64,000 bases of DNA, from positions 1 to 64,000 of the forward strand of contig DYJC01000022.1 of the NCBI GenBank assembly GCA_020723305.1, in the 5' to 3' direction. Positions 1-64,000 of this stretch are shown one piece after another (positions within the stretch are counted from its first letter, which is position 1; each line of letters opens with the position of its first letter). The stretch is from Desulfosudis oleivorans. GTDB lineage: Bacteria > Desulfobacterota > Desulfobacteria > Desulfobacterales > SURF-7. The notes beneath the pieces are model-generated. The model searched no databases, was not told the origin of the DNA, and saw only the letters and a list, made by a program, of their open reading frames with translations. Both the position numbers and the translations under genes were made by a program.

Positions 1-48
1 AGATTGACATGTTCATTCCGGAAGGGTTACTGCATTTTTAGGACGGCC

Positions 49-1035
49 ATGACAACTGTCAAGCTATCACTGCCTGTCGTCGTGTCTGCCCTGCGAAGTG
101 GTATCGGAGGGCAGTTCTTTACAGATGTCCTCTTGGCGGCATTGTTCGGGGGAGTCGCTGGTCTTGCCATAGGCGTGATCAGAAGGTGGTACAAGGTGAA
201 GAGCAAGGTTGGAGAATCGTTCACGAGTGCCTTAATGAGTCGTCGGCTGTTTGCCGTCGACGATATGTTCATACCTTCGGTGTTCATAAGTGGCGTCGCT
301 GGCCTAATCGTTGCTTCCATCGTCGGGGCTGGCAGTGCATCTGAGGTGCAGAAGCTCGTTTGGGAAGGCTACCATCAGACACTCCTCGCACTGTATGCCG
401 TTGTCGCTGGCGGTTCAGGAGGCCCTCCTCTCCCCGTCGCTGGTAGTTACTGGATGGTGCTTCTCGTTCTACTCATCATTTTGCTTCAAGCGCTACTGCT
501 TGGGGCAGCGGTTGGAGCCGTGTGTTATGTCGTGGCTGGCGTTGTAACCGGTGCGGCAAAGGGTTCTTCTAAAGGCCTCTTTAGATCCGCAGTTGAAGGT
601 CAGGAGGGCGAACATCACAAACTCGCGACGACGGCAATAATGGTGAAGAATGCTTATCGGGGCGCGTTTGAAGGGGGGGTCACAGGAGCGATCGTTGGAA
701 CCATCAACGCGATAATCGCCGTTCTGCAAGTCGATAGCAAGAATCTTAATGATATCTTCCTGGTTTGCATCCTTGTGCTTACGAGCACCGGCTCTGCCAT
801 CTTTTCCTTTATTAGACGAGCCGCAGATGCAATCGGAGAGGCTGGGGGACGAGGGCAGATGTTCAAAATGAGAACAGACCCACGAAATGAGGGCACTTTG
901 GACCTCGAGAACTTCAATGACGTGAACTTGAACTGCCCGTTTTGCGGTCGAGGCTTAGTGGTGACCAGGGACCATGTGAAAGCGATGTTCTTGAAATGCC
1001 CCCATTGCCACCGAGTCGTGTTTGGAAACAAGTAG
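49..1035 (+). CDS. Membrane protein with C-terminal zinc ribbon, function unknown
   Basis: I do not recognise this family. The 328-residue product has several hydrophobic segments rich in Gly and Ala (roughly residues 12-40, 75-95, 130-170 and 210-260), so it is probably an integral membrane protein with glycine-zipper-like helices. The C-terminus carries two CxxC pairs, CPFCG and CPHCH, about 20 residues apart, a typical zinc-ribbon spacing. The frame stays open to base 4 through a TTG, but the ATG at 49 is the better start because a hydrophobic segment follows it. The gene opens an accessory stretch that holds an intron remnant and two toxin-antitoxin pairs, so recent acquisition is plausible. 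Confidence 0.6.
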   Translation: MTTVKLSLPVVVSALRSGIGGQFFTDVLLAALFGGVAGLAIGVIRRWYKVKSKVGESFTSALMSRRLFAVDDMFIPSVFISGVAGLIVASIVGAGSASEVQKLVWEGYHQTLLALYAVVAGGSGGPPLPVAGSYWMVLLVLLIILLQALLLGAAVGAVCYVVAGVVTGAAKGSSKGLFRSAVEGQEGEHHKLATTAIMVKNAYRGAFEGGVTGAIVGTINAIIAVLQVDSKNLNDIFLVCILVLTSTGSAIFSFIRRAADAIGEAGGRGQMFKMRTDPRNEGTLDLENFNDVNLNCPFCGRGLVVTRDHVKAMFLKCPHCHRVVFGNK

Positions 1036-1071
1036 ACCGATTTGGACAAGAGTGAATCAGAGAGGCGCAGA

Positions 1072-1571
1072 ATCGGGTAGCCGGGGGGTTTTATCCCCCC
1101 AGCCCCCACACCACCACGGCATGCGGGTCCGCACCGGGCGGTTCGCGAAGATTCCGGGCCGTAGCCGGGAGAATGTCCAGAAAACAGTTCTTTGAAAAGC
1201 TGACGGTAACTGCTCTCTGATCATCAGAAGCACAAATTCACATGACGCGCCTGGATCTTATGCTCCCCCATTCGGGTTCGTTGCATTCCAGAGTTCATGA
1301 GGTATGCCGCTATTCTTCGCGTTTGGCCCTTCAGTGGGATGAGACCTCGGTGATGTCCTCCGCTTTAGCGGGTCACGGCTCGTTTCCAATCATCAGACCG
1401 TCTCTGACGATGTCCACACCTACTATGGCGGCTGCTGAGTTGATGGTGCTCCTCACGGAAACGCCCTTGCCGTCGGCTAATACTTATGCTAATAAATCAA
1501 GCAATTTATTAACAGGATTCATGTATAGGGGACTTTCACCCCATAAGTTCACGCCCATGCCGGGCGTACAC
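1072..1571 (-). mobile_element. Group II intron remnant lacking reverse transcriptase
   Basis: Read on the minus strand, the element begins GTGTACGCCC at 1571, followed by the GGGTGAAAGTCCCC hairpin typical of a group II intron 5' domain I and by the GGCAAGGGCG segment. It ends with a domain V-like hairpin starting GAACCGCCC (about 1160 down to 1125), a domain VI-like C/G stem (about 1120-1080) and a terminal CTACCCGAT at 1072. Domain IV should hold a maturase/reverse transcriptase gene, but the whole element is only about 500 nt and no such frame remains. It is therefore an ORF-less or internally deleted copy. Boundaries are from motif recognition and could be off by a few bases; splicing competence is unknown. 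A plus-strand open frame at 1242-1664 is antisense to this RNA and not a gene. Confidence 0.75.
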
Positions 1572-1637
1572 AAACCTTTTCCACCTGATCGTTACTTCGC
1601 TATGCTTCGTACCGACAAGGTGAAAAGTACGTTGACC

Positions 1638-1678
1638 TTGACAAGAGTTAAAAATGGTGTATGATAGCGGTGTATACA
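1638..1678 (+). promoter_or_regulatory. Sigma-70 promoter and operator of the RHH/PIN module
   Basis: TTGACA (1638-1643) and TATGAT (1660-1665) are separated by 16 bases. The perfect palindrome TGTATACA (1671-1678) lies just downstream of the -10 box, where an autorepressing RHH antitoxin would bind. A strong AGGAGGTG ribosome site follows at 1683-1690, ahead of the antitoxin ATG at 1695. Confidence 0.7.
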
Positions 1679-1694
1679 GCACAGGAGGTGCACT

Positions 1695-1928
1695 ATGGTA
1701 CGAACGCAAATATACTTAACAGAAAATCAGCGAAAAAAATTGGCTAGTATCGCCAAGACCGTCGGCAAGAAACAAAGCGAACTCATTCGAGATGCTATCG
1801 ATCGGATCATTGATCAAGCGGGACGCGGGCACAGGGAATTTGTGTTGCGCAAAGCTGCTGGAATATGGAAGGATCGAACGGATCTTCCTGATTTTAATTC
1901 AATTCGTTCCGAATGGGATAGGAGCTAA
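1695..1928 (+). CDS. Ribbon-helix-helix antitoxin (VapB-like)
   Basis: This 77-residue protein begins with a short beta strand (VRTQIYLTE) followed by two helices containing KKQSELIRDAI, the CopG/RHH DNA-binding fold. Such antitoxins dimerise through the strand to bind a palindromic operator and use their C-terminal tail to block the toxin. The tail here (about residues 45-77, ending in an IRSEWDRS segment) fits that role. It starts behind a strong AGGAGGTG site and ends two bases before the PIN toxin start, so the pair is translationally coupled. Autoregulation through the TGTATACA palindrome in its promoter is likely but inferred. Confidence 0.85.
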   Translation: MVRTQIYLTENQRKKLASIAKTVGKKQSELIRDAIDRIIDQAGRGHREFVLRKAAGIWKDRTDLPDFNSIRSEWDRS

Positions 1929-1930
1929 TC

Positions 1931-2314
1931 ATGGCGAGGCCTATTCTTTTAGACACAGATGTTCTTATTGATTTTTTTCGGGGTAATAAGAAGGCAGAGG
2001 TTTTTATCAATACGCACAATGCTCGTATCATCCTTTCATCAATAGTCGTTGCAGAATTGTATGCCGGAGTAAAAGGAGATTCGGAGCAAGATGCCATAGA
2101 TGCGTTTGTCTCCCTGTTCCGTGTTGTCCCAGTAAGCGCCGATATTGGTAAGGCTGGAGGTCTTTATAAACGAGATTACGCTAAGTCACATGGAATTGGT
2201 CTTGCTGATGGTATTTTAGCGGCGACTTCGGAAACTGAGAATGCAGAGCTAAAAACTCTCAACACCAAACACTACCCCATGTTAAAGAACCTTAAACCGG
2301 CCTACCTTAAGTAA
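1931..2314 (+). CDS. PIN-domain toxin ribonuclease (VapC family)
   Basis: A 127-residue PIN-domain protein, the usual length for VapC. The metal-binding acidic residues are visible: D8 in LLDTDVLID, E42 in VVAELYAG and D93 in GLADGILAATS. VapC toxins are Mg2+-dependent endoribonucleases that usually cleave tRNA or rRNA when freed from their antitoxin. The gene follows its RHH antitoxin with a two-base gap. All expected catalytic positions are present, so it looks functional. The RNA target cannot be read from the sequence. Confidence 0.9.
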   Translation: MARPILLDTDVLIDFFRGNKKAEVFINTHNARIILSSIVVAELYAGVKGDSEQDAIDAFVSLFRVVPVSADIGKAGGLYKRDYAKSHGIGLADGILAATSETENAELKTLNTKHYPMLKNLKPAYLK

Positions 2315-2403
2315 AATGTCAACATCTGGTGTCGACCCAAAGCAGAAAGTTGCTTCATCTGATATGAAAGGCATGTGTTGAGCTCTCATTAGCGAAGTCC
2401 GCA

Positions 2404-2437
2404 AACCCATCTCACTTGTGATGGTGGGCGTTAGGTT
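2404..2437 (+). other. Hairpin with integron-like core site GTTAGGT
   Basis: A hairpin, CCCATCTCAC against GTGATGGTGGG, ends in GGGCGTTAGGTTT. The last part contains GTTAGGT, matching the attC/attI core consensus GTTRRRY, and lies 6 bases before the acetyltransferase ATG, the geometry of an integron cassette. No clear RYYYAAC partner box was found upstream and no full attC follows the acetyltransferase. It may be a decayed cassette junction or a coincidence. Confidence 0.25.
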
Positions 2438-2442
2438 TCCAC

Positions 2443-2949
2443 ATGAACAGATTCGAGACCATGAATATCCGAGAAGCCACAAGAAAAGACTTCGACCAAA
2501 TTTGGCCGATCTTCCACGAGATCGCTGCGGCCGGTGAAACCTATGCGTACCCGCGGGATATCACCAAGGAGCAAGCCCTACAGCTTTGGATAGATGGTCC
2601 AAGAAAGACCTATGTGTCCGAGGAAGACGGGAAGATCCTCGGCACGTATTATATCAAGACCAACCAGACGGGTCCGGGCGACCATGTCTGCAATTGCGGC
2701 TACATGGTTTCATCAACGGCCAGGGGGCGTGGCCTCGCCACTGCGATGTGCGAACACTCCCAAAAAATCGCGAGAGGACTCGGGTACAAGGCTATGCAGT
2801 TCAATTTCGTGGCGTCCAGCAATGAAGGCGCAGTAAGGCTCTGGAAAAAGCTCGGTTTTGCTATTGTGGGCCGGTTACCCAAGGCCTTTCATCATCCTTC
2901 CAGGGGCTATGTTGATGCGTTGGTCATGTACAAGTGGCTGGAAACATAA
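2443..2949 (+). CDS. GNAT family N-acetyltransferase
   Basis: A 168-residue GNAT protein, close to the family norm. It shows the GNAT order: N-terminal REATRKDFDQIW strand-helix, a central strand with GYMVSSTARGRGLATAM holding the acetyl-CoA pyrophosphate loop (the R-G-R-G-L-A version of Q/RxxGxG/A), and a C-terminal NEGAVRLWKKLGF motif. It transfers acetyl from acetyl-CoA to an amine; the substrate is unknown. An alternative in-frame ATG lies at 2461. Its lone position between a toxin gene and an antiporter, with a GTTAGGT core-like site just upstream, resembles an integron-type cassette gene. Confidence 0.9.
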   Translation: MNRFETMNIREATRKDFDQIWPIFHEIAAAGETYAYPRDITKEQALQLWIDGPRKTYVSEEDGKILGTYYIKTNQTGPGDHVCNCGYMVSSTARGRGLATAMCEHSQKIARGLGYKAMQFNFVASSNEGAVRLWKKLGFAIVGRLPKAFHHPSRGYVDALVMYKWLET

Positions 2950-3111
2950 ACATTGCTTCCATCCGACCATTATCTCGGACCGATCATATCTGATCGCCAA
3001 GAACCAGGCGCAAGTTGAGGCATGTCTAACCTGGATTTGCATCGCTCTTTTGGTATGGGCAATCATTGTCATGCTCGCATTTGTTTGTAGAGGCAGAGAA
3101 GAGAAAAGCAT

Positions 3112-4707
3112 ATGAATGCATTATGGATTGTTGCGGCATTTTTATTTGGTGCGGTTATCAGCAGAATTGGTTTGCCTCCCCTTGTGGGATATCTGCTGGC
3201 CGGATTTGCATTAAACAGTATCGGTGTTATGGGCGGCGAACTGCTGGAAACAGTAGCTGATGCCGGTGTTACGCTGCTTCTGTTTACCATCGGACTGAAA
3301 CTGAAGATTAAAAGCCTTGCAAAACCCGAAGTCTGGGCCGGTACATCCATTCACATGATTTTCACAGTCATTATTTTCGGCTTTTTCATCCGGATGCTTG
3401 GGTTTTCAGAGATACCCCTCTTTGAACAATTGACTTGGCAGACATCACTGCTGATCGCATTTGCCTTAAGTTTTTCCAGCACGGTGTTTGCAGTGAAAGT
3501 GATAGAGGAAAAAAAAGAGATGGCCTCGCGGCATGCGGTTGCCGCAATCGGCATCCTGATTATGCAGGATATTATTGCGGTTGTTTTTTTGGCAGCGTCT
3601 ACAGGAAACATTCCTTCCGTATGGGCCGTGCCTCTTTTGGTGTCGCTCTTTATTGCAAGGCCTGTTCTGGGAAGACTCATGGCCATGTGTGGTCATGGCG
3701 AATTGCTGATGCTGTTCGGTATCCTGATGACAGTTGCCGGTTACAGCGGATTTGAACTGGTCGGGTTGAAAGGCAACCTTGGGGCGCTGATGGTGGGAAT
3801 GCTCTTCGCCACCGATCCAAAGGCACCGGAGCTGGCCGACAGGTTGCTTGGATTCAAAGATTTATTTTTGATCGGCTTTTTTTTAAATATCGGCATTTCC
3901 GGCTCTCCAACTTTCACAGGTTTCTTAATAGCGTTACTGTTAGCCCTGGTCATGCCGTTCAAGACCGGATTGTTTTTTATCCTTCTTACCCGTTTCAAGC
4001 TGCGTGCCCGGACATCGTTACTTGCCTCTCTCAGCTTGTCGAATTACAGTGAGTTTGGTCTTATTGTCGGCTCAATCGGCGTTGCCAACGGCTGGATCAG
4101 CAGTGAATGGATGGTGGTAATTGCCATTGCACTTTCATTGACCTTTATCATGGCCGCCCCCTTGAATTCAGCTTCCCACAGCATATATGCGCGTGTTTCA
4201 GGCCGCCTGAAATATTTCGAAACTGCGACTCGGCTGCCCGAAGACGAGCCCATCGATTCGGGCGACGCTGAAATCGCGATTCTAGGTATGGGCGGGGTCG
4301 GGACGAGCGCTTATGATGAAATGAGGGATCGATATGGTGATATCGTGATCGGTGTTGATTTTAGCACAGAAAAAGTGGAAGAACACCGGAAAAAAGGAAG
4401 ACGGGTATATTTCGGAGACGCCGGCGACAGTGATTTCTGGAAACGCGTCGAACCTTCCAAAAGCTTGGTACGTCTGGTTATGCTGGCCCTGCCTGATGTC
4501 AGGACAAGCATATTTTCAATTCATCAGATGAAGGAAAGAGGTTACAGAGGTCAAATCACAGCGTCTGTCCGCTACGAGGACGAAATGCAACTTTTAAAAG
4601 ATGCCGGGATTGATGCTGTATACAATTTATATGAAGAAGCGGGTGTCGGTTTTGCCGACCATGTGTGCGAGCATATGGATTATTGTAAGCTTAAAAATAT
4701 GGAGTAG
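3112..4707 (+). CDS. KefB/YbaL-type monovalent cation:proton antiporter with TrkA-N domain
   Basis: A 531-residue CPA2-family antiporter. The first roughly 370 residues are a multi-span membrane domain beginning with the characteristic LPPLVGYLLAGF helix. Residues from about 384 form a cytoplasmic TrkA-N/RCK domain with the GMGGVGTS nucleotide-binding loop followed by an acidic strand end (VIGVDFS). The family exchanges K+ or Na+ for H+ across the inner membrane, gated by NAD(H) or related ligands on the RCK domain. At 531 residues it is similar in length to YbaL. The ribosome site (GAAGAGAAAAG) is modest. It appears monocistronic, so its physiological role here is not clear. Confidence 0.92.
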   Translation: MNALWIVAAFLFGAVISRIGLPPLVGYLLAGFALNSIGVMGGELLETVADAGVTLLLFTIGLKLKIKSLAKPEVWAGTSIHMIFTVIIFGFFIRMLGFSEIPLFEQLTWQTSLLIAFALSFSSTVFAVKVIEEKKEMASRHAVAAIGILIMQDIIAVVFLAASTGNIPSVWAVPLLVSLFIARPVLGRLMAMCGHGELLMLFGILMTVAGYSGFELVGLKGNLGALMVGMLFATDPKAPELADRLLGFKDLFLIGFFLNIGISGSPTFTGFLIALLLALVMPFKTGLFFILLTRFKLRARTSLLASLSLSNYSEFGLIVGSIGVANGWISSEWMVVIAIALSLTFIMAAPLNSASHSIYARVSGRLKYFETATRLPEDEPIDSGDAEIAILGMGGVGTSAYDEMRDRYGDIVIGVDFSTEKVEEHRKKGRRVYFGDAGDSDFWKRVEPSKSLVRLVMLALPDVRTSIFSIHQMKERGYRGQITASVRYEDEMQLLKDAGIDAVYNLYEEAGVGFADHVCEHMDYCKLKNME

Positions 4708-4791
4708 TGTTTATTTCTGTAAAAAGCAAAAGGGGAAAAACTATAGAGTTATCGAAGCCCAACCGGATTACTCCCGACCGCAACAATACAA

Positions 4792-4838
4792 TTGACATGC
4801 ACCTTGATGTGGATTATTATAGCTATAAAATGCCACAT
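4792..4838 (+). promoter_or_regulatory. Sigma-70 promoter and inverted-repeat operator of the RHH/MazF module
   Basis: TTGACA (4792-4797) and TATTAT (4815-4820) have ideal 17-base spacing. The half-sites ATGTGG (4807-4812) and CCACAT (4833-4838) form an inverted repeat flanking the -10 box, a fitting place for autorepression by the RHH antitoxin. AAAGAGGTG precedes the ATG at 4853. Confidence 0.65.
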
Positions 4839-4852
4839 TAAAGAGGTGTGAT

Positions 4853-5086
4853 ATGAGAACAATTCAGATGACCCTTGATGATAATCTTGTTAAAGCGGTT
4901 GATCGTGTTTCAAAGGAACTTCATACAAGCCGTTCTGCATTCACAAGAAAAGCTCTGCAAGATGCCCTTGTTCGTTACAAACTTGAGCAGCAGGAACGTA
5001 AGCACCGTCTGGGGTACGAACAAAATCCGGTTGAAACCGATGAGTTTTCGATTTGGGAGACAGAGCAGGTTTGGGGTGACAAATGA
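4853..5086 (+). CDS. Ribbon-helix-helix antitoxin of MazF-type module
   Basis: A 77-residue protein with the RHH fold: N-terminal strand RTIQMTLDDNLV, then two helices with SRSAFTRKALQDAL. The acidic, tryptophan-containing C-terminal tail (SIWETEQVWGDK) is the sort of segment that wraps around a MazF dimer and blocks its RNA groove. The stop overlaps the toxin start in an ATGA, giving tight translational coupling. It differs clearly in sequence from the RHH antitoxin at 1695, so these are two independent modules rather than a duplication. Confidence 0.85.
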   Translation: MRTIQMTLDDNLVKAVDRVSKELHTSRSAFTRKALQDALVRYKLEQQERKHRLGYEQNPVETDEFSIWETEQVWGDK

Positions 5087-5394
5087 AGCATGGCGAAATA
5101 CGCTGGTATAAATTCGTTCCGCCAGATAAAAAACGGCCTGTTCTTATCCTGACACGGAATTCTGTGTTGGAATATTTAGGGGAGGTTACCATCGCACCCA
5201 TTACAACTACCGTTCGAAATATACCATCCGAAGTATTTCTCTCGGCTGCTGACGGTATGCTCCAGGATTGTGCGATCAATTGCGACCATTTGCAGACTGT
5301 TTCCAAGGGAAAAATCGGACCGGTAATCACATCCTTACCCCGTACAAAGATGATAGAGGTTGCACGGGCAATCCGCTTTGCACTCGATATTTAA
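5083..5394 (+). CDS. MazF/PemK-family endoribonuclease toxin
   Basis: A 103-residue MazF/PemK protein. The N-terminal GEIRWYKFVPPDKKRPVLI segment carries the family signature in which Arg in KKRPV and a Thr/Ser in the later strand form the active site. The VTIAPITTTVRNIPSEV and DCAINCDHLQTVSKGKIG segments are also typical. The family cleaves single-stranded mRNA, often at short trinucleotide to heptanucleotide motifs. The start is the ATG in the ATGA overlap with the antitoxin. No truncation is visible. A candidate terminator lies about 65 bases downstream. Confidence 0.92.
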   Translation: MKHGEIRWYKFVPPDKKRPVLILTRNSVLEYLGEVTIAPITTTVRNIPSEVFLSAADGMLQDCAINCDHLQTVSKGKIGPVITSLPRTKMIEVARAIRFALDI

Positions 5395-5458
5395 AAAAGC
5401 AGGGAAAATAATGGAGCTTATGAGATATCTCCTCCATTCTAAACCGGTTATAATGATT

Positions 5459-5507
5459 GGGAAGGGCCGAAAAGAAGCTCTCAACCCTTCCCGTGTCGGT
5501 GTTTTTT
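5459..5507 (+). terminator. Possible terminator after the MazF module
   Basis: GGGAAGGG (5459-5466) and CCCTTCCC (5485-5492) can form an 8-bp stem with an 18-base loop. A run of seven T follows nine bases later. The long loop and displaced T-run make it a weaker intrinsic terminator than usual. Confidence 0.4.
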
Positions 5508-5556
5508 TCTGTCCGGATGTTTTCGAGTTCCGTTCAACTTATCCGGATGGTAGAAA

Positions 5557-6315
5557 TCAGGCCAGCATACCCCCGTCACAGATGATGCAGGTTCCGGTTG
5601 TGTAGGAGGAAAGATCCGACACAAGATAGAGCACCGCTCCTACCATCTCAGCTGGGCTGGCTTCCCGTCCCATGGGTATCTGCTGAAGCACATAATTGAA
5701 TATATCCTGATTGTCCATGATGGCCCTTGAAAAATCCGTTCTGGTAAAACCCGGAAGCAACGCATTGACACGGATTTTTTTAGAGGCCAGTTCTTTTGCA
5801 TATGCCTGGGTCATGGAAATAAGCCCGGTTTTTGTGATGGAATAGATGCCTTGCAATGAAGCCGGACGGACACCATTGACAGAGGAAACATTGACAATGG
5901 CGCCGGAGCCCGACGCCATCATCAAGGGCACTGCCTGCTGAATCATGAAGAACGGGCCTTTCAAATTCACGGCGAATGTTTTATCCCATGCCCATTCTTC
6001 CGCTGTCAGCATTTCGCCCAAATAGGGATTGGCGGCAGCATTGTTGACCAGAATATCCAATTTTCCAAAATCTGATTTTACCTGCTCAAACAGTTTTCCA
6101 ATCTGATCCAGTTGGCCCATGTTGCAGGCGATGATTGTTGCGTTACCGCCTTTTTCCTTGATCTTTCCGGCAACGGCCTGAAGACCATCGATCTTCCTGC
6201 TGACCAGGATGCAGTGGGCACCGCATTCGGCAAGCGCCAGTGCAATCGCTTCACCAATACCCCGGCTTGCACCGGTGATTAACGCGACTTTATCCTGCAA
6301 TGAAATGTTGATCAT
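5557..6315 (-). CDS. SDR family NAD(P)-dependent oxidoreductase
   Basis: A 252-residue classical short-chain dehydrogenase/reductase. The GASRGIG cofactor loop is at residues 15-21, NNAAANP near 91-97, the catalytic Ser at 144-145 and the YSITK pair at Tyr158/Lys162. A PGFTRTDF segment follows, as usual. SDRs of this size oxidise or reduce hydroxyl/keto groups; in this context a hydroxyacyl-CoA or its keto product is plausible. It is the last gene of the minus-strand operon, separated from the kinase gene by a palindromic element. A GGAGGAG ribosome site precedes the ATG. Confidence 0.92.
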   Translation of the reverse strand: MINISLQDKVALITGASRGIGEAIALALAECGAHCILVSRKIDGLQAVAGKIKEKGGNATIIACNMGQLDQIGKLFEQVKSDFGKLDILVNNAAANPYLGEMLTAEEWAWDKTFAVNLKGPFFMIQQAVPLMMASGSGAIVNVSSVNGVRPASLQGIYSITKTGLISMTQAYAKELASKKIRVNALLPGFTRTDFSRAIMDNQDIFNYVLQQIPMGREASPAEMVGAVLYLVSDLSSYTTGTCIICDGGMLA

Positions 6316-6340
6316 AATTGATACTCCTCCTTGTAGAAGT

Positions 6341-6486
6341 CAGGGTAACCGCGTTTAAATTTTTTTTTATTATTCCCCCCTTGAGGGGGGCATGGGGGGT
6401 GTTTATCGTATTTTTTTTTGGAAAAATATCGTATTTACACCCCCCCTTACCCCCCTCAAGGGGGGATTTTTTGAACGGTTACCCTG
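6341..6486. repeat. Palindromic C/G-tract element between SDR and kinase genes
   Basis: A 146-bp nested inverted repeat. Outer arms CAGGGTAACCG (6341-6351) and CGGTTACCCTG (6476-6486) enclose two smaller hairpins, CCCCCCTTGAGGGGGG (6375-6390) and CCCCCCTCAAGGGGGG (6450-6465), which are themselves arranged as an inverted pair around an AT-rich centre. The shape resembles a non-autonomous MITE or large REP-type unit. It sits inside an operon and could form a strong RNA hairpin affecting expression of the SDR gene. Confidence 0.7.
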
Positions 6487-6498
6487 TGTCGTTAACGT

Positions 6499-7566
6499 TT
6501 ATAAGTCTGACTTCTCAATCACTTTCATGGCAACTTTTTCCAGAATCATCACTGCACCGATCAACATGGCAAACCTTTTGTCCTTGGTCTGCCCGTGAAA
6601 GTAGCGGTAGTAAATCTGCTGCGCAATCCCGGCCAGCTTGAACAGGCCGAAGCAGAAATAGTAATCCATGGATTCGATCTTTCTTCCCGATACCTGTATG
6701 TAATAATCCACCAGCTCCTTCCGGGTCATCATTCCCGCTTCCGTGGTCGGCAAAAGCCGCATCAACTGGTGTTCTTCCGAATCGTTCCGGTCAATCCAGT
6801 ATGCCAGCGACCCACCCAGATCCATCAGCGGGTCACCGATGGTTGCCATTTCCCAATCCAGGATACCTGAAATCTCCCTGAGATTGGCAGGATTCAGTAC
6901 TACATTGTCCAGCTTGTAGTCATTGTGGATAATTCCAGGGCTGTCGGTTTCTTTCGGCATTTTATCATGAAGCCATCCCATAACTTTTTCAAAATCCGGA
7001 GCATCGCTTGTCCGGGCATCCCGGTACCGGGCGCTCCACCCCTCAACCTGCCGCCGAATATACCCTTCGGGTTTTCCCAGTCCATCCAGTCCGATCTTCT
7101 TATAATCAATGGTGTGAAGCGTGTGCAGGGATTGGATCATGTTCTCACACAAACTTCCGGCAACTTCCGGAAGCAGCACCAGATCTTTGGGAAGATTTTT
7201 CCGCAGAATGATTCCCTGAATCCGTTCCATGACATAAAAAGGGCATCCCATGATTTCCGGATCTTCGGTATACAGAAGCGGTTTGGGCGCCATCGGGAAT
7301 ATTGGATGCAGAGCGCGTAAAATCCGGTATTCCCGGTGCATGTCGTGAGCGGTCTTTGCTTTTTTCCCGAACGGCGGCCTCCGGAGAACCATCTCCTTAT
7401 CCCCTGCTTTCACCATATAGGTTAGATTGGAAAACCCGCTGGGAAACTGCCGGATGAGAAATTCTCCGTCATGGCAGCCAAGGGAATCTCTTATGTATAC
7501 TTCAACCTTGTGTGAATCCAGCTCCTCTCCTTCACGGATATTTACAGGCTCATCTATCTTTACCAT
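6499..7566 (-). CDS. APH-type kinase, LvaA/ACAD10-11 kinase-domain-like
   Basis: A 355-residue aminoglycoside-phosphotransferase-fold protein. The Brenner motif is HNDYKLDN with H214, D216 and N221 (Asn replacing the usual Gly after His), and the metal-binding DWEMATIGDP starts at D237. Members that cluster with acyl-CoA dehydrogenases phosphorylate 4-hydroxyacyl-CoAs rather than antibiotics (LvaA in Pseudomonas levulinate catabolism, and the kinase domains of animal ACAD10/11). Here it shares an operon with an ACAD10/11-type dehydrogenase, supporting that role by inference. The AGGAGATGAGAT ribosome site gives the ATG at 7566, three bases after the TetR gene stop. Confidence 0.9.
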   Translation of the reverse strand: MVKIDEPVNIREGEELDSHKVEVYIRDSLGCHDGEFLIRQFPSGFSNLTYMVKAGDKEMVLRRPPFGKKAKTAHDMHREYRILRALHPIFPMAPKPLLYTEDPEIMGCPFYVMERIQGIILRKNLPKDLVLLPEVAGSLCENMIQSLHTLHTIDYKKIGLDGLGKPEGYIRRQVEGWSARYRDARTSDAPDFEKVMGWLHDKMPKETDSPGIIHNDYKLDNVVLNPANLREISGILDWEMATIGDPLMDLGGSLAYWIDRNDSEEHQLMRLLPTTEAGMMTRKELVDYYIQVSGRKIESMDYYFCFGLFKLAGIAQQIYYRYFHGQTKDKRFAMLIGAVMILEKVAMKVIEKSDL

Positions 7567-7569
7567 ATC

Positions 7570-8250
7570 TCATCTCCTGAGGGTTTTTTCGATAAATTGA
7601 ATGATAAAATCAGCATATGCATCCACCGGTATCTTACGGCTTGTATACTTCCACCTTTTCAGATACCAGTCCTGAAGCAAGGGTTTGATAACCGAAGCGG
7701 TCATCGTGACATCATCGATTGAAAAAACTTCCTGCCGGTTTCCTTCTTCCAGAATGTCGATAAAAATCTGTTCGGTGGCCAGCTCGGAAGCGATTGCTTT
7801 TTTCTGCTCGGATTTCACCATGTACCGGGCTTCCATGAAAAAAAAGATAAACCACTGGGGCATGATCTCACTCAGATACAGGTGAACCCGTATGGCTGCC
7901 CTGAGTTTTTCTTCTGCTTTATCCGCTTCGTTAATGTATTTCTTCATGATGCCGCCGATAAACTGCTGACCCTGTTCCTGAATGATATTCAACAGGTCTT
8001 CTTTTGTTGAAAAATAGGAATAGAGGGCGCCCATGGATAGACCGGTTTCGCGGCACAAATCCCGCAGACTCATGGCGGAAAACCCTTTTTCACTGCTCAA
8101 CTTGAGAGCTGCATTGTAAATATTCATGAGATTCTTCACCGCCAGCCCTTCCTTCTTGATTTTAATGGAGTGGCTTTTCTCCTTGAAAATATTGCGGCAG
8201 ATCTCTTCCACGAAACCGGTTTGATGATTTTTGAAATCAGAAAACTTCAT
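7570..8250 (-). CDS. TetR/AcrR family transcriptional regulator
   Basis: A 226-residue TetR-family repressor. The helix-turn-helix region is at about residues 45-90, with FSAMSLRDLCRETGLSMGALYSYFSTKEDLL matching the family signature (split here only by position). The C-terminal ligand domain is unassigned but is like those of fatty-acid and acyl-CoA responsive regulators. An N-terminal extension of about 38 charged residues precedes the usual start. It lies inside the operon it probably controls, between the dehydrogenase and kinase genes. A candidate operator CGAGCGCTCG lies upstream of the operon's first gene. Confidence 0.92.
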   Translation of the reverse strand: MKFSDFKNHQTGFVEEICRNIFKEKSHSIKIKKEGLAVKNLMNIYNAALKLSSEKGFSAMSLRDLCRETGLSMGALYSYFSTKEDLLNIIQEQGQQFIGGIMKKYINEADKAEEKLRAAIRVHLYLSEIMPQWFIFFFMEARYMVKSEQKKAIASELATEQIFIDILEEGNRQEVFSIDDVTMTASVIKPLLQDWYLKRWKYTSRKIPVDAYADFIIQFIEKTLRR

Positions 8251-8281
8251 AGGGTTCTCTCTTCATAAAAATCTTTACAGG

Positions 8282-8402
8282 GAGCTAATTTCAAAACCAT
8301 TAAAAAACGTCACACCGGCGAAGTCGGTGCCCAGAAAAGAGCCGAAAATACTAGATTCTTGTTTTCGCCGGAACTACAACAACGGACTTTTGAAATTGGC
8401 TC
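8282..8402. repeat. Dispersed palindromic repeat, copy A
   Basis: A 121-bp unit beginning GAGCTAATTTCAAAA and ending TTTTGAAATTGGCTC, a 15-bp terminal inverted repeat with one mismatch. The interior has CACCGGCGAAGTCGGTG and TTCGCCGGAA segments. It starts 23 bases behind the acyl-CoA dehydrogenase stop codon, between two genes of one operon. Confidence 0.85.
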
Positions 8403-8424
8403 CAGGGTTTGTCTCCACAGGCTC

Positions 8425-9621
8425 CTATTTCTGATACTCGCCCAAAATCCGTTTCCCCAGCATGAGCCGGTGAACCTCATCCGCGCCGTCATAGATTCTT
8501 GCACCTCTTTCATGGCGATAGAAATAGGAAAGGATGGTGTCATCCGACATCCCAAGGCCACCGTGAACCTGCAATGCCCGGTCGATGATGGTCTGCATGG
8601 TGTTGGCAACGACAAATTTGATCATGGAAATATCGTTTCGCGCTTCGCTGGCCCCCACAGTTTCAATTCTCCAGGCAGCATAAAGGGTCATCAGCCGTGC
8701 AGCCTGGATTTCCGCAGCCGAATCCGCAACCCATGTCCGGATGGTCTGCTGTGTGGCAAGAGTTTTTCCATCCGGTGTGATCACCCGATAATTGGCACGC
8801 TTGCACATCAGCTCAAAAGAACGTTTACAGATCCCCAGCCAGCGCATGCAATGATGAATCCTTCCGGGTCCAAGGCGTTCCTGGGCAATGACAAATCCCT
8901 GCCCTTCCGCGCCAAGCAGATTTTTTTGGGGAACCCGGCAGGACTGATAGATGATTTCGCCATGGCTTGCATAATCACTTCCCTCATGACCCATTACCGG
9001 AATATTCCGTACCAGATTGAAACCCGGATTGTCGGTCGGAACAATAATCATGCTGGCATTCAGGTATCTTGGTGCATCCGGATTGGTGACGGCCATGACA
9101 ATGGCAAATTTTGAACCATCTGCAGAGCTTGTATACCATTTATGTCCATTGATCACATAGTCATCGCCATCTTTGACAGCCGTGGTTTCGAGCATCACCG
9201 GATTGGAACCCGGCATGTTCACCTCTGTCATGGAAAAACAGCTTCGGATATCTCCGGCCACCAGCGGCGCCAGATATTTCTCCTTCTGTTCCGGGGTTCC
9301 GTATTTATGAAGAATCTCAATATTGCCCGCATCCGGAGCCTGGCACCCGAAAATATAATGACCCAGAGGCGTCCGGCCCAATGCCTCGGATATCAGTGCA
9401 TGTTCCATGAGATCCAGTCCCATCCCGCCATATTCCTTGGGATGGTTCGGAGCCCAGAGCTCCATCTTCTTGACCATTTTCCGTTTTTCTTCAAACAGTT
9501 TCAGTCCATCCCGGAATTCCATTTTGGTGAAATGGGGTTCCAGCGGGATCAGCTCTTTTTCTACAAATTCATCGATCATTCCCAGAATAATTTTCATCTT
9601 TTCCGATATCTGAAAATCCAT
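8425..9621 (-). CDS. Acyl-CoA dehydrogenase, ACAD10/11 (LvaC) type
   Basis: A 398-residue flavoprotein of the acyl-CoA dehydrogenase fold. It has the FAD/substrate loop CFSMTEVNMPGSNP, the HKWYTSSADG strand and the QVHGGLGMSDDT helix. Near the C-terminus (residues 376-385) IYDGADEVHR replaces the usual IYEGT sequence; the DGxDEVH form is the hallmark of ACAD10/11 and their bacterial relatives such as LvaC, which rearrange phosphorylated 4-hydroxyacyl-CoAs. This supports a non-classical reaction rather than plain beta-oxidation. A good AGGAGG site precedes the ATG. The gene follows the phosphatase gene by 12 bases. Confidence 0.95.
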   Translation of the reverse strand: MDFQISEKMKIILGMIDEFVEKELIPLEPHFTKMEFRDGLKLFEEKRKMVKKMELWAPNHPKEYGGMGLDLMEHALISEALGRTPLGHYIFGCQAPDAGNIEILHKYGTPEQKEKYLAPLVAGDIRSCFSMTEVNMPGSNPVMLETTAVKDGDDYVINGHKWYTSSADGSKFAIVMAVTNPDAPRYLNASMIIVPTDNPGFNLVRNIPVMGHEGSDYASHGEIIYQSCRVPQKNLLGAEGQGFVIAQERLGPGRIHHCMRWLGICKRSFELMCKRANYRVITPDGKTLATQQTIRTWVADSAAEIQAARLMTLYAAWRIETVGASEARNDISMIKFVVANTMQTIIDRALQVHGGLGMSDDTILSYFYRHERGARIYDGADEVHRLMLGKRILGEYQK

Positions 9622-9633
9622 ACTACCTCCTGT

Positions 9634-10344
9634 TTATCGATAGGTTATCCATAATTCTTCTTTTTTTATTTCCAGATGTGCATGCTCATTGAACGACATC
9701 ATCATCATCCTGTCGGGAGTAAATTTGAAACGGGTCACGGAACTGTTGATGATCTGCCATCCCACCTGAATCGAAACCTCGTTTGAAAGGCAAAGCGCTT
9801 TCTGAATGGCTGCGGAAATCGGCCCGCCGGATGAAAAGACCGCAACTGTTTTTCCCTTTCCTTGAGCCTTCATGATCTCCTGTATTCCGTCTCTCACCCG
9901 GCTAGCGTAATCGTCCCATGAGATCAGACCCGGAGCCTGAACAGCGCCGGAGACCCATTTCAGGATGGCTCGTTCAAAAACTATCTGAAACGATCTTCTG
10001 CTGGTGAACATGCTGTCGACATCCCTTGAAAAATCCGGATTTTCCTCAATCAGCATGGGGATGGCCGTCCGCAGAACCGTTTCCGGATCATACTCGTTAA
10101 ACGCTTCGGATGAATTCAATTCCCGGCAGGGTTTCTTTTCCCCTGAAAATCCCTGGAAAAAATAATCCGCCGTGTCCAGATGCCGCTGCATGGTACCGCT
10201 GTAGCATTCATCAAAACCAATACCCAGATTCCGGAAATACTCTCCCAGTAGTCTGGATTGGGCGATTCCCAGTTCCGATAGCTGATCATAATTTGCCTGA
10301 CCAAACGAGGCCTGGCCGTGCCGGATCATAAAAAGTGTGCTCAT
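9634..10344 (-). CDS. Histidine phosphatase family protein (phosphoglycerate mutase fold)
   Basis: A 236-residue histidine phosphatase with the RHG motif at residues 8-10 (FMIRHGQASFG) and a second catalytic region in VFSSGGPISAAIQ, where the usual second His is replaced by Ser-Gly (typical proteins read SHGG). An in-frame ATG exists at 10365, but AGAAGGA sits correctly before the ATG at 10344. As the first gene of the dehydrogenase-kinase operon it may hydrolyse a phosphorylated intermediate or by-product made by the APH-type kinase. That role is inference from gene order. Confidence 0.88.
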   Translation of the reverse strand: MSTLFMIRHGQASFGQANYDQLSELGIAQSRLLGEYFRNLGIGFDECYSGTMQRHLDTADYFFQGFSGEKKPCRELNSSEAFNEYDPETVLRTAIPMLIEENPDFSRDVDSMFTSRRSFQIVFERAILKWVSGAVQAPGLISWDDYASRVRDGIQEIMKAQGKGKTVAVFSSGGPISAAIQKALCLSNEVSIQVGWQIINSSVTRFKFTPDRMMMMSFNEHAHLEIKKEELWITYR

Positions 10345-10398
10345 TATTATCCTTCTTTTCACCAATTGTGATTGACAGCCTACCGGATTTTAAAAAAA

Positions 10399-10425
10399 TG
10401 TCAACAAAAATAAAGCGAGCGCTCG
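10399..10425 (-). promoter_or_regulatory. Promoter and candidate TetR operator of the acyl-CoA operon
   Basis: On the minus strand TTGACA (10404-10399) is followed after 16 bases by TAGGCT, a partial -10 match. The perfect 10-bp palindrome CGAGCGCTCG (10416-10425) lies 11 bases upstream of the -35 box, within A/T flanks that extend the symmetry. It is a reasonable target for the TetR protein of the operon, although lying upstream of -35 is less usual for a repressor site. Confidence 0.45.
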
Positions 10426-10453
10426 TTTTTTGTAAGGATAATGAAAAATCAAT

Positions 10454-10488
10454 AAAAAAAGGCAACCGGTAATTCACCGGTTGCCTTT
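10454..10488 (-). terminator. Intrinsic terminator behind aminotransferase gene
   Basis: GGCAACCGGT (10461-10470) and ACCGGTTGCC (10476-10485) form a perfect 10-bp stem with a 5-base loop. The A-tract at 10454-10460 becomes a U-run on the minus strand, so this ends the transcript of the lysine-less aminotransferase gene. Confidence 0.85.
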
Positions 10489-10579
10489 AAATAAAACATT
10501 AGGAATATCGAGAGACTTTTAAAAAGCAGGAATCAATTCACGTCAGAACAGGATACACTTTTTTTATTCGGGTAAAACC

Positions 10580-11902
10580 CTAATCTGCATTTATGATAGA
10601 TCGTAAAGCCCTCTCTATTCCTGCAACAATTTCATCTACATCCTGATCCGTCAGGATAAGAGGCGGCCGGATGATGACGCTATTTTTGGCAACTTCTCCG
10701 GTTTTTACCATAATTCCATGATTCATCAGACTCCGACAGAATTTTGCCGCCCCTTCCGCATCTTCCAAACGCAATGCCAGAAGCAATCCAATGCCATTCA
10801 CGGATATGATTTTCGAATTTGAAGCAACAATCGCTTCCAGTTTTTTCTTGAGCTTCTCACCCTGTCTTCCGGCATTTTCCCAGGGTCTGGTCTGTTCATA
10901 CACATCCAAAGCTGCTGAAGCGACGCGGCAACCCACATCATGTCCGCCAAATGTCAGCAGATGAATCAAAGGGTGAACATCGAAAAAATTTTTGATATCG
11001 CTTGTAAATATCATCGCCCCCATAGGAAACAAACCGCCGCTCAATGCTTCACCGATCAGCATAATATGGGGTAATACGCCGAAATAATCTGCTGCAAACT
11101 TTTCCCCGGTGCGTCCGAACCCGGTCTGTGTTTCATCAAAAATAAGAAGCGCACCAGCCCTGTCACAGGCAAGGCGCAATTCCTGAAGATATGTTTTATC
11201 GACAGTACGGCAATTATTTTCAACCTGGATAGGTTCCAGGATGACGGCTGCTGTCCGTTTTGTGATGGCCTTTCGTGCTGCACGGATGTCATTAAACAAT
11301 ATCGTCTTGCAGTCCGGAATCAATGACCCGAAATATTTTTTATCCGATCGTTCAGACAGAGTCATGGCAAACCCGGTCTGACCATACCAGCCTCCGTCTA
11401 CCGTGATCAATTCGGATCGCCCCGTATATCCGCGGGCAAGCTTGCAGGCGGCCTCCATCGCTTCTCCCCTTACTACGGTGTACAACACACAATCCAGTGT
11501 ATGGGGAGTAAACCTGGCAAGCTTTTCAGCCAGTTCCGCTTTTTCTCTGGAAATCATGACAAAATTTCCCTGATCCGTTTCCTTTATGGCGCGTTTCAAG
11601 GCTTTGACAATGGACGGATTTTTCCTTCCCAGATTATAGGTTCCGGCGGAACAATAACAGTCCAGATACGCATTCCCATCCACATCAAAGATCCGCATGC
11701 CCTCACGCCTGCTCTCCACCCTATCCATTCCCCTGGCTTTCAGATTTTGCACAAACCCTTTCCCGAATATTTTTTCAGCATCCGCTATAAGCCTGCTGGA
11801 TTGGTTCTCGACCCTGTTTATACTTTCCGGTTTATTCCGTAGTGTTTCTATCGCACTATTTTCTTCTACAAGGATAATGTTCTTTTGCTGCAAAGTTGCC
11901 AT
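10580..11902 (-). CDS. Class III aminotransferase homologue lacking the PLP lysine
   Basis: A 440-residue class III aminotransferase-fold protein that looks catalytically altered. The segment that normally carries the PLP Schiff-base lysine (xxxAKxxGGG) reads LIGEALSGG, with Glu285 in the lysine position; the codon is GAA. The phosphate-binding GTGADA motif is replaced by VVRGEAM, the YHG ring-stacking motif by WYG, and EPIQGEGG by EPIQVENN. Yet FDETQTGFGRTG with the PLP-nitrogen Asp is kept, the fold is full length and the frame intact, so selection has maintained it. It lies downstream of an ordinary paralogue (12058-13440). A heterodimer with that paralogue, as in serine palmitoyltransferase, is my inference. 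Confidence 0.9.
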   Translation of the reverse strand: MATLQQKNIILVEENSAIETLRNKPESINRVENQSSRLIADAEKIFGKGFVQNLKARGMDRVESRREGMRIFDVDGNAYLDCYCSAGTYNLGRKNPSIVKALKRAIKETDQGNFVMISREKAELAEKLARFTPHTLDCVLYTVVRGEAMEAACKLARGYTGRSELITVDGGWYGQTGFAMTLSERSDKKYFGSLIPDCKTILFNDIRAARKAITKRTAAVILEPIQVENNCRTVDKTYLQELRLACDRAGALLIFDETQTGFGRTGEKFAADYFGVLPHIMLIGEALSGGLFPMGAMIFTSDIKNFFDVHPLIHLLTFGGHDVGCRVASAALDVYEQTRPWENAGRQGEKLKKKLEAIVASNSKIISVNGIGLLLALRLEDAEGAAKFCRSLMNHGIMVKTGEVAKNSVIIRPPLILTDQDVDEIVAGIERALRSIINAD

Positions 11903-11933
11903 CTCCCCTCCTTCTTCGTTTTCACATTCGGTT

Positions 11934-12055
11934 GAGCCAATTTCAAAAGTCTCTTGTTGTAGTTCCGGCGAAAACTTAAATCCAGTATTTTCGGCTCTTT
12001 TCTGAGCGCTGACTTTCGCCGGTGTGACGCTTTATAATCGTTTTTAAATTGGCTC
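11934..12055. repeat. Dispersed palindromic repeat, copy B
   Basis: A 122-bp copy of the same family as at 8282, in the opposite orientation (GTTCCGGCGAAAAC at the left, TTTCGCCGGTGTGACG at the right). It begins GAGCCAATTTCAAAA and ends TTTTTAAATTGGCTC. It lies two bases past the stop codon of the upstream aminotransferase gene and separates the two paralogues. Confidence 0.85.
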
Positions 12056-12057
12056 GG

Positions 12058-13440
12058 TTAATTCCAGAATGCCAATTTTCGTAACCAGACATTCACTGTG
12101 ATTAAAATATCACCTTTATTCAGCTTTTCCCGGATAAACGGTATTGTTGAAAGGGGGCTCAGCAATAGCAAGTACAGCCTCATGAATTTTATTGCTTTCC
12201 GGATAATCTCCAACGCTTCATCAATATCTTTTTCGTTTGCCGCTGTGGGAAGCTGGAAACGCATGACCTGGGGGGCATTACCGGAATAGGCGGCAAACAT
12301 GCCATGCGTTGCCAGACATTCGGCCATCAGGATTCCCATGAATTCGTGTTTGTACTCCACACCCACCATCATGCCCCGGCCGCGGACTTCCCAGATGATG
12401 TCGGAATTTTCATTTCCCAGATGCCGGAGGCCTTCCTGAAACCTTGCGCCCATCCTTTCGACATTCTCCCAAATTTTATGATCAACAATGTAATCAATAA
12501 CCGAACTGGATACGATACAGCCCAGATCTGAACCACCTCCCAAAGAGGAGTGAAATTCAGGATTCTGGTCGACAAAACCAGTCAACACCCGGCTATCCCG
12601 GTATAGAACTGCGGCATTTGGGTACAGGCCACCGCCAAATGATTTTGCAATAACCATGATATCCGGTACAATCCCGGAATGTTCCGATGCCCAAAGTTTG
12701 CCGGTCCGGCCGAATCCGGTCTGGATCTCATCAAAAATCAGCATGATCCCATACCGGTCACATACTTCTCTCAAGCCTTTAAGATATTCGTCTGTTGCCA
12801 CGTGTATTCCGCCTTCTCCTTGAATCGGTTCCAGAATAATGGCTGCCGTGTGTTCGGAAACCATCTGCTGAATTGCATTGAGATCACCAAATGGAGCAAA
12901 CCGAAAGCCCGGCATCAACGGTTGAAACAACTCCTTATAATAATCCTTACCGTTTGCTGACAGGCTCATCCCGGAGTGACCGTGATAGGCTTTGATCATT
13001 GAAAAAATTTCATTACGGCCGGTGGCGCCCTTTGCCAGTTTGAGTGCTCCTTCAATAGCATCGGCTCCGGTTCCGCAAAGCAATACGCGATTTAAATCAC
13101 CCGGTGCGATAGATACAATTTTTTTAGCCAACTCAATTTTTGGAGCGGACAACATACCATATGTACCCATGTCATAATCATCCAGGGCATTTTCCAATGC
13201 CTCAATTACTTGCGGATTACGACGCCCGACATTAAAGCATCCGGCTGATGAAAACCCATCGATATAGGTCCGGCCGGATCTGCTTTCACGAAAACGGATG
13301 CCGTTGCGTTCGCCTTCCAGAATATCCAGATGTCCCCCTGAGAGATAGCGGATCTGACCCTTTGATATGTGTTTGCCGAATAAATGAAATATCTCTTTCT
13401 CTTTTTTCCTTGAAAGGTTTTGTGTTCCCGCGGATTGCAT
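12058..13440 (-). CDS. Class III PLP-dependent aminotransferase
   Basis: A 460-residue class III aminotransferase with the full active-site set: GTGADA phosphate loop (123-128), AYHGH (151-155), FDEIQTGFGRTG with the PLP Asp, and IMVIAKSFGGG with Lys266 as the Schiff-base lysine. Homologues transfer amino groups from omega-amino acids or amines to pyruvate or 2-oxoglutarate. An adjacent alanine dehydrogenase suggests pyruvate as acceptor. The C-terminus carries about 40 extra residues (from about 420) reaching to within two bases of a palindromic repeat, so the original stop may have been displaced by repeat insertion. GAGGAAATCAT precedes the ATG. Confidence 0.92.
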   Translation of the reverse strand: MQSAGTQNLSRKKEKEIFHLFGKHISKGQIRYLSGGHLDILEGERNGIRFRESRSGRTYIDGFSSAGCFNVGRRNPQVIEALENALDDYDMGTYGMLSAPKIELAKKIVSIAPGDLNRVLLCGTGADAIEGALKLAKGATGRNEIFSMIKAYHGHSGMSLSANGKDYYKELFQPLMPGFRFAPFGDLNAIQQMVSEHTAAIILEPIQGEGGIHVATDEYLKGLREVCDRYGIMLIFDEIQTGFGRTGKLWASEHSGIVPDIMVIAKSFGGGLYPNAAVLYRDSRVLTGFVDQNPEFHSSLGGGSDLGCIVSSSVIDYIVDHKIWENVERMGARFQEGLRHLGNENSDIIWEVRGRGMMVGVEYKHEFMGILMAECLATHGMFAAYSGNAPQVMRFQLPTAANEKDIDEALEIIRKAIKFMRLYLLLLSPLSTIPFIREKLNKGDILITVNVWLRKLAFWN

Positions 13441-13465
13441 ATGATTTCCTCTGCTATTTTGTGGA

Positions 13466-14575
13466 TTACGCGTTAAAAAACCGGCAGTCCTTTATCTGAA
13501 GCGACTCGGCGACATTGCCATTCATCAGTTGTCCGTCAAAGACATTGAGACCTCTGGCAAGAGGAATATTCTTCTTGAGAGCCCTTTCATACCCTTTGTC
13601 TGCCAGCTCCAGGGCAAAAGGCAGTGTAGCATTGGTAAGTGCATATGTAGAAGTAACCGGAACAGCGCCAGGCATGTTGGTTACGCAATAATGAACGACA
13701 TTGTTTTCCACATAGGTCGGACAATCATGGGTTGTTGGCCTGCTGGTGTCTGCACAACCTCCCTGGTCGATTGCTATGTCGACAAAGGCCGCCCCGGCTT
13801 TCATGCCTGAAAGGATTTCCCGATTGATCAGTTTCGGAGCTTTCGCACCTGGGATCAAAACCGATCCAATGACCAGATCTGCATTGGAAACACTCTCTTC
13901 AATATTAGCAGGATTGGACATCATGGTGACAATCCGTGAATGGAAAATATCCTCAATATAACGCAGACGGTTCAAATCAATATCCAGAATCGTAACCCTT
14001 GCACCCATTCCCACGGCAAGGTGTGCTGCATTCAGGCCCGATATCCCGCCACCGATAATGGTTACCTGTGCCGGAGGTACTCCCGGAACGCCTGACAGCA
14101 GCAGTCCGCGTCCATGATTTTTGGATTCAAGACAAAAGCATCCCATCTGTACTGCCAGGCGTCCGGCCACTTCACTCATCGGGGCAAGCAGGGGAAGGCT
14201 TCCGTCATCCTGCTGAACCGTCTCATAGGCAATACCGATAACCTTTTTTTCCAGCAATTTCTGAGTAAGATCTCTATCGGCCGCAAGATGAAGATAGGTA
14301 AAAAGTATTTGACCGGGCTTCATTCTTTCAAATTCCGGTGTTACCGGCTCTTTTACCTTGATGATCATCTCCGCTTCATACCAGACATCATCTGCGGTCG
14401 ATAAAATGATCGCTCCTGCGCTTTGAAAAGCTTCATCTGATATGCCTGAACCTGAACCTGCTCCATTTTCTACATAAACCTTGTGGCCTTTGGCAACGAA
14501 AGCCCTGACACCTGCCGGTGTGACAGCCACCCGTTTTTCCATCGTCTTGATCTCTTTTGGTATTCCAATTTTCAT
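13466..14575 (-). CDS. ald: Alanine dehydrogenase
   Basis: A 369-residue protein matching alanine dehydrogenase in length and key residues: Arg15 (KRVAVTP), Lys75 (KVKEP), His96 (YLHLAAD), the NAD loop GGGISG at 175-180, and Asp270 in DIAIDQGG. It interconverts L-alanine and pyruvate plus ammonia with NAD(H) in the cytoplasm. Next to a pyruvate-type aminotransferase it would recycle alanine to pyruvate, giving net oxidative deamination of the donor amine. It is the first gene of a minus-strand unit with the two aminotransferases. Two palindromic sites upstream probably control it. Confidence 0.97.
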
Positions 14576-14636
14576 TTTTACCTCTTACAAAGCACTCATT
14601 TAAATTTTAATGATCAGGATTCCAAACAAATTAATT

Positions 14637-14678
14637 TTAGTCAATTGACTAACATAGATAAATTAGTTAGTCAACTAA
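14637..14678. promoter_or_regulatory. Paired palindromic operators between ald and amidase genes
   Basis: A perfect 16-bp palindrome TTAGTCAATTGACTAA (14637-14652) is followed by the related TTAGTTAGTCAACTAA (14663-14678), with centres 26 bp apart. Both lie in the 435-base gap between the divergent ald and amidase genes. The form resembles MarR- or GntR-type operators. No regulator gene of such a type is adjacent, so the protein that binds is unknown. Confidence 0.6.
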
Positions 14679-14770
14679 ATTAATATATTTTTTATTTTTA
14701 TGAAATAATTATACATTTTTTGTATTGCAATTATTATAAATATTCGATTATGATAAAAAAGATTATAGTA

Positions 14771-14912
14771 GAGCTAATTTCAAAACGATGAAAAACCGTC
14801 TCACCGGCGAAGGCCGGTGTCCAGAAAAGAATTAAAAATACAGGATAGCACGTCATTTCTCTGGATTCCGGCCTTCGCCGGAATGACAACATCAGACTTT
14901 TGAAATTGGCTC
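14771..14912. repeat. Dispersed palindromic repeat, copy C
   Basis: A 142-bp unit beginning GAGCTAATTTCAAAA and ending TTTTGAAATTGGCTC, with inner arms CACCGGCGAAGGCCGGTG and CCGGCCTTCGCCGG. It is the longest and best preserved copy. It lies in the intergenic region 14576-15010, which otherwise holds the palindromic operators and AT-rich sequence. Confidence 0.88.
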
Positions 14913-15010
14913 AGTAAAATAAAAAATGAAATGGCCGGCTGTGAATATTTTGCATTGAATTTTTGGAAGCAATGCTGAAACAAAAACAATTTCGATAAGA
15001 GGTATACGTG

Positions 15011-16489
15011 ATGAAAAAACTTGCATTTCTATCTGCAATTGAACTGGCAGCCATGATACAACAGAAACAGATTTCATCCGTCGAGCTGCTTGAAATTTAC
15101 CTAAAGAGAATCAAACGTCACAATCCTGCTCTTAACGCAATCGTCGCCATGGATGAAAAAGCAGCTCTTCAGCGGGCACAGCAGGCTGATACCGCCCTTG
15201 CAAAGGGAGAAAACTGGGGACGGCTTCACGGTTTGCCTATCACCATCAAAGACACTTTTGAAGTGACCGGACTGCCATGCACATCCGGGTCTCCAAAGTT
15301 GAAAAACCACATGCCGATGAAAAATGCAGAAGCAGTTCAGTCACTGCTGAATGCCGGTGCGGTAGTGATGGGAAAAACAAATGTGCCGCTTTATGGCGGA
15401 GATATTCAATCCATGAATGAAGTCTATGGGCGTACCAGCAATCCCTGGGATGAAGCCCGAACACCCGGAGGATCTTCAGGAGGTGCAGCAGCCACTCTGG
15501 CAGCCGGACTGAGCGCTCTTGAACTGGGAAGCGATATCGGCGGTTCCATCCGCATTCCCGCACATTTCTGCGGTGTTTACGGTCATAAACCCAGCTATGG
15601 GATTGTTCCGGATCAGGGCCATATTCCACCCCTGCCCGGCATTTTCACTGGAGAACATTCGGTTCAGATCGATATTATGGTGAGCGGCCCTTTGGCTAGA
15701 AGCGCGGAAGACCTGGACATGGTTATGGATCTGATCGTTGCTCCTGAAAAAGCAGATCAAAAGGCATGGAAAATTCATCTGCCGCCACCCCGCAAAAATA
15801 CGTTGAAGGAATACCGGATTGGTTTATGGCTGGATGATCCTGCCTGTCCGCTGGATCGTCAAGTTGGAGATGTCCTGCAATCAGCAACAGACGCTCTGTC
15901 CCGTGCAGGCGCCCGTATTGAACAAAAAAAGCCGGAAATCGATCTGGCAAGCAGCATCGATATTTTTTTGAGTCTTCTATCCTCTGTCATGGGAGCCGGA
16001 GCTACTCCCCACCAGTTTAAAAAATGGCAGGAAATGGCCGCTGGTTTAAAGGACATTGATCAGTCATACATGGCAAAACATCTGCGCGGTGCTACCCAGT
16101 TGCACAACCACTGGTTCATGCAGGATGCTATTCGCCAAATTCTGCGCCAGAAATGGGCTGACTTTTTTAAGGAGTTTGACATCCTCCTTTGTCCGACAGC
16201 GCCAACTGCCGCAATACCCCATGATGATCGCTTTTTTTATGATCGTCAGGTTTTAATCAATGATCTCTCCCGCCCCTATCAGGATGTCATGGGTTGGGCC
16301 GGGCTTGTTGGAGTTGCCGGACTGCCGGCAACGGTTGCGCCCGTTGGGATCACGGCTAATGGCCTGCCGGTCGGCATCCAGATTGTCGGCCCCTATCTGG
16401 AAGACCGCACACCCATTCACTTTGCCCGGCTGATGAAGGATGTTGTGGGAGGATTTGTGCCTCCGCCAGGATATAGGGATTCGTGGTAA
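15011..16489 (+). CDS. Amidase signature family hydrolase
   Basis: A 492-residue amidase. The Ser-cisSer-Lys triad is visible: Lys80 in LPITIKDTFEV, the GGSSGG loop with Ser155/156, and nucleophile Ser179 in GSDIGGSIRIP. Family members hydrolyse amide bonds of varied substrates, including lactam oligomers and aryl or alkyl amides. No GatB/GatC partner lies nearby, so a tRNA amidotransferase role is unlikely. GTG at 15008 is possible, but AAGAGG is better placed for the ATG at 15011. Divergent from alanine dehydrogenase and the aminotransferases, it may supply their amine substrate (inferred). Confidence 0.92.
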   Translation: MKKLAFLSAIELAAMIQQKQISSVELLEIYLKRIKRHNPALNAIVAMDEKAALQRAQQADTALAKGENWGRLHGLPITIKDTFEVTGLPCTSGSPKLKNHMPMKNAEAVQSLLNAGAVVMGKTNVPLYGGDIQSMNEVYGRTSNPWDEARTPGGSSGGAAATLAAGLSALELGSDIGGSIRIPAHFCGVYGHKPSYGIVPDQGHIPPLPGIFTGEHSVQIDIMVSGPLARSAEDLDMVMDLIVAPEKADQKAWKIHLPPPRKNTLKEYRIGLWLDDPACPLDRQVGDVLQSATDALSRAGARIEQKKPEIDLASSIDIFLSLLSSVMGAGATPHQFKKWQEMAAGLKDIDQSYMAKHLRGATQLHNHWFMQDAIRQILRQKWADFFKEFDILLCPTAPTAAIPHDDRFFYDRQVLINDLSRPYQDVMGWAGLVGVAGLPATVAPVGITANGLPVGIQIVGPYLEDRTPIHFARLMKDVVGGFVPPPGYRDSW

Positions 16490-16500
16490 ATCCAAAAGCT

Positions 16501-19014
16501 CTATTCCAATATACATGACGAATCAACCGGGTATTGGATGATATGGTTATCCTTCAGGTAATAGCTGTCAATATCCATGGATTGAAAATATTTCTGCAGA
16601 AAAACCCTTCTGGCGTTTTCGCCTCCCGGAACATAGGAAGGATCTTCGGGTTCGATATCTTCATACTGGTTGATGATGCTGTTGAAAGAGATCACACCTT
16701 GATATTCGTTAGGATCAGCATGAGAAAAACCGTCCCGATCATCGGTTTTGATGCTTTTTCCTGTGGTGACACTGTACCGGAATAAAGGATCTCCCAGAAA
16801 GTAGATGACCTTGTGTTCCCCTGCTGCAAGATATGGAATAACAAAATTGTTTGTCGCCGATGGATTAATGGCGGTCATGGCCGGAACAGTATAACCCGGT
16901 GACCAGAACTTGATAAAGACATTTTCCAGATCATGGGCATATGCATCAACCTGTCCCGGATCGATCAGGCCCAGAGCTTCCGAACTGCCGGCTTCATAGA
17001 GATTGCCATACAGACAGACCTTGTTCATATAATTCTGGATGTGAATCGGCGTGGGTTCGGATATATCCACAAACCCCATACATTTTCCGGTCTCTTCTCC
17101 GATGGTTCCTTCATACACTACATACAGATATACATCGGTTGCATACAGGGGAATAGGGTTTGCACTCAGATCAAACTCCAGCTTGAGAGGCTGATCCCTT
17201 GGGATCGCATGGGTTCCGGATATCGTTTGATGGATATAATAAAAATCTTCGGATGGGTTCGGAGGATTGTTCCGGAACTGATCTCCCTGCCCAAGCCGGT
17301 ATTTCACGCCCAGCCGGATAGAGCCTCCTGTCATCTCCATGCCCTGCTCCGAGATATTCTTCACTTGCAAAGCAACCCGGTCAAAACCCCGGGTCATAGG
17401 GTCTTCCATGGTTGCATCCATATCTGAAAGTGCATACACACCTTCATCAGAAACCATAATTTTCATGGCAGGAGAAGCAACCACCTGCCCAGCCACTGCA
17501 CCGATACGGGAGCTGTCATCCGGGCTGTCTGGTTTTGTTTCCTGTCCAAGAGTTCCCTTGAATGCCAGGATGAATCTGCCCGGTTCTGCTGCATCCTCTT
17601 CCACTCCAAAGCTGATGTTTTCACTCCGGTTCCTTCCGGTGGTCGACTGTTTTGACTCCAGTGTAAAATCCCGGCTCCATATCATCTTTCGAAAGCCGTC
17701 AGCAGCATCGTAGTACAGCTTGAAATTTCCGGACATCTCTTCCTCAGAGTTGTTTTCAATCACATACCCAAGGTCATTGTTCTCCTGATCCAGGATCAGG
17801 TTGATGTCGCCGCGGAAAAAATATTTTAAAAGACCGGCTGCATAGCCGACAGCTTTGGGAATCAGCTTTTGCGCATATTCTTTGTGGCAGGCCGGATCCA
17901 ATCCAAGCGGCAGGTATGCAGTTGTAGTAATATGAGGAAAATATTGTTCTCTGTAATAATTGACATAACTGACAACCGCCAGATGGTTTACCTGTTCACC
18001 GGGATGTCCATTTGTGCTGGAGAGGTATTTTCGATCCAAGTTCGGTAGACCATCATCCGGCGGATTTTCAAGCAGAACTTCACAATGCTCTGCTTTTGGA
18101 TATGGATAGTCACCGAACATCCTGTCTGCACTTAAAAAATTTGCGTTTGTATATTCCGACAAGCCGACGGCTGAAAACCCTTCTATCTGAGTCAGCGTCA
18201 CGCTTGGATCAGTTACCGGATTGTTGCTTTCATCTGTGCGGTATTGATTCGTGTCAATAAAATGAGCAATCGGCACCTCGGCTCCAGCAAAATCGCCCGG
18301 CGTCTGGAGAAGATAGGGGTGTGCAAAAAAATTGGTATGGATGTTTTTGATTTCCAGGGGTTCTCCGGCAACGGTTATTTCTCCAATGGACGGGTTAAAT
18401 GCAATATTAGCTTTGGCCCATTTTTCATATGGATACCGAATAACGTGAGTGTCGTTTCTGGTATGGTCCGGAACAGAGGCATCCTCCACCAGGTGCATCA
18501 ACTGTCCTAAGCCCCTGAACATATCGGCAAAAGAATCATCCCGATCTTCTTTTTCCGGATAGGTGAGTGCAAGATAAAAATAGCTTCGCACATCATGCCA
18601 GGAATAATAACCAAAATACTGCCCGCCAATTGGTAATTGAGACCAGATAACAGAGGATTTTATACCAACCTGTTCCATTTCCTGCAGGTCTGTAAAACCC
18701 TTATTGGTTAATGGATCATGAAAGTGGTTGAAGGAACGGGCATATGGCAAAAGAGTTGTCAATCCTCCGGGCAGATCTTCCTTGGTGCCGCCTTCGCCAA
18801 GCCATTTAAAAATTTGTAAACGATTAACTTGTTCATCAACACCTTCAATTAATCCTAATTTACTTTCAAGATATGAATCCAATGAAAAACCTATTGTAGT
18901 AAAATCTTGTATAGCAATATATTCATTCAGAATTTTATGGTTGTCCACATCCAACGCATATGTAGAAGTTATAAAAAACAAAGCTATAAATATATGACTT
19001 AAAGTTTTTTTCAT
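16501..19014 (-). CDS. Exported P1-nuclease/phospholipase-C-like zinc hydrolase with extra C-terminal domains
   Basis: An 837-residue exported protein with a signal peptide (about residues 1-21). Residues about 25-220 and the later CHKEYAQKLIPKAVGYAAGLL helix look like the all-helical zinc phospholipase C/P1 nuclease fold: HFHDP at 97-101, HLVEDASVPDHTRNDTH at 174-190. These His/Asp residues would bind the zinc cluster and cleave phosphodiesters. The C-terminal half (about 420-837) is beta-rich, of unknown role, perhaps binding or anchoring. The frame runs upstream to 19098, but AGGAG sits before the ATG at 19014. It is last of three co-oriented secreted-protein genes and ends 11 bases from the convergent amidase. 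Confidence 0.8.
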   Translation of the reverse strand: MKKTLSHIFIALFFITSTYALDVDNHKILNEYIAIQDFTTIGFSLDSYLESKLGLIEGVDEQVNRLQIFKWLGEGGTKEDLPGGLTTLLPYARSFNHFHDPLTNKGFTDLQEMEQVGIKSSVIWSQLPIGGQYFGYYSWHDVRSYFYLALTYPEKEDRDDSFADMFRGLGQLMHLVEDASVPDHTRNDTHVIRYPYEKWAKANIAFNPSIGEITVAGEPLEIKNIHTNFFAHPYLLQTPGDFAGAEVPIAHFIDTNQYRTDESNNPVTDPSVTLTQIEGFSAVGLSEYTNANFLSADRMFGDYPYPKAEHCEVLLENPPDDGLPNLDRKYLSSTNGHPGEQVNHLAVVSYVNYYREQYFPHITTTAYLPLGLDPACHKEYAQKLIPKAVGYAAGLLKYFFRGDINLILDQENNDLGYVIENNSEEEMSGNFKLYYDAADGFRKMIWSRDFTLESKQSTTGRNRSENISFGVEEDAAEPGRFILAFKGTLGQETKPDSPDDSSRIGAVAGQVVASPAMKIMVSDEGVYALSDMDATMEDPMTRGFDRVALQVKNISEQGMEMTGGSIRLGVKYRLGQGDQFRNNPPNPSEDFYYIHQTISGTHAIPRDQPLKLEFDLSANPIPLYATDVYLYVVYEGTIGEETGKCMGFVDISEPTPIHIQNYMNKVCLYGNLYEAGSSEALGLIDPGQVDAYAHDLENVFIKFWSPGYTVPAMTAINPSATNNFVIPYLAAGEHKVIYFLGDPLFRYSVTTGKSIKTDDRDGFSHADPNEYQGVISFNSIINQYEDIEPEDPSYVPGGENARRVFLQKYFQSMDIDSYYLKDNHIIQYPVDSSCILE

Positions 19015-19027
19015 ATTCTTTCTCCTG

Positions 19028-19657
19028 TTATCCAACTTCATCCAGACCAAAATTTTTTCTTTCTTCATTGATAGATTTAAATAAAAGTGGCAGATCATCC
19101 GCTCGCATATCTGTTGGAGTACTTGGAGTAGCTCTCAACCTCTCTTCTTTTGTCCTCAGCCTTGGCAATTCAACAATCCCATATGTTATTATTATTTTTT
19201 CCATTTTTTCCAGATTTTCTGAAAATGTAATCGCTTCAGCTCTTTCGCCGATCTCTCTTGCAAAAAAATCCTCCAGATAATTACCGAAATGATTAGGGTG
19301 ATTAACAAGATCGGGATAACTCATATATCCTGGCTTATAGATAATAAAGCTTGTCGTGTCATCAACACTGAACAGACTGATAATCGTGTAATAGGAAGGA
19401 ATGCTGAATTCTCCATTCTTATCTGTCAGGGCTTCACGGGTGTTTATTACTACAGTGTTTCCGTGGGGAATGGCGTATTCATGTTTGTGATAAACAGCCA
19501 CTACGACCGCCCCCTCAATCGGCTCCTTTGTTTCTGCATCCAGTATCCGGCCTTTGAACTCCGGCTTGGAAAAAATAAGCCATCCGGCAATGCTGGTTGA
19601 TGCGCATATCCCGGTAAGAAACAATGACAACAGTATGATGATGAATATGTTTTTCAT
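19028..19657 (-). CDS. Exported protein with carboxypeptidase-regulatory-like domain
   Basis: A 209-residue protein with an N-terminal signal peptide (hydrophobic 4-24). Residues about 35-105 contain FKGRILDAETKEPIEGAVV and LTDKNGEFSIPSY, the pattern of the carboxypeptidase-regulatory-like/CarboxypepD beta-sandwich that often mediates adhesion at the cell surface. The rest, about 105-209, is mostly charged and helical without a recognisable motif. It sits 13 bases before the phospholipase-like gene start and 16 after the giant Ig/FG-GAP gene, so the three are likely co-transcribed and act together outside the cytoplasm. Confidence 0.75.
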   Translation of the reverse strand: MKNIFIIILLSLFLTGICASTSIAGWLIFSKPEFKGRILDAETKEPIEGAVVVAVYHKHEYAIPHGNTVVINTREALTDKNGEFSIPSYYTIISLFSVDDTTSFIIYKPGYMSYPDLVNHPNHFGNYLEDFFAREIGERAEAITFSENLEKMEKIIITYGIVELPRLRTKEERLRATPSTPTDMRADDLPLLFKSINEERKNFGLDEVG

Positions 19658-19673
19658 AAAATGACATTTCCTG

Positions 19674-22600
19674 TTAAAAGTGACTGATTCTCCAGATTCC
19701 GTCAGAATCCTTTACAAACATTACATAAAAAGAATATTGCTGACCGCCCTGCTCCCCTTTCATCACATATTCCGCTATTCCATCTTGTGCTTTTACAAGG
19801 GTCAGGTCATCCATTCCAGCTTCGATTTCTGTAAGGTGGTCTTTCAGAAGATTGAAGTTGTAATCGTATATCTCTTTTTTGCTTTTTTCAATGAATTCGA
19901 CAGCACTTTCGATATTCCCGAATCGCAGCCCAGCCTTCATCCCCTCCCACTTGGCCCTGAGCTTGGCGTCGAACTCCTCCCGATCCTGGGCGAGAACTGC
20001 AACAGTATCGGAACAGGTTCCCCCTTCCGGGTTTTGGACGGTAGCGGTAAGATAATAAAATCCATTGCCGGTGACAACGATTTTATAGTTGTCTGCATTG
20101 GATTCAAGAGATTCCACAACAGAAGAATCGGAACTGGTTAGGGTTGAATCCGGAATGCTGAATGTTCCGTCAATCGTCAGGCTGGTTTCTAACGGCGACA
20201 GACCGGATTCCGGGTTGCCCTTGAGTGTGATGTAATGGCCGGAAACATCCATGTTCAAGTTTCTGTATGCTGTATTGGTGATCCCCCGGATATCGGTTGC
20301 AACGACCCTGATGGTTTCTTGCCCGGATATCAGCGGAACATGGTTGGCTACAAACCGGTTGCCGTGAATCATGGCCGGAATACCATTGACCACGATGCCG
20401 GTTTCCAGGCCTTTGACATGATGGAAAGTTCCCTCCACAAGCACATCCGGACGGGTGATGGTTTCTCCCATTGCGGGGCTGGTGATGGTCAGCTCAATCG
20501 GACTTTGAACCTCTACAGTGATGCTTGCGCTGGCTGTTCCTCCTGGGCCTGTGGCGGTCACAGTATAGGTTGTGGTCTCTTTCGGGTAGACTATTCTGGA
20601 ACCTTTTAAAATAACCTCGCCAAAATCAGGCCCCATTACTACCTTATCAGCATCCTCCGACAGCCATCCTATGGCTGTGGATTCTCCCAGGTAGACGGTT
20701 TCCGGTATGGCAATGATGGAAACGGTTGGAACTGGATCGATTGCAACCACCGTTACGGTGTCGGTTGCCGTTCCCCCAGGCCCGGTAACCGTAATGATAA
20801 AAGTTGTGGTTTTATTCAGGGCAATAACAGCTCCGGCATTGACCGGAACTCCGCCGATCCCCTGAATAAAGGCAGTGTCTGCATTGACCGATCTCCATCG
20901 CAGTGTCACAGCGCCTCCCTTTTCCACTGTTTCTGCGGATGCAGTAAGGTCAACCGACGGCCTCTGTTCCAGTGTAACCGTTGCCGATGTGGTGACTGTT
21001 CTGAGTCCTTTGGCGGTGATTGTATAAGTCGTGGTTTGGGTTGGACGAACGATTATCGATCCGCTTAAAGCCCTATCACCAATGTTGTTATCGATTGAGC
21101 AGGATACCGCGTTCTCCGATTCCCAGGAAAGAGTCACGGGTTCTCCGTTCCGGAAGGTTGAAGGGGTGGCATTCAGCGTAACAGTGGGGGTTTTGTTTGC
21201 AACCACAGATATGGTTATGCTGTCATCCACATTTCCTTCCGGTCCATGTCCTGTAATGGTGTAGGTGGTTGTTCTGTCCGGATAGACCTTCATGGAGCCT
21301 TCAAGGTCAACTGTACCGATCTCCGGGGCGATGGTGCAGGCAGATATGTTTTTGGTATCCCAGGTCAGGGTGGTGGATTCACCCTGAAGAACAATATTTG
21401 CGGAAGCATTTATTGAAACAGATGAATCTGTCCCCCCTGTGTTTTTCGAAAGGGAGTATACATACACTGCCCCACAAAAATCTTTTACCGAGTTTCCAAA
21501 TTCATCTGCCGTAAAGTTTTCGAATGATCCAACCACAAAGCTTTCTCCGGATATGGCAACCGATGTTCCAAACGCGTGAAACATGTCTGTATCGCCTGCT
21601 GCCACCTTTGCGATTGAACTCCATGAACCATTGTAATTCTGATAAATGAATGCAGACCCGGATACCGGTGAGTTGTTTGCGGATCCCACAACAGCATACT
21701 GGTCGCTGATGGCAACCGATGTTCCGAATCGAGATTCCGGAAAATTTTCTCCGGACATGAGCTGGGCGGTTTCCGTCCAATTTGTTCCGTCCCATTGAAA
21801 AATATAATAAGCACCCAAGTCATGGTCGTCTCCGGCCATTCCGGCAATGGCATAGTCACCGTAAAGAGCAACGGCTTCACCAAAATATTCCTGGCCGAGT
21901 CCGTTGATTTTCGTTTGCTGAATCCAGTCCGTTCCATCGAAATGAAAAAACTGGATCGCGCCTCTGCCATTGTTTTCTCTGGGTATCCCGATGACCAGCC
22001 GATTCCTGTCCAGGGATAGGGACTCTGCAAAAAAATCTCCGACTGCAGACAGTTCTAAATCCTTATGAAGCTTTTCATACCGCTCCCAGGTTGTTCCGTT
22101 GTAATGAAAAACATAGGCCACACCAGTGCACGAGTTCTCATTCGGTGCTCCCACAACCGCAAAACCATTGCTGATGGATACGGAGGCTCCAAACCAGATT
22201 TCTTCTGTCAAATCGTCCCCATAAAGCCTGGCGGTCTGGGTCCAGATTCCGGCTTTTTTTTGAAAGATATAGGCAGCTCCGGCGCTAACTCCGCTGATTT
22301 TTTTCTGGAAAGCACCGACAATGGCAAAATCACCTTCTATGTCAACCGAACCCCCAAAATAATCCTGATCACCCGCATCATTGGCGGTCAGGGTTGTTTC
22401 CCTGATCCACATTCCATTGTTTTTTACAAAGATATGAGCTGCTCCGGAATGAAGGCCTGAATTTGGATCATCCGGTGCGCCAATGATCAATCTGTCTCCG
22501 TCAGCAGCCATTGCTTTCCCAAATTTGTCCAGCTCAGTCTCAGCATATCCGGCTGTCAGCTTCACTTCCTGAAATCGATGGTAAGACGGTACTGTATAGA

Positions 22601-25600
22601 TATTCACCCCTCCGGTATCTTTCGCACCAAGGTCTTTTTTCGGTGATCCTATAATGAGGTTATTGTTGTCGATATCAATCGATTCTCCAAAACCATCATC
22701 CTCTTCCGAATCATCCGAAGAGATAATGACGACCGGCTCCCATCCCGGGGTATTATCCGGTTTTTCGGGATCTTCGATTGTGGGCCGGACAATTTTAATC
22801 CGGTTGGCGCCATACTCGCGCTTGATGAGAATGGCAAGTATCTTTTCATCCATGATAATATGCCCGCCGAATCTGTCTAAGAACGGGATAAGATACCAGG
22901 GAGTCATGTCTGCCATGAGCCGGTTCATGGCCAGGGGTCTGTTTTGAAAAGCCGCATCCATGCCGTTGTTGACTGGAATTCCAGCCGTAATCCTGGCATT
23001 CTGAACCCATTGGTTTCCATCATGGTAAAACATGTATACTGCACCGGATATGGCTTCATTGGTTGTTTTGGCACCGGTTGCGCCGATGGCCAGAAACTCC
23101 TGATTCAAGGCAACGGATGTTCCGAAATACCCTCCGGGAACACCATCAGGCGCATCCAGTTCTGCATTCAGTATCCAGCCATGACCGTCATATTGATACA
23201 CATAGGCTTTTCCTGAATCCTCTCCGGACTGGTCGTTTCCGGGCGCTCCGACCAGGGCAAAATTGCCGAAGATGGCAACAGAACCGCCAAAATAATCCCC
23301 GGCAGCGCCTGCATTTGCCGTCAGTCTGGCAACCTGCACCCAGTTGTCACCTTCGTTCTTGAAAATGTAGACTGCACCGGTGTTGGGGCCGCTGATATTC
23401 CGTCCATAGGCTCCGATAATGACAAACCCGTTGCGGATACACAAGGAAGCACCGAAATAATCGCAGCTCATGCCATCGGCTGCCATGAGTTTGGCCTGCT
23501 GCAACCAGTTTCCTCCGATATTTTGAAAAATATAGACAACCCCCTTGTTGTTACCTTTCCCATAGGCTCCTATAGCAGCAAACTCTCCGTCCATGGCAAT
23601 TGACGCACCAAAATGATCTCCGGCAGATGCATCATCCGGCTGAATTTTAGATTCCTCTTTCCACCCGGTCTTATCCTTTTTGAACACGTACAGGGCTCCG
23701 GCATCGACTCCGCTTTCATCATCCCCGCTTGCACCGATCAAGGCGGTATTGCCTTGGATCGCAACCGATTCTCCAAAATAATCTTCGGCATCTGCATCGC
23801 CGGCGGTCAGGGTAACATCCGGGATAGCGGATGGATGGGCGATCGTGACAGTACCCTCTGCATAATTCACTACCGGGGCATTGACGGAATCTTCTATCAC
23901 AGCATAGATGCAGTAGTTGCCTGGGGGAATATCCAGGGTATCCCACAGATAAGCGTCATCTGTTTTGTCATCGTAATCTTCTTTGATGCCGGAAACAATC
24001 AGGGTGCCGTCTGCTCCCTGGTTGTCCGTATCATAATAGAGGGAGATGCGGGCATTGTCATCTGCGTCTGAATCGTTCCATTCAATCCGGCAGGAAGCAT
24101 CTGTTTCCGTATTTGTCTGGTCTGGTTTTTCAAGTATAATAGCCGGCGGCTGATTCACCATGATCGCGATATCGGCACTTGACGTCCCGCCGGTTCCGGT
24201 TGCGGTAAGGGTGTATGTGATCGTATTTTCCGGTGTAACGGTAACAGAACCGGTATTGTCGACCTTCCCGATATCCGGCTGGATCTCACAGGTATCGGAA
24301 TGAGCGATATTCCAGGTCAGGACGGCGGATTGACCTGCCGGCAGGGTTTGCGGAGTTGCGCTGAATTCTATTGCAGGCGGCAGACAGATCACCGTGATGG
24401 CCGTTCCTGCTGTTGCTGTTCCTCCGAGACCGGTTGCTGTAATGGTATATCGGGTTGTGGTTTCCGGAGCAATTGTAATCGATCCGCTTTGTGCAACCAG
24501 GCCGATGCCGGGCTGGATGGTTACGGTGTCGGCATGGGCCGATGACCAGGAAATCTGCGATGTCTGGCCTTTCTGGATAATATCCGGACTGGCCGAGATC
24601 TGAATTTCAGGAAGATGACGGACTGCAATGGTTTGAAAAGCTGTCCGGCTGCCTCCAGGTCCGGACACGGTAATGGTATAGGTTGTAGTACTGGAAGGCG
24701 ATACAGAGATTGAACCATTTACCGGAACAGTTCCAATCCCCTGATCCAGGGTCGCAGACCCTGCATAGCTGGATGCCCAGGAAAGCTCGGCCGTCTGCCC
24801 TGCGGTTATTTCCGAAGATGAAGCCTGGAGGGTGACAGAAGGCTCCGGATGGGCAATGGATACGGTTGCCGAAGCTATTGCCGTGCCACCTGTTCCGGAA
24901 GCTGTGATGGTATAAGTGGTGGTCTGACCCGGAGACACGGTTACGGAACCATCTGGTGTGACCGCACCGATCTCATTGTCGATCATCACCGATTCCGCAT
25001 GTTCAGAGTTCCAGGAAAGCGTGGCTTCTCCTCCGGCAGGAATCGTTTCCGGAGAAACATGGATTTGGACGGTTGGCGGAAAAAGAACCGTAATCGCCAG
25101 ATCTGCAGTTTTGGTTCCTCCCGGACCTGCTGCTGTCAGGATATAGGTTGTTGTTTCCTTTGGGGATACATCCATCGAGCCATTCAAATCCACATTGCCG
25201 ATTCCCGGTTCAATCCGGCATGAGGTTGCATTTTCCGTTATCCAGGTAAGTAGAGTTGATTCTCCGGAAATAATAGTATGGGATTCTGAAATAAAATCGA
25301 TCTCCGGAGGCGGCAGGATTTCCTTCTTTGAAATCAATATCTGTACCGAGGCGCCTGGCTTGCCTGCGAGAAAAACAGTCAGGTTATTCAGGGATTTTAC
25401 AGCCGCATCTAAATGAAAAGCCAGTTCACCGCCTTTTAAAAACTCTGTCAGGGGTATAAGCCGCCAGTTGAAAATCAGAAAACCGCTGCTGATGTTCATA
25501 GCCGGTGTGTTTTTCTGGATTGTGATGACGGCATCGCAAGATTCATCAACACGAAAAATTCTGTTGGAAAGATTTACATGAAATTTATTGATCGTAAAAG

Positions 25601-25700
25601 TTTCCGGTCCGAAAACCGTTTGGGTGCCCGCAAAAACCTTCGCAGAAATGGATAATACGAGACAAACCATCAGCAGGTTAACAATCGTTCGTAATTTCAT
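19674..25700 (-). CDS. Giant secreted Ig-like/FG-GAP repeat protein
   Basis: A 2008-residue exported protein with a signal peptide of about 24 residues. After an N-terminal domain, five bacterial Ig-like repeats (about 130-520) each carry GSxxVSPxxTTTYTIT followed by GPGGT. A fibronectin-like unit follows, then about fourteen FG-GAP repeats (roughly 640-1440), each with YFGxSVAI...GAYG...AYIF, enough for two seven-bladed beta-propellers; one unit near 22800-23000 is degenerate. Four more Ig repeats follow, then two beta-sandwich domains and a charged helical end of about 110 residues. No LPxTG, PEP-CTERM or T9SS tag is visible. Integrin-like propellers suggest surface adhesion or ligand binding. 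Two secreted-protein genes follow closely. Confidence 0.9.
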   Translation of the reverse strand: MKLRTIVNLLMVCLVLSISAKVFAGTQTVFGPETFTINKFHVNLSNRIFRVDESCDAVITIQKNTPAMNISSGFLIFNWRLIPLTEFLKGGELAFHLDAAVKSLNNLTVFLAGKPGASVQILISKKEILPPPEIDFISESHTIISGESTLLTWITENATSCRIEPGIGNVDLNGSMDVSPKETTTYILTAAGPGGTKTADLAITVLFPPTVQIHVSPETIPAGGEATLSWNSEHAESVMIDNEIGAVTPDGSVTVSPGQTTTYTITASGTGGTAIASATVSIAHPEPSVTLQASSSEITAGQTAELSWASSYAGSATLDQGIGTVPVNGSISVSPSSTTTYTITVSGPGGSRTAFQTIAVRHLPEIQISASPDIIQKGQTSQISWSSAHADTVTIQPGIGLVAQSGSITIAPETTTRYTITATGLGGTATAGTAITVICLPPAIEFSATPQTLPAGQSAVLTWNIAHSDTCEIQPDIGKVDNTGSVTVTPENTITYTLTATGTGGTSSADIAIMVNQPPAIILEKPDQTNTETDASCRIEWNDSDADDNARISLYYDTDNQGADGTLIVSGIKEDYDDKTDDAYLWDTLDIPPGNYCIYAVIEDSVNAPVVNYAEGTVTIAHPSAIPDVTLTAGDADAEDYFGESVAIQGNTALIGASGDDESGVDAGALYVFKKDKTGWKEESKIQPDDASAGDHFGASIAMDGEFAAIGAYGKGNNKGVVYIFQNIGGNWLQQAKLMAADGMSCDYFGASLCIRNGFVIIGAYGRNISGPNTGAVYIFKNEGDNWVQVARLTANAGAAGDYFGGSVAIFGNFALVGAPGNDQSGEDSGKAYVYQYDGHGWILNAELDAPDGVPGGYFGTSVALNQEFLAIGATGAKTTNEAISGAVYMFYHDGNQWVQNARITAGIPVNNGMDAAFQNRPLAMNRLMADMTPWYLIPFLDRFGGHIIMDEKILAILIKREYGANRIKIVRPTIEDPEKPDNTPGWEPVVIISSDDSEEDDGFGESIDIDNNNLIIGSPKKDLGAKDTGGVNIYTVPSYHRFQEVKLTAGYAETELDKFGKAMAADGDRLIIGAPDDPNSGLHSGAAHIFVKNNGMWIRETTLTANDAGDQDYFGGSVDIEGDFAIVGAFQKKISGVSAGAAYIFQKKAGIWTQTARLYGDDLTEEIWFGASVSISNGFAVVGAPNENSCTGVAYVFHYNGTTWERYEKLHKDLELSAVGDFFAESLSLDRNRLVIGIPRENNGRGAIQFFHFDGTDWIQQTKINGLGQEYFGEAVALYGDYAIAGMAGDDHDLGAYYIFQWDGTNWTETAQLMSGENFPESRFGTSVAISDQYAVVGSANNSPVSGSAFIYQNYNGSWSSIAKVAAGDTDMFHAFGTSVAISGESFVVGSFENFTADEFGNSVKDFCGAVYVYSLSKNTGGTDSSVSINASANIVLQGESTTLTWDTKNISACTIAPEIGTVDLEGSMKVYPDRTTTYTITGHGPEGNVDDSITISVVANKTPTVTLNATPSTFRNGEPVTLSWESENAVSCSIDNNIGDRALSGSIIVRPTQTTTYTITAKGLRTVTTSATVTLEQRPSVDLTASAETVEKGGAVTLRWRSVNADTAFIQGIGGVPVNAGAVIALNKTTTFIITVTGPGGTATDTVTVVAIDPVPTVSIIAIPETVYLGESTAIGWLSEDADKVVMGPDFGEVILKGSRIVYPKETTTYTVTATGPGGTASASITVEVQSPIELTITSPAMGETITRPDVLVEGTFHHVKGLETGIVVNGIPAMIHGNRFVANHVPLISGQETIRVVATDIRGITNTAYRNLNMDVSGHYITLKGNPESGLSPLETSLTIDGTFSIPDSTLTSSDSSVVESLESNADNYKIVVTGNGFYYLTATVQNPEGGTCSDTVAVLAQDREEFDAKLRAKWEGMKAGLRFGNIESAVEFIEKSKKEIYDYNFNLLKDHLTEIEAGMDDLTLVKAQDGIAEYVMKGEQGGQQYSFYVMFVKDSDGIWRISHF

Positions 25701-25960
25701 CTGACTCTCCCTGTAGGAATCGATTGGGGAAAAAAATCGCCTTTTCGCGTTATCCTATTAAGATACGATGAAATCGTTTGTCAAGAGAAAATTTAAAACA
25801 GTCTCTTTTTTTTTAACAACAATTGACTTGCTGATTTTTAATGACCTCGACCACCCCAAATTGCTCGAGCATAGTAAGCGGGTCAGCGTCATTTTTTATC
25901 AACGTGAAGATATCAAGGCACTTCCATGAAGAAGAGGCAGATGAGTAAAAGTCTGATCTT

Positions 25961-26656
25961 CTATTTCTGAAACAGATACTCCAGGGAATTCAGATTGTCG
26001 CTGATCTCAAAGGACAGCATCTGGGCCAGCGCATTCAAAATCACGATGGCATTCTTGTCTGCATCCTTTTTTGCGATATGGCCGGTTCGATCCAGGATTC
26101 CGGAATTCACCTTCTGAACTTTTTCATAATGCTGATCCAGCTTGGTCAGTTCCAGATCCGGTATCAGTCCTTTTTTATACTCAAAATACTGCCGGAGAAG
26201 ATAGATGGAGGAAGAACGGAAGATGGTTTCCTCCACAGTTGAAAATGGAAGATGAAATCTGGCCATGGGTTTAAAAAAATTCATGACCGGACAATTGCTG
26301 GTTGCCATGACGATTCCGAAAATGGAAAACAACCCTTCCTGAACCGTTGCTTTTTTCATATAGGTTCGTTCCGGCGTTTTACAGATGACTGTGCATTGAT
26401 CCGAAGAGATTTCATTTTTGAACTCTTCAACGATTTCTGCGATATTCACGGCTATCGGGCAGAACGGGTTCAGCTCCTTTTCAAGAGTACAACAGGAGCA
26501 TTGATGAAATTCCAATTTTGTCCAATCCGGCTTTGGATCACTGCCCTTTGGGACAAGAGTGATGGTTTCCGGATCAAGTGTGATGTTGAATTTCTTTATA
26601 TTACCGCTCTCAAACTGAAATTCATAGGTTATGCAGTAGGATGTTTTTTCAACCAT
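25961..26656 (-). CDS. Conserved-looking hypothetical cysteine-containing protein
   Basis: I do not recognise this 231-residue cytoplasmic protein. It has an N-terminal beta-rich part (CITYEFQFESG, NITLDPETITL), a cysteine cluster HQCSCCTLEKELNPFCPIA at about 51-69, and a helical second half. The four cysteines, with one more in TSNCPVMNF, could bind metal. No signal peptide or membrane segment is seen. It lies alone between the secreted-protein operon and the MoxR/VWA operon, with 187 bases of unremarkable sequence on its upstream side. Confidence 0.65.
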   Translation of the reverse strand: MVEKTSYCITYEFQFESGNIKKFNITLDPETITLVPKGSDPKPDWTKLEFHQCSCCTLEKELNPFCPIAVNIAEIVEEFKNEISSDQCTVICKTPERTYMKKATVQEGLFSIFGIVMATSNCPVMNFFKPMARFHLPFSTVEETIFRSSSIYLLRQYFEYKKGLIPDLELTKLDQHYEKVQKVNSGILDRTGHIAKKDADKNAIVILNALAQMLSFEISDNLNSLEYLFQK

Positions 26657-26843
26657 CGCCTTCCTCTATAATTACTGTTTTCAAACCATCCATTTATCGA
26701 TAAAATCGTAAAAAGTCATGATTCCGTCCCTCCGGTAACAACCAAAGTCCGGAATTTGTTTTTACATATCTCTTTCAGAAAAAAGTGTAAAGAGCACAAT
26801 TCAAATCCGGGACAAAACAGGATTTAAAATTGAAACGGGCATA

Positions 26844-28274
26844 TTACAGAACAAGCTCCTGAATAAATGCAGTAAGCTGACTCAGATTCTGACACGGCCT
26901 TACTTCATGACAATAGGCCTTGTACAGGTTCATTTCACTGTCACCGGAGTTCCAGAAACGTTCCGGTTCGGGGTTCAGCCACACGATCCGGCGGCACTTA
27001 TCCCGCATCTCTCCGAGTATCTGATCCTGTGGATTGAAATGATTCGACCGGCCGTCACCGACAATGATCAGGGTTGTTTTTTTGTTCAGCGAATCCATAT
27101 ATGATTTCTTGAACCGGACAAAAGTCTCGCCATAGTCCGTAAGCGCCTCATAGTGAATACCTGCCTCGGTCATCACTTTTTCCACGGCTTCATTAATATC
27201 ATTCTTTTCAAAAATTTCGGTAACCTCGGCAAGCTCGGATATGAAAACAAAACTCCTGACCTTGGCAAAACAGTTCTGAAGAGAAAAAAGCATGTTCAGC
27301 ATGAACCGGGCAGCAGACCAGACCGATCCGGATATATCGCAGATGGTAACGATTTTGCCTTTTCGCGGCGGCCTCTTTTTATAAATCACTTCGATGGGAA
27401 TACCATGATAGCGTCCGGCTCTGCGTAATGTTTTTTTGATATCCAGTGTCCCTCTGTTTTTCAATGCCCATCTTCTGGTGACAATATCGTTCAGCCTCCG
27501 GACAAGCTGCTTGATGACCTGCCGCATCTCTTCAACTTCACTCTGGGATAAAGAGGAAAAAAACTTTTCTCCAAGGCCTTTCCCCTGCTGTGTTCCCGGC
27601 TTGACCTGCTTTAACCCCTCGTTATCCGGTTTGTTTTCTTCCGTCAGCATGTTCAGGGCAACATCAAGCCGTCTGTTGAGATTATCCATGATCTGCTTCC
27701 GGGAACGGATTGCAGCGGAACCTGCCTGATTTTCCATGAACCGGGTCATTCGATTCCGGGTCTGATTGATCTGAAGCATGATTTCAAGACGTCCGGACAA
27801 ACCGCCAAGATTGGATTTCAGCGCCTGGGATGAAATCTGTTCGGAAGCTCGCAACTTCTGGAGTTTCTCAAGCAGCAACAGGGGATTTCCGGACAAAAAC
27901 TCCACGATGGCCTTTTCAAGTTCATTGCTGCTTTCCGCATCCTGAAGGTTTTCCAGAACCTCCTGGTAGAGATCCATCCCCTGGTCCTGGTTCTCAAGAT
28001 GACTGACATCCAGTTTCAGATTATGGAAATAAAGAGAATATAATCGATCAAAATGGCTCTGATCCCTCCTGGTTTTTACAAAATTGGTATTCAGGACCGC
28101 CTTGAATTGAAATTCATCAACCGGATTGATCAACTGCAACTGGGAAATGCAATCCAGTGCTTCGGATGTGGATACTTTCAAATCCGATGTCCGGCAGAGG
28201 GCAACAAATTTTAAAATAAGATTTACCATATTCAAATCACGGGCTCGTATGGTCGAATCAGACAATTTTTGCAA
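26844..28274 (-). CDS. VWA domain protein, CoxE-like
   Basis: A 476-residue CoxE-type protein: a helical N-terminal region of about 290 residues followed by a von Willebrand A domain. The MIDAS motif DISGS (about residues 312-316, CDISGSVW) is intact, with later Thr and Asp positions also present. These proteins pair with MoxR ATPases to remodel or insert metal into partner enzymes; CoxD/CoxE for CO dehydrogenase is the best-known case. The gene overlaps the upstream MoxR gene by 17 bases. No obvious client enzyme is adjacent, so the target is unknown. Confidence 0.92.
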   Translation of the reverse strand: MQKLSDSTIRARDLNMVNLILKFVALCRTSDLKVSTSEALDCISQLQLINPVDEFQFKAVLNTNFVKTRRDQSHFDRLYSLYFHNLKLDVSHLENQDQGMDLYQEVLENLQDAESSNELEKAIVEFLSGNPLLLLEKLQKLRASEQISSQALKSNLGGLSGRLEIMLQINQTRNRMTRFMENQAGSAAIRSRKQIMDNLNRRLDVALNMLTEENKPDNEGLKQVKPGTQQGKGLGEKFFSSLSQSEVEEMRQVIKQLVRRLNDIVTRRWALKNRGTLDIKKTLRRAGRYHGIPIEVIYKKRPPRKGKIVTICDISGSVWSAARFMLNMLFSLQNCFAKVRSFVFISELAEVTEIFEKNDINEAVEKVMTEAGIHYEALTDYGETFVRFKKSYMDSLNKKTTLIIVGDGRSNHFNPQDQILGEMRDKCRRIVWLNPEPERFWNSGDSEMNLYKAYCHEVRPCQNLSQLTAFIQELVL

Positions 28275-29163
28275 TAGACTGTTTAACCAATTCCGTATCT
28301 GCCCGGTATTTACAGATCACATTCAGGGTATCGATCGCAACTTCCGGGGTAAGATCCTGAACCTGAAGTGCAATCAAAGACCTTGCCCAATCCAGTGTTT
28401 CGGAAATGGAAGGTTTTTTCTTCAAATCCATATTCCGAATTTTCACAATCGCATCCACCAGCTTATGAACCAGTGTTTCCTGTATCCCGGGAACCTTCAT
28501 TTTGACAATCCTGGTCTCCAGCTCCTGATCCGGGTAGTCGATATACAGATACAGACAGCGGCGTTTCAAGGCATCACTGATATCGCGGTAGTTGTTGGAA
28601 GTCAGCACAACAAACGGAATATGGACCGCTTTCCGGGTGCCCAGTTCCGGTATGGATACCTGAAAATCGCTCAGCAATTCGAGCAGGAATGCCTCAAATT
28701 CAGGGTCTGACTTGTCCACCTCGTCTATCAGAAGGACAACCGGTTCATGGGAACTGATTGCCTGAAGAAGGGGTCTTGTCTGAATAAAGCGCTCGGAAAA
28801 AAAAGCATCTTCCTGCTCTGCAATTTTATCCACGGCTTCAGACAAGGTATGGGATTCGGAGATGACATCATGGATCTTTTCCTTGACAATCTGGGTGTAG
28901 AGGAGTTGTTTTGCATATTCCCACTCATACAGCGATTTTGCTTCATCCAGACCTTCATAACACTGGAGACGGATCAGATCCCTTCCCAGTGTTTTTGAAA
29001 TCGCTTTGGAAAGTTCTGTCTTACCGACACCGGCAGGGCCTTCAACCAGAAGAGGTTTCCGGGTTACGGCAGACAGGAACACGATGGTTGCAATCTCCCT
29101 GGATGCAATATAATCTGCCTCAGACAACCCTTTCTGAACATCCTCGACACTTGTAAACCTCAT
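28258..29163 (-). CDS. MoxR family AAA+ ATPase
   Basis: A 301-residue MoxR ATPase. Walker A is GPAGVGKT at 42-49, Walker B with the acidic pair is VLLIDEVDKSDPEFEAF, and sensor 1 is in VLTSNNYRD. The C-terminal lid helices follow. MoxR proteins form hexamers that, with a VWA partner, act as chaperones for metal-cofactor enzymes or envelope complexes. The gene overlaps the downstream VWA gene, so the two are made together. The gap upstream (29164-29446) is AT-rich and shows no further feature I can name. Confidence 0.95.
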   Translation of the reverse strand: MRFTSVEDVQKGLSEADYIASREIATIVFLSAVTRKPLLVEGPAGVGKTELSKAISKTLGRDLIRLQCYEGLDEAKSLYEWEYAKQLLYTQIVKEKIHDVISESHTLSEAVDKIAEQEDAFFSERFIQTRPLLQAISSHEPVVLLIDEVDKSDPEFEAFLLELLSDFQVSIPELGTRKAVHIPFVVLTSNNYRDISDALKRRCLYLYIDYPDQELETRIVKMKVPGIQETLVHKLVDAIVKIRNMDLKKKPSISETLDWARSLIALQVQDLTPEVAIDTLNVICKYRADTELVKQSIAKIV

Positions 29164-29446
29164 TGCTCTTTGCCCTCCTGTTTTTTCCGTACATTACACA
29201 TGATCCATTACAAATACAAACAGAAAACGTATTGCCCGACACTGCATAAAGAAAACAGCGCTTTCCGTATTTTACAATTTACTTTTAATTCAAGTTTTTA
29301 TATATAAAAGGACATGCGCCCGATCCAAGTAGCCCCCAATCGTACCATTTTTCTTGACCGGACAAGGCTGATCCTTTAGAACAGGATACTGTAAATGCAA
29401 TTTCAACCATTCAGATTTCATGATGAAATCTACTGGAGAAACCAAA

Positions 29447-29599
29447 ATGCGTCAAAAAAACGAGCCCATAGAGATCAAGTGCCCGAAATGCAATCGCACG
29501 GAGATTATTTATCTTCCGAAAGAAGATTTCCCCAAGTGCCCGGATTGTAAAATTGAAATGGTAATCAAAGAATTATTGGATGAAGGAAAATCCTGTTAA
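29447..29599 (+). CDS. Small zinc-ribbon protein, 50 residues
   Basis: A short frame encoding 50 residues with two CxxC pairs (IKCPKCN and PKCPDCK) 17 residues apart, a textbook zinc ribbon, plus a C-terminal helix and a final Cys. GGAG at 29436-29439 lies 7 bases before the ATG at 29447; in-frame ATGs at 29420 and 29423 have no ribosome site. It ends 46 bases before the ABC transporter binding-protein gene on the same strand. Function unknown; such ribbons may bind nucleic acid or a protein partner. Confidence 0.65.
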   Translation: MRQKNEPIEIKCPKCNRTEIIYLPKEDFPKCPDCKIEMVIKELLDEGKSC

Positions 29600-29645
29600 T
29601 CATGCTTTCAACCCATAAAAAAGAAACAATTGAGGAGGTAATGGT

Positions 29646-30473
29646 ATGAAACGTTTGCCGACAATCAAATGGTTTGCATTTCTCACTCTGATATTATGCA
29701 TTTCCGTTCCGGTTTTTGCCGCTGATATCGAGCTTGCCAAAAAATCAACCCTGGAAAAAATTTTACAGAGAGGAGAACTCCGTGTTGGTTTTGAAGCCGG
29801 TTATATGCCGTTCGAAATGACCGACAAAAATGGACGATTCGTGGGATTTGATATTGATATGGCCGTGGAGATGGCAAAAGCCATGGGTGTTAAATTTGTG
29901 CCGGTGAATACAGCCTGGGATGGTATCATTCCTTCCCTGATCACCGATAAATTCGATATTATCATGAGCGGGATGACTGTAACCCAGTCCAGAAACCTGA
30001 AGGTCAATTTTGCGGATCCTTACATTATCGTCGGGCAGACCATTTTGCTGAACAAGAAACATGAAGGAAAAATCAAATCCTATAAGGATCTGAACGATCC
30101 AAAGTTCATTGTCACCTCAAAACTCGGAACCACCGGTGAAGAGGCGGTTAAAAAACATATCTCAAAATGTACCTACAAATCCTTTGAAACCGAAACAGAA
30201 GCTGCATTAGAAGTCGTTGCAGGAAAAGCCGATGCCTATGTATATGACAAACCGAATTGCGTTGTGTTCATGGCGGAACAGGGTGCGGGCAAACTCATCT
30301 TCCTGGATGAACCCTTTACCTACGAACCCCTTGCATGGGCAATCCAGAAAGGTGATCCTGACTTCTTGAACTGGCTGAACAATTTTTTACGGCAGTATAA
30401 AAACGATGGCCGGTATGAAAACACCTATAACAAATGGATCTTAAGCACGGACTGGTACAGAAACGTCAAATAA
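29646..30473 (+). CDS. Polar amino acid ABC transporter substrate-binding protein
   Basis: A 275-residue periplasmic binding protein. Signal peptide about 1-25 (VPVFAADIE). The family-3 solute-binding pattern is clear: GELRVGFEAGYMPFEM, FVGFDIDMAVEMAK, WDGIIPSLITDKFDIIMSGMT and SKLGTTGEEAV. These proteins bind glutamine, glutamate, basic amino acids or similar, and deliver them to the permease. GAGGAGG precedes the ATG. The permease and ATPase genes follow. A perfect 15-bp hairpin behind the stop probably keeps this component more abundant than the membrane subunits. Confidence 0.95.
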   Translation: MKRLPTIKWFAFLTLILCISVPVFAADIELAKKSTLEKILQRGELRVGFEAGYMPFEMTDKNGRFVGFDIDMAVEMAKAMGVKFVPVNTAWDGIIPSLITDKFDIIMSGMTVTQSRNLKVNFADPYIIVGQTILLNKKHEGKIKSYKDLNDPKFIVTSKLGTTGEEAVKKHISKCTYKSFETETEAALEVVAGKADAYVYDKPNCVVFMAEQGAGKLIFLDEPFTYEPLAWAIQKGDPDFLNWLNNFLRQYKNDGRYENTYNKWILSTDWYRNVK

Positions 30474-30498
30474 TCCAATGTAATTCAGATGAAAAATC

Positions 30499-30531
30499 TC
30501 ATACAAGCAGCAGTTTCTGCTGCTTGTATGA
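30499..30531 (+). promoter_or_regulatory. Intercistronic hairpin between binding protein and permease genes
   Basis: A perfect 15-bp stem, TCATACAAGCAGCAG against CTGCTGCTTGTATGA, closes a 3-base loop. No T-run follows, so it is not a standard terminator. Its position 25 bases after the binding-protein stop suits an mRNA-stabilising or partial-attenuation role. Confidence 0.7.
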
Positions 30532-30584
30532 ATTCATGATTAACTCTTTGCTCACAATCTTAATGTGAATTGGAATTCAACCAC

Positions 30585-31586
30585 ATGACGATACCGGGTA
30601 ATCCAATAAAAAAATCCACCTATTTTCTGTCCATTGCTTTATTTTTCATAATGCTGATCGGAATTATCGGAGGGATCTATCTTGCGACCCTTCAGATTGA
30701 CTATGTATGGCGATGGTATCGCGTGCCTCAATATTTTGTTTTTCAGGACAAGATGGATGTAAAATCCGAGATCCAGGGAGAAGTATCCTCCATTCGGGTC
30801 TCTGGTGAAAAAACCTTTATCACGATAAAAGATTCAAATCAGGAAACCACCTACTCGGTTATTGATGGAACAGTTCTTGTGGATGAAGGCAACATGGTCT
30901 ATCCCGGCGATACCCTGGCTTTTCAAAAAAAATGGAAAGCCGGAATCCTGATGCAGGGACTCTGGCTGACATTGGAAGTCAGCTTCATTGCGATTATTTT
31001 CGGAATTGTGATCGGGCTTTTTGCCGGTCTGGCCCGGATTTCATCCAACCCGGCACTCAAATGGTCAGCGATAACCTACATTGAACTGATCCGGGGTTCT
31101 CCGCTCCTTGTTCAGATCTTTATCTGGTACTTTGTTCTTGGAACCCTGATCAACACCATATTGGCCAAACATGACATGTGGCAACTCCCTCCCATCTGGT
31201 TCGGCGTTGCTGCCCTTGCCATGTTTACCGGAGCGTATGTTGCTGAAATCGTCCGCGCGGGAATCCAGTCCATCCACAGGGGACAAAGTGAGGCCTCCCG
31301 GTCATTGGGCATGACCTATGTCCAGAGCATGATCCATGTGATTCTTCCCCAGGCGTTTCGACGAATCATTCCTCCTCTGGCAGGACAGTTTATCAGCATG
31401 ATAAAAGATTCATCCCTTCTGGGTATTATTGCCATCCGGGAACTGAGCAAGGCCACACGGGAAGTGGTTACAACCAGTCTTCAGCCTTTTGAACTGTGGT
31501 TTGTCTGTGCAATACTCTATCTGGTTCTCACATTCAGTTTTTCCATGTTTCTCCAGTATATAGAAAGGAGGACTCTTTCCCAGTGA
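30585..31586 (+). CDS. Amino acid ABC transporter permease with periplasmic insert
   Basis: A 333-residue HisM/GlnP-type permease, about 110 longer than usual. The C-terminal part holds the standard membrane domain with the EAA loop ([22 protein letters not shown]) that docks on the ATPase. The extra N-terminal portion has one membrane span (about 15-38) and an 80-residue segment (about 45-125) before the first core helix, with strand-like [16 protein letters not shown] and [17 protein letters not shown]. That segment would lie in the periplasm. A TTG at 30570 is an alternative start. The stop overlaps the ATPase GTG start. Confidence 0.92.
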
Positions 31587-32314
31587 TTCACGTTGAAAAT
31601 CTTTCAAAAATCTTTTTTGTTCCCCACAAGGTCAAGGCCCTGGATAATGTTAGTGTTGAGATCAATGCCGGTGAAGTTGTCGTGGTGATCGGACCGTCAG
31701 GGTCCGGAAAAAGCACTCTCCTCCGATGCCTCAACCAGCTTGAGGTTGCAAACAGCGGAAAAATCCGGATTGATGGAATTGATCTCATGGACCCGAAAAC
31801 CAATATCAACAAGGTGCGGGCGGAGGTCGGAATGGTTTTTCAATCCTTCAACCTTTTTCCGCATAAGACTGTTCTTGAAAATATCACGCTTGCCCAGGTA
31901 ACGGTCCGAAAACGAAAAAAAACCGATGCTCATGACAAAGCCATGATTCTGCTGAAAAAAGTCGGAATTACGGACAAAGCAAATGTGTACCCGGATCAGT
32001 TATCTGGTGGCCAGCAGCAACGGGTTGCCATTGCACGCGCATTGGCTATGGACCCGAAAATCATGTTGTTTGATGAACCAACCTCAGCCTTGGATCCGGA
32101 AATGATCGGCGAAGTGCTGGATGTCATGAAAACCCTGGCCAGGGAAGGAATGACCATGGTTGTGGTGACCCATGAAATGGGCTTTGCCAGAGAAGTTGCA
32201 GACCGTGTTATCTTTATGGATCAGGGAGCGATTCTGGAAACCGGTACACCGGAGCACTTTTTCACCAATCCGGAAAATGACCGGACAAAGCTGTTTCTGA
32301 GTCAGATATTATAA
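31583..32314 (+). CDS. Amino acid ABC transporter ATP-binding protein
   Basis: A 243-residue ABC ATPase of the GlnQ/HisP class. Walker [11 protein letters not shown]-loop VFQSFNLF, signature [15 protein letters not shown], Walker [13 protein letters not shown] and the switch His in VVTHEMGFA are all present. It powers import with the permease and binding protein. The frame stays open upstream to 31496 inside the permease gene, but AAAGGAGGAC (31564-31573) points to the GTG at 31583, which overlaps the permease TGA. Convergent gspB-like gene ends 9 bases away. Confidence 0.97.
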
Positions 32315-32323
32315 AATCGGCGG

Positions 32324-33139
32324 CTATTTTCTCCGAAAATGTTCCTGCCATTCAACCCCGTTTTCTTTAAAGGACACATCCTCCTTGCCGATGCGTGTAA
32401 TGATGATCCCTTCAAAATTATCCCCTTCGTGAAACAGCCGGTTGTTGATCAGAACAAAACTGCTTTCCGGATCAGGTGACCAGGCAATGGCCTGGAGATG
32501 GATCCTTTCATCTTTTTTTTCTTCAAGCTGGGGCGGTATTTTATGGATATTGTCCGGGCCGGCAGCCGGGACTCCTGTTTTAATGGAAACTTCAGCCGTG
32601 GGCTGGGTAACCGGCACTTCCGTTTTGATGGGAACTTCTTCCGTGGGCATGGTAACCGGAACTTCCGTTTTAATCGAAACTTCTTCCTTGGGCATGGTAA
32701 CCGGAACTTCCGTTTTAATGGGAACTTCTTCCTTGGGCATGGTAACCGGAACTTCCGTTTTAATGGGAACCTCTGTCATGGGCTGGGAAACCACGGCTTC
32801 CGTTTTGACAGGAACTTCTGCCATGGGTTGGGATTTCTTTTGAGTTTTACCCTCAATTTTTTGAAGCGGAACTTCAGAAGCCGGGCTCAACAAAAGAGTT
32901 TCAGAGGCAGGAGTTAACGGAATATCAGAGTGTAATGAATAGAACCATATCGAACTGCAAATCAAAGCCAGTATGATGAATCCCAAAAGGACCTGTTTCT
33001 TTTTTTGCTTATTTCTATGTTTTACATCAATCTGATCTTTTAACTGAACAGGACCGGGCCATGTCAATGAAGGATCATGATGGTCTGATTCATTTGATTC
33101 CTTTTCGATTTTTCTGAGTGCCTTTAATATGGTGCTCAA
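32324..33139 (-). CDS. GspB-like type II secretion accessory protein with tandem repeats
   Basis: A 271-residue bitopic membrane protein. A cytoplasmic N-terminus beginning MSTILKALRKIEKE, a GspB/ExeB hallmark, precedes one membrane span at 49-70. A periplasmic linker holds six 15-residue repeats (108-197, consensus EVPIKTEVPVTMPKE), followed by a C-terminal GspB domain (AIAWSPDPESSFVLINNRLFHEGD, IIITRIGKEDVSF). With GspA, GspB helps assemble the secretin of the type II system. It lies 46 bases after the gspA-like gene. The repeat number probably varies between strains. Confidence 0.88.
   Translation of the reverse strand: MSTILKALRKIEKESNESDHHDPSLTWPGPVQLKDQIDVKHRNKQKKKQVLLGFIILALICSSIWFYSLHSDIPLTPASETLLLSPASEVPLQKIEGKTQKKSQPMAEVPVKTEAVVSQPMTEVPIKTEVPVTMPKEEVPIKTEVPVTMPKEEVSIKTEVPVTMPTEEVPIKTEVPVTQPTAEVSIKTGVPAAGPDNIHKIPPQLEEKKDERIHLQAIAWSPDPESSFVLINNRLFHEGDNFEGIIITRIGKEDVSFKENGVEWQEHFRRK
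32549..32818 (-). repeat. Six tandem 45-bp coding repeats
   Basis: Six in-frame 45-bp units within the gspB-like gene encode a proline-rich periplasmic linker. The central units are near identical at the DNA level (the word TAACCGGAACTTCCGTTTTA recurs on the plus strand), while the end units have diverged. This suggests recent expansion by slippage or unequal recombination. Confidence 0.9.
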
Positions 33140-33185
33140 ATTCTATTTTCCTCTGCCGCCATTCTCAAACAGTATGAAAGGAAAA

Positions 33186-34946
33186 TCACAAGGCCTGCCG
33201 AAGGTGCGGAATCTCAAGTGACCTGCTTTCATTGTACAATGCAATGATTGTATGGGGCCCCACAATACCGTCCATGCCCAGCCCATATCTTTTCTGTATA
33301 TCCTTGATTGCATTACGGACAGCCGTATCATACGTTGGATTCAATATAATATCGGAGTAACCAATCTCCTGAAGATGCCTTTTTAAAATCATCACGGAGT
33401 TGCCGTTATTTTGAACCTGAGTCTCCTCTGAATATCCATAAAAATTTTTCCAGATTACATAAAATCGATTTTTCCAGAACAGAAACAGATCCTCTTTGAA
33501 TACCTGGATCAATTTCCCATCGTACTCAAAAAACAGATGATCATTTTCCACTTTTACCAGTGCCAGGAATATAGGTGCCGGACTCTTTGCGGAGTATAAC
33601 TCCAGGATTGCAGCATAATTCAAATTCTTGACAAGCTCCAGATTCCCTTCAAATTTCTGGACATTCAATTGATTCTGTTTGGACGCCAGAACAAAATAGT
33701 CCGGATGGTTTTCGATTTCCAGCAAAAAACCGTTCAACCCGACCTTTGCCTGCCAAAGGCCGAGAATGGATTTCATTGCAATATCCCTTGAACTCTTTGA
33801 ATTGGTTTCATCAAACAGCTTTTCCAGATCTTCCCTTTTCCAGATCACGGCCTGTTTTTCCGGAACCGGAGGAATGGCCATGGCGTTTACAATGGTCTGA
33901 TCAGCATCCGGGATGCTGTTTGTTGAAGTAGGTTTCGGGGATGGTCGGCTCTTTTTAAGAACTACTTTTTTCTGTGGAACGATTATTTTGTGAACCACAG
34001 GTGCATCATGACCTGAAACGGCTTTGCTTTCTTTTAAATATACGGGAGGATAAACAAGAAGCATACCCAGAACCATCAGCAGCACAATCAAAACAAAAAC
34101 AGGTTTTGGATTCCGGTCTAAAAAGCCGGATTGGGACCGCCTTTTCCCGGAAAGCTCCCGAATGGCCAATACGGCAATATCCCTTGTGATCTTTCTGGTA
34201 TCGCGGCTAAAAGCACACAGCAGCGCTCGATCGCAGACAATATTGATCAACCTTGGTATCCCACCGGAATATTGAAAAATTTTTCGGATTGCAGCCTTTG
34301 TAAACAGGTGGTTGTTTTTATGAGAAGCGATTTGAATCCGATGGGAAATATATTCTCCGGTTTCTTTACAGGTCAATGGATTTAAATGACAATTCAGCGT
34401 TATTCTCTGCTCCAGCTGCCGTAATTCAAATGAGTCAAGCTTTTCTCCCAGTTCCGGTTGTCCCACCAGAATGATCTGAAGCAGCTTGGCTTTTGTGGTT
34501 TCAAGGTTTGAAAGAAGTCGGATCTGTTCCAGAACCTCGGTAGACAGATTCTGTGCCTCGTCAATGATCAGAATCGCCCTCTTCCCCTGCTGTTTTTTCT
34601 CCATCAGAAAACGATTCAGGATATCAATCAGATCCTTTGTGTTTGTTGGAGAAGAGTCAATGTAGAATTCGTCATTAATGGCTTTCAGAAGCTGCAAGGC
34701 ATCCAGCTTTGGATTAAAAATATAGGCGGTTTCGGAAGAATCATCCAGTTTTTCCAGAAACATCCGGCATACCGTTGTTTTCCCGGTTCCGACTTCTCCG
34801 GTAATGACAACAAACCCGTCTCCCTGTCGAACCGCATAGTTCAGATGTCCGAGAGCATCTTCATGGCTTTGTCCCAGATACAGGTACGCCGGATCAGGTA
34901 CAAGTTTGAATGGTCTTTCCTTAAATCCAAAAAAGGCTTTATACAT
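33186..34946 (-). CDS. GspA-like AAA ATPase with peptidoglycan-binding domain
   Basis: A 586-residue ExeA/GspA-type protein. The cytoplasmic AAA domain begins MYKAFFGFKERPFKLVPDP with Walker A GEVGTGKTT at 50-58 and Walker B ILIIDEAQNL. One membrane span lies at about 288-308. The periplasmic part ends with a peptidoglycan-binding domain (VMILKRHLQEIGY, AIKDIQKRYGLGMDGIVGPHTIIALYN, about 500-570). GspA/GspB use ATP and wall binding to place the secretin. Related ATPases also accompany exosortase loci. The gene is first of the minus-strand pair and diverges from a TPR lipoprotein gene. Confidence 0.92.
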   Translation of the reverse strand: MYKAFFGFKERPFKLVPDPAYLYLGQSHEDALGHLNYAVRQGDGFVVITGEVGTGKTTVCRMFLEKLDDSSETAYIFNPKLDALQLLKAINDEFYIDSSPTNTKDLIDILNRFLMEKKQQGKRAILIIDEAQNLSTEVLEQIRLLSNLETTKAKLLQIILVGQPELGEKLDSFELRQLEQRITLNCHLNPLTCKETGEYISHRIQIASHKNNHLFTKAAIRKIFQYSGGIPRLINIVCDRALLCAFSRDTRKITRDIAVLAIRELSGKRRSQSGFLDRNPKPVFVLIVLLMVLGMLLVYPPVYLKESKAVSGHDAPVVHKIIVPQKKVVLKKSRPSPKPTSTNSIPDADQTIVNAMAIPPVPEKQAVIWKREDLEKLFDETNSKSSRDIAMKSILGLWQAKVGLNGFLLEIENHPDYFVLASKQNQLNVQKFEGNLELVKNLNYAAILELYSAKSPAPIFLALVKVENDHLFFEYDGKLIQVFKEDLFLFWKNRFYVIWKNFYGYSEETQVQNNGNSVMILKRHLQEIGYSDIILNPTYDTAVRNAIKDIQKRYGLGMDGIVGPHTIIALYNESRSLEIPHLRQAL

Positions 34947-35254
34947 GTTTTACACGATTCACCGGAACAGAATCCAAAGGTTGATCACCCTTTTCCAAAT
35001 TCATAAATCAATTCGGAATTTACTGATGTAAGTATTTGTTTTATAAAAATTATATAACCAAATGATTGCTTTTTCTACTGACTAACACAATTTATGAAAT
35101 CTTCATAGTATTAAATACAGTAAAGGGTAAAAAAGCAAACAATTCAATATCCATCCTGTGATATCCAACTGAAGATGACAGGTTGAAATCCGTCTGTTGA
35201 TACGATATAGGTTATGCCGGTATGAAAATGAAAACAAAAAATGGATGACTGCCA
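34947..35254. other. AT-rich divergent intergenic region
   Basis: This 308-base gap separates the divergent gspA-like and TPR lipoprotein genes. It is AT-rich and must hold both promoters, but I see no convincing -35/-10 pair, repeat, RNA gene or short coding frame. Confidence 0.5.
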
Positions 35255-37537
35255 ATGAAGTATGCTTTGAAATTTATGTTGTTATGGATGATGATTGTTT
35301 TATCGATTCTGGCTTCCTGTTCTTCAGAACAATCCAAAATAGACACCTACCTTGAAACCGCAAAAACTCACTTCCAAAAAAATGAGTTTAAGGATGCGGA
35401 AGCCCTTTATCAAAAAATCATCGCAATGAATCCGAATTCCATGGAAGCCAATAACGGGCTTGCAGAAACATATTTAAAATTGGGTAATCTAAAGTCCGCC
35501 CTCATCATCTTTAAAAAGATACTTGCGGCAGACCCGGAAAATACGGATGCCCTTCTCCGGTTGGCCAGTCTGGATCTGTTTGGGAACAACATTGAGTCCG
35601 CTATACAGAAGATAAATATTGTCCTGAAAAAACATCCGGATCATATTGAAGCACTTTCTCTGAGTGCCGGGATCTTCGAACAACAAAAAAAACTGGATCA
35701 GGCTTCACAATCCTATGCGAAAATAATCAAGCTTGATCCAAAAAACAGCTCGGCTCATATTGCCCTTGCCAAAATCCAATTCAAACTCGGGAATTTGGAT
35801 CAAGCCCGGAAAAATATGAAAAAGGCGATTGAATTAAACCCTGAATCCATAAAAAACCGTATTACATTCGTAAACTTTCTTTTAAGTCAAAAAGAGTATT
35901 CTCAGGCAGAAACAGAGATACTGCATGCGATTGATACCAACCCGGATAATATCGATTTATACATTATTCTGGGTAATTTCTATTTTGGTATGGCAAATAA
36001 AGAAAAAGCCCAGCAAGCCATTCAAAAGGGAATTCAGCTCTATCCTGAAAATATAAAACTTTATCTGATCCTGGCCGGTTATTTTGAAACCTGGGGAGAT
36101 TATCCAAAGGCACTGGAACAGTATGATAAGGCACTCGTCATACAGCCTCAAAATACGAGACTATTAACCATCAAGGCACGCTTTCTGATCCGTAATAAAC
36201 AACTGGACCAGGCAGACCAGCTTGTTCAAAAACTTCTTGAAATCAATCCCAAATACCTTCCGGCGCAATCCCTGAGAGGCGAAATCTGCATCCAGAATGA
36301 AGATTTTGAAAAAGCGGTTCAAATCTTCAGCCGGTTATCTGAAAAAGAGCCGGAATCCTACCAGATTCACTACCTCAAAGGAGCTGCCTATCTTGGCAAG
36401 GGAGATCTTGAAAATGCAAAAAAATCTCTGAATAAAGCGCTTTCGATCAATCCGAACAATCTGAATGCCAATCTTCTTCTGACCGATATCCATTTAAAAG
36501 AAGGAAACCTGGAGAAAGTCAAAAAAGACAGCCTGGCTATTTTCATCTATCTCTCCCAGAACAATGAAGTCAGAAATATTCTTGGAAACAGCGATGCACA
36601 ACGAAAACCCATTGAAAAAGGGTTAGAGTCTTTTGATTCCCTGTTTGAGCTGGCTTCGGAAAATCCCACCGGATATATCAGTACCGGAAGTCCGGACAAT
36701 ATGAATAAAAAGTATGACCAGATCATTCAACACTCTGAAAAAATATTGTCTTACCAACCGGATCTGATCAATGTTTTTCGAAATGTGATTCTTCTTCATG
36801 CACTTAAAAATGAGTTCAGCATTGCCCTTGACAAATGTGATCATAAAATAAAATTTTTCGCCGATAAACCCGAACTGGCATCCTTTGTATATAACCTGAA
36901 AGGAGGATTGTATCTTTCCAGAAAACAACTGAACAATGCTGAAAAAGCCTTTCGAAAAGCAATCAGCTTGAACCCGGATTTTCTTCAGCCATACTATTCT
37001 CTGGCCAGGCTTTATCTTATCAGCAAAGATGAGAATAAAGCCATCATGCAATATCAAACCATCCTTGAAAAAAATTCCGATCAAACAGCTTCCCATATGA
37101 TGCTTGGAACCATATATAACCTGCAAAAAAAATATGACCTGTCTGAAAAGCATTACCGTGAAGCACTTGCAATCAATCCTGAACTTACACAAGCTGCCAA
37201 CAATCTTGCATATTTATTGGCAGAGCAAGAACGCAACTTTGATGAAGCGCTTTCCCTGGTTTTAAAAGCCGGCCGGCAGAAACCGGATGATCCCTTCATC
37301 AAGGATACCATGGGATGGATTTATTATCGCAAAGGGGAGTATGACCAGGCTGTGAAATTGTTAATGGAAAGTACTGAGAAACTACCGGACAATGCAACAT
37401 TGCACTATCATCTTGGAATGGCGCTCTTCAAAAAAGGTGACACTCAGCTTGCGAAGCAAACGCTTGAGAAGGCGCTCAGACTGAACGATAAGCTTTCAGA
37501 AGCAGACGAGGCACGGGAAATCCTGTCCGCCCTTTAA
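35255..37537 (+). CDS. TPR-repeat lipoprotein, PrsT-like
   Basis: A 760-residue lipoprotein. The signal peptide ends in the lipobox LASC with Cys22. Nearly the entire mature part is tetratricopeptide repeats; the pattern (A..Y...I...P....A...LA..Y...G....A) recurs about twenty times, with a less regular stretch at about 430-520. It resembles PrsT, the TPR lipoprotein of PEP-CTERM/exosortase and exopolysaccharide loci. No exosortase or glycan polymerase lies in the window, so a general envelope scaffolding role is as far as the sequence supports. The next gene starts 8 bases later on the same strand. Confidence 0.88.
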   Translation: MKYALKFMLLWMMIVLSILASCSSEQSKIDTYLETAKTHFQKNEFKDAEALYQKIIAMNPNSMEANNGLAETYLKLGNLKSALIIFKKILAADPENTDALLRLASLDLFGNNIESAIQKINIVLKKHPDHIEALSLSAGIFEQQKKLDQASQSYAKIIKLDPKNSSAHIALAKIQFKLGNLDQARKNMKKAIELNPESIKNRITFVNFLLSQKEYSQAETEILHAIDTNPDNIDLYIILGNFYFGMANKEKAQQAIQKGIQLYPENIKLYLILAGYFETWGDYPKALEQYDKALVIQPQNTRLLTIKARFLIRNKQLDQADQLVQKLLEINPKYLPAQSLRGEICIQNEDFEKAVQIFSRLSEKEPESYQIHYLKGAAYLGKGDLENAKKSLNKALSINPNNLNANLLLTDIHLKEGNLEKVKKDSLAIFIYLSQNNEVRNILGNSDAQRKPIEKGLESFDSLFELASENPTGYISTGSPDNMNKKYDQIIQHSEKILSYQPDLINVFRNVILLHALKNEFSIALDKCDHKIKFFADKPELASFVYNLKGGLYLSRKQLNNAEKAFRKAISLNPDFLQPYYSLARLYLISKDENKAIMQYQTILEKNSDQTASHMMLGTIYNLQKKYDLSEKHYREALAINPELTQAANNLAYLLAEQERNFDEALSLVLKAGRQKPDDPFIKDTMGWIYYRKGEYDQAVKLLMESTEKLPDNATLHYHLGMALFKKGDTQLAKQTLEKALRLNDKLSEADEAREILSAL

Positions 37538-37545
37538 AAAATATT

Positions 37546-38688
37546 ATGAAATATTTACCATTTAAAATCATCATCTTTTGTATCATTCTCCCTCCGATAC
37601 TGCATCTGGCGACGATACAGTCTCTGGAAAAATATCTGAAGAAAATCTTTATTGCAGAAATTGAAAATATCTATACCGGGGATACACGCCTGCTTTTTGA
37701 TGGAAACCTGAGTGTCAAGGATGCTGTGAATAGCAATATCGACAATTACCTCCAGAAAAACAAACTGATTCCTTGGGGTGTGAAGCTCAATGTCCTGGTC
37801 ATCACCAAAAGCGGAGCCATCGTTTACCCATCATTTGAAGAAGAAGACTCTCTGACGCCACCGAGTCGAAAGCAAATAGCATCTGAAAACTTCGCAATTC
37901 TCAGTGAAGGATTAAACCTTCAGATCGATATTTTCCTTGAACGAAGTTCGGTTCTGGTCATATCGATATTTTCCTCATACATCATGCTTTCCCTGTTGAC
38001 CCTGTCCTACTTCTACAGGAGAGGAGCGATGAAAGCAAAAATGGAAGAAAAACATCGGGAGGAAGAACTTTCCCGCATGATTGAGATTGAAAAAGAAAAT
38101 CAAAAACGAATGGATATGTTAACAGAAGACAAAACCATTCTCGCAAATGAATTCAAACGGATTAAAAACATATTGGAGGACAGCAAGGCTACAACCCAAA
38201 AAATTGAAGAAGGCATGATTGAAGAAATTATTTCCCTTGAAGAAAAAATCAAGAATATTCATTCTCTCTATGATGAGCAGCAGGAAGAGAATATGGAGTT
38301 GAAAGAGATTATCGGCAAATATGAAAAAGGGGAATTCAAAACCAGAAAACAGAAAGAAAAGGGTTCCAAACAAGTAACAAAGAGATTTAGCTCTTTATAT
38401 AAAACTATTTCCTTTCATAATCGAGCCATCCTCGGCTTTGCAGATTTGACCGATGATATGCAGATTAAGGCGGAAGAGATGATTCACAAGATGGATATCG
38501 ATTCCAATCTGGTCAAAGTAAAAAGAAAAGTTTTATTGAAAAAAAATCCCGAGGCGGTTTTTGAAATCCCATTTTCCTACAATGGACGAATCTATTTCAG
38601 CAAAGGAAAGGATGGTAAGGTAAACATCCTGTCCATCGGCACAAAAAACACACAGGAAAAAGACCTCGCCTTTATTGACAGCATATAA
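37546..38688 (+). CDS. Membrane-tethered coiled-coil protein with possible RelE-like C-terminal domain
   Basis: A 380-residue inner-membrane protein of unknown function. Span one (about 7-23), a periplasmic sensor-sized region (24-133), span two (134-157), a long charged coiled coil (about 160-265), then a compact C-terminal domain (about 285-380). That last domain has a helix-helix-sheet order with FHNRAILGFADLTDDMQ, DSNLVKVKRKVL and YNGRIYFSKGKDGKVNILSIG, which resembles RelE/ParE-type toxins by pattern. This is a judgement from motif order only. It is co-transcribed with the TPR lipoprotein gene and has no adjacent antitoxin. Confidence 0.75.
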   Translation: MKYLPFKIIIFCIILPPILHLATIQSLEKYLKKIFIAEIENIYTGDTRLLFDGNLSVKDAVNSNIDNYLQKNKLIPWGVKLNVLVITKSGAIVYPSFEEEDSLTPPSRKQIASENFAILSEGLNLQIDIFLERSSVLVISIFSSYIMLSLLTLSYFYRRGAMKAKMEEKHREEELSRMIEIEKENQKRMDMLTEDKTILANEFKRIKNILEDSKATTQKIEEGMIEEIISLEEKIKNIHSLYDEQQEENMELKEIIGKYEKGEFKTRKQKEKGSKQVTKRFSSLYKTISFHNRAILGFADLTDDMQIKAEEMIHKMDIDSNLVKVKRKVLLKKNPEAVFEIPFSYNGRIYFSKGKDGKVNILSIGTKNTQEKDLAFIDSI

Positions 38689-38711
38689 AACCATTATGGG
38701 GATTGAAAAGG

Positions 38712-39200
38712 CTATTTCCTCTTTTTGCTGAGTTTTTCGATTTTCATCTTATCATTTCGCCACAGCATGGTTGTGTTTCTGATTTTCTGTGTCAGTATCC
38801 AGGCAAAATTCTGCATGATCGTAAGTGCGACAGACGGCTTATCAATACTGAATTTATCAAATTTGGCCTTGGAAAGAATCAATACCTCTGATTTTTCGAT
38901 AGAAACCGCTGAGGCGGATCTCCGGCAGCCATCAATAAATGAAAATTCTCCAAAAATTTCTCCTGGTTGTATGATCTGGATCATCTCCTCTTTTTTCTTC
39001 CGCCAGACAGCCTTGATAATAATTTTTATACCCCCCTTGTATAAAACATAAAGATTATCACCAAGATCATCTTCGCCAAACACATCAACGTTTGCATCAA
39101 ACGCTTCTATATCAATGATGGAAGCAATATTTTCAAGGTCTTTTGGATGGATATCTTTGAACAGCTCAGACAATTCAAGGAATCGAATCAGTTCTTCCAT
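38712..39200 (-). CDS. Cyclic nucleotide-binding domain protein
   Basis: A 162-residue protein consisting essentially of one cyclic nucleotide-binding domain. The phosphate-binding cassette GEIFGEFSFIDGCRRSASA has the conserved Gly-Glu and Arg. It starts with helices LIRFLELSELFKDI and ends with a basic helical tail, but has no helix-turn-helix, so it is not a Crp-type DNA binder. It may be a stand-alone cAMP/cGMP sensor acting through protein contacts. An upstream ATG exists at 39215, but AGGAG points to 39200. It follows the hydrolase gene in the same direction, after a short gap. Confidence 0.88.
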   Translation of the reverse strand: MEELIRFLELSELFKDIHPKDLENIASIIDIEAFDANVDVFGEDDLGDNLYVLYKGGIKIIIKAVWRKKKEEMIQIIQPGEIFGEFSFIDGCRRSASAVSIEKSEVLILSKAKFDKFSIDKPSVALTIMQNFAWILTQKIRNTTMLWRNDKMKIEKLSKKRK

Positions 39201-39236
39201 AGTCAATCTCCTCATTATGGATCTTTAAAAACATGT

Positions 39237-40085
39237 CTACCCCAAGCGGATACGCTCAACAACAAATCGGCCGGCCACTTCACTGTGTGTTTCCTTGTTG
39301 CTCTTCATCATCTCCAATCCGGCCAATGGCATTTTAGAAACCATCTTCTTCAATGTATCAATTCCATGCAGTTTATCAGTTTCCGCCCCGATCAGAATCA
39401 CAGAGGTATTGATTTTTTCAAGCCTGTTCCACAGGTTGTAATCTTTTATCGCATATGCATTTGCTTTCAGCCTGACTGGTTCAGCTGCATCAATGGTTCC
39501 TTCATATTTTTTAACCTGTTCAGGTTCATTCTTTCGATCCAGTTGAAAATATTTTAAATACCACTTCAATACAGGCTTGATGACTGCATAAAATCCAGCC
39601 GGAATAAAATTGATGACAAACAATAACCATATTGGAAAAGGAAACTCGGAAATCGGAGAAATGAGAAAAGACTCTTTTGGCTGTTTCTGGTCCATACTTA
39701 AGTAATGAAGAATGATTGTCGATCCAAGAGAACTGCCCAAAAAATAAAAAGGCTGCTGATCCGATATGGTTCCGGATATAATTTCTTTAATATCCAGGCT
39801 CATCCGATCAATAGAAAAATCAATTGTTTTTTCGGAAGGTAAAAGAGCGCTTTTTTTTTCTCTTGTCTCAATATAAAGCGTTCTGTAATTTTTTGAGATG
39901 ACTTTCAGAACACTCTTCCATCCCTGCAGCAGCGAAATCCATCCGGCAACAAATACAATGATCGGCGTCTGCAGCGTGTATCCCGGAGGAATAAAATCAA
40001 AGACCTTCAGTTGTGCTCGATCCGAGACCTCAAAATACTTTTCAACTACGGATACGTTGTCCTCCAAAAAAGAAACATCCTGCAT
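39237..40085 (-). CDS. Alpha/beta hydrolase fold protein
   Basis: A 282-residue alpha/beta hydrolase. The nucleophile elbow is LGSSLGS in the expected position after YF (Ser flanked by Gly). An acid candidate lies in ILIGAETDKLHG and a His in KETHSEVAGRF near the end. A hydrophobic segment at about 150-172 (FPIWLLFVINFIPAGFYAVI) may be a lid or membrane-contact region, suggesting a lipid or hydrophobic ester substrate. Substrate is unknown. It is upstream of the cyclic-nucleotide-binding protein gene in the same unit. Confidence 0.85.
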   Translation of the reverse strand: MQDVSFLEDNVSVVEKYFEVSDRAQLKVFDFIPPGYTLQTPIIVFVAGWISLLQGWKSVLKVISKNYRTLYIETREKKSALLPSEKTIDFSIDRMSLDIKEIISGTISDQQPFYFLGSSLGSTIILHYLSMDQKQPKESFLISPISEFPFPIWLLFVINFIPAGFYAVIKPVLKWYLKYFQLDRKNEPEQVKKYEGTIDAAEPVRLKANAYAIKDYNLWNRLEKINTSVILIGAETDKLHGIDTLKKMVSKMPLAGLEMMKSNKETHSEVAGRFVVERIRLG

Positions 40086-40275
40086 GCTGACCTGTCCTTT
40101 TCATTTCATTGGTAAGCCTTTTGGGGAATGGTTATATTATCTTTGCCGATATCATAACCCTTACACAATTTTTTGTATCATAGCAATTCTATATATTTTC
40201 CACTTGACACTATTTTTTCAGCATACTATCTGATCATCAACTATTTTTCATTTCAATAATCAGAAATATAAAATT

Positions 40276-41046
40276 ATGGCCATACAATCCGTTAATCGGG
40301 CACTGGATATTCTATTCCTGTTTACCAATACAAAACCAAGACTGGGGATAACCGACATCAGCAACCTCCTCGGCCTTACAAAGCCAACCGTGCATGGTCT
40401 TGTTCAAACCCTTACAAGCCGTGGTTTTCTGTATCAGGATCCGGAGTCAAGAAAATATTCTCTGGGACTTAAAATACACGAAATCGGGACCATATTGTGC
40501 AGCACACTCAAAATCAATCAGGTTGGAGCAGGACCAGCTCGAAGGTTAGCGGATGCGACCAATTACATGATCCGGATCGCAATATGGGATAGAGACGAAA
40601 TCCTTGTCACTTTTAACGTGTTTCCGGGATCGCAGACAATCAATTACCAGCAACTTGGGCCAAGGGTGCCGGCCTATTGCTCAGCCTCAGGGAAGGCGCT
40701 TCTGTCAATGATGCCCTCCAAAAAAATAGAACAATATGTAAAGCAAACACCATTAAAACCTTATACCCCGAAAACAATTACGACCGTTAAACAGTTGAAA
40801 AACGAACTTGAAAAAGCAAGGATCAACGGCTATGCCGAAGACCGAGAAGAATATCTTCCCGGCCTTTTCTGCATCAGCGCGCCTATTTTCAATCAGAATG
40901 GCAGCCCTTATGCTGCCATCAGCGTATCCGGCGGGTTTCAATTTTTCTCAAATGAGGAACTCGATACCATTTCACAGCAGATGAAAGAAGCCGCAGCGGA
41001 AATCTCCAGATCATTGGGATATTTCCATCAGGCAACCCCTATCTGA
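40276..41046 (+). CDS. IclR family transcriptional regulator
   Basis: A 256-residue IclR regulator. The N-terminal winged helix-turn-helix (about 1-65: VNRALDILFLF, LGITDISNLLGLTKPTVHGLV) is followed by the effector domain with SASGKALLSMMP and the ISAPIFNQNGSPYAAISVSGG strand pair. IclR proteins respond to small carboxylates or sugar-acid metabolites and often control neighbouring catabolic genes. It faces the flavoenzyme operon, overlapping the convergent gene's 3' end by 8 bases. The ribosome site is weak. Whether it regulates that operon, which has its own GntR gene, is unknown. Confidence 0.93.
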   Translation: MAIQSVNRALDILFLFTNTKPRLGITDISNLLGLTKPTVHGLVQTLTSRGFLYQDPESRKYSLGLKIHEIGTILCSTLKINQVGAGPARRLADATNYMIRIAIWDRDEILVTFNVFPGSQTINYQQLGPRVPAYCSASGKALLSMMPSKKIEQYVKQTPLKPYTPKTITTVKQLKNELEKARINGYAEDREEYLPGLFCISAPIFNQNGSPYAAISVSGGFQFFSNEELDTISQQMKEAAAEISRSLGYFHQATPI

Positions 41047-42742
41047 TTTCGATATCGATCCCTAATGTACCACCTGGATTCATAATGTTATTTGGGTCAA
41101 AATGTTTTTTCAGCGCTTTCAGGATATTCATCTGCTTTGTTCCGATGTGTCGTTCCATCCATGGGCCGATCATTTTCCCCACTCCATGATGATGACTCAG
41201 TGAACCGCCGTTTTTTTCGATCTGGTCAATAATTCCCTCCTGAAACTCCAGGTATTCATCAATATTGTTCATCCGGGCGATAAAAATAAAATACAGATTC
41301 GTCCCCTGAGGATAGAAATGGGAGGCATGTGTCATACATACGGTCCGGGGTCTCTTTTTAATGTATTCCCGGACACTCTGATGAAGCCGATGAAGGTTAT
41401 CCCAGGTCACACCGGTTTCCAGCGTGTCCGAAATAATCCCGAAATCGTTCAGATCCTCCCGGATATAGGGGTCAAGATATCGACCGTGTTCCCAATTTTT
41501 AACCGGATACCCGGATAGATACATGGCTCCATATTTTCGACATATCTTTTTGATCTGCTTTTTCACGTTTTTTGTGAAATTTTTTTCACCTTCGGCTGTT
41601 CCGATACACAGGCAACGTCGCATGGGCCGATACCCTTTGTAAGAGATCAGCCGGCTGATGGGTGTTCCTTCGATACCGTACATTTTCAAGGCCAGATCCG
41701 TCTCTTCCGGATCTGAAATCCGGAAAACCGCAGGCTTGCCAAACTCGCCCTGAATAATTTCACGAGAGGCATCGACAGCCGCCTCCCATGTTGGAAAAAT
41801 AAATGTAAACCGGCGCCGGTTTTCCGGTCTGTATTTAAAAATTTTCAATGTTGCATTGACCAGTACCCCGAATGTTCCTTCACTCCCTTTCATGATATCA
41901 TTTACTTTTGGTCCGGTTGCCGTGCCCGGAAAATCAAGGGTGCGGAAATCACCGGTCGGTGTAATGTATTCCTGGCTCAATACAATATCATACATATCAC
42001 CATAATAAGAAGAAGCCTGCCCGGAACCCAGGGTGACAATCCATCCCCCGACCGAAGAATACTGAAAAGATTGCGGAAAATGCCCGCCGGTGTATCGATA
42101 TTCCGCATCCAGTTTTTCCGGAGCATTGTTCAAAATGGATTCATATGCCGGCCCCATGATTCCGGATTCAACGGTAATCGTCTGATTGGTTTCATTAAAT
42201 GACAAAACACGATTCATATGCGTGCTCATGACCAGTGTAACACCCCCCTTGATGCATTGAAGCCCCTTTGTCACCGAACTCCCACCGCCATATACATAAA
42301 CCGGAATCTTCTCCTGATTACAGAACGAAACAATCATTTGTATATCTGTTTTGCTTCGCGGATGAACAACAAGATCATTCACCTCAACCGCTACCCCTTG
42401 TCTGAGTTTCATGGCTTCTTCCATGGTTTTGCCTGTGGAGTATCGCACCCGGTCATAGTCACTTACGGAAACATTATCCGGTCCGACAATCTCTTTGAAC
42501 CGTTCGATCTGTCTGGTTTCCAGCCTTATTCCGGTTGAACAGGAAACCGGTTCATTTCCCTCATATATTTTTTTCCTGAAATCGCCATCATCCATACCGA
42601 ATTTTTCTTTTATGGCTTCGTACAGCCGATGATTCGGATGCTTGAACCCATCCGGAGCACCCCATTTGAATATGGATCTTGCGGTTCCGGGTTTTGGGGG
42701 TTTGTCTGTCCAGTCCGGGGTGAAATTTTTATTTTTGTTCAT
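41039..42742 (-). CDS. FAD-linked oxidase, alkyl-DHAP-synthase-like
   Basis: A 567-residue flavoprotein of the vanillyl-alcohol-oxidase/PCMH superfamily. The FAD-binding segment VYVYGGGSSVTKG and the later DIMKGSEGTFGV loop are typical, and the overall layout, including the C-terminal SHHHGVGKMIGPWM motif, matches alkyldihydroxyacetonephosphate synthase, where that His-rich stretch is catalytic. AGPS exchanges the acyl group of acyl-DHAP for a fatty alcohol to make an ether bond. The frame extends upstream to 43129 inside the kinase gene, but AGAGG before the ATG at 42742 decides the start. It is last in the GntR-GlpD-kinase operon, implying glycerol-phosphate or ether-lipid chemistry. Confidence 0.9.
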   Translation of the reverse strand: MNKNKNFTPDWTDKPPKPGTARSIFKWGAPDGFKHPNHRLYEAIKEKFGMDDGDFRKKIYEGNEPVSCSTGIRLETRQIERFKEIVGPDNVSVSDYDRVRYSTGKTMEEAMKLRQGVAVEVNDLVVHPRSKTDIQMIVSFCNQEKIPVYVYGGGSSVTKGLQCIKGGVTLVMSTHMNRVLSFNETNQTITVESGIMGPAYESILNNAPEKLDAEYRYTGGHFPQSFQYSSVGGWIVTLGSGQASSYYGDMYDIVLSQEYITPTGDFRTLDFPGTATGPKVNDIMKGSEGTFGVLVNATLKIFKYRPENRRRFTFIFPTWEAAVDASREIIQGEFGKPAVFRISDPEETDLALKMYGIEGTPISRLISYKGYRPMRRCLCIGTAEGEKNFTKNVKKQIKKICRKYGAMYLSGYPVKNWEHGRYLDPYIREDLNDFGIISDTLETGVTWDNLHRLHQSVREYIKKRPRTVCMTHASHFYPQGTNLYFIFIARMNNIDEYLEFQEGIIDQIEKNGGSLSHHHGVGKMIGPWMERHIGTKQMNILKALKKHFDPNNIMNPGGTLGIDIEIR

Positions 42743-42755
42743 GGTAATGGTCCTC

Positions 42756-44315
42756 TCAATAGGTTTCTTTTTCCGGATAGCCTGTAATTTCCCGGATCTC
42801 ACGGTATATGGGTTCGAGTGAATGATAAATCTTCTTATAAACGCGCTCATAAAGATTCCGGTAAATATCCACATAATCCGGTTCCGGTTTAAAAACTTTG
42901 GCATAGGTAACCATTTTTTTAATCGCATCCGGAATCGTTGGATGTATACCAATGCCAACAGACGTGACGATAGCAGCACCCAATCCGGATGTTTCAGAAG
43001 TTTTTCCCCTGACCAGCGGCAGATTGAAAATATTGGCTGAAATCTGGCATATGGAATCGCTTTGAGATGCCCCGCCGGAAACCGCGAGTTTCTCCACCCT
43101 GGTTTTTCCGGCTTTTTCCATTTTTTCAAGACCCTCCAGCAGGCCGAAGGCCAGGCCCTCGATTACGGCACGATATACATGGGCTTTGGTATGAACATCA
43201 CCGAATCCGATCATTGCGCCTTTTGCCACCGGCTCTTTCAGGCCCGGGCTCCAATAGGGCTGCACCATCAATCCCATGGAACCTGCCGGCACCTTATCCA
43301 GCAGGTGATTGAGCATCTCTTCCGGAGAAACGCCCTTCTCTTCCGCCAGAGACACTTCTTTGTGTGCAAACTCATTCTTAAACCAGGTGATCATCCAGTA
43401 GCCTCTCAGGATCTCAACCTCCGGGTTGTAATGGCCTGGGATAGGAGCCGGATAAGGCGGAAGGAATGTAAGGGGTTCAAAATATTTCCGGGTGGTTGTC
43501 TGAACCGTTGCCGTCGTGCCGAAACTCAGACTGGCCATTTTCTGATCCAGAACCCCCATCCCGATGGTTTCACACCCTTTATCCGATCCGCAGGCAATCA
43601 CCGGTATTCCTTCCGGAATGCCGGTTTCAGAAGCGGCTTTTGGGGTAATGCTGCCGATTTTATGACCCGGAGTCACCAGTTCCGGCAGTTTCTCCATAGG
43701 GATGGGAAATAAACGGTTTGGAAGATCGCCCGGTTTTGCCCATTGCATCTTTTTATAATTGAAAGGAATATGGCCTATCTGGGAAGCTACGGAATCCTTG
43801 AACTCTCCTGATAGCCGATGATTCAGGAATCCGGAGACCTGAAGATATTTATGCGTTGTCTTCCAGATATCCGGCTGCTGCTGCATGATCCAGTTGCATT
43901 TACCATCTGTCTGGGTTTTGGCAATCGGTTCATCCATCCCGACAATTTTCAAACCCAATCGAACCACAGGGTTTGGAATAAATACCGGCTTTGCTTTTCG
44001 TTGATCCAGCCAGATGATAACCGGTCTCAATACATTTCCGGCCTTATCCACATTGATCATGCTGGCTCTCTGGGTGGTCACGCCGACGCCTGCGATTTTT
44101 TGAAAAGATATGGGATCCCTTTTTTTCAGGATATGGCAGGCCTCACATACACTCCTCCAGAAAATTTCCGGATCCTGCTCCGCCCATCCGGGCTGCCTGC
44201 TGAAATAAGGGTCATATTTGATCTGCTCTTTATCCAAAAGATCACCTTTCTCTGAAAACATCAAGGCTCTCAGGCTCTGAGTACCGCAATCAATTGACAG
44301 AAGAACTTTTTCCAT
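42756..44315 (-). CDS. FGGY-family carbohydrate kinase
   Basis: A 519-residue FGGY kinase. The N-terminal phosphate loop LSIDCGTQSLRA, the VGVTTQRAS strand, the ACGSDKGCETIG region with the catalytic Asp and the C-terminal VSGGASQSD motif are present. FGGY kinases phosphorylate glycerol, xylulose, ribulose, erythritol and others. The sequence is not clearly glycerol kinase, which usually reads GTTSSR at the first loop, so the substrate could be another polyol or a glycerol derivative. In the operon it lies between a GlpD-like dehydrogenase and an AGPS-like flavoenzyme, favouring a three-carbon or glyceryl substrate. Confidence 0.9.
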   Translation of the reverse strand: MEKVLLSIDCGTQSLRALMFSEKGDLLDKEQIKYDPYFSRQPGWAEQDPEIFWRSVCEACHILKKRDPISFQKIAGVGVTTQRASMINVDKAGNVLRPVIIWLDQRKAKPVFIPNPVVRLGLKIVGMDEPIAKTQTDGKCNWIMQQQPDIWKTTHKYLQVSGFLNHRLSGEFKDSVASQIGHIPFNYKKMQWAKPGDLPNRLFPIPMEKLPELVTPGHKIGSITPKAASETGIPEGIPVIACGSDKGCETIGMGVLDQKMASLSFGTTATVQTTTRKYFEPLTFLPPYPAPIPGHYNPEVEILRGYWMITWFKNEFAHKEVSLAEEKGVSPEEMLNHLLDKVPAGSMGLMVQPYWSPGLKEPVAKGAMIGFGDVHTKAHVYRAVIEGLAFGLLEGLEKMEKAGKTRVEKLAVSGGASQSDSICQISANIFNLPLVRGKTSETSGLGAAIVTSVGIGIHPTIPDAIKKMVTYAKVFKPEPDYVDIYRNLYERVYKKIYHSLEPIYREIREITGYPEKETY

Positions 44316-44361
44316 GATTCACCTCCCTCAAAAATTGATCGTTGCATGATCTGAATGCTTT

Positions 44362-45918
44362 TTATCGCTTTGGAATGCCATGGGCTGATTTCCACAATGT
44401 ACCATAAGCAGTTTTTTCATCACTCCATTTCCGGTCATCCCAGGAGAGTACCGGCTGACAAAGTTTCTCAATACGATCCAGATACTCTTTTCCGCCTTCC
44501 TTCGTCAGAATCCCGATCCGGACCCGCCGGAGCAGAAGATCGGAAAGATGCCTGATTTTTTCATGCTTTGCAGCAAACCTGATTTCCGCCCATATGGTGT
44601 CTGTGCCGGGAATTTTCTCCAGATCTCTTGAATCTAAATCCTTCACAACATCAGCTGCTGATAATCCATACCGGCCATAGAGCCTTCGCCAGATCTCTTT
44701 TGAGATCCTATCCTGTTCAGAAAGATTCACCGGAACTTTTGTAAAAACCGCCTGGGAACGGATGATTCTTATGGATGATGGGAGGAACGGCTTTGCCGCA
44801 TTTAGTGTATCAAAGGCCATTTTGCGAAAAGTTGTCAGCTTTCCTCCGGTTACGGTAACTAGTCCCTTATCAATCCAGATAACACTTTCCCTGGATTCTT
44901 TTGACGGTGAAAGCTTACCCTCGCTTAAAACCGGCCTTACTCCGGCCAGGGTTGACAGGCATTGATTTTCGGATATGGGAAGAGAAGGAAAATGAACCCT
45001 CAAACCTTCCAGGAGATAGGCAAACTCCTCATCACTGATATAAGGTTCATAAGACAGGTCCTGACCATGATCCATATCGGTCGTTCCTACCAGAATACCT
45101 CCCTCCCATGGAGTTGCAAAAATCGGACGATTGTCTTCCGGATGTATGAAGCTGATGGCCCTGGTAATGGGCAAGGCATCTGAAGATAGAATGATATGGC
45201 TTCCCCGCAGCGGTCTGAGGTGAAGTCCTTCTTTTGGTGATGGGTGAAGCTTTTCCGCCCAGGCTCCGGTAGCATTGATGACCGTTCCGGTCTGTACTTC
45301 AACCGATTCACCTGTTTCAAAATCACTCAGGGTGACACCATATACCGAACCTTTGTTATCCCGAAGGATTTCCTTTACCTGTGTATAATTGAGTGCCGTT
45401 CCTCCTGCAAGGACAGCTTCATGAATCAACCGTAATACCAGCCGCACGTCATCCACCTGAGCGTCAAAAAAACTGAATCCTCCGACTAGCTTGTCCTCTC
45501 TGACTCCCGGAACCATCTCGGTAAAGGCTTTGGATTCAAAATAGGTATGCTGCTTTTCGTGGGCCATCAGCCCATATATGGAAAGGCCAAGGCTGAGGGC
45601 CTGTTTGCCGGGGCCATGATCGCTGTAAACCGGAACCAGAATTTCCAGGGGTTCTATCAGACCCGGAGATTCTCTTAATAATCTTTCCCGTTCATGTACA
45701 GATGTCCGGGTCAATAAAAACCGGCCTTCCTTTAAATACCGGAGACCTCCATGAACCATTTTTGAAGACCGGCTGGATGTCCCCCATGAAAAATCATTCT
45801 GTTCAACCAGAAGCACCTTCAATCCGATCCGAACAGCCTCTCGAAATACACCGGCACCTGTAATACCTCCGCCGATCACAACCAAATCCCATTTTTTGTC
45901 TATTTCTGATAGTGTCAT
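44362..45918 (-). CDS. glpD: FAD-dependent glycerol-3-phosphate dehydrogenase (GlpD/GlpA family)
   Basis: A 518-residue flavoprotein. The FAD loop VVIGGGITGAGVFREA and GTSSRSSKMVHGGLRYL immediately after are diagnostic for the GlpD/GlpA family, and GVRPVLSEG and VTGGKLTTFRKMA follow. The enzyme oxidises sn-glycerol-3-phosphate to DHAP at the membrane face and passes electrons to quinone. A longer frame begins at 45954, but AAGGAAG places the start at 45918, whose ATG overlaps the regulator's TGA. It is the second gene of the GntR-controlled operon, with an FGGY kinase next. Confidence 0.92.
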   Translation of the reverse strand: MTLSEIDKKWDLVVIGGGITGAGVFREAVRIGLKVLLVEQNDFSWGTSSRSSKMVHGGLRYLKEGRFLLTRTSVHERERLLRESPGLIEPLEILVPVYSDHGPGKQALSLGLSIYGLMAHEKQHTYFESKAFTEMVPGVREDKLVGGFSFFDAQVDDVRLVLRLIHEAVLAGGTALNYTQVKEILRDNKGSVYGVTLSDFETGESVEVQTGTVINATGAWAEKLHPSPKEGLHLRPLRGSHIILSSDALPITRAISFIHPEDNRPIFATPWEGGILVGTTDMDHGQDLSYEPYISDEEFAYLLEGLRVHFPSLPISENQCLSTLAGVRPVLSEGKLSPSKESRESVIWIDKGLVTVTGGKLTTFRKMAFDTLNAAKPFLPSSIRIIRSQAVFTKVPVNLSEQDRISKEIWRRLYGRYGLSAADVVKDLDSRDLEKIPGTDTIWAEIRFAAKHEKIRHLSDLLLRRVRIGILTKEGGKEYLDRIEKLCQPVLSWDDRKWSDEKTAYGTLWKSAHGIPKR

Positions 45919-46625
45919 TTTTTTTCTTCCTTGATCGATCCCATAGACTGCCATATCCGCAGACTTTCCCTCATGACATTCCGGACGATCTGTTCTGTTT
46001 TTTCTCCACCTTTTTCGATATCTTCTTTGAGAAAAGCATAGTATTGTCCAGAGCTTTTTCTCGCTTTTGACAACCGGAAATAGAGTGTCCCCAATTTCCG
46101 ATAGATATCAGCAAAATCGTTCAGGATTAAAGGATAAATTAAGTTTTTCGAGTATTTGACCATTAAAATCTGAAGTTCCCAATCAAATATTGTGAACGCC
46201 TCCGCATCATCACCAAGCTGATCTGTTTTTTCCAGATGGTCTAAAAAACATTTTGGTGCATGCCGGGCGGATGCTGCTGCACAAGGTGGAAGAAGATGAA
46301 TCCGAAAATCAAGCAGGTTTGGAATAAAGTCAGCTGGAAGAAACTCCGCATATTTTGCCATGGTTGCCAGCATCCCCAATCCACCGTCACTCCAATAATC
46401 GTTTACAACTGTCTGCTTTCCATGCTGAATGTTCAGCCATTTTTCTCTGGCAAGACGTTGCAGTGTTTCTCTCAGTGTAGGCCTTGTTACACCAATCTGC
46501 TCTGCCAGAACCCGTTCGTTAGGCAGTTTCGATCCTGGTGGATAGGTATTGTTCAGTATGGATATCAGCAGCCGGTGTTCAGCAAACTGTTGCAGCTTCA
46601 TGGGCTGCTCGTTTTTTTGTTTCAT
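45915..46625 (-). CDS. GntR/FadR-subfamily transcriptional regulator
   Basis: A 236-residue GntR-type regulator. The winged helix segment PNERVLAEQIGVTRPTLRET (about 35-55) is characteristic, and the all-helical C-terminal domain fits the FadR/FCD group, whose ligands are acyl-CoAs or small organic acids. First gene of the operon; its stop overlaps the dehydrogenase start. An inverted repeat AACTGGTA-N8-TACCAGTT just upstream (46641-46664) is a likely autoregulatory operator and is strikingly like the FadR recognition word ACTGGT. Confidence 0.92.
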   Translation of the reverse strand: MKQKNEQPMKLQQFAEHRLLISILNNTYPPGSKLPNERVLAEQIGVTRPTLRETLQRLAREKWLNIQHGKQTVVNDYWSDGGLGMLATMAKYAEFLPADFIPNLLDFRIHLLPPCAAASARHAPKCFLDHLEKTDQLGDDAEAFTIFDWELQILMVKYSKNLIYPLILNDFADIYRKLGTLYFRLSKARKSSGQYYAFLKEDIEKGGEKTEQIVRNVMRESLRIWQSMGSIKEEKK

Positions 46626-46640
46626 TCAAACGCCTCCCTA

Positions 46641-46664
46641 AACTGGTAAGAGGTCATACCAGTT
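46641..46664. promoter_or_regulatory. Probable GntR/FadR operator
   Basis: A perfect inverted repeat, AACTGGTA (46641-46648) and TACCAGTT (46657-46664), separated by eight bases. It begins 16 bases before the regulator's start codon on the minus strand. The half-site contains ACTGGT, as in the FadR site, though the spacer is longer than in E. coli. Confidence 0.65.
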
Positions 46665-46733
46665 ATCCAACCAAATATCAATATCAAATTTTCATTCCGG
46701 ATCATTGATTTTTTTTCTTTATTTCAAGAGGAG

Positions 46734-46778
46734 ATGCTGATAAGGCTTGATATCGCATTGAACCCACATGGTTTGTAA
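46734..46778 (+). CDS. Possible 14-residue leader peptide before DMT transporter
   Basis: ATG at 46734, behind AAGAGGAG, opens a 14-codon frame (MLIRLDIALNPHGL) that stops at 46778, just before the transporter start at 46786. The transporter itself lacks a good ribosome site, so re-initiation after this leader would explain its translation. No attenuator hairpin is evident, and chance cannot be excluded. Confidence 0.3.
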   Translation: MLIRLDIALNPHGL

Positions 46779-46785
46779 AAATCAG

Positions 46786-47706
46786 ATGAAAAAAACAGTC
46801 TTACCGCCGGTTATTGCACTGATCATCGCAATGATCCTGTGGGCAAGTTCCTTTATCGCACTGAAACTTGCCATTCAGGACTATGATCCCATGGTGGTCA
46901 TCTTCGGCCGAATGATTGTAGCGAGTTTCTTCTTCCTTTTTATTGTACGTCGTTTTGAAAAAACAGAACTCAAGCGTTCGGATCTGAAATGGATAGCCGT
47001 AATGGCCCTTTTGGAGCCGTGCTTATATTTTCTGTTTGAAATGCAGGCCATTCAGAACACAACCGCCTCTCAGGCCGGAATGATTACGGCAATTTTGCCA
47101 CTGCTTGTTGCAATCGGAGCCAGAATTTTTTTAAAAGAGTATCTGAATCGGCAGACGCTTGTTGGATTTGCCGTTTCCATAACCGGGACTGTATGGCTGA
47201 GTTTGAGCAGCAGCCCATCTCAGTTTGCCCCGGACCCTCCGCTTGGAAACTTTTATGAATTTTTGGCTATGGTGTGTGCTACCGGCTACACCCTTATCCT
47301 GAAACGATTAACTGCCTTCTACCCTCCCCTGCTGCTTACGGGTATTCAAGCGATCGCAGGCTCCATATTTTACCTGCCGTTTCTGTTTTTTCCATCAACC
47401 CGTCTTCCCGATGAACTGCATCCGATTCCAGTTTTTGCTATCCTGTATCTTGGAATTTTTATCACCCTTGGGGCTTATGGCTTATATAATTTCGGCGTGA
47501 GTAAAATTTCCGCCGGCAAAGCTTCAGCGTTCGTCAACCTGATACCGGTTTTTGCTGTTGTATTGGGATGGTTGATTCTCAATGAAGCGTTTACATTTCC
47601 CCAATATTTTGCTTCCGGGCTTATCCTTTTTGGAGTATTGATCAGCCAGGCCAATCCAGGATTGAAAAAAAACAAAATTCGCTCAAGAAAACTATCGATA
47701 TTTTGA
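46786..47706 (+). CDS. EamA/DMT superfamily transporter
   Basis: A 306-residue membrane protein with about ten hydrophobic spans in two repeated EamA halves: ALIIAMILWASSFIALKLA in the first and FYEFLAMVCATGYTLILKR starting the second. The ITAILPLLVAIGARIFLKE and VNLIPVFAVVLGWLILNE segments mark the ends of the halves. EamA proteins export metabolites such as amino acids. ATG at 46768 is an alternative start; neither has a strong ribosome site, but a short leader frame with a good one precedes. It converges with the ferredoxin protein gene and overlaps it by 15 bases. Confidence 0.92.
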   Translation: MKKTVLPPVIALIIAMILWASSFIALKLAIQDYDPMVVIFGRMIVASFFFLFIVRRFEKTELKRSDLKWIAVMALLEPCLYFLFEMQAIQNTTASQAGMITAILPLLVAIGARIFLKEYLNRQTLVGFAVSITGTVWLSLSSSPSQFAPDPPLGNFYEFLAMVCATGYTLILKRLTAFYPPLLLTGIQAIAGSIFYLPFLFFPSTRLPDELHPIPVFAILYLGIFITLGAYGLYNFGVSKISAGKASAFVNLIPVFAVVLGWLILNEAFTFPQYFASGLILFGVLISQANPGLKKNKIRSRKLSIF

Positions 47707-48972
47707 TTTGGAAATCAGATATTCAAGATATCGTGATTTCACCTGTTCCTGAACAAGGGCCTGCTTGATCGGCGGCAGGTTTATGATAATTCCCAGAATC
47801 GCTGCCATGATCCGATGACTGAACAATGCCTGATTATCAAAAATAAAATGATGCAACTTTCCCCGCTCAATCGCCATGATCATGGAATTGTGAATTGTAT
47901 TTAATGGTGTGACCACTCGTGTCTTCCTCAGATCCATGGAGATCGATTTCGTCTTACAGTTCCGGGCGCATATTCCGCAACCCAGACATACTTCCGGATG
48001 GATTCGAGCTTTCTTTTTCTTTGTGTCTTCACCTGATGGATCTGATACCAATTCAATTGCATTGATCGGGCAGACCGCTATGCATTGACCACACCCCGTA
48101 CAGGTCTGATTACCAATTCTCGCGATAAAATTGCTGGTATAAATCGGACGGAAAGAAGAAAACCGCTTTGCCGCAAGCATGGCTTCACAGCAGCAACCGC
48201 AGCAGTTACAAATGAAATGAACCTGTTTCCGTATATTTTCGCCAAACTGAACCAGATTGAGATCATAAGCTTTTTGCAACAAATCCAGCCCCTCCGATAC
48301 GCATGTGGCCCTTCCAATATGGTGTTTGATCAGAGAGGCCGCAACACTGTTGAATGTCATGCAGATATCCAGAGGGGCTTTACATGCCTGATTCAGATGA
48401 GCCATCTTATGCCGGCAGTAACAAAGACTCACACTGATATGAGAGGCTTCCTGTATTACAGAACTGGCTTTTTCATAATCCAGTACATAAACCGCATGCT
48501 CATCCGGAATAACCGATTCATTGATAAACACACGACCCAATCTTGCCTGACCTATGGAAAACAGCTCTTTGATAAACATCTCTTCCACATTCAGGTATTG
48601 ATAAAAAAGCTCGGCAAGCGCTTTCTGGTCAATATCCTTCCGTATCCGCATCATGGAAAATTCGAAAAAGCCGGCCATGGGAGGTGGTAATACATAAACC
48701 GCCTCTCCATTTTGATCAATATCCAGCAGTATCCCACGATCCGCCAGTGCGTTCAGAATCTGTTTTGTTGCTCGAAGGCTGATTTTCCATATTCTGGAAG
48801 CAGCCCTGCTCGTAAATGGCTTTATGGGTAATAAAGATACATAACCCGCTTCTTTTTCAGAAAAAAGCATCCTCAGAATTGGATACAGATGTTTTCCAGG
48901 TGGCGCACACTGTGGAAACCGGTTCAGTCTTTTAATCAACCGGGTGTAGTGTAATGAATTTCCATGAGCCAT
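47692..48972 (-). CDS. Winged-helix-like 4Fe-4S dicluster ferredoxin domain protein
   Basis: A 426-residue cytoplasmic protein. The N-terminal about 100 residues (SRAASRIWKISLRATKQILNAL, then a ILLDIDQNGEAVYVLPPP wing) look like a winged helix. Residues about 190-285 contain scattered Cys including YCRHKMAHLNQAC and ICNCCGCCC. Two 4Fe-4S motifs follow, CTGCGQCIAVCP and CLGCGICARNC. The HTH-like and double-cluster combination occurs in anaerobes but its role is unassigned; a redox-linked sensor or an electron-transfer partner are both possible. It starts behind AGAGAGG. The DtxR-type gene lies upstream in the same direction. Confidence 0.82.
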   Translation of the reverse strand: MAHGNSLHYTRLIKRLNRFPQCAPPGKHLYPILRMLFSEKEAGYVSLLPIKPFTSRAASRIWKISLRATKQILNALADRGILLDIDQNGEAVYVLPPPMAGFFEFSMMRIRKDIDQKALAELFYQYLNVEEMFIKELFSIGQARLGRVFINESVIPDEHAVYVLDYEKASSVIQEASHISVSLCYCRHKMAHLNQACKAPLDICMTFNSVAASLIKHHIGRATCVSEGLDLLQKAYDLNLVQFGENIRKQVHFICNCCGCCCEAMLAAKRFSSFRPIYTSNFIARIGNQTCTGCGQCIAVCPINAIELVSDPSGEDTKKKKARIHPEVCLGCGICARNCKTKSISMDLRKTRVVTPLNTIHNSMIMAIERGKLHHFIFDNQALFSHRIMAAILGIIINLPPIKQALVQEQVKSRYLEYLISKSKYR

Positions 48973-49049
48973 GAAGCATTACCTCTCTGTAATTTTCAGA
49001 CAGGAACTGCTGCATCAGAGTGAGGTCAGGAATGGAACGATATGACCTG

Positions 49050-49547
49050 CTATTTTTCATCCGCAGATGAATCCATGCATTTTTTACAGGTTGCCGGATC
49101 CGGGATTTTTTTCCCACATCGTTTCATAAATGCCTGAAGCCGGTTTACACCCAACCGCGGACATTTGTAGATAAAATCGAAAAAGCAAACCAGGCGGTCG
49201 AGCGTCTTCTGATCAACGGCATGTTCCATGCGGCAGGCGGTTGCTTCTGCTTCGGTTTCATCAATCTGTAATATCTTATAGAGGAACTCTTTCAGTATGG
49301 AATGGCGGGAAGAAATTCCCTCTGCTATTTTTTTCCCTTCGGGAGTCAGGGTAACGTAACTGTAAGGTTCATAATTGATCAGTTTTTTCTCTCCGAGACT
49401 CTTTAATGCACTGGTAACCGATCCCCGCTTGACACCGGTTTTTTCTGCGATGTCTTTGGCTCTTGCAACTTTCCGGGTTGTTTCCAGCTCCAGAATCACT
49501 TCAAGATAATCTTCAAGGCTTTCAGACAGTTTTTCACCTTTTTTCAT
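49050..49547 (-). CDS. DtxR/MntR family metal-dependent regulator
   Basis: A 165-residue DtxR-type regulator without an SH3/FeoA domain, like MntR. The winged helix covers about 8-70 (LEDYLEVILELE, RAKDIAEKTGVKRGSVTSALKSL), and the dimerisation/metal domain follows (ACRMEHAVDQKTLDRL). The C-terminus carries CGKKIPDPATCKKCMD, a possible extra metal-binding cysteine cluster. AGAGAGG indicates the ATG at 49547 rather than an upstream one at 49592. It is divergent from feoB, about 263 bases away, and probably represses iron or manganese uptake. Confidence 0.9.
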   Translation of the reverse strand: MKKGEKLSESLEDYLEVILELETTRKVARAKDIAEKTGVKRGSVTSALKSLGEKKLINYEPYSYVTLTPEGKKIAEGISSRHSILKEFLYKILQIDETEAEATACRMEHAVDQKTLDRLVCFFDFIYKCPRLGVNRLQAFMKRCGKKIPDPATCKKCMDSSADEK

Positions 49548-49685
49548 GGTCCCTCTCTGGATTTTTTTAAAAACCCATCTTATCTTATTCATCAGGTTCT
49601 GATTTTCATCTTGCTTGAATTTATTATTGTTTTTTATTAAAAAGTCAAATTAAAAAAGCAAAACCCTTATTTTTTTATAATAACG

Positions 49686-49701
49686 ATACTAAGTAAAGTA
49701 T
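49686..49701. promoter_or_regulatory. Candidate metal-regulator site upstream of feoB
   Basis: ATACT-N6-AGTAT forms a short inverted repeat, directly followed by GTCTAAC, a word similar to half of a DtxR-type box. It lies between divergent DtxR-type and feoB genes. Weak evidence on sequence alone. Confidence 0.3.
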
Positions 49702-49810
49702 GTCTAACTTTTTTTCTTGCCAATTAATAAATTTTATGGGAAGAAAATCAACTGCAAAAACGATTGAAAGTACGGTTTTTTGTTTTCTAGGATAGGAAGG
49801 CACCAAGATT

Positions 49811-51796
49811 ATGGGTAAAAAAACCAACAACAGACCGGACAATGCCTGCGCCAATCCATACACAGGGATTGCTGTTGTCGGCAATATGAATGTTGGAAAA
49901 ACAACCCTGTTCGAAAGAATGTGCAAAAGTAAAAAAGAGAGCTTGAATATTCCCGGAAATACAGTTTCCGTCTCATCGGCGAATATCAAAGGAACAGATT
50001 ATATTGCCTACGATACTCCGGGAATCTACTCTTTATTTTCAACCAATGAGGATGCACAGATTTCAAGGAATATCATTCTTCAGGCCAATGGATACTGTAA
50101 CATACAGGGTGTGATTGTTGTCGCTGATGCAAAAAACATGAAACGCTCACTTGCCATTGCGCTTCAGTATGCTGAATTTGGAATCCCCATGATACTGGAT
50201 GTAAACATGGTCGATGAGGCTGCCTCATTAGGCATTCAGATCGATACCCGGAGTTTATCCACGCTTCTAGGTATCGATGTTGTCAGAACGGTTGCAAGAG
50301 ATGGTATTGGCGTACAGAAATTGATTTCAGGAATCTCTGAGATGAAAATCGCCAACAGCCTGGTCGAATACCCGGACTGGATCAGAGACTATCTTACGGT
50401 GATAGAAGATTTTTTCCAGGCGGAAGAACCCAACTCCAAGATCATCGGAATCTTGCTATTAACCGGAGATCCGGGTGTTGAAAACTATATTGAGAACCGA
50501 TTTGGCTCCGGAATGCTGATGCAGTTAAAAAATTTTGCGGCAGATGCGAACAGGGGGAAAAATATAGATCCCGCTATTTTACTGGCAAATCTGTTTTATA
50601 AAAAAGCAGAACAAATTATGGCTGAAATCCAGACAGATGAGCCTCCCTTAAAAAGCCCGTTCATCGCCGAATTTGGGGACTGGTGCACCAGTTTCAGGAC
50701 AGGTATCCCCATTGCAGTGATCATTCTGTTGATTTCATATCTTTTTATTGGATCATTTGGTGCCACTTTTCTGGTGGACAAGATCAACAACTCCATTTTT
50801 AAAAATATTCTGATTCCTGGAGCTCAAAAGTTGATGTCTCCTATTCCAAATGCTTTCATCAGGGATATGATCATAGATCCGAATTTCGGAATTCTGCCCG
50901 CAGGCGTGTTTCTGGCCCTGGGTCTGGTTTTGCCGGTATTATTCTGCTTTTACATTGCCTTTGGCTTATTGGAAGATTCCGGGTATTTATCAAGGCTGTC
51001 CATACTTCTGGATAAAGTTTTCCAGAAAATGGGTCTGAACGGCAAAGGTGTTATTCCGCTTGTCATGGGATTCTCATGCGTTACCATGGCCATTCTCACA
51101 ACCCGGATGCTGGATACCAATAAAGAGAAAAATATCGCAACTTTTCTTCTGATCCTGGGAATGCCTTGTGCCCCCCTCCTTGCGGTCATGTTTGTTATCC
51201 TGGGGAAAATGCCCATTTCCGCCTCAATCACCGTATTTGGAATCATCTTCACTCAAGTTTTTATTGCCGGTATATTGGCCAATAAAATTTTACCGGGCAG
51301 ACGCTCTCCCCTTTTGATGGTTATACCCAGTATGCGTTTGCCCAAACCAGATCAAATTGTTAAAAGTGCTGCGATAAAAACCTATTTTTTTATGAAAGAA
51401 GCCATACCGGTTTTTATTTTTGCATCTTTTCTTGTTTTTTTATTTGACCGTCTGGGAGGTCTTTCGATGCTGGAATATATCTTCAAGCCAATCACCAGCG
51501 ATTTGATGGGACTTCCGGAAAAAAGTGTTCAGGTTTTTATCAAAACCATTATTCGCAGGGAAAGCGGAGCAACAGAAATTGAGCATTTGAGCCATTCTTA
51601 TACCAATGTACAATTGGTGATCAACCTCCTGGTCATGACATTTCTTTCCCCCTGCATCAATGCAACCATTATTCTGTTTAAAGAACGGGGAACAAAAGCA
51701 GCCATAACAATTCTATCTGCTGTTATGATATATGCGGTTCTGGTTGGAACAGTATTACATTATTTCTGCCGGGCATTTAAAATCACATTTACCTGA
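49811..51796 (+). CDS. feoB: Ferrous iron transport protein B
   Basis: A 661-residue FeoB. The N-terminal G domain has the P-loop GNMNVGKTT (Met in place of the usual Pro), switch region PGNTVS, G3 DTPG and G4 NMVD. The core membrane region starts at about 300, with two Gate motifs (YLSRLSILLDKVFQKMGLNGKGVIPLVMGFSC). The Cys in GFSC is the usual metal-contact position. FeoB imports Fe2+ across the inner membrane under anaerobic conditions. No separate feoA precedes it; the FeoA module is instead carried by the next gene. AGGAAGG precedes the ATG. Confidence 0.95.
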   Translation: MGKKTNNRPDNACANPYTGIAVVGNMNVGKTTLFERMCKSKKESLNIPGNTVSVSSANIKGTDYIAYDTPGIYSLFSTNEDAQISRNIILQANGYCNIQGVIVVADAKNMKRSLAIALQYAEFGIPMILDVNMVDEAASLGIQIDTRSLSTLLGIDVVRTVARDGIGVQKLISGISEMKIANSLVEYPDWIRDYLTVIEDFFQAEEPNSKIIGILLLTGDPGVENYIENRFGSGMLMQLKNFAADANRGKNIDPAILLANLFYKKAEQIMAEIQTDEPPLKSPFIAEFGDWCTSFRTGIPIAVIILLISYLFIGSFGATFLVDKINNSIFKNILIPGAQKLMSPIPNAFIRDMIIDPNFGILPAGVFLALGLVLPVLFCFYIAFGLLEDSGYLSRLSILLDKVFQKMGLNGKGVIPLVMGFSCVTMAILTTRMLDTNKEKNIATFLLILGMPCAPLLAVMFVILGKMPISASITVFGIIFTQVFIAGILANKILPGRRSPLLMVIPSMRLPKPDQIVKSAAIKTYFFMKEAIPVFIFASFLVFLFDRLGGLSMLEYIFKPITSDLMGLPEKSVQVFIKTIIRRESGATEIEHLSHSYTNVQLVINLLVMTFLSPCINATIILFKERGTKAAITILSAVMIYAVLVGTVLHYFCRAFKITFT

Positions 51797-51853
51797 TTAA
51801 AACCCCAGGTGCCCAATAGCGATAATCGCGTTTCAGTAAATAAGGAGATGAAT

Positions 51854-52513
51854 ATGTTAAATGAAAAACTGGAAGAAATTATGGAGGCGATCTGGTGTGC
51901 GGCTGAAAATAAAACTTATTCCATTGATTCAATACGAAAAAACTGTTCTATTGACTTTCAGGATAATGATCTTGCCGACCTTGAAAACAAAGGCATGATC
52001 ATGATCAAGGAAAATAACATCCTGTTTTCAAAAAGCGGAAACTCCACTGCCCAGGAGATCATTCGCCGACATCGCCTGGCAGAAGTTCTTGTATCCAGTA
52101 TTCTTAAATTAAAAGATGCAGCAATGGAAGAGGTTGCGTGCAAGGTTGAACACAGCCTGGTCCCTGAAGTGGAGGATTCCATATGCACCCTTTTAGGACA
52201 TCCGGAAATATGTCCGGACGGCAAACCCATTCCAAAAGGACGATGCTGCCAACGAAATCTGAAAGAAGTAAGTAATGTTGTCGTCCGGTTGACCGATATT
52301 AAACCCGGTAAAAAAGGAAAAATCACCTATATTAAACCGGGAAGCCATTCCAATATGCACCAGCTCCTCTCCATTGGATTACGCCCCGGTACCATCGTAA
52401 CGGTACATCGTGCAAGTCCTGCTTTCTGTATCAAATTTGAAAACACGGAACTTGCTCTGGATGAAGAAATTGCAAAAAATATTTTTGTCTGGGAAATGAG
52501 AGAGACGCCCTGA
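51854..52513 (+). CDS. DtxR-type regulator with FeoA (SH3-like) domain
   Basis: A 219-residue protein in the DtxR layout: helix-turn-helix-like N-terminus (about 1-60), dimerisation and metal domain (IRRHRLAEVLVSSILKL, CKVEHSLVPEVEDSI), a Cys-rich HPEICPDGKPIPKGRCC turn, and a C-terminal FeoA/SH3 domain (RLTDIKPGKKGKITYI, LLSIGLRPGTIVTV). The HTH is more divergent than in the regulator at 49050. AAGGAG fixes the ATG at 51854. Located directly after feoB, it may both regulate the operon and supply the FeoA-type module that stimulates FeoB. Confidence 0.88.
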   Translation: MLNEKLEEIMEAIWCAAENKTYSIDSIRKNCSIDFQDNDLADLENKGMIMIKENNILFSKSGNSTAQEIIRRHRLAEVLVSSILKLKDAAMEEVACKVEHSLVPEVEDSICTLLGHPEICPDGKPIPKGRCCQRNLKEVSNVVVRLTDIKPGKKGKITYIKPGSHSNMHQLLSIGLRPGTIVTVHRASPAFCIKFENTELALDEEIAKNIFVWEMRETP

Positions 52514-52614
52514 CCGCCTTTACTTGTTGACCATATCATGTTATATTTCATTCAATTTACAGATTCCCATATTCTGATCATGCCCCTTATCGAAAACAGG
52601 CGAATCAAATATAC

Positions 52615-55155
52615 ATGAACCTACTGAAAAAACACCCAACACATTCTATAGGCATATTCATCACATTTTTTTTCCTGGTGATCGGACTGGTCCGGCTTGA
52701 GTTCCTGGATATGCTGGAGCTGAAATTCTATGATTTAAAAATCAATATGAAAACTGATCCAACACCTCCTGACGAGATCGTGATTGTGGATATTGATGAC
52801 AGCTCGATTGAAAAACTGGGAAGATGGCCTTGGCCTAGATCCCTCCTTGCAAAAGGTATACAAAAAATAAATGCTGCCGATCCCAAAATAATCGGCCTGA
52901 ACATTATCTACAGTGAACCGGAAGAACATGCGGGCCTGGATGAATTGCAAAAATTTGAAGAGATTTTCCTGCAGGTCTATCCGGACACATCCAAAGAACC
53001 TGCTGCAATGCTTTTGAATGTATTGAAACAAGCCCGCATCCGTCTGGATAATGACAGGGAACTGGAATCTGCCATGCAGCATTCCGGAAAAATAATACTA
53101 CCGGTTTTTTTTAAAGGAGGACCTCCCCATTCTCAACCTGAAGAGAATCTGAATTCCCTGATCGAACCACTGTCACTTATGAATGTCAAGGGTGCTGAAG
53201 AGATGTACTGCCCAAAGGCAATGGGAATCATCCTGCCCATATTGCCCTTTCTCAATTCAAGCAGGGGGATCGGCCATATCAACTTTTCGAGTGATTTTGA
53301 CGGAACAACCCGAAGAGAGCAACTGATTTATGAATATCAAGGGCTGTTCATTCCCTCCTATGCCCTGACCTTGCTGATTGAATATCTGGATGCCAAACAG
53401 AATCAGGTTCAGGTGGATATCGGGTCCTCTGTCCGGATCAGAGAGATTGAGATTCCCATGAGCATAGACTGCGGAATGATGGTCAATTTTAAAGGCCCCA
53501 GCAATACCTTTAAAAAATATTCTTTTTATGATGTGTTAAACGACAAAATTTCACAAAACGTTCTGAAGAATAAACTGGTACTGGTAAGCACATCCGCTGC
53601 CGGAATCATGAACCCATTCAGTGCACCGACCGATCCGAGCATGCCGGTTGGCGAACTCACGGCCAATGTCGTATGGAGCATGCTGAACCAGCAATTCATT
53701 CATCAACCCTCCTGGGCGACTGCTGTTGAATTGTTATTGATTGTTTTTGTCGGACTTTTGCTCATCCTGCTTTTCCCGAGGTTAAAGGCATTGACTGCCG
53801 GATTGCTTTTCTGGTTCTTGCTGACAGGCATGGTCGGTCTTTCCTTATATTTTTTCCTGGTCAATGGATTCTGGATACAGGTTGTCTATCCCCTTACCCA
53901 GCTAGTAATCGGCTATATCGGGGTGATCAGCGTAAAATACTTTATTACGGAAACACGAAAAGAAAAAGTGGAGGGAGAATCCGCTGAAACCAACCGGATG
54001 CTGGGTCTGTCTTTCCAGAGTCAGGGTATGCTGGATATGGCACTTGAAAAATTCCGGAAAGTCCCTGTGGATCAGGAGATGAAGGATGTCCTTTACAACC
54101 TGGCCCTGGACTATGAGAGAAAAAGACAGTTCAACAAGGCGGTTTCCGTATACGAATATATAGAAGAACACGACAAGCACTTCAAGGATGTTGAACAAAA
54201 GAAGAAAAAACTGATCAAGGCCAGCGAAACCATGGTATTCGGCGATGGATTTCTGGGTGGTTCCGGTTCGGATGGAGATCTCCTTCTGGAAGGATCGGGA
54301 ACACGTCCCACCATGGGGCGATATGAAGTTATCAAACAATTGGGCAAAGGTGCGATGGGGGTAGTCTATCTGGGCAAGGACCCTAGAATCAATCGGACAA
54401 CGGCCATTAAGACCTTTCGGTTTACCAATGATTTTGATCCTGAAGAAGCAAAGGCTATGAAGACAAAATTTTTCCGGGAAGCGGAAAGTGCCGGAACCCT
54501 GTCACACCCCAATATTGTAACCATCTATGATGCCGGCGAAGAACAGGATCTGGCCTATATCGCCATGGAGTATCTGGACGGTCAAGACCTCCAGGCATAC
54601 ACCAAAAAAGGATATCTTCTTCCCATACGAAAAATTATCGACTACATAGCCGATATTGCCGATGGCCTGGATTATGCCCATGAGAGAGGGATTGTTCACC
54701 GGGATATCAAACCAGCCAATATCATGCTGCTGAAAAACGGGGTGATAAAAATAACGGATTTTGGCATCGCTAGGATAACAGCCAGTTCACAAACCAAAAC
54801 CGGCATTGTCAAAGGTACTCCCTATTATATGTCTCCGGAACAGATCTCCGGACATAAGGTGGACGGAAGATCCGATATTTTTTCAACCGGTGTCATGATG
54901 TTTCAACTATTGACAGGCCGCGTTCCTTTTACCGGTGACAGTCCGGCAGCATTGATGCACCAGATCCTGAACATCCCTCATCCAGATCCTTCAAAATTTA
55001 ATCCTAAAATAATGAAACCACTAATAAAAATAATAAACAAAGCGCTGGAAAAAGATCCGAACAACAGGTTCTCAAAGGCATCTGCATTATCGGCAAACCT
55101 GAGACAGCTTGGCAATGCAATTGATGCTCTGGTCGCCAAACGGAAAACCGGATAA
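52615..55155 (+). CDS. CHASE2 sensor serine/threonine protein kinase
   Basis: An 846-residue membrane kinase. A first span (about 10-28) precedes a periplasmic CHASE2 domain (about 40-360; VDIDDSSIEKLGRWPWPRSLLA is its signature). Three closely spaced spans follow at about 368-450, then a TPR-like helical linker. The kinase domain covers about 567-835 with GKGAMG loop, TAIKTF lysine, HRDIKPANIM catalytic loop, DFG and the activation-segment GTPYYMSPEQ. It should phosphorylate Ser/Thr in response to a periplasmic signal. PP2C and FHA genes follow on the same strand, giving writer, eraser and reader. Confidence 0.93.
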   Translation: MNLLKKHPTHSIGIFITFFFLVIGLVRLEFLDMLELKFYDLKINMKTDPTPPDEIVIVDIDDSSIEKLGRWPWPRSLLAKGIQKINAADPKIIGLNIIYSEPEEHAGLDELQKFEEIFLQVYPDTSKEPAAMLLNVLKQARIRLDNDRELESAMQHSGKIILPVFFKGGPPHSQPEENLNSLIEPLSLMNVKGAEEMYCPKAMGIILPILPFLNSSRGIGHINFSSDFDGTTRREQLIYEYQGLFIPSYALTLLIEYLDAKQNQVQVDIGSSVRIREIEIPMSIDCGMMVNFKGPSNTFKKYSFYDVLNDKISQNVLKNKLVLVSTSAAGIMNPFSAPTDPSMPVGELTANVVWSMLNQQFIHQPSWATAVELLLIVFVGLLLILLFPRLKALTAGLLFWFLLTGMVGLSLYFFLVNGFWIQVVYPLTQLVIGYIGVISVKYFITETRKEKVEGESAETNRMLGLSFQSQGMLDMALEKFRKVPVDQEMKDVLYNLALDYERKRQFNKAVSVYEYIEEHDKHFKDVEQKKKKLIKASETMVFGDGFLGGSGSDGDLLLEGSGTRPTMGRYEVIKQLGKGAMGVVYLGKDPRINRTTAIKTFRFTNDFDPEEAKAMKTKFFREAESAGTLSHPNIVTIYDAGEEQDLAYIAMEYLDGQDLQAYTKKGYLLPIRKIIDYIADIADGLDYAHERGIVHRDIKPANIMLLKNGVIKITDFGIARITASSQTKTGIVKGTPYYMSPEQISGHKVDGRSDIFSTGVMMFQLLTGRVPFTGDSPAALMHQILNIPHPDPSKFNPKIMKPLIKIINKALEKDPNNRFSKASALSANLRQLGNAIDALVAKRKTG

Positions 55156-55166
55156 AGGACTTGCTC

Positions 55167-56000
55167 ATGGCTGTGATTCAATCCGCCGGATTAACCGATG
55201 TCGGCAGAAAACGAAAGGGAAACGAGGATCGTTTCAGTATCAACGATAAACTCGGATTGTATATTGTTGCCGATGGCATGGGAGGTCATGCGGCTGGTGA
55301 GGTTGCCAGTAAAATCGTGGTTGATACGATCAATGAATATATGGATCGTTTTCAACAGAATGAAAAAGCAGAAGAACTGGAAGACCTGGATCAAACGCTT
55401 TCCAAGGATGCCAACCGTCTGCTGTCCGGTATCCATCTGGCCAATAAAAGTGTTTACCAACTTTCTGAAAAAAATCAGAAACTGCATGGAATGGGTTCTA
55501 CGGTATCGGCTGTCTTTTTTGCAGAAAATACATCGATCATTGCCAATGTAGGCGACAGTCCGGTTTACCTGATCCGCAATGGTGAAATCGATCTGTTGTC
55601 TGTTCTGCATACGGTTCAGGCTGAACATATGGCACTTCATCCGGACAATACCCGGAAAATCGGTGAAAACTTCAATCATGTCCTCACCAGAGGCATGGGA
55701 ATCAGTGAAACCGTAAAACCAGACCTGTCCGAGATGCAAATTTTTAAAAATGATATTCTGATTATCTGTTCGGACGGCCTGAGTGATAAGGTAAAACCAT
55801 CCGAAATCCGAGATGTTGCTTTAACCTATTCTCCCCGGAAAACATGCGATAACCTGATTCAGATGGCAAATGACCGGGGTGGAGAGGACAATATCACCCT
55901 TATCGTAATTAAAATAAAGAATACTCGATCGATTATTTTTCAATTGAAAAAAATGATCGATCGGTTTATCAAAATCAGACAACTCGTGATGAACAGATAA
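55167..56000 (+). CDS. PP2C-family serine/threonine phosphatase
   Basis: A 277-residue PPM/PP2C phosphatase with all metal-binding motifs: GNEDRF, ADGMGGHAAGEVAS, GMGSTVSAV, NVGDSPVYL, SDGLSDKV and GGEDNITLI. It removes phosphate from Ser/Thr and should oppose the CHASE2 kinase encoded 11 bases upstream. AAGGA supports the ATG at 55167; a TTG at 55161 is in frame. The C-terminal 30 residues are a basic helix absent from the minimal family domain, perhaps for membrane or partner contact. Confidence 0.94.
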   Translation: MAVIQSAGLTDVGRKRKGNEDRFSINDKLGLYIVADGMGGHAAGEVASKIVVDTINEYMDRFQQNEKAEELEDLDQTLSKDANRLLSGIHLANKSVYQLSEKNQKLHGMGSTVSAVFFAENTSIIANVGDSPVYLIRNGEIDLLSVLHTVQAEHMALHPDNTRKIGENFNHVLTRGMGISETVKPDLSEMQIFKNDILIICSDGLSDKVKPSEIRDVALTYSPRKTCDNLIQMANDRGGEDNITLIVIKIKNTRSIIFQLKKMIDRFIKIRQLVMNR

Positions 56001-56050
56001 TAACGAAGGGCTTATTCATTTAATTGACATTCGCAGAAAAGAGGTGGACC

Positions 56051-56761
56051 ATGCCCAGCTTAATCCTAAAATTTAAAGATGAGATTGTTCGTAAATATCC
56101 CCTTGAAAAAGGATCATCCATTACCTTGGGACGGAAGGAATCCAACGACGTTGTGATCGAAAATCTTGCCGTATCCGGAAATCATGCAAAAATCGATTCT
56201 ATCGGAGAAGGGTTTCTCTTTACGGATCTTCAAAGTAAAAATGGGTCTTTTGTGAATGAACAACTTGTCAAATCCCATTATTTAAACCATGGAGATGTTA
56301 TCACGATTGGCAAGCATACACTTGAATTCCGTTATGCAGACAATGAGAAAAAACCGGCCTCAGCCAGTGCCGGGATGGATCAGACCATGATCATGGACAC
56401 GGAAAAACATCGGAAAATGCTTGCCTCTACGATGCCTGACCTTCATCCGGGATTAAACAATGTCGGCCCGATCGGGATGTTGTCGGATTTGTCCGGCAAA
56501 ACTGAAGATGTGATCCTGACCAAAAAAATGACAAAAATCGGAAAAGACTCCTCTTCGGATATTGTTATCAGCGGACTTCTGGCCGGAAAAAACGCAGCCA
56601 CAATCAGCAGAAGACCCGACGGATATTACATCAGCTATGTAGGCGGTATGGCCAAACCCAAAGTAAATGATGAAACCATCAAAGGGGCGAAAAAACTGAA
56701 CGAGTATGATCTGCTTGAAATCGGCTCATTAAAAATGCAGTTTACCTTTAAAAAGAAATAA
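56051..56761 (+). CDS. FHA-domain protein with two FHA-like modules
   Basis: A 236-residue protein. The first FHA domain (about 1-95) has the phosphothreonine-binding set GRKESN, SGNHAKI and KNGSFVN. After a linker with DQTMIMDT and STMPDLH, Thr sites likely to be phosphorylated by the kinase, a second FHA-like domain (about 145-236) has KIGKDSSSDIVI and ISRRPDGYYISY. FHA proteins read phospho-Thr marks. It is the third gene of the kinase/phosphatase unit. AAGAGGTGG precedes the ATG at 56051. Convergent with the hydrolase gene. Confidence 0.92.
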   Translation: MPSLILKFKDEIVRKYPLEKGSSITLGRKESNDVVIENLAVSGNHAKIDSIGEGFLFTDLQSKNGSFVNEQLVKSHYLNHGDVITIGKHTLEFRYADNEKKPASASAGMDQTMIMDTEKHRKMLASTMPDLHPGLNNVGPIGMLSDLSGKTEDVILTKKMTKIGKDSSSDIVISGLLAGKNAATISRRPDGYYISYVGGMAKPKVNDETIKGAKKLNEYDLLEIGSLKMQFTFKKK

Positions 56762-56778
56762 CGGGCAGCGCCGGCAAT

Positions 56779-57585
56779 TCAAAGCGATTTTTCATTGTGC
56801 AGAAAATCGCCTATCGTCTTCATATACAGATCTCTGCCGTAATAAAAAATCGTATTATGATCTGCCCCGGAAATCTTTACGATCTTCTTATCCTGAGCCG
56901 GACAGGCATCATATAATGCGACTCCATCCGAAAAAGGAATGATATGATCGAATTCCGCATGGATGATCCGCGTGGGTCTTTGAATTTTTTTCATTTTGCA
57001 GAGATTTCCAATGCAATCCTCTTCGGTTATTCCAAGGGTGTCCACATCAATTCCAATAAGCCTCATGAGCGGCATCGTAAATGCAAAACCGCTTTCGATG
57101 ATCAATCCGGAAATCTGATCCGGATACGATGCTGCAATCTCCAGCGCAGATGCACTTCCCAGAGACCGCCCCATAACAGCAAGAGATCCGGAGAGATTAT
57201 TCTGATCCAGCCAATCTTTTACAAACGTAAAAATCATGTGCGCATCCCGCAGCATGGAGGTGACAGTTGGAGATCCATCTGACTTCCCGTATCCCCGATA
57301 ATCCACCGGGAGGAGATTTATATCCATACGATGATATAGTTCAGCCATATCATCATAATCGGAGACAATCTCCCCGTTTCCGTGAAAAAACAAAATATTC
57401 GGTAACGACTTATCGGCAATGTGAAATTTTGCCCCGACCGCGATACCCTCTTCAACCGGAATCCGGATACAGGTGTCCGGAGTTGAAGAAAAAAAATCTG
57501 TTGCATCCGGCCTGGGGTGAAACAGATAGCCGGATACTTCCGGTCTGTCCAGTTTGGAACAATCAATATGAGATAAATCCATCAT
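56779..57585 (-). CDS. Alpha/beta hydrolase
   Basis: A 268-residue alpha/beta hydrolase. The oxyanion HGNGE strand (NILFFHGNGEIVSDY) and GYGKSDGSP are followed by the nucleophile elbow GRSLGSASA; HAEFDHIIPFSDG gives the Asp and SGADHNTIF the His. This pattern resembles the bem46/YqkD-type hydrolases. No signal peptide; substrate unknown. GGAGAAAA places the start at 57585 rather than further upstream. The 290-base gap between it and the divergent CheY-like gene shows a TTGACA box at 57782 with a poor -10. Confidence 0.88.
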   Translation of the reverse strand: MMDLSHIDCSKLDRPEVSGYLFHPRPDATDFFSSTPDTCIRIPVEEGIAVGAKFHIADKSLPNILFFHGNGEIVSDYDDMAELYHRMDINLLPVDYRGYGKSDGSPTVTSMLRDAHMIFTFVKDWLDQNNLSGSLAVMGRSLGSASALEIAASYPDQISGLIIESGFAFTMPLMRLIGIDVDTLGITEEDCIGNLCKMKKIQRPTRIIHAEFDHIIPFSDGVALYDACPAQDKKIVKISGADHNTIFYYGRDLYMKTIGDFLHNEKSL

Positions 57586-57875
57586 TTTTCTCCGTTTTGG
57601 TGTGGTGTGGGAAGGCTGTAAAGTGAATCTGTTTTTTATTAATGGTTGCAAAATATCGATTCGATGTCAAGAAACATAAATCATAACAGATCATTCCATA
57701 TGAGAAACATTGAATATTCAATACAGGAGGATTCAGGATTGATCTTTTTGATAATTAACCATGAAAACCCAAGGATAAAACTTGACACCGGGATTTAAAT
57801 CTCTTAATTTGTAAGCGTTTTGATAAAATCAAATACCTATTAACTACAGTCAAATCATAAAAGGGTGGCTTTATT

Positions 57876-58262
57876 ATGATCAATACCATTTTAATCGTCG
57901 ATGATTCACCGGTTGCGCGCCGAATGCTGAAAACCTGCATACCAAAAGACAAGGGTTATGAAATATTTGAAGCCGGAAACGGCCAGGAAGGGTTTGAAAA
58001 ATATAAGGAGCTGCATCCGGATATCGTGTTCATGGATCTCACCATGCCGGTTATGGATGGTTATCAGGCAACCGCTAAAATAAAAGAATTTGACAAAGAA
58101 GCAATCGTTATTGTCACAACCGCCGATATCCAGCCCAAATCGATTGCAAGCGTTATGGAGCTGGGAGCCTTCACCCTGCTTAAAAAACCCGCAAAAACAG
58201 AATCCATTCAGGAAGCCATTTCAAAAGTGGAGATTAAAATGAAAAAGCTTCAGGAGAAATAA
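57876..58262 (+). CDS. CheY-like single-domain response regulator
   Basis: A 128-residue receiver domain without an output domain. The acidic pair DD (9-10), phosphorylated Asp in VFMDLTMP (about 54), Thr in VTTAD and Lys in KKPAK are all present. It should be phosphorylated by a histidine kinase located elsewhere and act by protein contact. It is the first gene of a unit with a CheC phosphatase and a diguanylate cyclase; only two bases separate it from cheC. AGGGTGG precedes the ATG. Confidence 0.95.
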   Translation: MINTILIVDDSPVARRMLKTCIPKDKGYEIFEAGNGQEGFEKYKELHPDIVFMDLTMPVMDGYQATAKIKEFDKEAIVIVTTADIQPKSIASVMELGAFTLLKKPAKTESIQEAISKVEIKMKKLQEK

Positions 58263-58264
58263 TA

Positions 58265-58909
58265 ATGAATCAAGAGGCCAGTATCAATTTTTCTGAAGAT
58301 GAAAAAGATATTCTTCAGGAAATAATGAATATCGCCTTTGGTAATGCAACGGCTGATCTTGCCGAAGTTGTAGATATTTATGTTATGCTGAGCATACCGA
58401 ACATCCAGGTGATCGGTATTGGAGAGCTGCCTTTCTACCTTAAAGATACCATAAAGGATGATGGAGAGAGCAGTATTGTTGAACAAAAATTCTGGGGCAA
58501 CTTTAAAGGGTCCGGACTTCTGGTTTTCCCGAGTGGAAGTGGAAAAGACCTTTTGGCCTTCCTGGATGATAGAGCAGACTATCATCATGAAGGTACGGCT
58601 GCCGCAACCCTTGAAAAAGGCGGATTACTCGAAATCGGAAATATCCTGATTGGCGCATGTGTCGGGAAGGTGTCTGAACTGTTAAGCACATTTGTGACCT
58701 ATTCTCCGCCTCAGGTTTTACAAGGCAAGTCAAGTGATTACAACTACCTGATCGAACATTTCGATCCCCTGCAGACTGCAATCGTGATGAAAACGATCTT
58801 CACTTTCAAGGAAAAAGATATCAATGGTTTTTTGTTAATCCTGACCAATCACGAGTCCATCGACTGGTTACGTAAAGCATTGCATGAATTTATGGGTACC
58901 TACGAATGA
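58265..58909 (+). CDS. cheC: CheC-type CheY-phosphate phosphatase
   Basis: A 214-residue CheC homologue. Two pseudo-repeated helices each carry the phosphatase pattern E-x2-N-x22-P: EIMN followed by P in SIPNI, and EIGN followed by P in YSPPQ; the first also has the D-x3-E prefix (DILQE). Both centres look intact. CheC dephosphorylates CheY-P, here most likely the receiver encoded just upstream. The stop overlaps the start of the diguanylate cyclase gene in an ATGA, indicating coupled translation. Confidence 0.92.
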   Translation: MNQEASINFSEDEKDILQEIMNIAFGNATADLAEVVDIYVMLSIPNIQVIGIGELPFYLKDTIKDDGESSIVEQKFWGNFKGSGLLVFPSGSGKDLLAFLDDRADYHHEGTAAATLEKGGLLEIGNILIGACVGKVSELLSTFVTYSPPQVLQGKSSDYNYLIEHFDPLQTAIVMKTIFTFKEKDINGFLLILTNHESIDWLRKALHEFMGTYE

Positions 58910-59826
58910 TTTTTTCACAAATGTTCGATATGCTGGACGTGGGAATCGTTATCCTGGACAGCGAGCTGAACGTATTCAAGTGGAATCGCTGGATGGCTAC
59001 CCACAGCAAACTCCCTCCTGAAAAAATCGTCGGGAAATCTCTGTTTGAATTTTATCCGGATCTGAATACACCCTGGTTCCTGCGTAACTGCAAATCCGTA
59101 TTTACCTTTGGCAACTTTGCTTTTTTTTCCCAGAAACTTCATAAATACTGCTTTCCCTTCAAGGCGTACAATACGCTCGGATCTGACTTTGAATTCATGC
59201 AGCAGAGTTGCACAGTCGGCCCATTGCGTGATGAAAACAATCGAATCACCTATATTTATATTACAGTTCAGGATGTCACCGAGGTTGCAGCCTATGAAAA
59301 TAAACTGATCACCATGAATACCCGGGATGGCCTGACCGGCATATTTAACCGGAGATACCTGGAGGCAAAACTGAAAGAGGAGTTTGACAGACACATCCGG
59401 TACAATCGCCCGCTCAGTCTGATCATGCTGGATATCGATCATTTTAAAAAAATTAACGACACACATGGCCACCAGGCTGGTGATTTTATTTTAAAAAGCC
59501 TTGCCACTACAATTGACGAAAGGATCAGGGCCGTTGATATTGTCGCCAGGTATGGCGGGGAAGAATTCTGTGTTCTTTTACCGGAAACAACTTCCGAATC
59601 CGCTCTGGCACTTGCTGAATTTTTACGCATGGGTATTGAAGCGGAAATCTACCATTTTAAAGACAAAAGCATTAAAATCACCATCAGTCAGGGAGTTTCC
59701 GATTTAAGCGATGGTGTTGATTCCGCCGAAGCGCTACTGAAAAAAGCGGATGATGGTCTCTATGAATCAAAAAGATTGGGCAGAAATAAAGTTTCGATGA
59801 TATCCAACAAAAAGAAAGTTCAATGA
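58906..59826 (+). CDS. PAS-GGDEF diguanylate cyclase
   Basis: A 306-residue protein with an N-terminal PAS domain (about 1-125, DVGIVILDSELNVFKWNRWM) and a GGDEF domain (about 140-300). The active site is RYGGEEF and the upstream RAVD five residues before it is a complete inhibitory I-site, so it should make c-di-GMP and be product-inhibited. No membrane segment is present. Its TGA stop overlaps the first bases of a dispersed repeat. Grouping with CheY and CheC suggests that receiver phosphorylation controls cyclase activity or vice versa. Confidence 0.94.
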   Translation: MIFSQMFDMLDVGIVILDSELNVFKWNRWMATHSKLPPEKIVGKSLFEFYPDLNTPWFLRNCKSVFTFGNFAFFSQKLHKYCFPFKAYNTLGSDFEFMQQSCTVGPLRDENNRITYIYITVQDVTEVAAYENKLITMNTRDGLTGIFNRRYLEAKLKEEFDRHIRYNRPLSLIMLDIDHFKKINDTHGHQAGDFILKSLATTIDERIRAVDIVARYGGEEFCVLLPETTSESALALAEFLRMGIEAEIYHFKDKSIKITISQGVSDLSDGVDSAEALLKKADDGLYESKRLGRNKVSMISNKKKVQ

Positions 59827-59868
59827 GCCAATTTCAAAACTATTAAAAAATGTCATACCGTCGAAAGC
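59825..59868. repeat. Dispersed palindromic repeat, partial copy D
   Basis: Only the left half remains: GAGCCAATTTCAAAAC followed by TATTAAAAAATGTCATACCG, as in copy A. No right terminus TTTTGAAATTGGCTC follows. The unit overlaps the diguanylate cyclase stop codon. Confidence 0.7.
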
Positions 59869-59918
59869 TGATTTTGATTACAACCGGTCTGACCTCTGAT
59901 GATTTTTTTCAAATCAGT

Positions 59919-60383
59919 TCATGATTCTTCAAAACTAACCTCGATCGTAAAATCACCATTGTTCGTATAATATGGCATGGCAATCACCGGTCTGTTTTGA
60001 ATAAACGGAACCTCATGAGATGAGCCCATCATTACCGTTGATAACTGGGCTTTCAGAGATTTACCCTGCTCCGTCATTTTGGTAGTTACTCGACCGGAAA
60101 TCATATTGGTGATCTCTCCGACCGCATCCTTGATTTCATCATTCACTTCAGTCATCTTTTCGCCAAACATAGCGGACACAACCGACAGGATCAATTTTTC
60201 CGAAAAGCTGATGGATATGATTCCGTTGAAAGCCCCGGAAAGCGCGATCACTCCGGAGATTGCACCGGTTGTAGACAACTCTTTTTTCAAATACGGCTTT
60301 CTGGCTTTTGCCGTGGTGGAAGCGGTTGTTTCCAGAATATGAAGGGTTGCTTCTACAAAAGGGTTTACAAGTTCAGCATCCAT
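59919..60383 (-). CDS. cheX: CheX-like CheY phosphatase family protein
   Basis: A 154-residue CheX homologue beginning MDAELVNPFVEATLHILE. The helix with D-x3-E-x2-N (DAVGEITN) is the CheX phosphatase motif, and the SFSEKLILSVVSAMFGEK strand-helix is typical. CheX dephosphorylates CheY-P as a dimer. The frame runs on to 60632 inside the helicase gene, but the family N-terminus fits the ATG at 60383. It lies opposite the CheY-CheC-GGDEF unit, ending 92 bases from it, and probably belongs to the same signalling circuit. Confidence 0.9.
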   Translation of the reverse strand: MDAELVNPFVEATLHILETTASTTAKARKPYLKKELSTTGAISGVIALSGAFNGIISISFSEKLILSVVSAMFGEKMTEVNDEIKDAVGEITNMISGRVTTKMTEQGKSLKAQLSTVMMGSSHEVPFIQNRPVIAMPYYTNNGDFTIEVSFEES

Positions 60384-60468
60384 ATATTTTCTTTCAATGA
60401 AGAAGTTGGCCGGTTGGCCGGTTTTCTCAGGAAGCGCATCTGCATCATAATTAAAAAACCCATGCAAG

Positions 60469-63366
60469 TCAACAGCCCCATCCAACCGGCAACCGCACAG
60501 AATCCCCTGCCTTGTTTCGGAAAAGAAGATAGCCTTCCCGCTGTCCAAACAGAAAAAGATTTTTTGTGATTTCAACATCCATCCTGCAGTAATCGATGAT
60601 TTTCCGGATCTCCCCTTTTTTCCACCATTCAAGCGCCATCATACCATCTCCGCTTTTCTGAACACCCAGTGTTGCACCGGCAAGATGATCCAGCGACAAC
60701 CGATAGCCTAACCGGTGATGCACTTCTTCCAGAATATCCAGTGTTTTCAGTTTTGAAAAATCAAAGTTTGTATACCGGCTCAAAACCAGATAGTCAAAAC
60801 GTTTGATATTAAATCCAACCACATACTGAAAATCCATCAAGTGATCGATCAGGCCTGGAATGTTGTCTTCCATGTACTCCAGGTATTGATCTTTCTGAGA
60901 ATCATACAGAACCGCGCAACTGATCCCCATTTTCCGGGCCTGATGCCATCCCCCCACCTCCTGGGCCGAACGCTGGGTTTCCAGATCCAGAACGCCGAAA
61001 TACGCATCCGCATCCATTCTGAAAACCGGTAAATCTGTTTTTTCTTTTACCGGCAGGATTTCAATTTTCTTTTCAGGAATCCGGACAACATCGTTCCGAT
61101 CCGGTACAGTTCTTTTTTGAATCCGGTCCATGATAAAATAGGCAGATGCCTTATCAATCGGACGGTTGCCGGAACCGCATTTGGGGGAATGGACACATGC
61201 CGGGCAACCTGTTTCACAGGGACAGGTCTCGATAATCTGCATTGTCCGGAGAAACAGCTCTTCTGCCTGATCGTAGGCAATCTCGCACAACCCCGCTCCT
61301 CCCGGACTTCCGTCATAGACAAATACAGCCGCCTGATTCATCTGTGGATGAAACGGAATGGAGATCCCGCCGAAATCATTCCGGTCTGCCATCACAAAAA
61401 AAGGAACCACACCGATAATCGCATGTTCAATCGCATGAATTCCTCCCATAAAATGGAGATATTTTGATATCGCCTCATCCTGCACTTTCCCGGGGATGGC
61501 AATCCAGAATCCCTGGGTTTCAAAGGTCTGGGCAGGCAGATCCAGCGGAACAACATTTATTTTTTTCCGGGCATGAATACGCCATTTCTCATACCCGGTA
61601 ACCTGTTCGGTCACTTTCAGTTGCCCGTAATATATTGTTGTTCCCCGCAGATTCTTTTGACGGAATATTTCAAGAATTTCCGTATGCTTATTGGAGCGGG
61701 CCCTTGTATAATAGGGAACCTCGGCCGGAGCGGCTTTCACGGTCCTCTCATTGAGAAGCAGATGATCCACCTTGTATGTCCTTCCGTTATGAAGGTAAAT
61801 CGCTCCGGGATGGGTTTCCTTGAATGCACGGAATCCGTCGATTTCGCCCAGATTTTCCGAGGTTTCGCTACAGATGATATTGAAACGGTTCCCCGTGCCC
61901 CTCAGATCAACATGCCTGTGGGGAATCTTCAAGCGGGAAATCAGCCGTTCACCATCCCCGCTTCTGAGCAGATCCCCATTTTCTTCCAGAAGAGAGGCTG
62001 TTTTCCGGACAGATTCATCCTGCAGGAAGGGTTCGGAAAGGTGCAGGGGAAATTCCGCAGCAGCGCAGACCAGATGTTTTTTCAGAATCTCCCGGTTATA
62101 GGGATTGATCACCGCTGCTTCCGGTTTTTTTTTCATGAACTCGATTGGATTCCGGACAAAGTACTGATCCAGGGCGTCTTCGCCTGCCACCAGGATCAGG
62201 GCTGCTTCCTGGCCGGAACGCCCTACCCTGCCGCTTCTCTGCCATGTTGCCATAACAGATCCCGGATACCCGACCAGAATGCACAGATCCAGATCACCGA
62301 TATCGATTCCCAGTTCCAGGGCACTGGTCGTGATTACCGCCAGCAGCTCTCCATTGGACAGCCTGGATTCAATATCCCGGCGTTCTTCCGGAAGGAACCC
62401 GGCCCGGTAAGCACTGATCTTATCCTTGAATTGTCCGGACTGGCTGCCGGCCCAGATTGCAATCAATTCCGTCAGTTTCCGGGATTGCGTGTATACGATG
62501 GTTCGCAATCCCCGATAAAGCGCTGCCTTTAACAGGAGGATAGCGGACTGAGCCGGCCCCGCATCCGGATTCATCAGGACAACATGCCGTTTCCCCTGAG
62601 GTGCGCCGCTTCTGGATACCACGCTCACATCCAGCCCGGTAAGACGGCCGGCAAGTTCACCTGGATTTGCAATGGTTGCAGAGCTGAATATGAAAGTCGG
62701 CTTGGCTCCGTAAAAACGGCAGACCCGGATCAGCCTCCGGAAAACCTGGGCCATATGGGAACCCATAACCCCGCGATAGGTATGCACCTCATCGATCACA
62801 ACGATCTGAAGACCGGACAGGAACTCAATCCATCTGTCATGATACGGCAGAATCGCCAGATGCAGCATCTCCGGATTGGTCAACAGCACATGGGGAGGAG
62901 ACAGCCTGATTTTCTTGCGGTTCCAGGCCGACGTATCACCGTCATATATTGCCGCGACCGGACAATCTTCCCCGATATGTTGTGCGGTTTCCTGAAAATT
63001 TTTCAATTGATCCTGAGCCAGGGCCTTTAACGGGAAAATATAAAGCGCCCGTGCATTGTCATTTTGAATGATTCGCTCCAATACCGGGAGATTGTAGACC
63101 AAGGTTTTTCCGCTTGCGGTTGGTGTTGCAATCACCGTATGCAGTCCCTTTTGGATATGATCCATTGCTTCTGCCTGATGACAGTAAAGCTCCTGAACAC
63201 CGATCCGGTTCAGGACTTCCTTTATTTTTCCAGACACAAGTCCGGATATGGACACACCCTCACCTGGATTTCCGATCAACATCCGGTGATAGGCCACCTG
63301 ATGTTTCATCCGTTCGGATTCGATCAAGGCATCAATATATTCCCGGATTTTTTCTTTTTTTCCCAT
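60469..63366 (-). CDS. MrfA-type DEAH helicase fused to MrfB-type RNase H-like exonuclease
   Basis: A 965-residue fusion. Residues about 45-480 form an SF2 helicase: ATPTASGKT Walker A, IDEVHTYRG, FIFSSATIAN, and QRSGRVGRSGQ motif VI. The middle matches YprA/MrfA, with a four-Cys zinc site CPCETGCPACVHSPKC at about 712-727. The C-terminal about 180 residues form a DEDD-type RNase H-like domain as in YprB/MrfB: LDLET (Exo I), GFNIKRFD (Exo II), DYCRMDVEIT (Exo III). In Bacillus subtilis MrfA and MrfB are separate proteins in mitomycin-C adduct repair. Here one chain would unwind and degrade. The ATG at 63366 fits the family start. Confidence 0.93.
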   Translation of the reverse strand: MGKKEKIREYIDALIESERMKHQVAYHRMLIGNPGEGVSISGLVSGKIKEVLNRIGVQELYCHQAEAMDHIQKGLHTVIATPTASGKTLVYNLPVLERIIQNDNARALYIFPLKALAQDQLKNFQETAQHIGEDCPVAAIYDGDTSAWNRKKIRLSPPHVLLTNPEMLHLAILPYHDRWIEFLSGLQIVVIDEVHTYRGVMGSHMAQVFRRLIRVCRFYGAKPTFIFSSATIANPGELAGRLTGLDVSVVSRSGAPQGKRHVVLMNPDAGPAQSAILLLKAALYRGLRTIVYTQSRKLTELIAIWAGSQSGQFKDKISAYRAGFLPEERRDIESRLSNGELLAVITTSALELGIDIGDLDLCILVGYPGSVMATWQRSGRVGRSGQEAALILVAGEDALDQYFVRNPIEFMKKKPEAAVINPYNREILKKHLVCAAAEFPLHLSEPFLQDESVRKTASLLEENGDLLRSGDGERLISRLKIPHRHVDLRGTGNRFNIICSETSENLGEIDGFRAFKETHPGAIYLHNGRTYKVDHLLLNERTVKAAPAEVPYYTRARSNKHTEILEIFRQKNLRGTTIYYGQLKVTEQVTGYEKWRIHARKKINVVPLDLPAQTFETQGFWIAIPGKVQDEAISKYLHFMGGIHAIEHAIIGVVPFFVMADRNDFGGISIPFHPQMNQAAVFVYDGSPGGAGLCEIAYDQAEELFLRTMQIIETCPCETGCPACVHSPKCGSGNRPIDKASAYFIMDRIQKRTVPDRNDVVRIPEKKIEILPVKEKTDLPVFRMDADAYFGVLDLETQRSAQEVGGWHQARKMGISCAVLYDSQKDQYLEYMEDNIPGLIDHLMDFQYVVGFNIKRFDYLVLSRYTNFDFSKLKTLDILEEVHHRLGYRLSLDHLAGATLGVQKSGDGMMALEWWKKGEIRKIIDYCRMDVEITKNLFLFGQREGYLLFRNKAGDSVRLPVGWGC

Positions 63367-63394
63367 GGAGAAATATGATAAAAATGAAATCCTT

Positions 63395-64000
63395 CTATAG
63401 GTTCTTTGCCATGGAGAGCATGTTTTTATGGACAGTCAGATGATAATCCGGCTGAATCAGTTCATGGTGGTCTTCGTAAAAAGGAATATAGACCAGTTTA
63501 AAGCGCTCCGGACGGATCTCGATTTCCGGCAATTGACTTAAAAACTCCCTGGCCGGCCTGACAAACTCTGCAAGATTGATTTTCAGGCTCTTTACCGCCT
63601 CGGTTACCGGCAGGGTGACCGGGTACATCATTCCCGTCCGGGGGAACTCACCGGCCATCCCTTGATCCGGCTGTGCAATCGTCAATTGCCGGGATAACTG
63701 AACAAAAATTTTGGGACGCACCTTGAACGCCTGAACCCAGAAATAAAATGGTTTTTCCTCCATCCCTTTCTGGATTGCCTTTGGCAGATTTGCCCGTTGG
63801 ATCAGATCTTTGTATGAATTCAACCGGATTCCGGAAACCGATGCCCTGATCCTCCAGAACGGCAGGTAATATGAATTTTCCTCTCCGCCGGACAGGATGC
63901 CGAATTTTAGTTTCATCAGCCCTTTTGCCGTAGACAGCCAGCTTGTGTGGCAGTTCAGGCAATTCAATGTCAATGAATCCCTCCCGCCGTCAAGATCCCA
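63395..64000 (-). CDS. Zinc-ribbon protein, truncated by window edge
   Basis: The frame remains open through the last base of the window (reading WDLDGGRDS before LTLNCLNC), so the true start is beyond 64000. The visible 201 residues begin with half a zinc ribbon (CLNC); the other CxxC pair is probably just outside, as in CPxCGWDLDGG-type ribbons. The rest (about 25-200) is beta-rich with basic segments and no motif I recognise. Proteins like this occur near helicases and DUF-type membrane proteins, but I assign no function. Ends 28 bases before the helicase gene start region. Confidence 0.7.
   Translation of the reverse strand, partial: WDLDGGRDSLTLNCLNCHTSWLSTAKGLMKLKFGILSGGEENSYYLPFWRIRASVSGIRLNSYKDLIQRANLPKAIQKGMEEKPFYFWVQAFKVRPKIFVQLSRQLTIAQPDQGMAGEFPRTGMMYPVTLPVTEAVKSLKINLAEFVRPAREFLSQLPEIEIRPERFKLVYIPFYEDHHELIQPDYHLTVHKNMLSMAKNL

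Follow-up and report, generated by a model that had tools for sequence, protein, structure and literature searches.

The K and E genes of the window

The window analysed here is a 64,000-nucleotide stretch of Desulfosudis oleivorans DNA. Two neighbouring genes on its minus strand encode members of the class III aminotransferase family: K (positions 12058-13440, an ORF of 460 aa) carries the PLP lysine, and its downstream paralogue E (10580-11902, 440 aa) has Glu285 in place of this lysine. The preliminary description of this DNA had proposed a tandem pair with an intact downstream member bearing Glu285 at the lysine site, and both ORFs were indeed found at these positions. K and E exceed the gathering score of Pfam PF00202 (Aminotran_3; 289.8 and 253.6 bits, respectively, cut-off 30.5), with no further Pfam match for either at an E-value of 0.001, and are 34% identical over 396 columns. 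The Schiff-base motif of K, with Lys266 (codon AAA, 12643-12645, minus strand), is DIMVIAKSFGGG, whereas E carries Glu285 (codon GAA, 11048-11050, minus strand) at the equivalent site, HIMLIGEALSGG. The phosphate loop reads CGTGADA in K versus VVRGEA in E, and the aromatic ring-stacking motif AYHGH versus GWYGQ, in agreement with the alterations of E described previously. Neither protein reached the curated cut-off (612) of the putrescine aminotransferase equivalog NF008570 (K 312.3 bits, E 232 bits), and no serine palmitoyltransferase (SPT) or alpha-oxoamine synthase name was present among the best 25 of 69 NCBIfam families for K or E.

AlphaFold2 models of the single chains have a mean pLDDT of 87.6 and a pTM of 0.86 for E, and a pLDDT of 82.8 and a pTM of 0.85 for K; residues 311-320 of E, the loop discussed below as acting in trans, reach a pLDDT of only 61. 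The E model aligns to 1vef_A with a VIA-align Z of 53.0 (rmsd 1.7 over 385 residues) and to 4uoy_A with a Z of 52.7, and the K model to 4uox_C with a Z of 47.3 (rmsd 2.9 over 419). The class III fold is thus intact in both predicted chains. K ends in a C-terminal extension of ~40 residues with hydrophobic stretches (residues ~420-460, window 12058-12180) that is absent from the single-gene relatives compared and may touch a membrane or the partner. Frameshift damage was considered as an explanation for this tail and rejected, given its conservation between the window and loci L028 and L050 and the presence of a comparable tail in 31/31 K of the first set.

Directly upstream of K lies an alanine dehydrogenase gene (13466-14575, minus strand; TIGR00518, 534 bits, cut-off 391.85), which we infer is probably in the same transcript as K; its product would convert alanine to pyruvate and back. 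A terminator-like hairpin of 14 pairs with a T-rich tail (10458-10488, minus strand) is located ~90 bases past the E stop codon and possibly marks the end of the transcription unit; this is a pattern match only, and eight such sites occur in the stretch versus 4.8 expected. Further downstream, positions 5557-10365 encode an SDR, an APH-type kinase, a TetR regulator, an acyl-CoA dehydrogenase and a histidine phosphatase, a cluster that presumably resembles 4-hydroxyacyl-CoA breakdown sets. Without the SDR, the same cluster also adjoins E in genome G002 (locus L056), where the contig ends.

The spacer between K and E measures 155 bp and holds a copy (11932-12050, no strand assigned) of a dispersed intergenic repeat of ~120 bp. 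At least 40 matches, including the spacer copy, were found in the organism's own genome when 40 of 257 candidates were scored, the 39 others matching at 91-97%. A similar stretch seemingly lies near 8310-8430, as judged from ORF translations only.

Relatives of E and their gene context

Relatives of E were collected by similarity to E, without using the Glu as a criterion. Sources were whole-genome samples of relatives, of the order and of the phylum, a named genome collection, and the phylum of a Spirochaetes record; the named collection was queried with two peptide patterns that avoid the Glu and Thr sites. After removal of duplicate records, the set contained 46 E sequences (that of the window plus 21, 11 and 13 from successive samples), the other 45 being 46-89% identical to window E. 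Titles of the records name Desulfobacteraceae and other deltaproteobacteria (including Desulfoluna spongiiphila and D. butyratoxydans), two Spirochaetes, one Hydrogenedentota and one Thermoleophilia MAG, and the MAG labels may be wrong.

The residue counts given below cover these 46 E, 45 K and 33 lysine-bearing relatives. Left outside the counts are 16 of the 31 loci from the named collection (L065-L080, 28-35% identity), and the relatives exclude the truncated L007 and L034. The K of L052 spans two overlapping ORFs, possibly through a frameshift or an assembly error, and its longer piece was taken. Pyrrolysine at the Glu site was considered and rejected: a TAG was reported inside the match in G006, but the extracted E frame of this genome is open (454 aa) and has Glu there. 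The PylS N-terminal family TIGR03912 was not found in the window's own genome, to which that search was limited (G006 was not searched).

K lies directly beside and upstream of E at 44 of the 46 loci, so that the search for orthologous adjacent pairs suggested by the preliminary description met with success. At the remaining two, L051 and L056, the locus starts at a contig end. In G002, the genome of L056, K was found on a separate contig, likewise at its end (L163), where it adjoins alanine dehydrogenase and an amidase as in the window. In 39 of the 40 other pairs whose spacing was measured (using longest-ORF starts), K and E overlap or are separated by no more than 40 bp. Of 389 genomes sampled across the order, 15 contain K (E-value 1e-157 or better), and each of these also has E. 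E occurs in 16 of the 389, and the single genome without K (G150) has its E at a contig end. Six more of these genomes give weaker K matches (1e-134 to 1e-127) to the undivided kind of enzyme, with the Lys and the Thr in one chain. Three of them (G011, G014 and G025) are within the 33 relatives; the others (G122, G215 and G226) are not, and all three have both Lys and Thr.

The neighbours of the pairs vary, and include alanine dehydrogenase, TetR, Amidohydro_2 or Amidohydro_3, zinc alcohol dehydrogenase and molybdopterin oxidoreductases. A relative of the alanine dehydrogenase (at least 50% identity) is present in the fetched stretch of 16/46 pairs, counting the window and the K contig of G002; many stretches are short. 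Its presence upstream of K in the window and at these pairs makes alanine/pyruvate the likely amino pair of K-E, although both substrate and activity are inferred. At L127 (genome G418), a single aminotransferase with Lys and Thr in one chain, 46% identical to K, lies beside a TetR gene (46% identical to that of L050) and an alanine dehydrogenase gene (69% identical to that of the window).

A different tandem class III pair, with the PLP lysine in both members, was seen at L029 (8769-11715), L030 (6321-9332) and L031 (7632-10781). One member of these pairs has Ser for the trans Thr, and a conserved transporter-like gene lies alongside, as judged by sequence inspection only.

Distribution of active-site residues between K and E

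Escherichia coli YgjG is a class III enzyme from which cis and trans residues can be mapped. Its description (PMC4244111) has Lys300 forming the Schiff base with PLP, Phe180 stacking on the ring, and the PLP phosphate contacted by Thr151 and Gly150 as well as, from the second subunit, by Thr332*; the same second subunit contributes Phe327*, which borders the site entrance. A review in which class numbering differs gives T297 of GabT the same trans role and lists it among ~90% conserved residues (PMC9309667). The spacing from the Lys to the Thr position is 32 residues both in YgjG and in E (285 to 317). Window E has kept the trans loop, HPLIHLLTFGG, with Thr317 (codon ACA, 10952-10954, minus strand) equivalent to YgjG Thr332*, and has Arg145 in its phosphate loop. 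Window K has an intact phosphate loop, Tyr152-His153 and Arg394, which aligns with YgjG Arg426, and carries Leu300 (codon at 12541-12543, minus strand) in place of the trans Thr.

The same division is seen throughout the set. At the Schiff-base position, Glu is found in 46/46 E and Lys in 45/45 K and 33/33 relatives; the phosphate-loop position is Arg in all 45 E covered and Gly in 45/45 K and 33/33 relatives. The trans position is Thr in 46/46 E but in only 1/45 K, the other K having Ser (6) or, in the remaining 38, His, Tyr, Leu, Ile, Phe, Met or Cys. Since the 33 lysine-bearing relatives have Thr (28) or Ser (5) here, all of them, L127 included, combine Lys with Thr/Ser in one chain. The following residue is Phe in 46/46 E, 0/45 K and 31/33 relatives, and several E residues around Thr317 are invariant. 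At the rim position, five residues before the Thr as Phe327* is to Thr332* in YgjG, all 46 E have Leu or Met, and K is mixed and often acidic (D12 L9 E8 A4 F4 W3 T2, others). These counts show that each chain is without what its partner supplies.

A comparison of columns with at least 80% conservation among the 28 first-set relatives found residues lost only in E, among them (K numbering) the phosphate-loop Gly, Tyr152, His153, Lys266, Arg353, Tyr385 and Asn388, and residues lost only in K (E numbering), namely Glu147, Thr317, Phe318 and Pro413. The ring-stacking position of E is variable (W, C, Y, L, R, S), the YHG motif retains its His in 3/45 E, and the equivalent of K Arg353 is present in 3/46 and that of Arg394 in none. 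Asp256 of E, at the position whose Asp usually contacts the nitrogen of PLP, is found in 46/46 and Gln259 in 44/46; 45/46 E have an Arg near the lost carboxylate-Arg (Arg394) position. The Asp and this Arg could mean that E still binds something, a point against the proposal made below.

The pattern was first noted on 33 E and 31 K. In the 13 further pairs fetched afterwards from the phylum of the Spirochaetes record, Glu and Thr are present in 13/13 E and Lys in 13/13 K, with Thr in 0/13 K (2 Ser). From the same phylum sample, L161, L177, L178 and L179, and L162 from the same genome as one of these, have Lys and Thr and no adjoining E. The sole K with Thr at the trans position is that of L061. 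The L061 record is labelled Thermoleophilia, and its K (5842-8055) is 737 aa long, with a long C-terminal addition that has no Pfam match.

Judged by these residues, E fails on the Schiff-base lysine (0/46), which K has (45/45), and E has the trans Thr/Ser (Thr 46/46), which most K lack (Thr 1, Ser 6, neither 38, of 45). E belongs to PF00202 by descent; taken alone, its sequence is not that of a class III aminotransferase enzyme.

Selection and phylogeny

Nine pairwise comparisons of E gave dN/dS values of 0.12-0.25, and eight of K gave 0.07-0.29; all 46 E frames are open, that of L056 being cut off at the contig end. These sequence-based estimates indicate purifying selection on both genes and, like the mirrored trees described next, support a function. 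The preliminary description had asked whether the Glu is conserved in relatives or accompanied by decay; it is conserved in all 46 E, without decay elsewhere.

E and K each form one clade in two trees. The distances among 31 E correlate with those among the 31 K (r=0.90, with 0/5000 permutations as high), which is partly due to shared descent in an operon and does not require contact. The median E/K distance ratio is 1.52, E thus changing ~1.5 times faster. The full tree, computed without the partial E of L056, places E next to another lysine-bearing group and not next to K; when the longest outgroup branches are removed, a second tree groups K with L127-type enzymes. A branch with E and K together on one side was not rejected by an AU test (p 0.437). 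Hence the sisterhood of E and K is neither shown nor excluded by these trees, and the ancestor among the relatives remains unsettled. The L127 locus possibly shows, in an extant genome, the arrangement that preceded the split, direct ancestry not being settled by the trees.

A proposed composite active site

We propose that K and E form an obligate class III heterodimer with one working composite site, and put the probability of this reading at about 0.83. Dimerisation, the number of PLP bound, activity, substrate and route of origin are all inferred. K would contribute the lysine for the Schiff base, the phosphate loop, the Tyr that stacks on the ring and Arg394, which aligns with substrate-side Arg426 in YgjG; E would add, across the dimer interface, the phosphate-liganding Thr317 and a hydrophobic rim of the site. 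The symmetry-related second site would be doubly dead, with Glu285 and Arg145 of E replacing Lys and Gly and with K lacking the Thr. As K is without the trans Thr that E keeps, the ancestral site would be restored in K-E but not in K-K or E-E. The pair may go back to a homodimeric enzyme whose gene was duplicated, the two copies then undergoing complementary losses. Alanine/pyruvate would probably be the partner in amino-group exchange, recycled through the alanine dehydrogenase encoded next to K. The idea of a catalytic/non-catalytic heterodimer, raised in the preliminary description, is consequently supported by the sequences but unproven. The trans argument leans mainly on one well-documented residue and its neighbours in a single loop.

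The invariant Arg of the E phosphate loop and the Glu at the lysine position suggest, by inference, either a pocket-filling salt bridge or a new anion or effector site. We can offer only tentatively the elaboration in which complementary loss led to the heterodimer and the dead site was rebuilt around Arg145-Glu285-Asp256 as an effector pocket controlling the working site. The invariance of Glu285, Arg145 and Asp256 wherever covered, from which the dead pocket seems to do something, can also be taken to mean that E is a separate pseudoenzyme, a regulator or a ligand or protein binder, beside an active K homodimer with no shared active site. The K-E identity of just 34% fits such an arrangement, and adjacency and mirrored trees are equally compatible with operon co-inheritance without K-E contact. 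K could remain active with one phosphate ligand fewer, and PLP might still be bound by some K homodimers, given the Thr in the K of L061 and the Ser in six K (the 33 relatives include five with Ser). We nevertheless consider this arrangement unlikely: the Thr is lost in 44/45 K and kept in every E, along with several invariant residues around it, and there is no evident reason for a regulator to keep the trans-acting loop yet lose the cis residues, or for a homodimeric K to lose the trans Thr.

Lysine-free dehydratases of the PLP fold exist and provide a model for E as an enzyme that uses a cofactor but needs no Schiff-base lysine, acting for instance with PMP or on an unusual substrate. Asp256 (46/46), Gln259 (44/46) and the intact class III fold of the E model (Z of 53.0 to 1vef_A) are in keeping with this, and use of PLP by E in another way had been put forward in the preliminary description. 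E retains neither the Gly of the phosphate loop nor Tyr-His nor the Arg that aligns with Arg426 of YgjG, which weakens such a role for E alone. With Arg replacing the Gly in all 45 E covered, a variable ring-stacking position, the YHG His in 3/45, the Arg353 equivalent in 3/46 and that of Arg394 in none, and with no E lacking a K except at two contig ends, we regard it as very improbable. The faster change of E (ratio 1.52) might alternatively reflect a decaying duplicate, a pseudogene in progress. This can be set aside almost entirely, considering the 46 open frames, the dN/dS of 0.12-0.25 in nine comparisons, and the recurrence of this Glu and Arg in records that carry the labels of several phyla.

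Relation to known systems

YgjG/PatA and acetylornithine aminotransferase share fold and family with K and E. Acetylornithine aminotransferase is an identical-subunit dimer with two complete sites. YgjG, the source of the residue map, is also described as such a dimer (PMC4244111). The heterodimer proposed for K-E can be compared with SPT, whose LCB1 and LCB2 are homologous subunits with the PLP lysine only in LCB2; one active site per heterodimer is given as a working hypothesis (PMC3794620). As in SPT, K and E are homologous, lysine-bearing and lysine-free, and are encoded together (44/46 loci). Unlike SPT, they represent another class and chemistry within fold type I, are bacterial and encoded by adjacent genes, and have each lost residues that the other keeps (the Thr in K, Lys and Gly in E), with undivided relatives still living. 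The two-subunit glycine decarboxylase P-protein, GcvPA/GcvPB, is a fold-type-I PLP enzyme of lysine-bearing and lysine-free paralogues that differs from K-E in family and reaction; no source on its subunit division was found in the open-access literature, among the matches listed. The L127-type enzyme, with one gene and both Lys and Thr in the same chain, is the undivided form.

No report of a heterodimeric class III aminotransferase was found in the open-access literature searched, among the matches listed, most subscription journals being outside this search. The mode of working proposed for K-E is known from a few other vitamin B6 enzymes, and we have not met the class III case in that literature.

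If the proposal is correct, K and E would constitute an obligate heterodimer among the class III aminotransferases, which are otherwise identical-subunit dimers in the papers cited. With undivided relatives still in existence, including one from a similar gene neighbourhood, the pair would be a natural case of duplication, degeneration and complementation within one active site, and the split would be reversible and testable residue by residue. Family searches name both K and E plain class III aminotransferases, yet each may be unable to function without the other, a caution for metabolic models and for the choice of transaminases from sequence.
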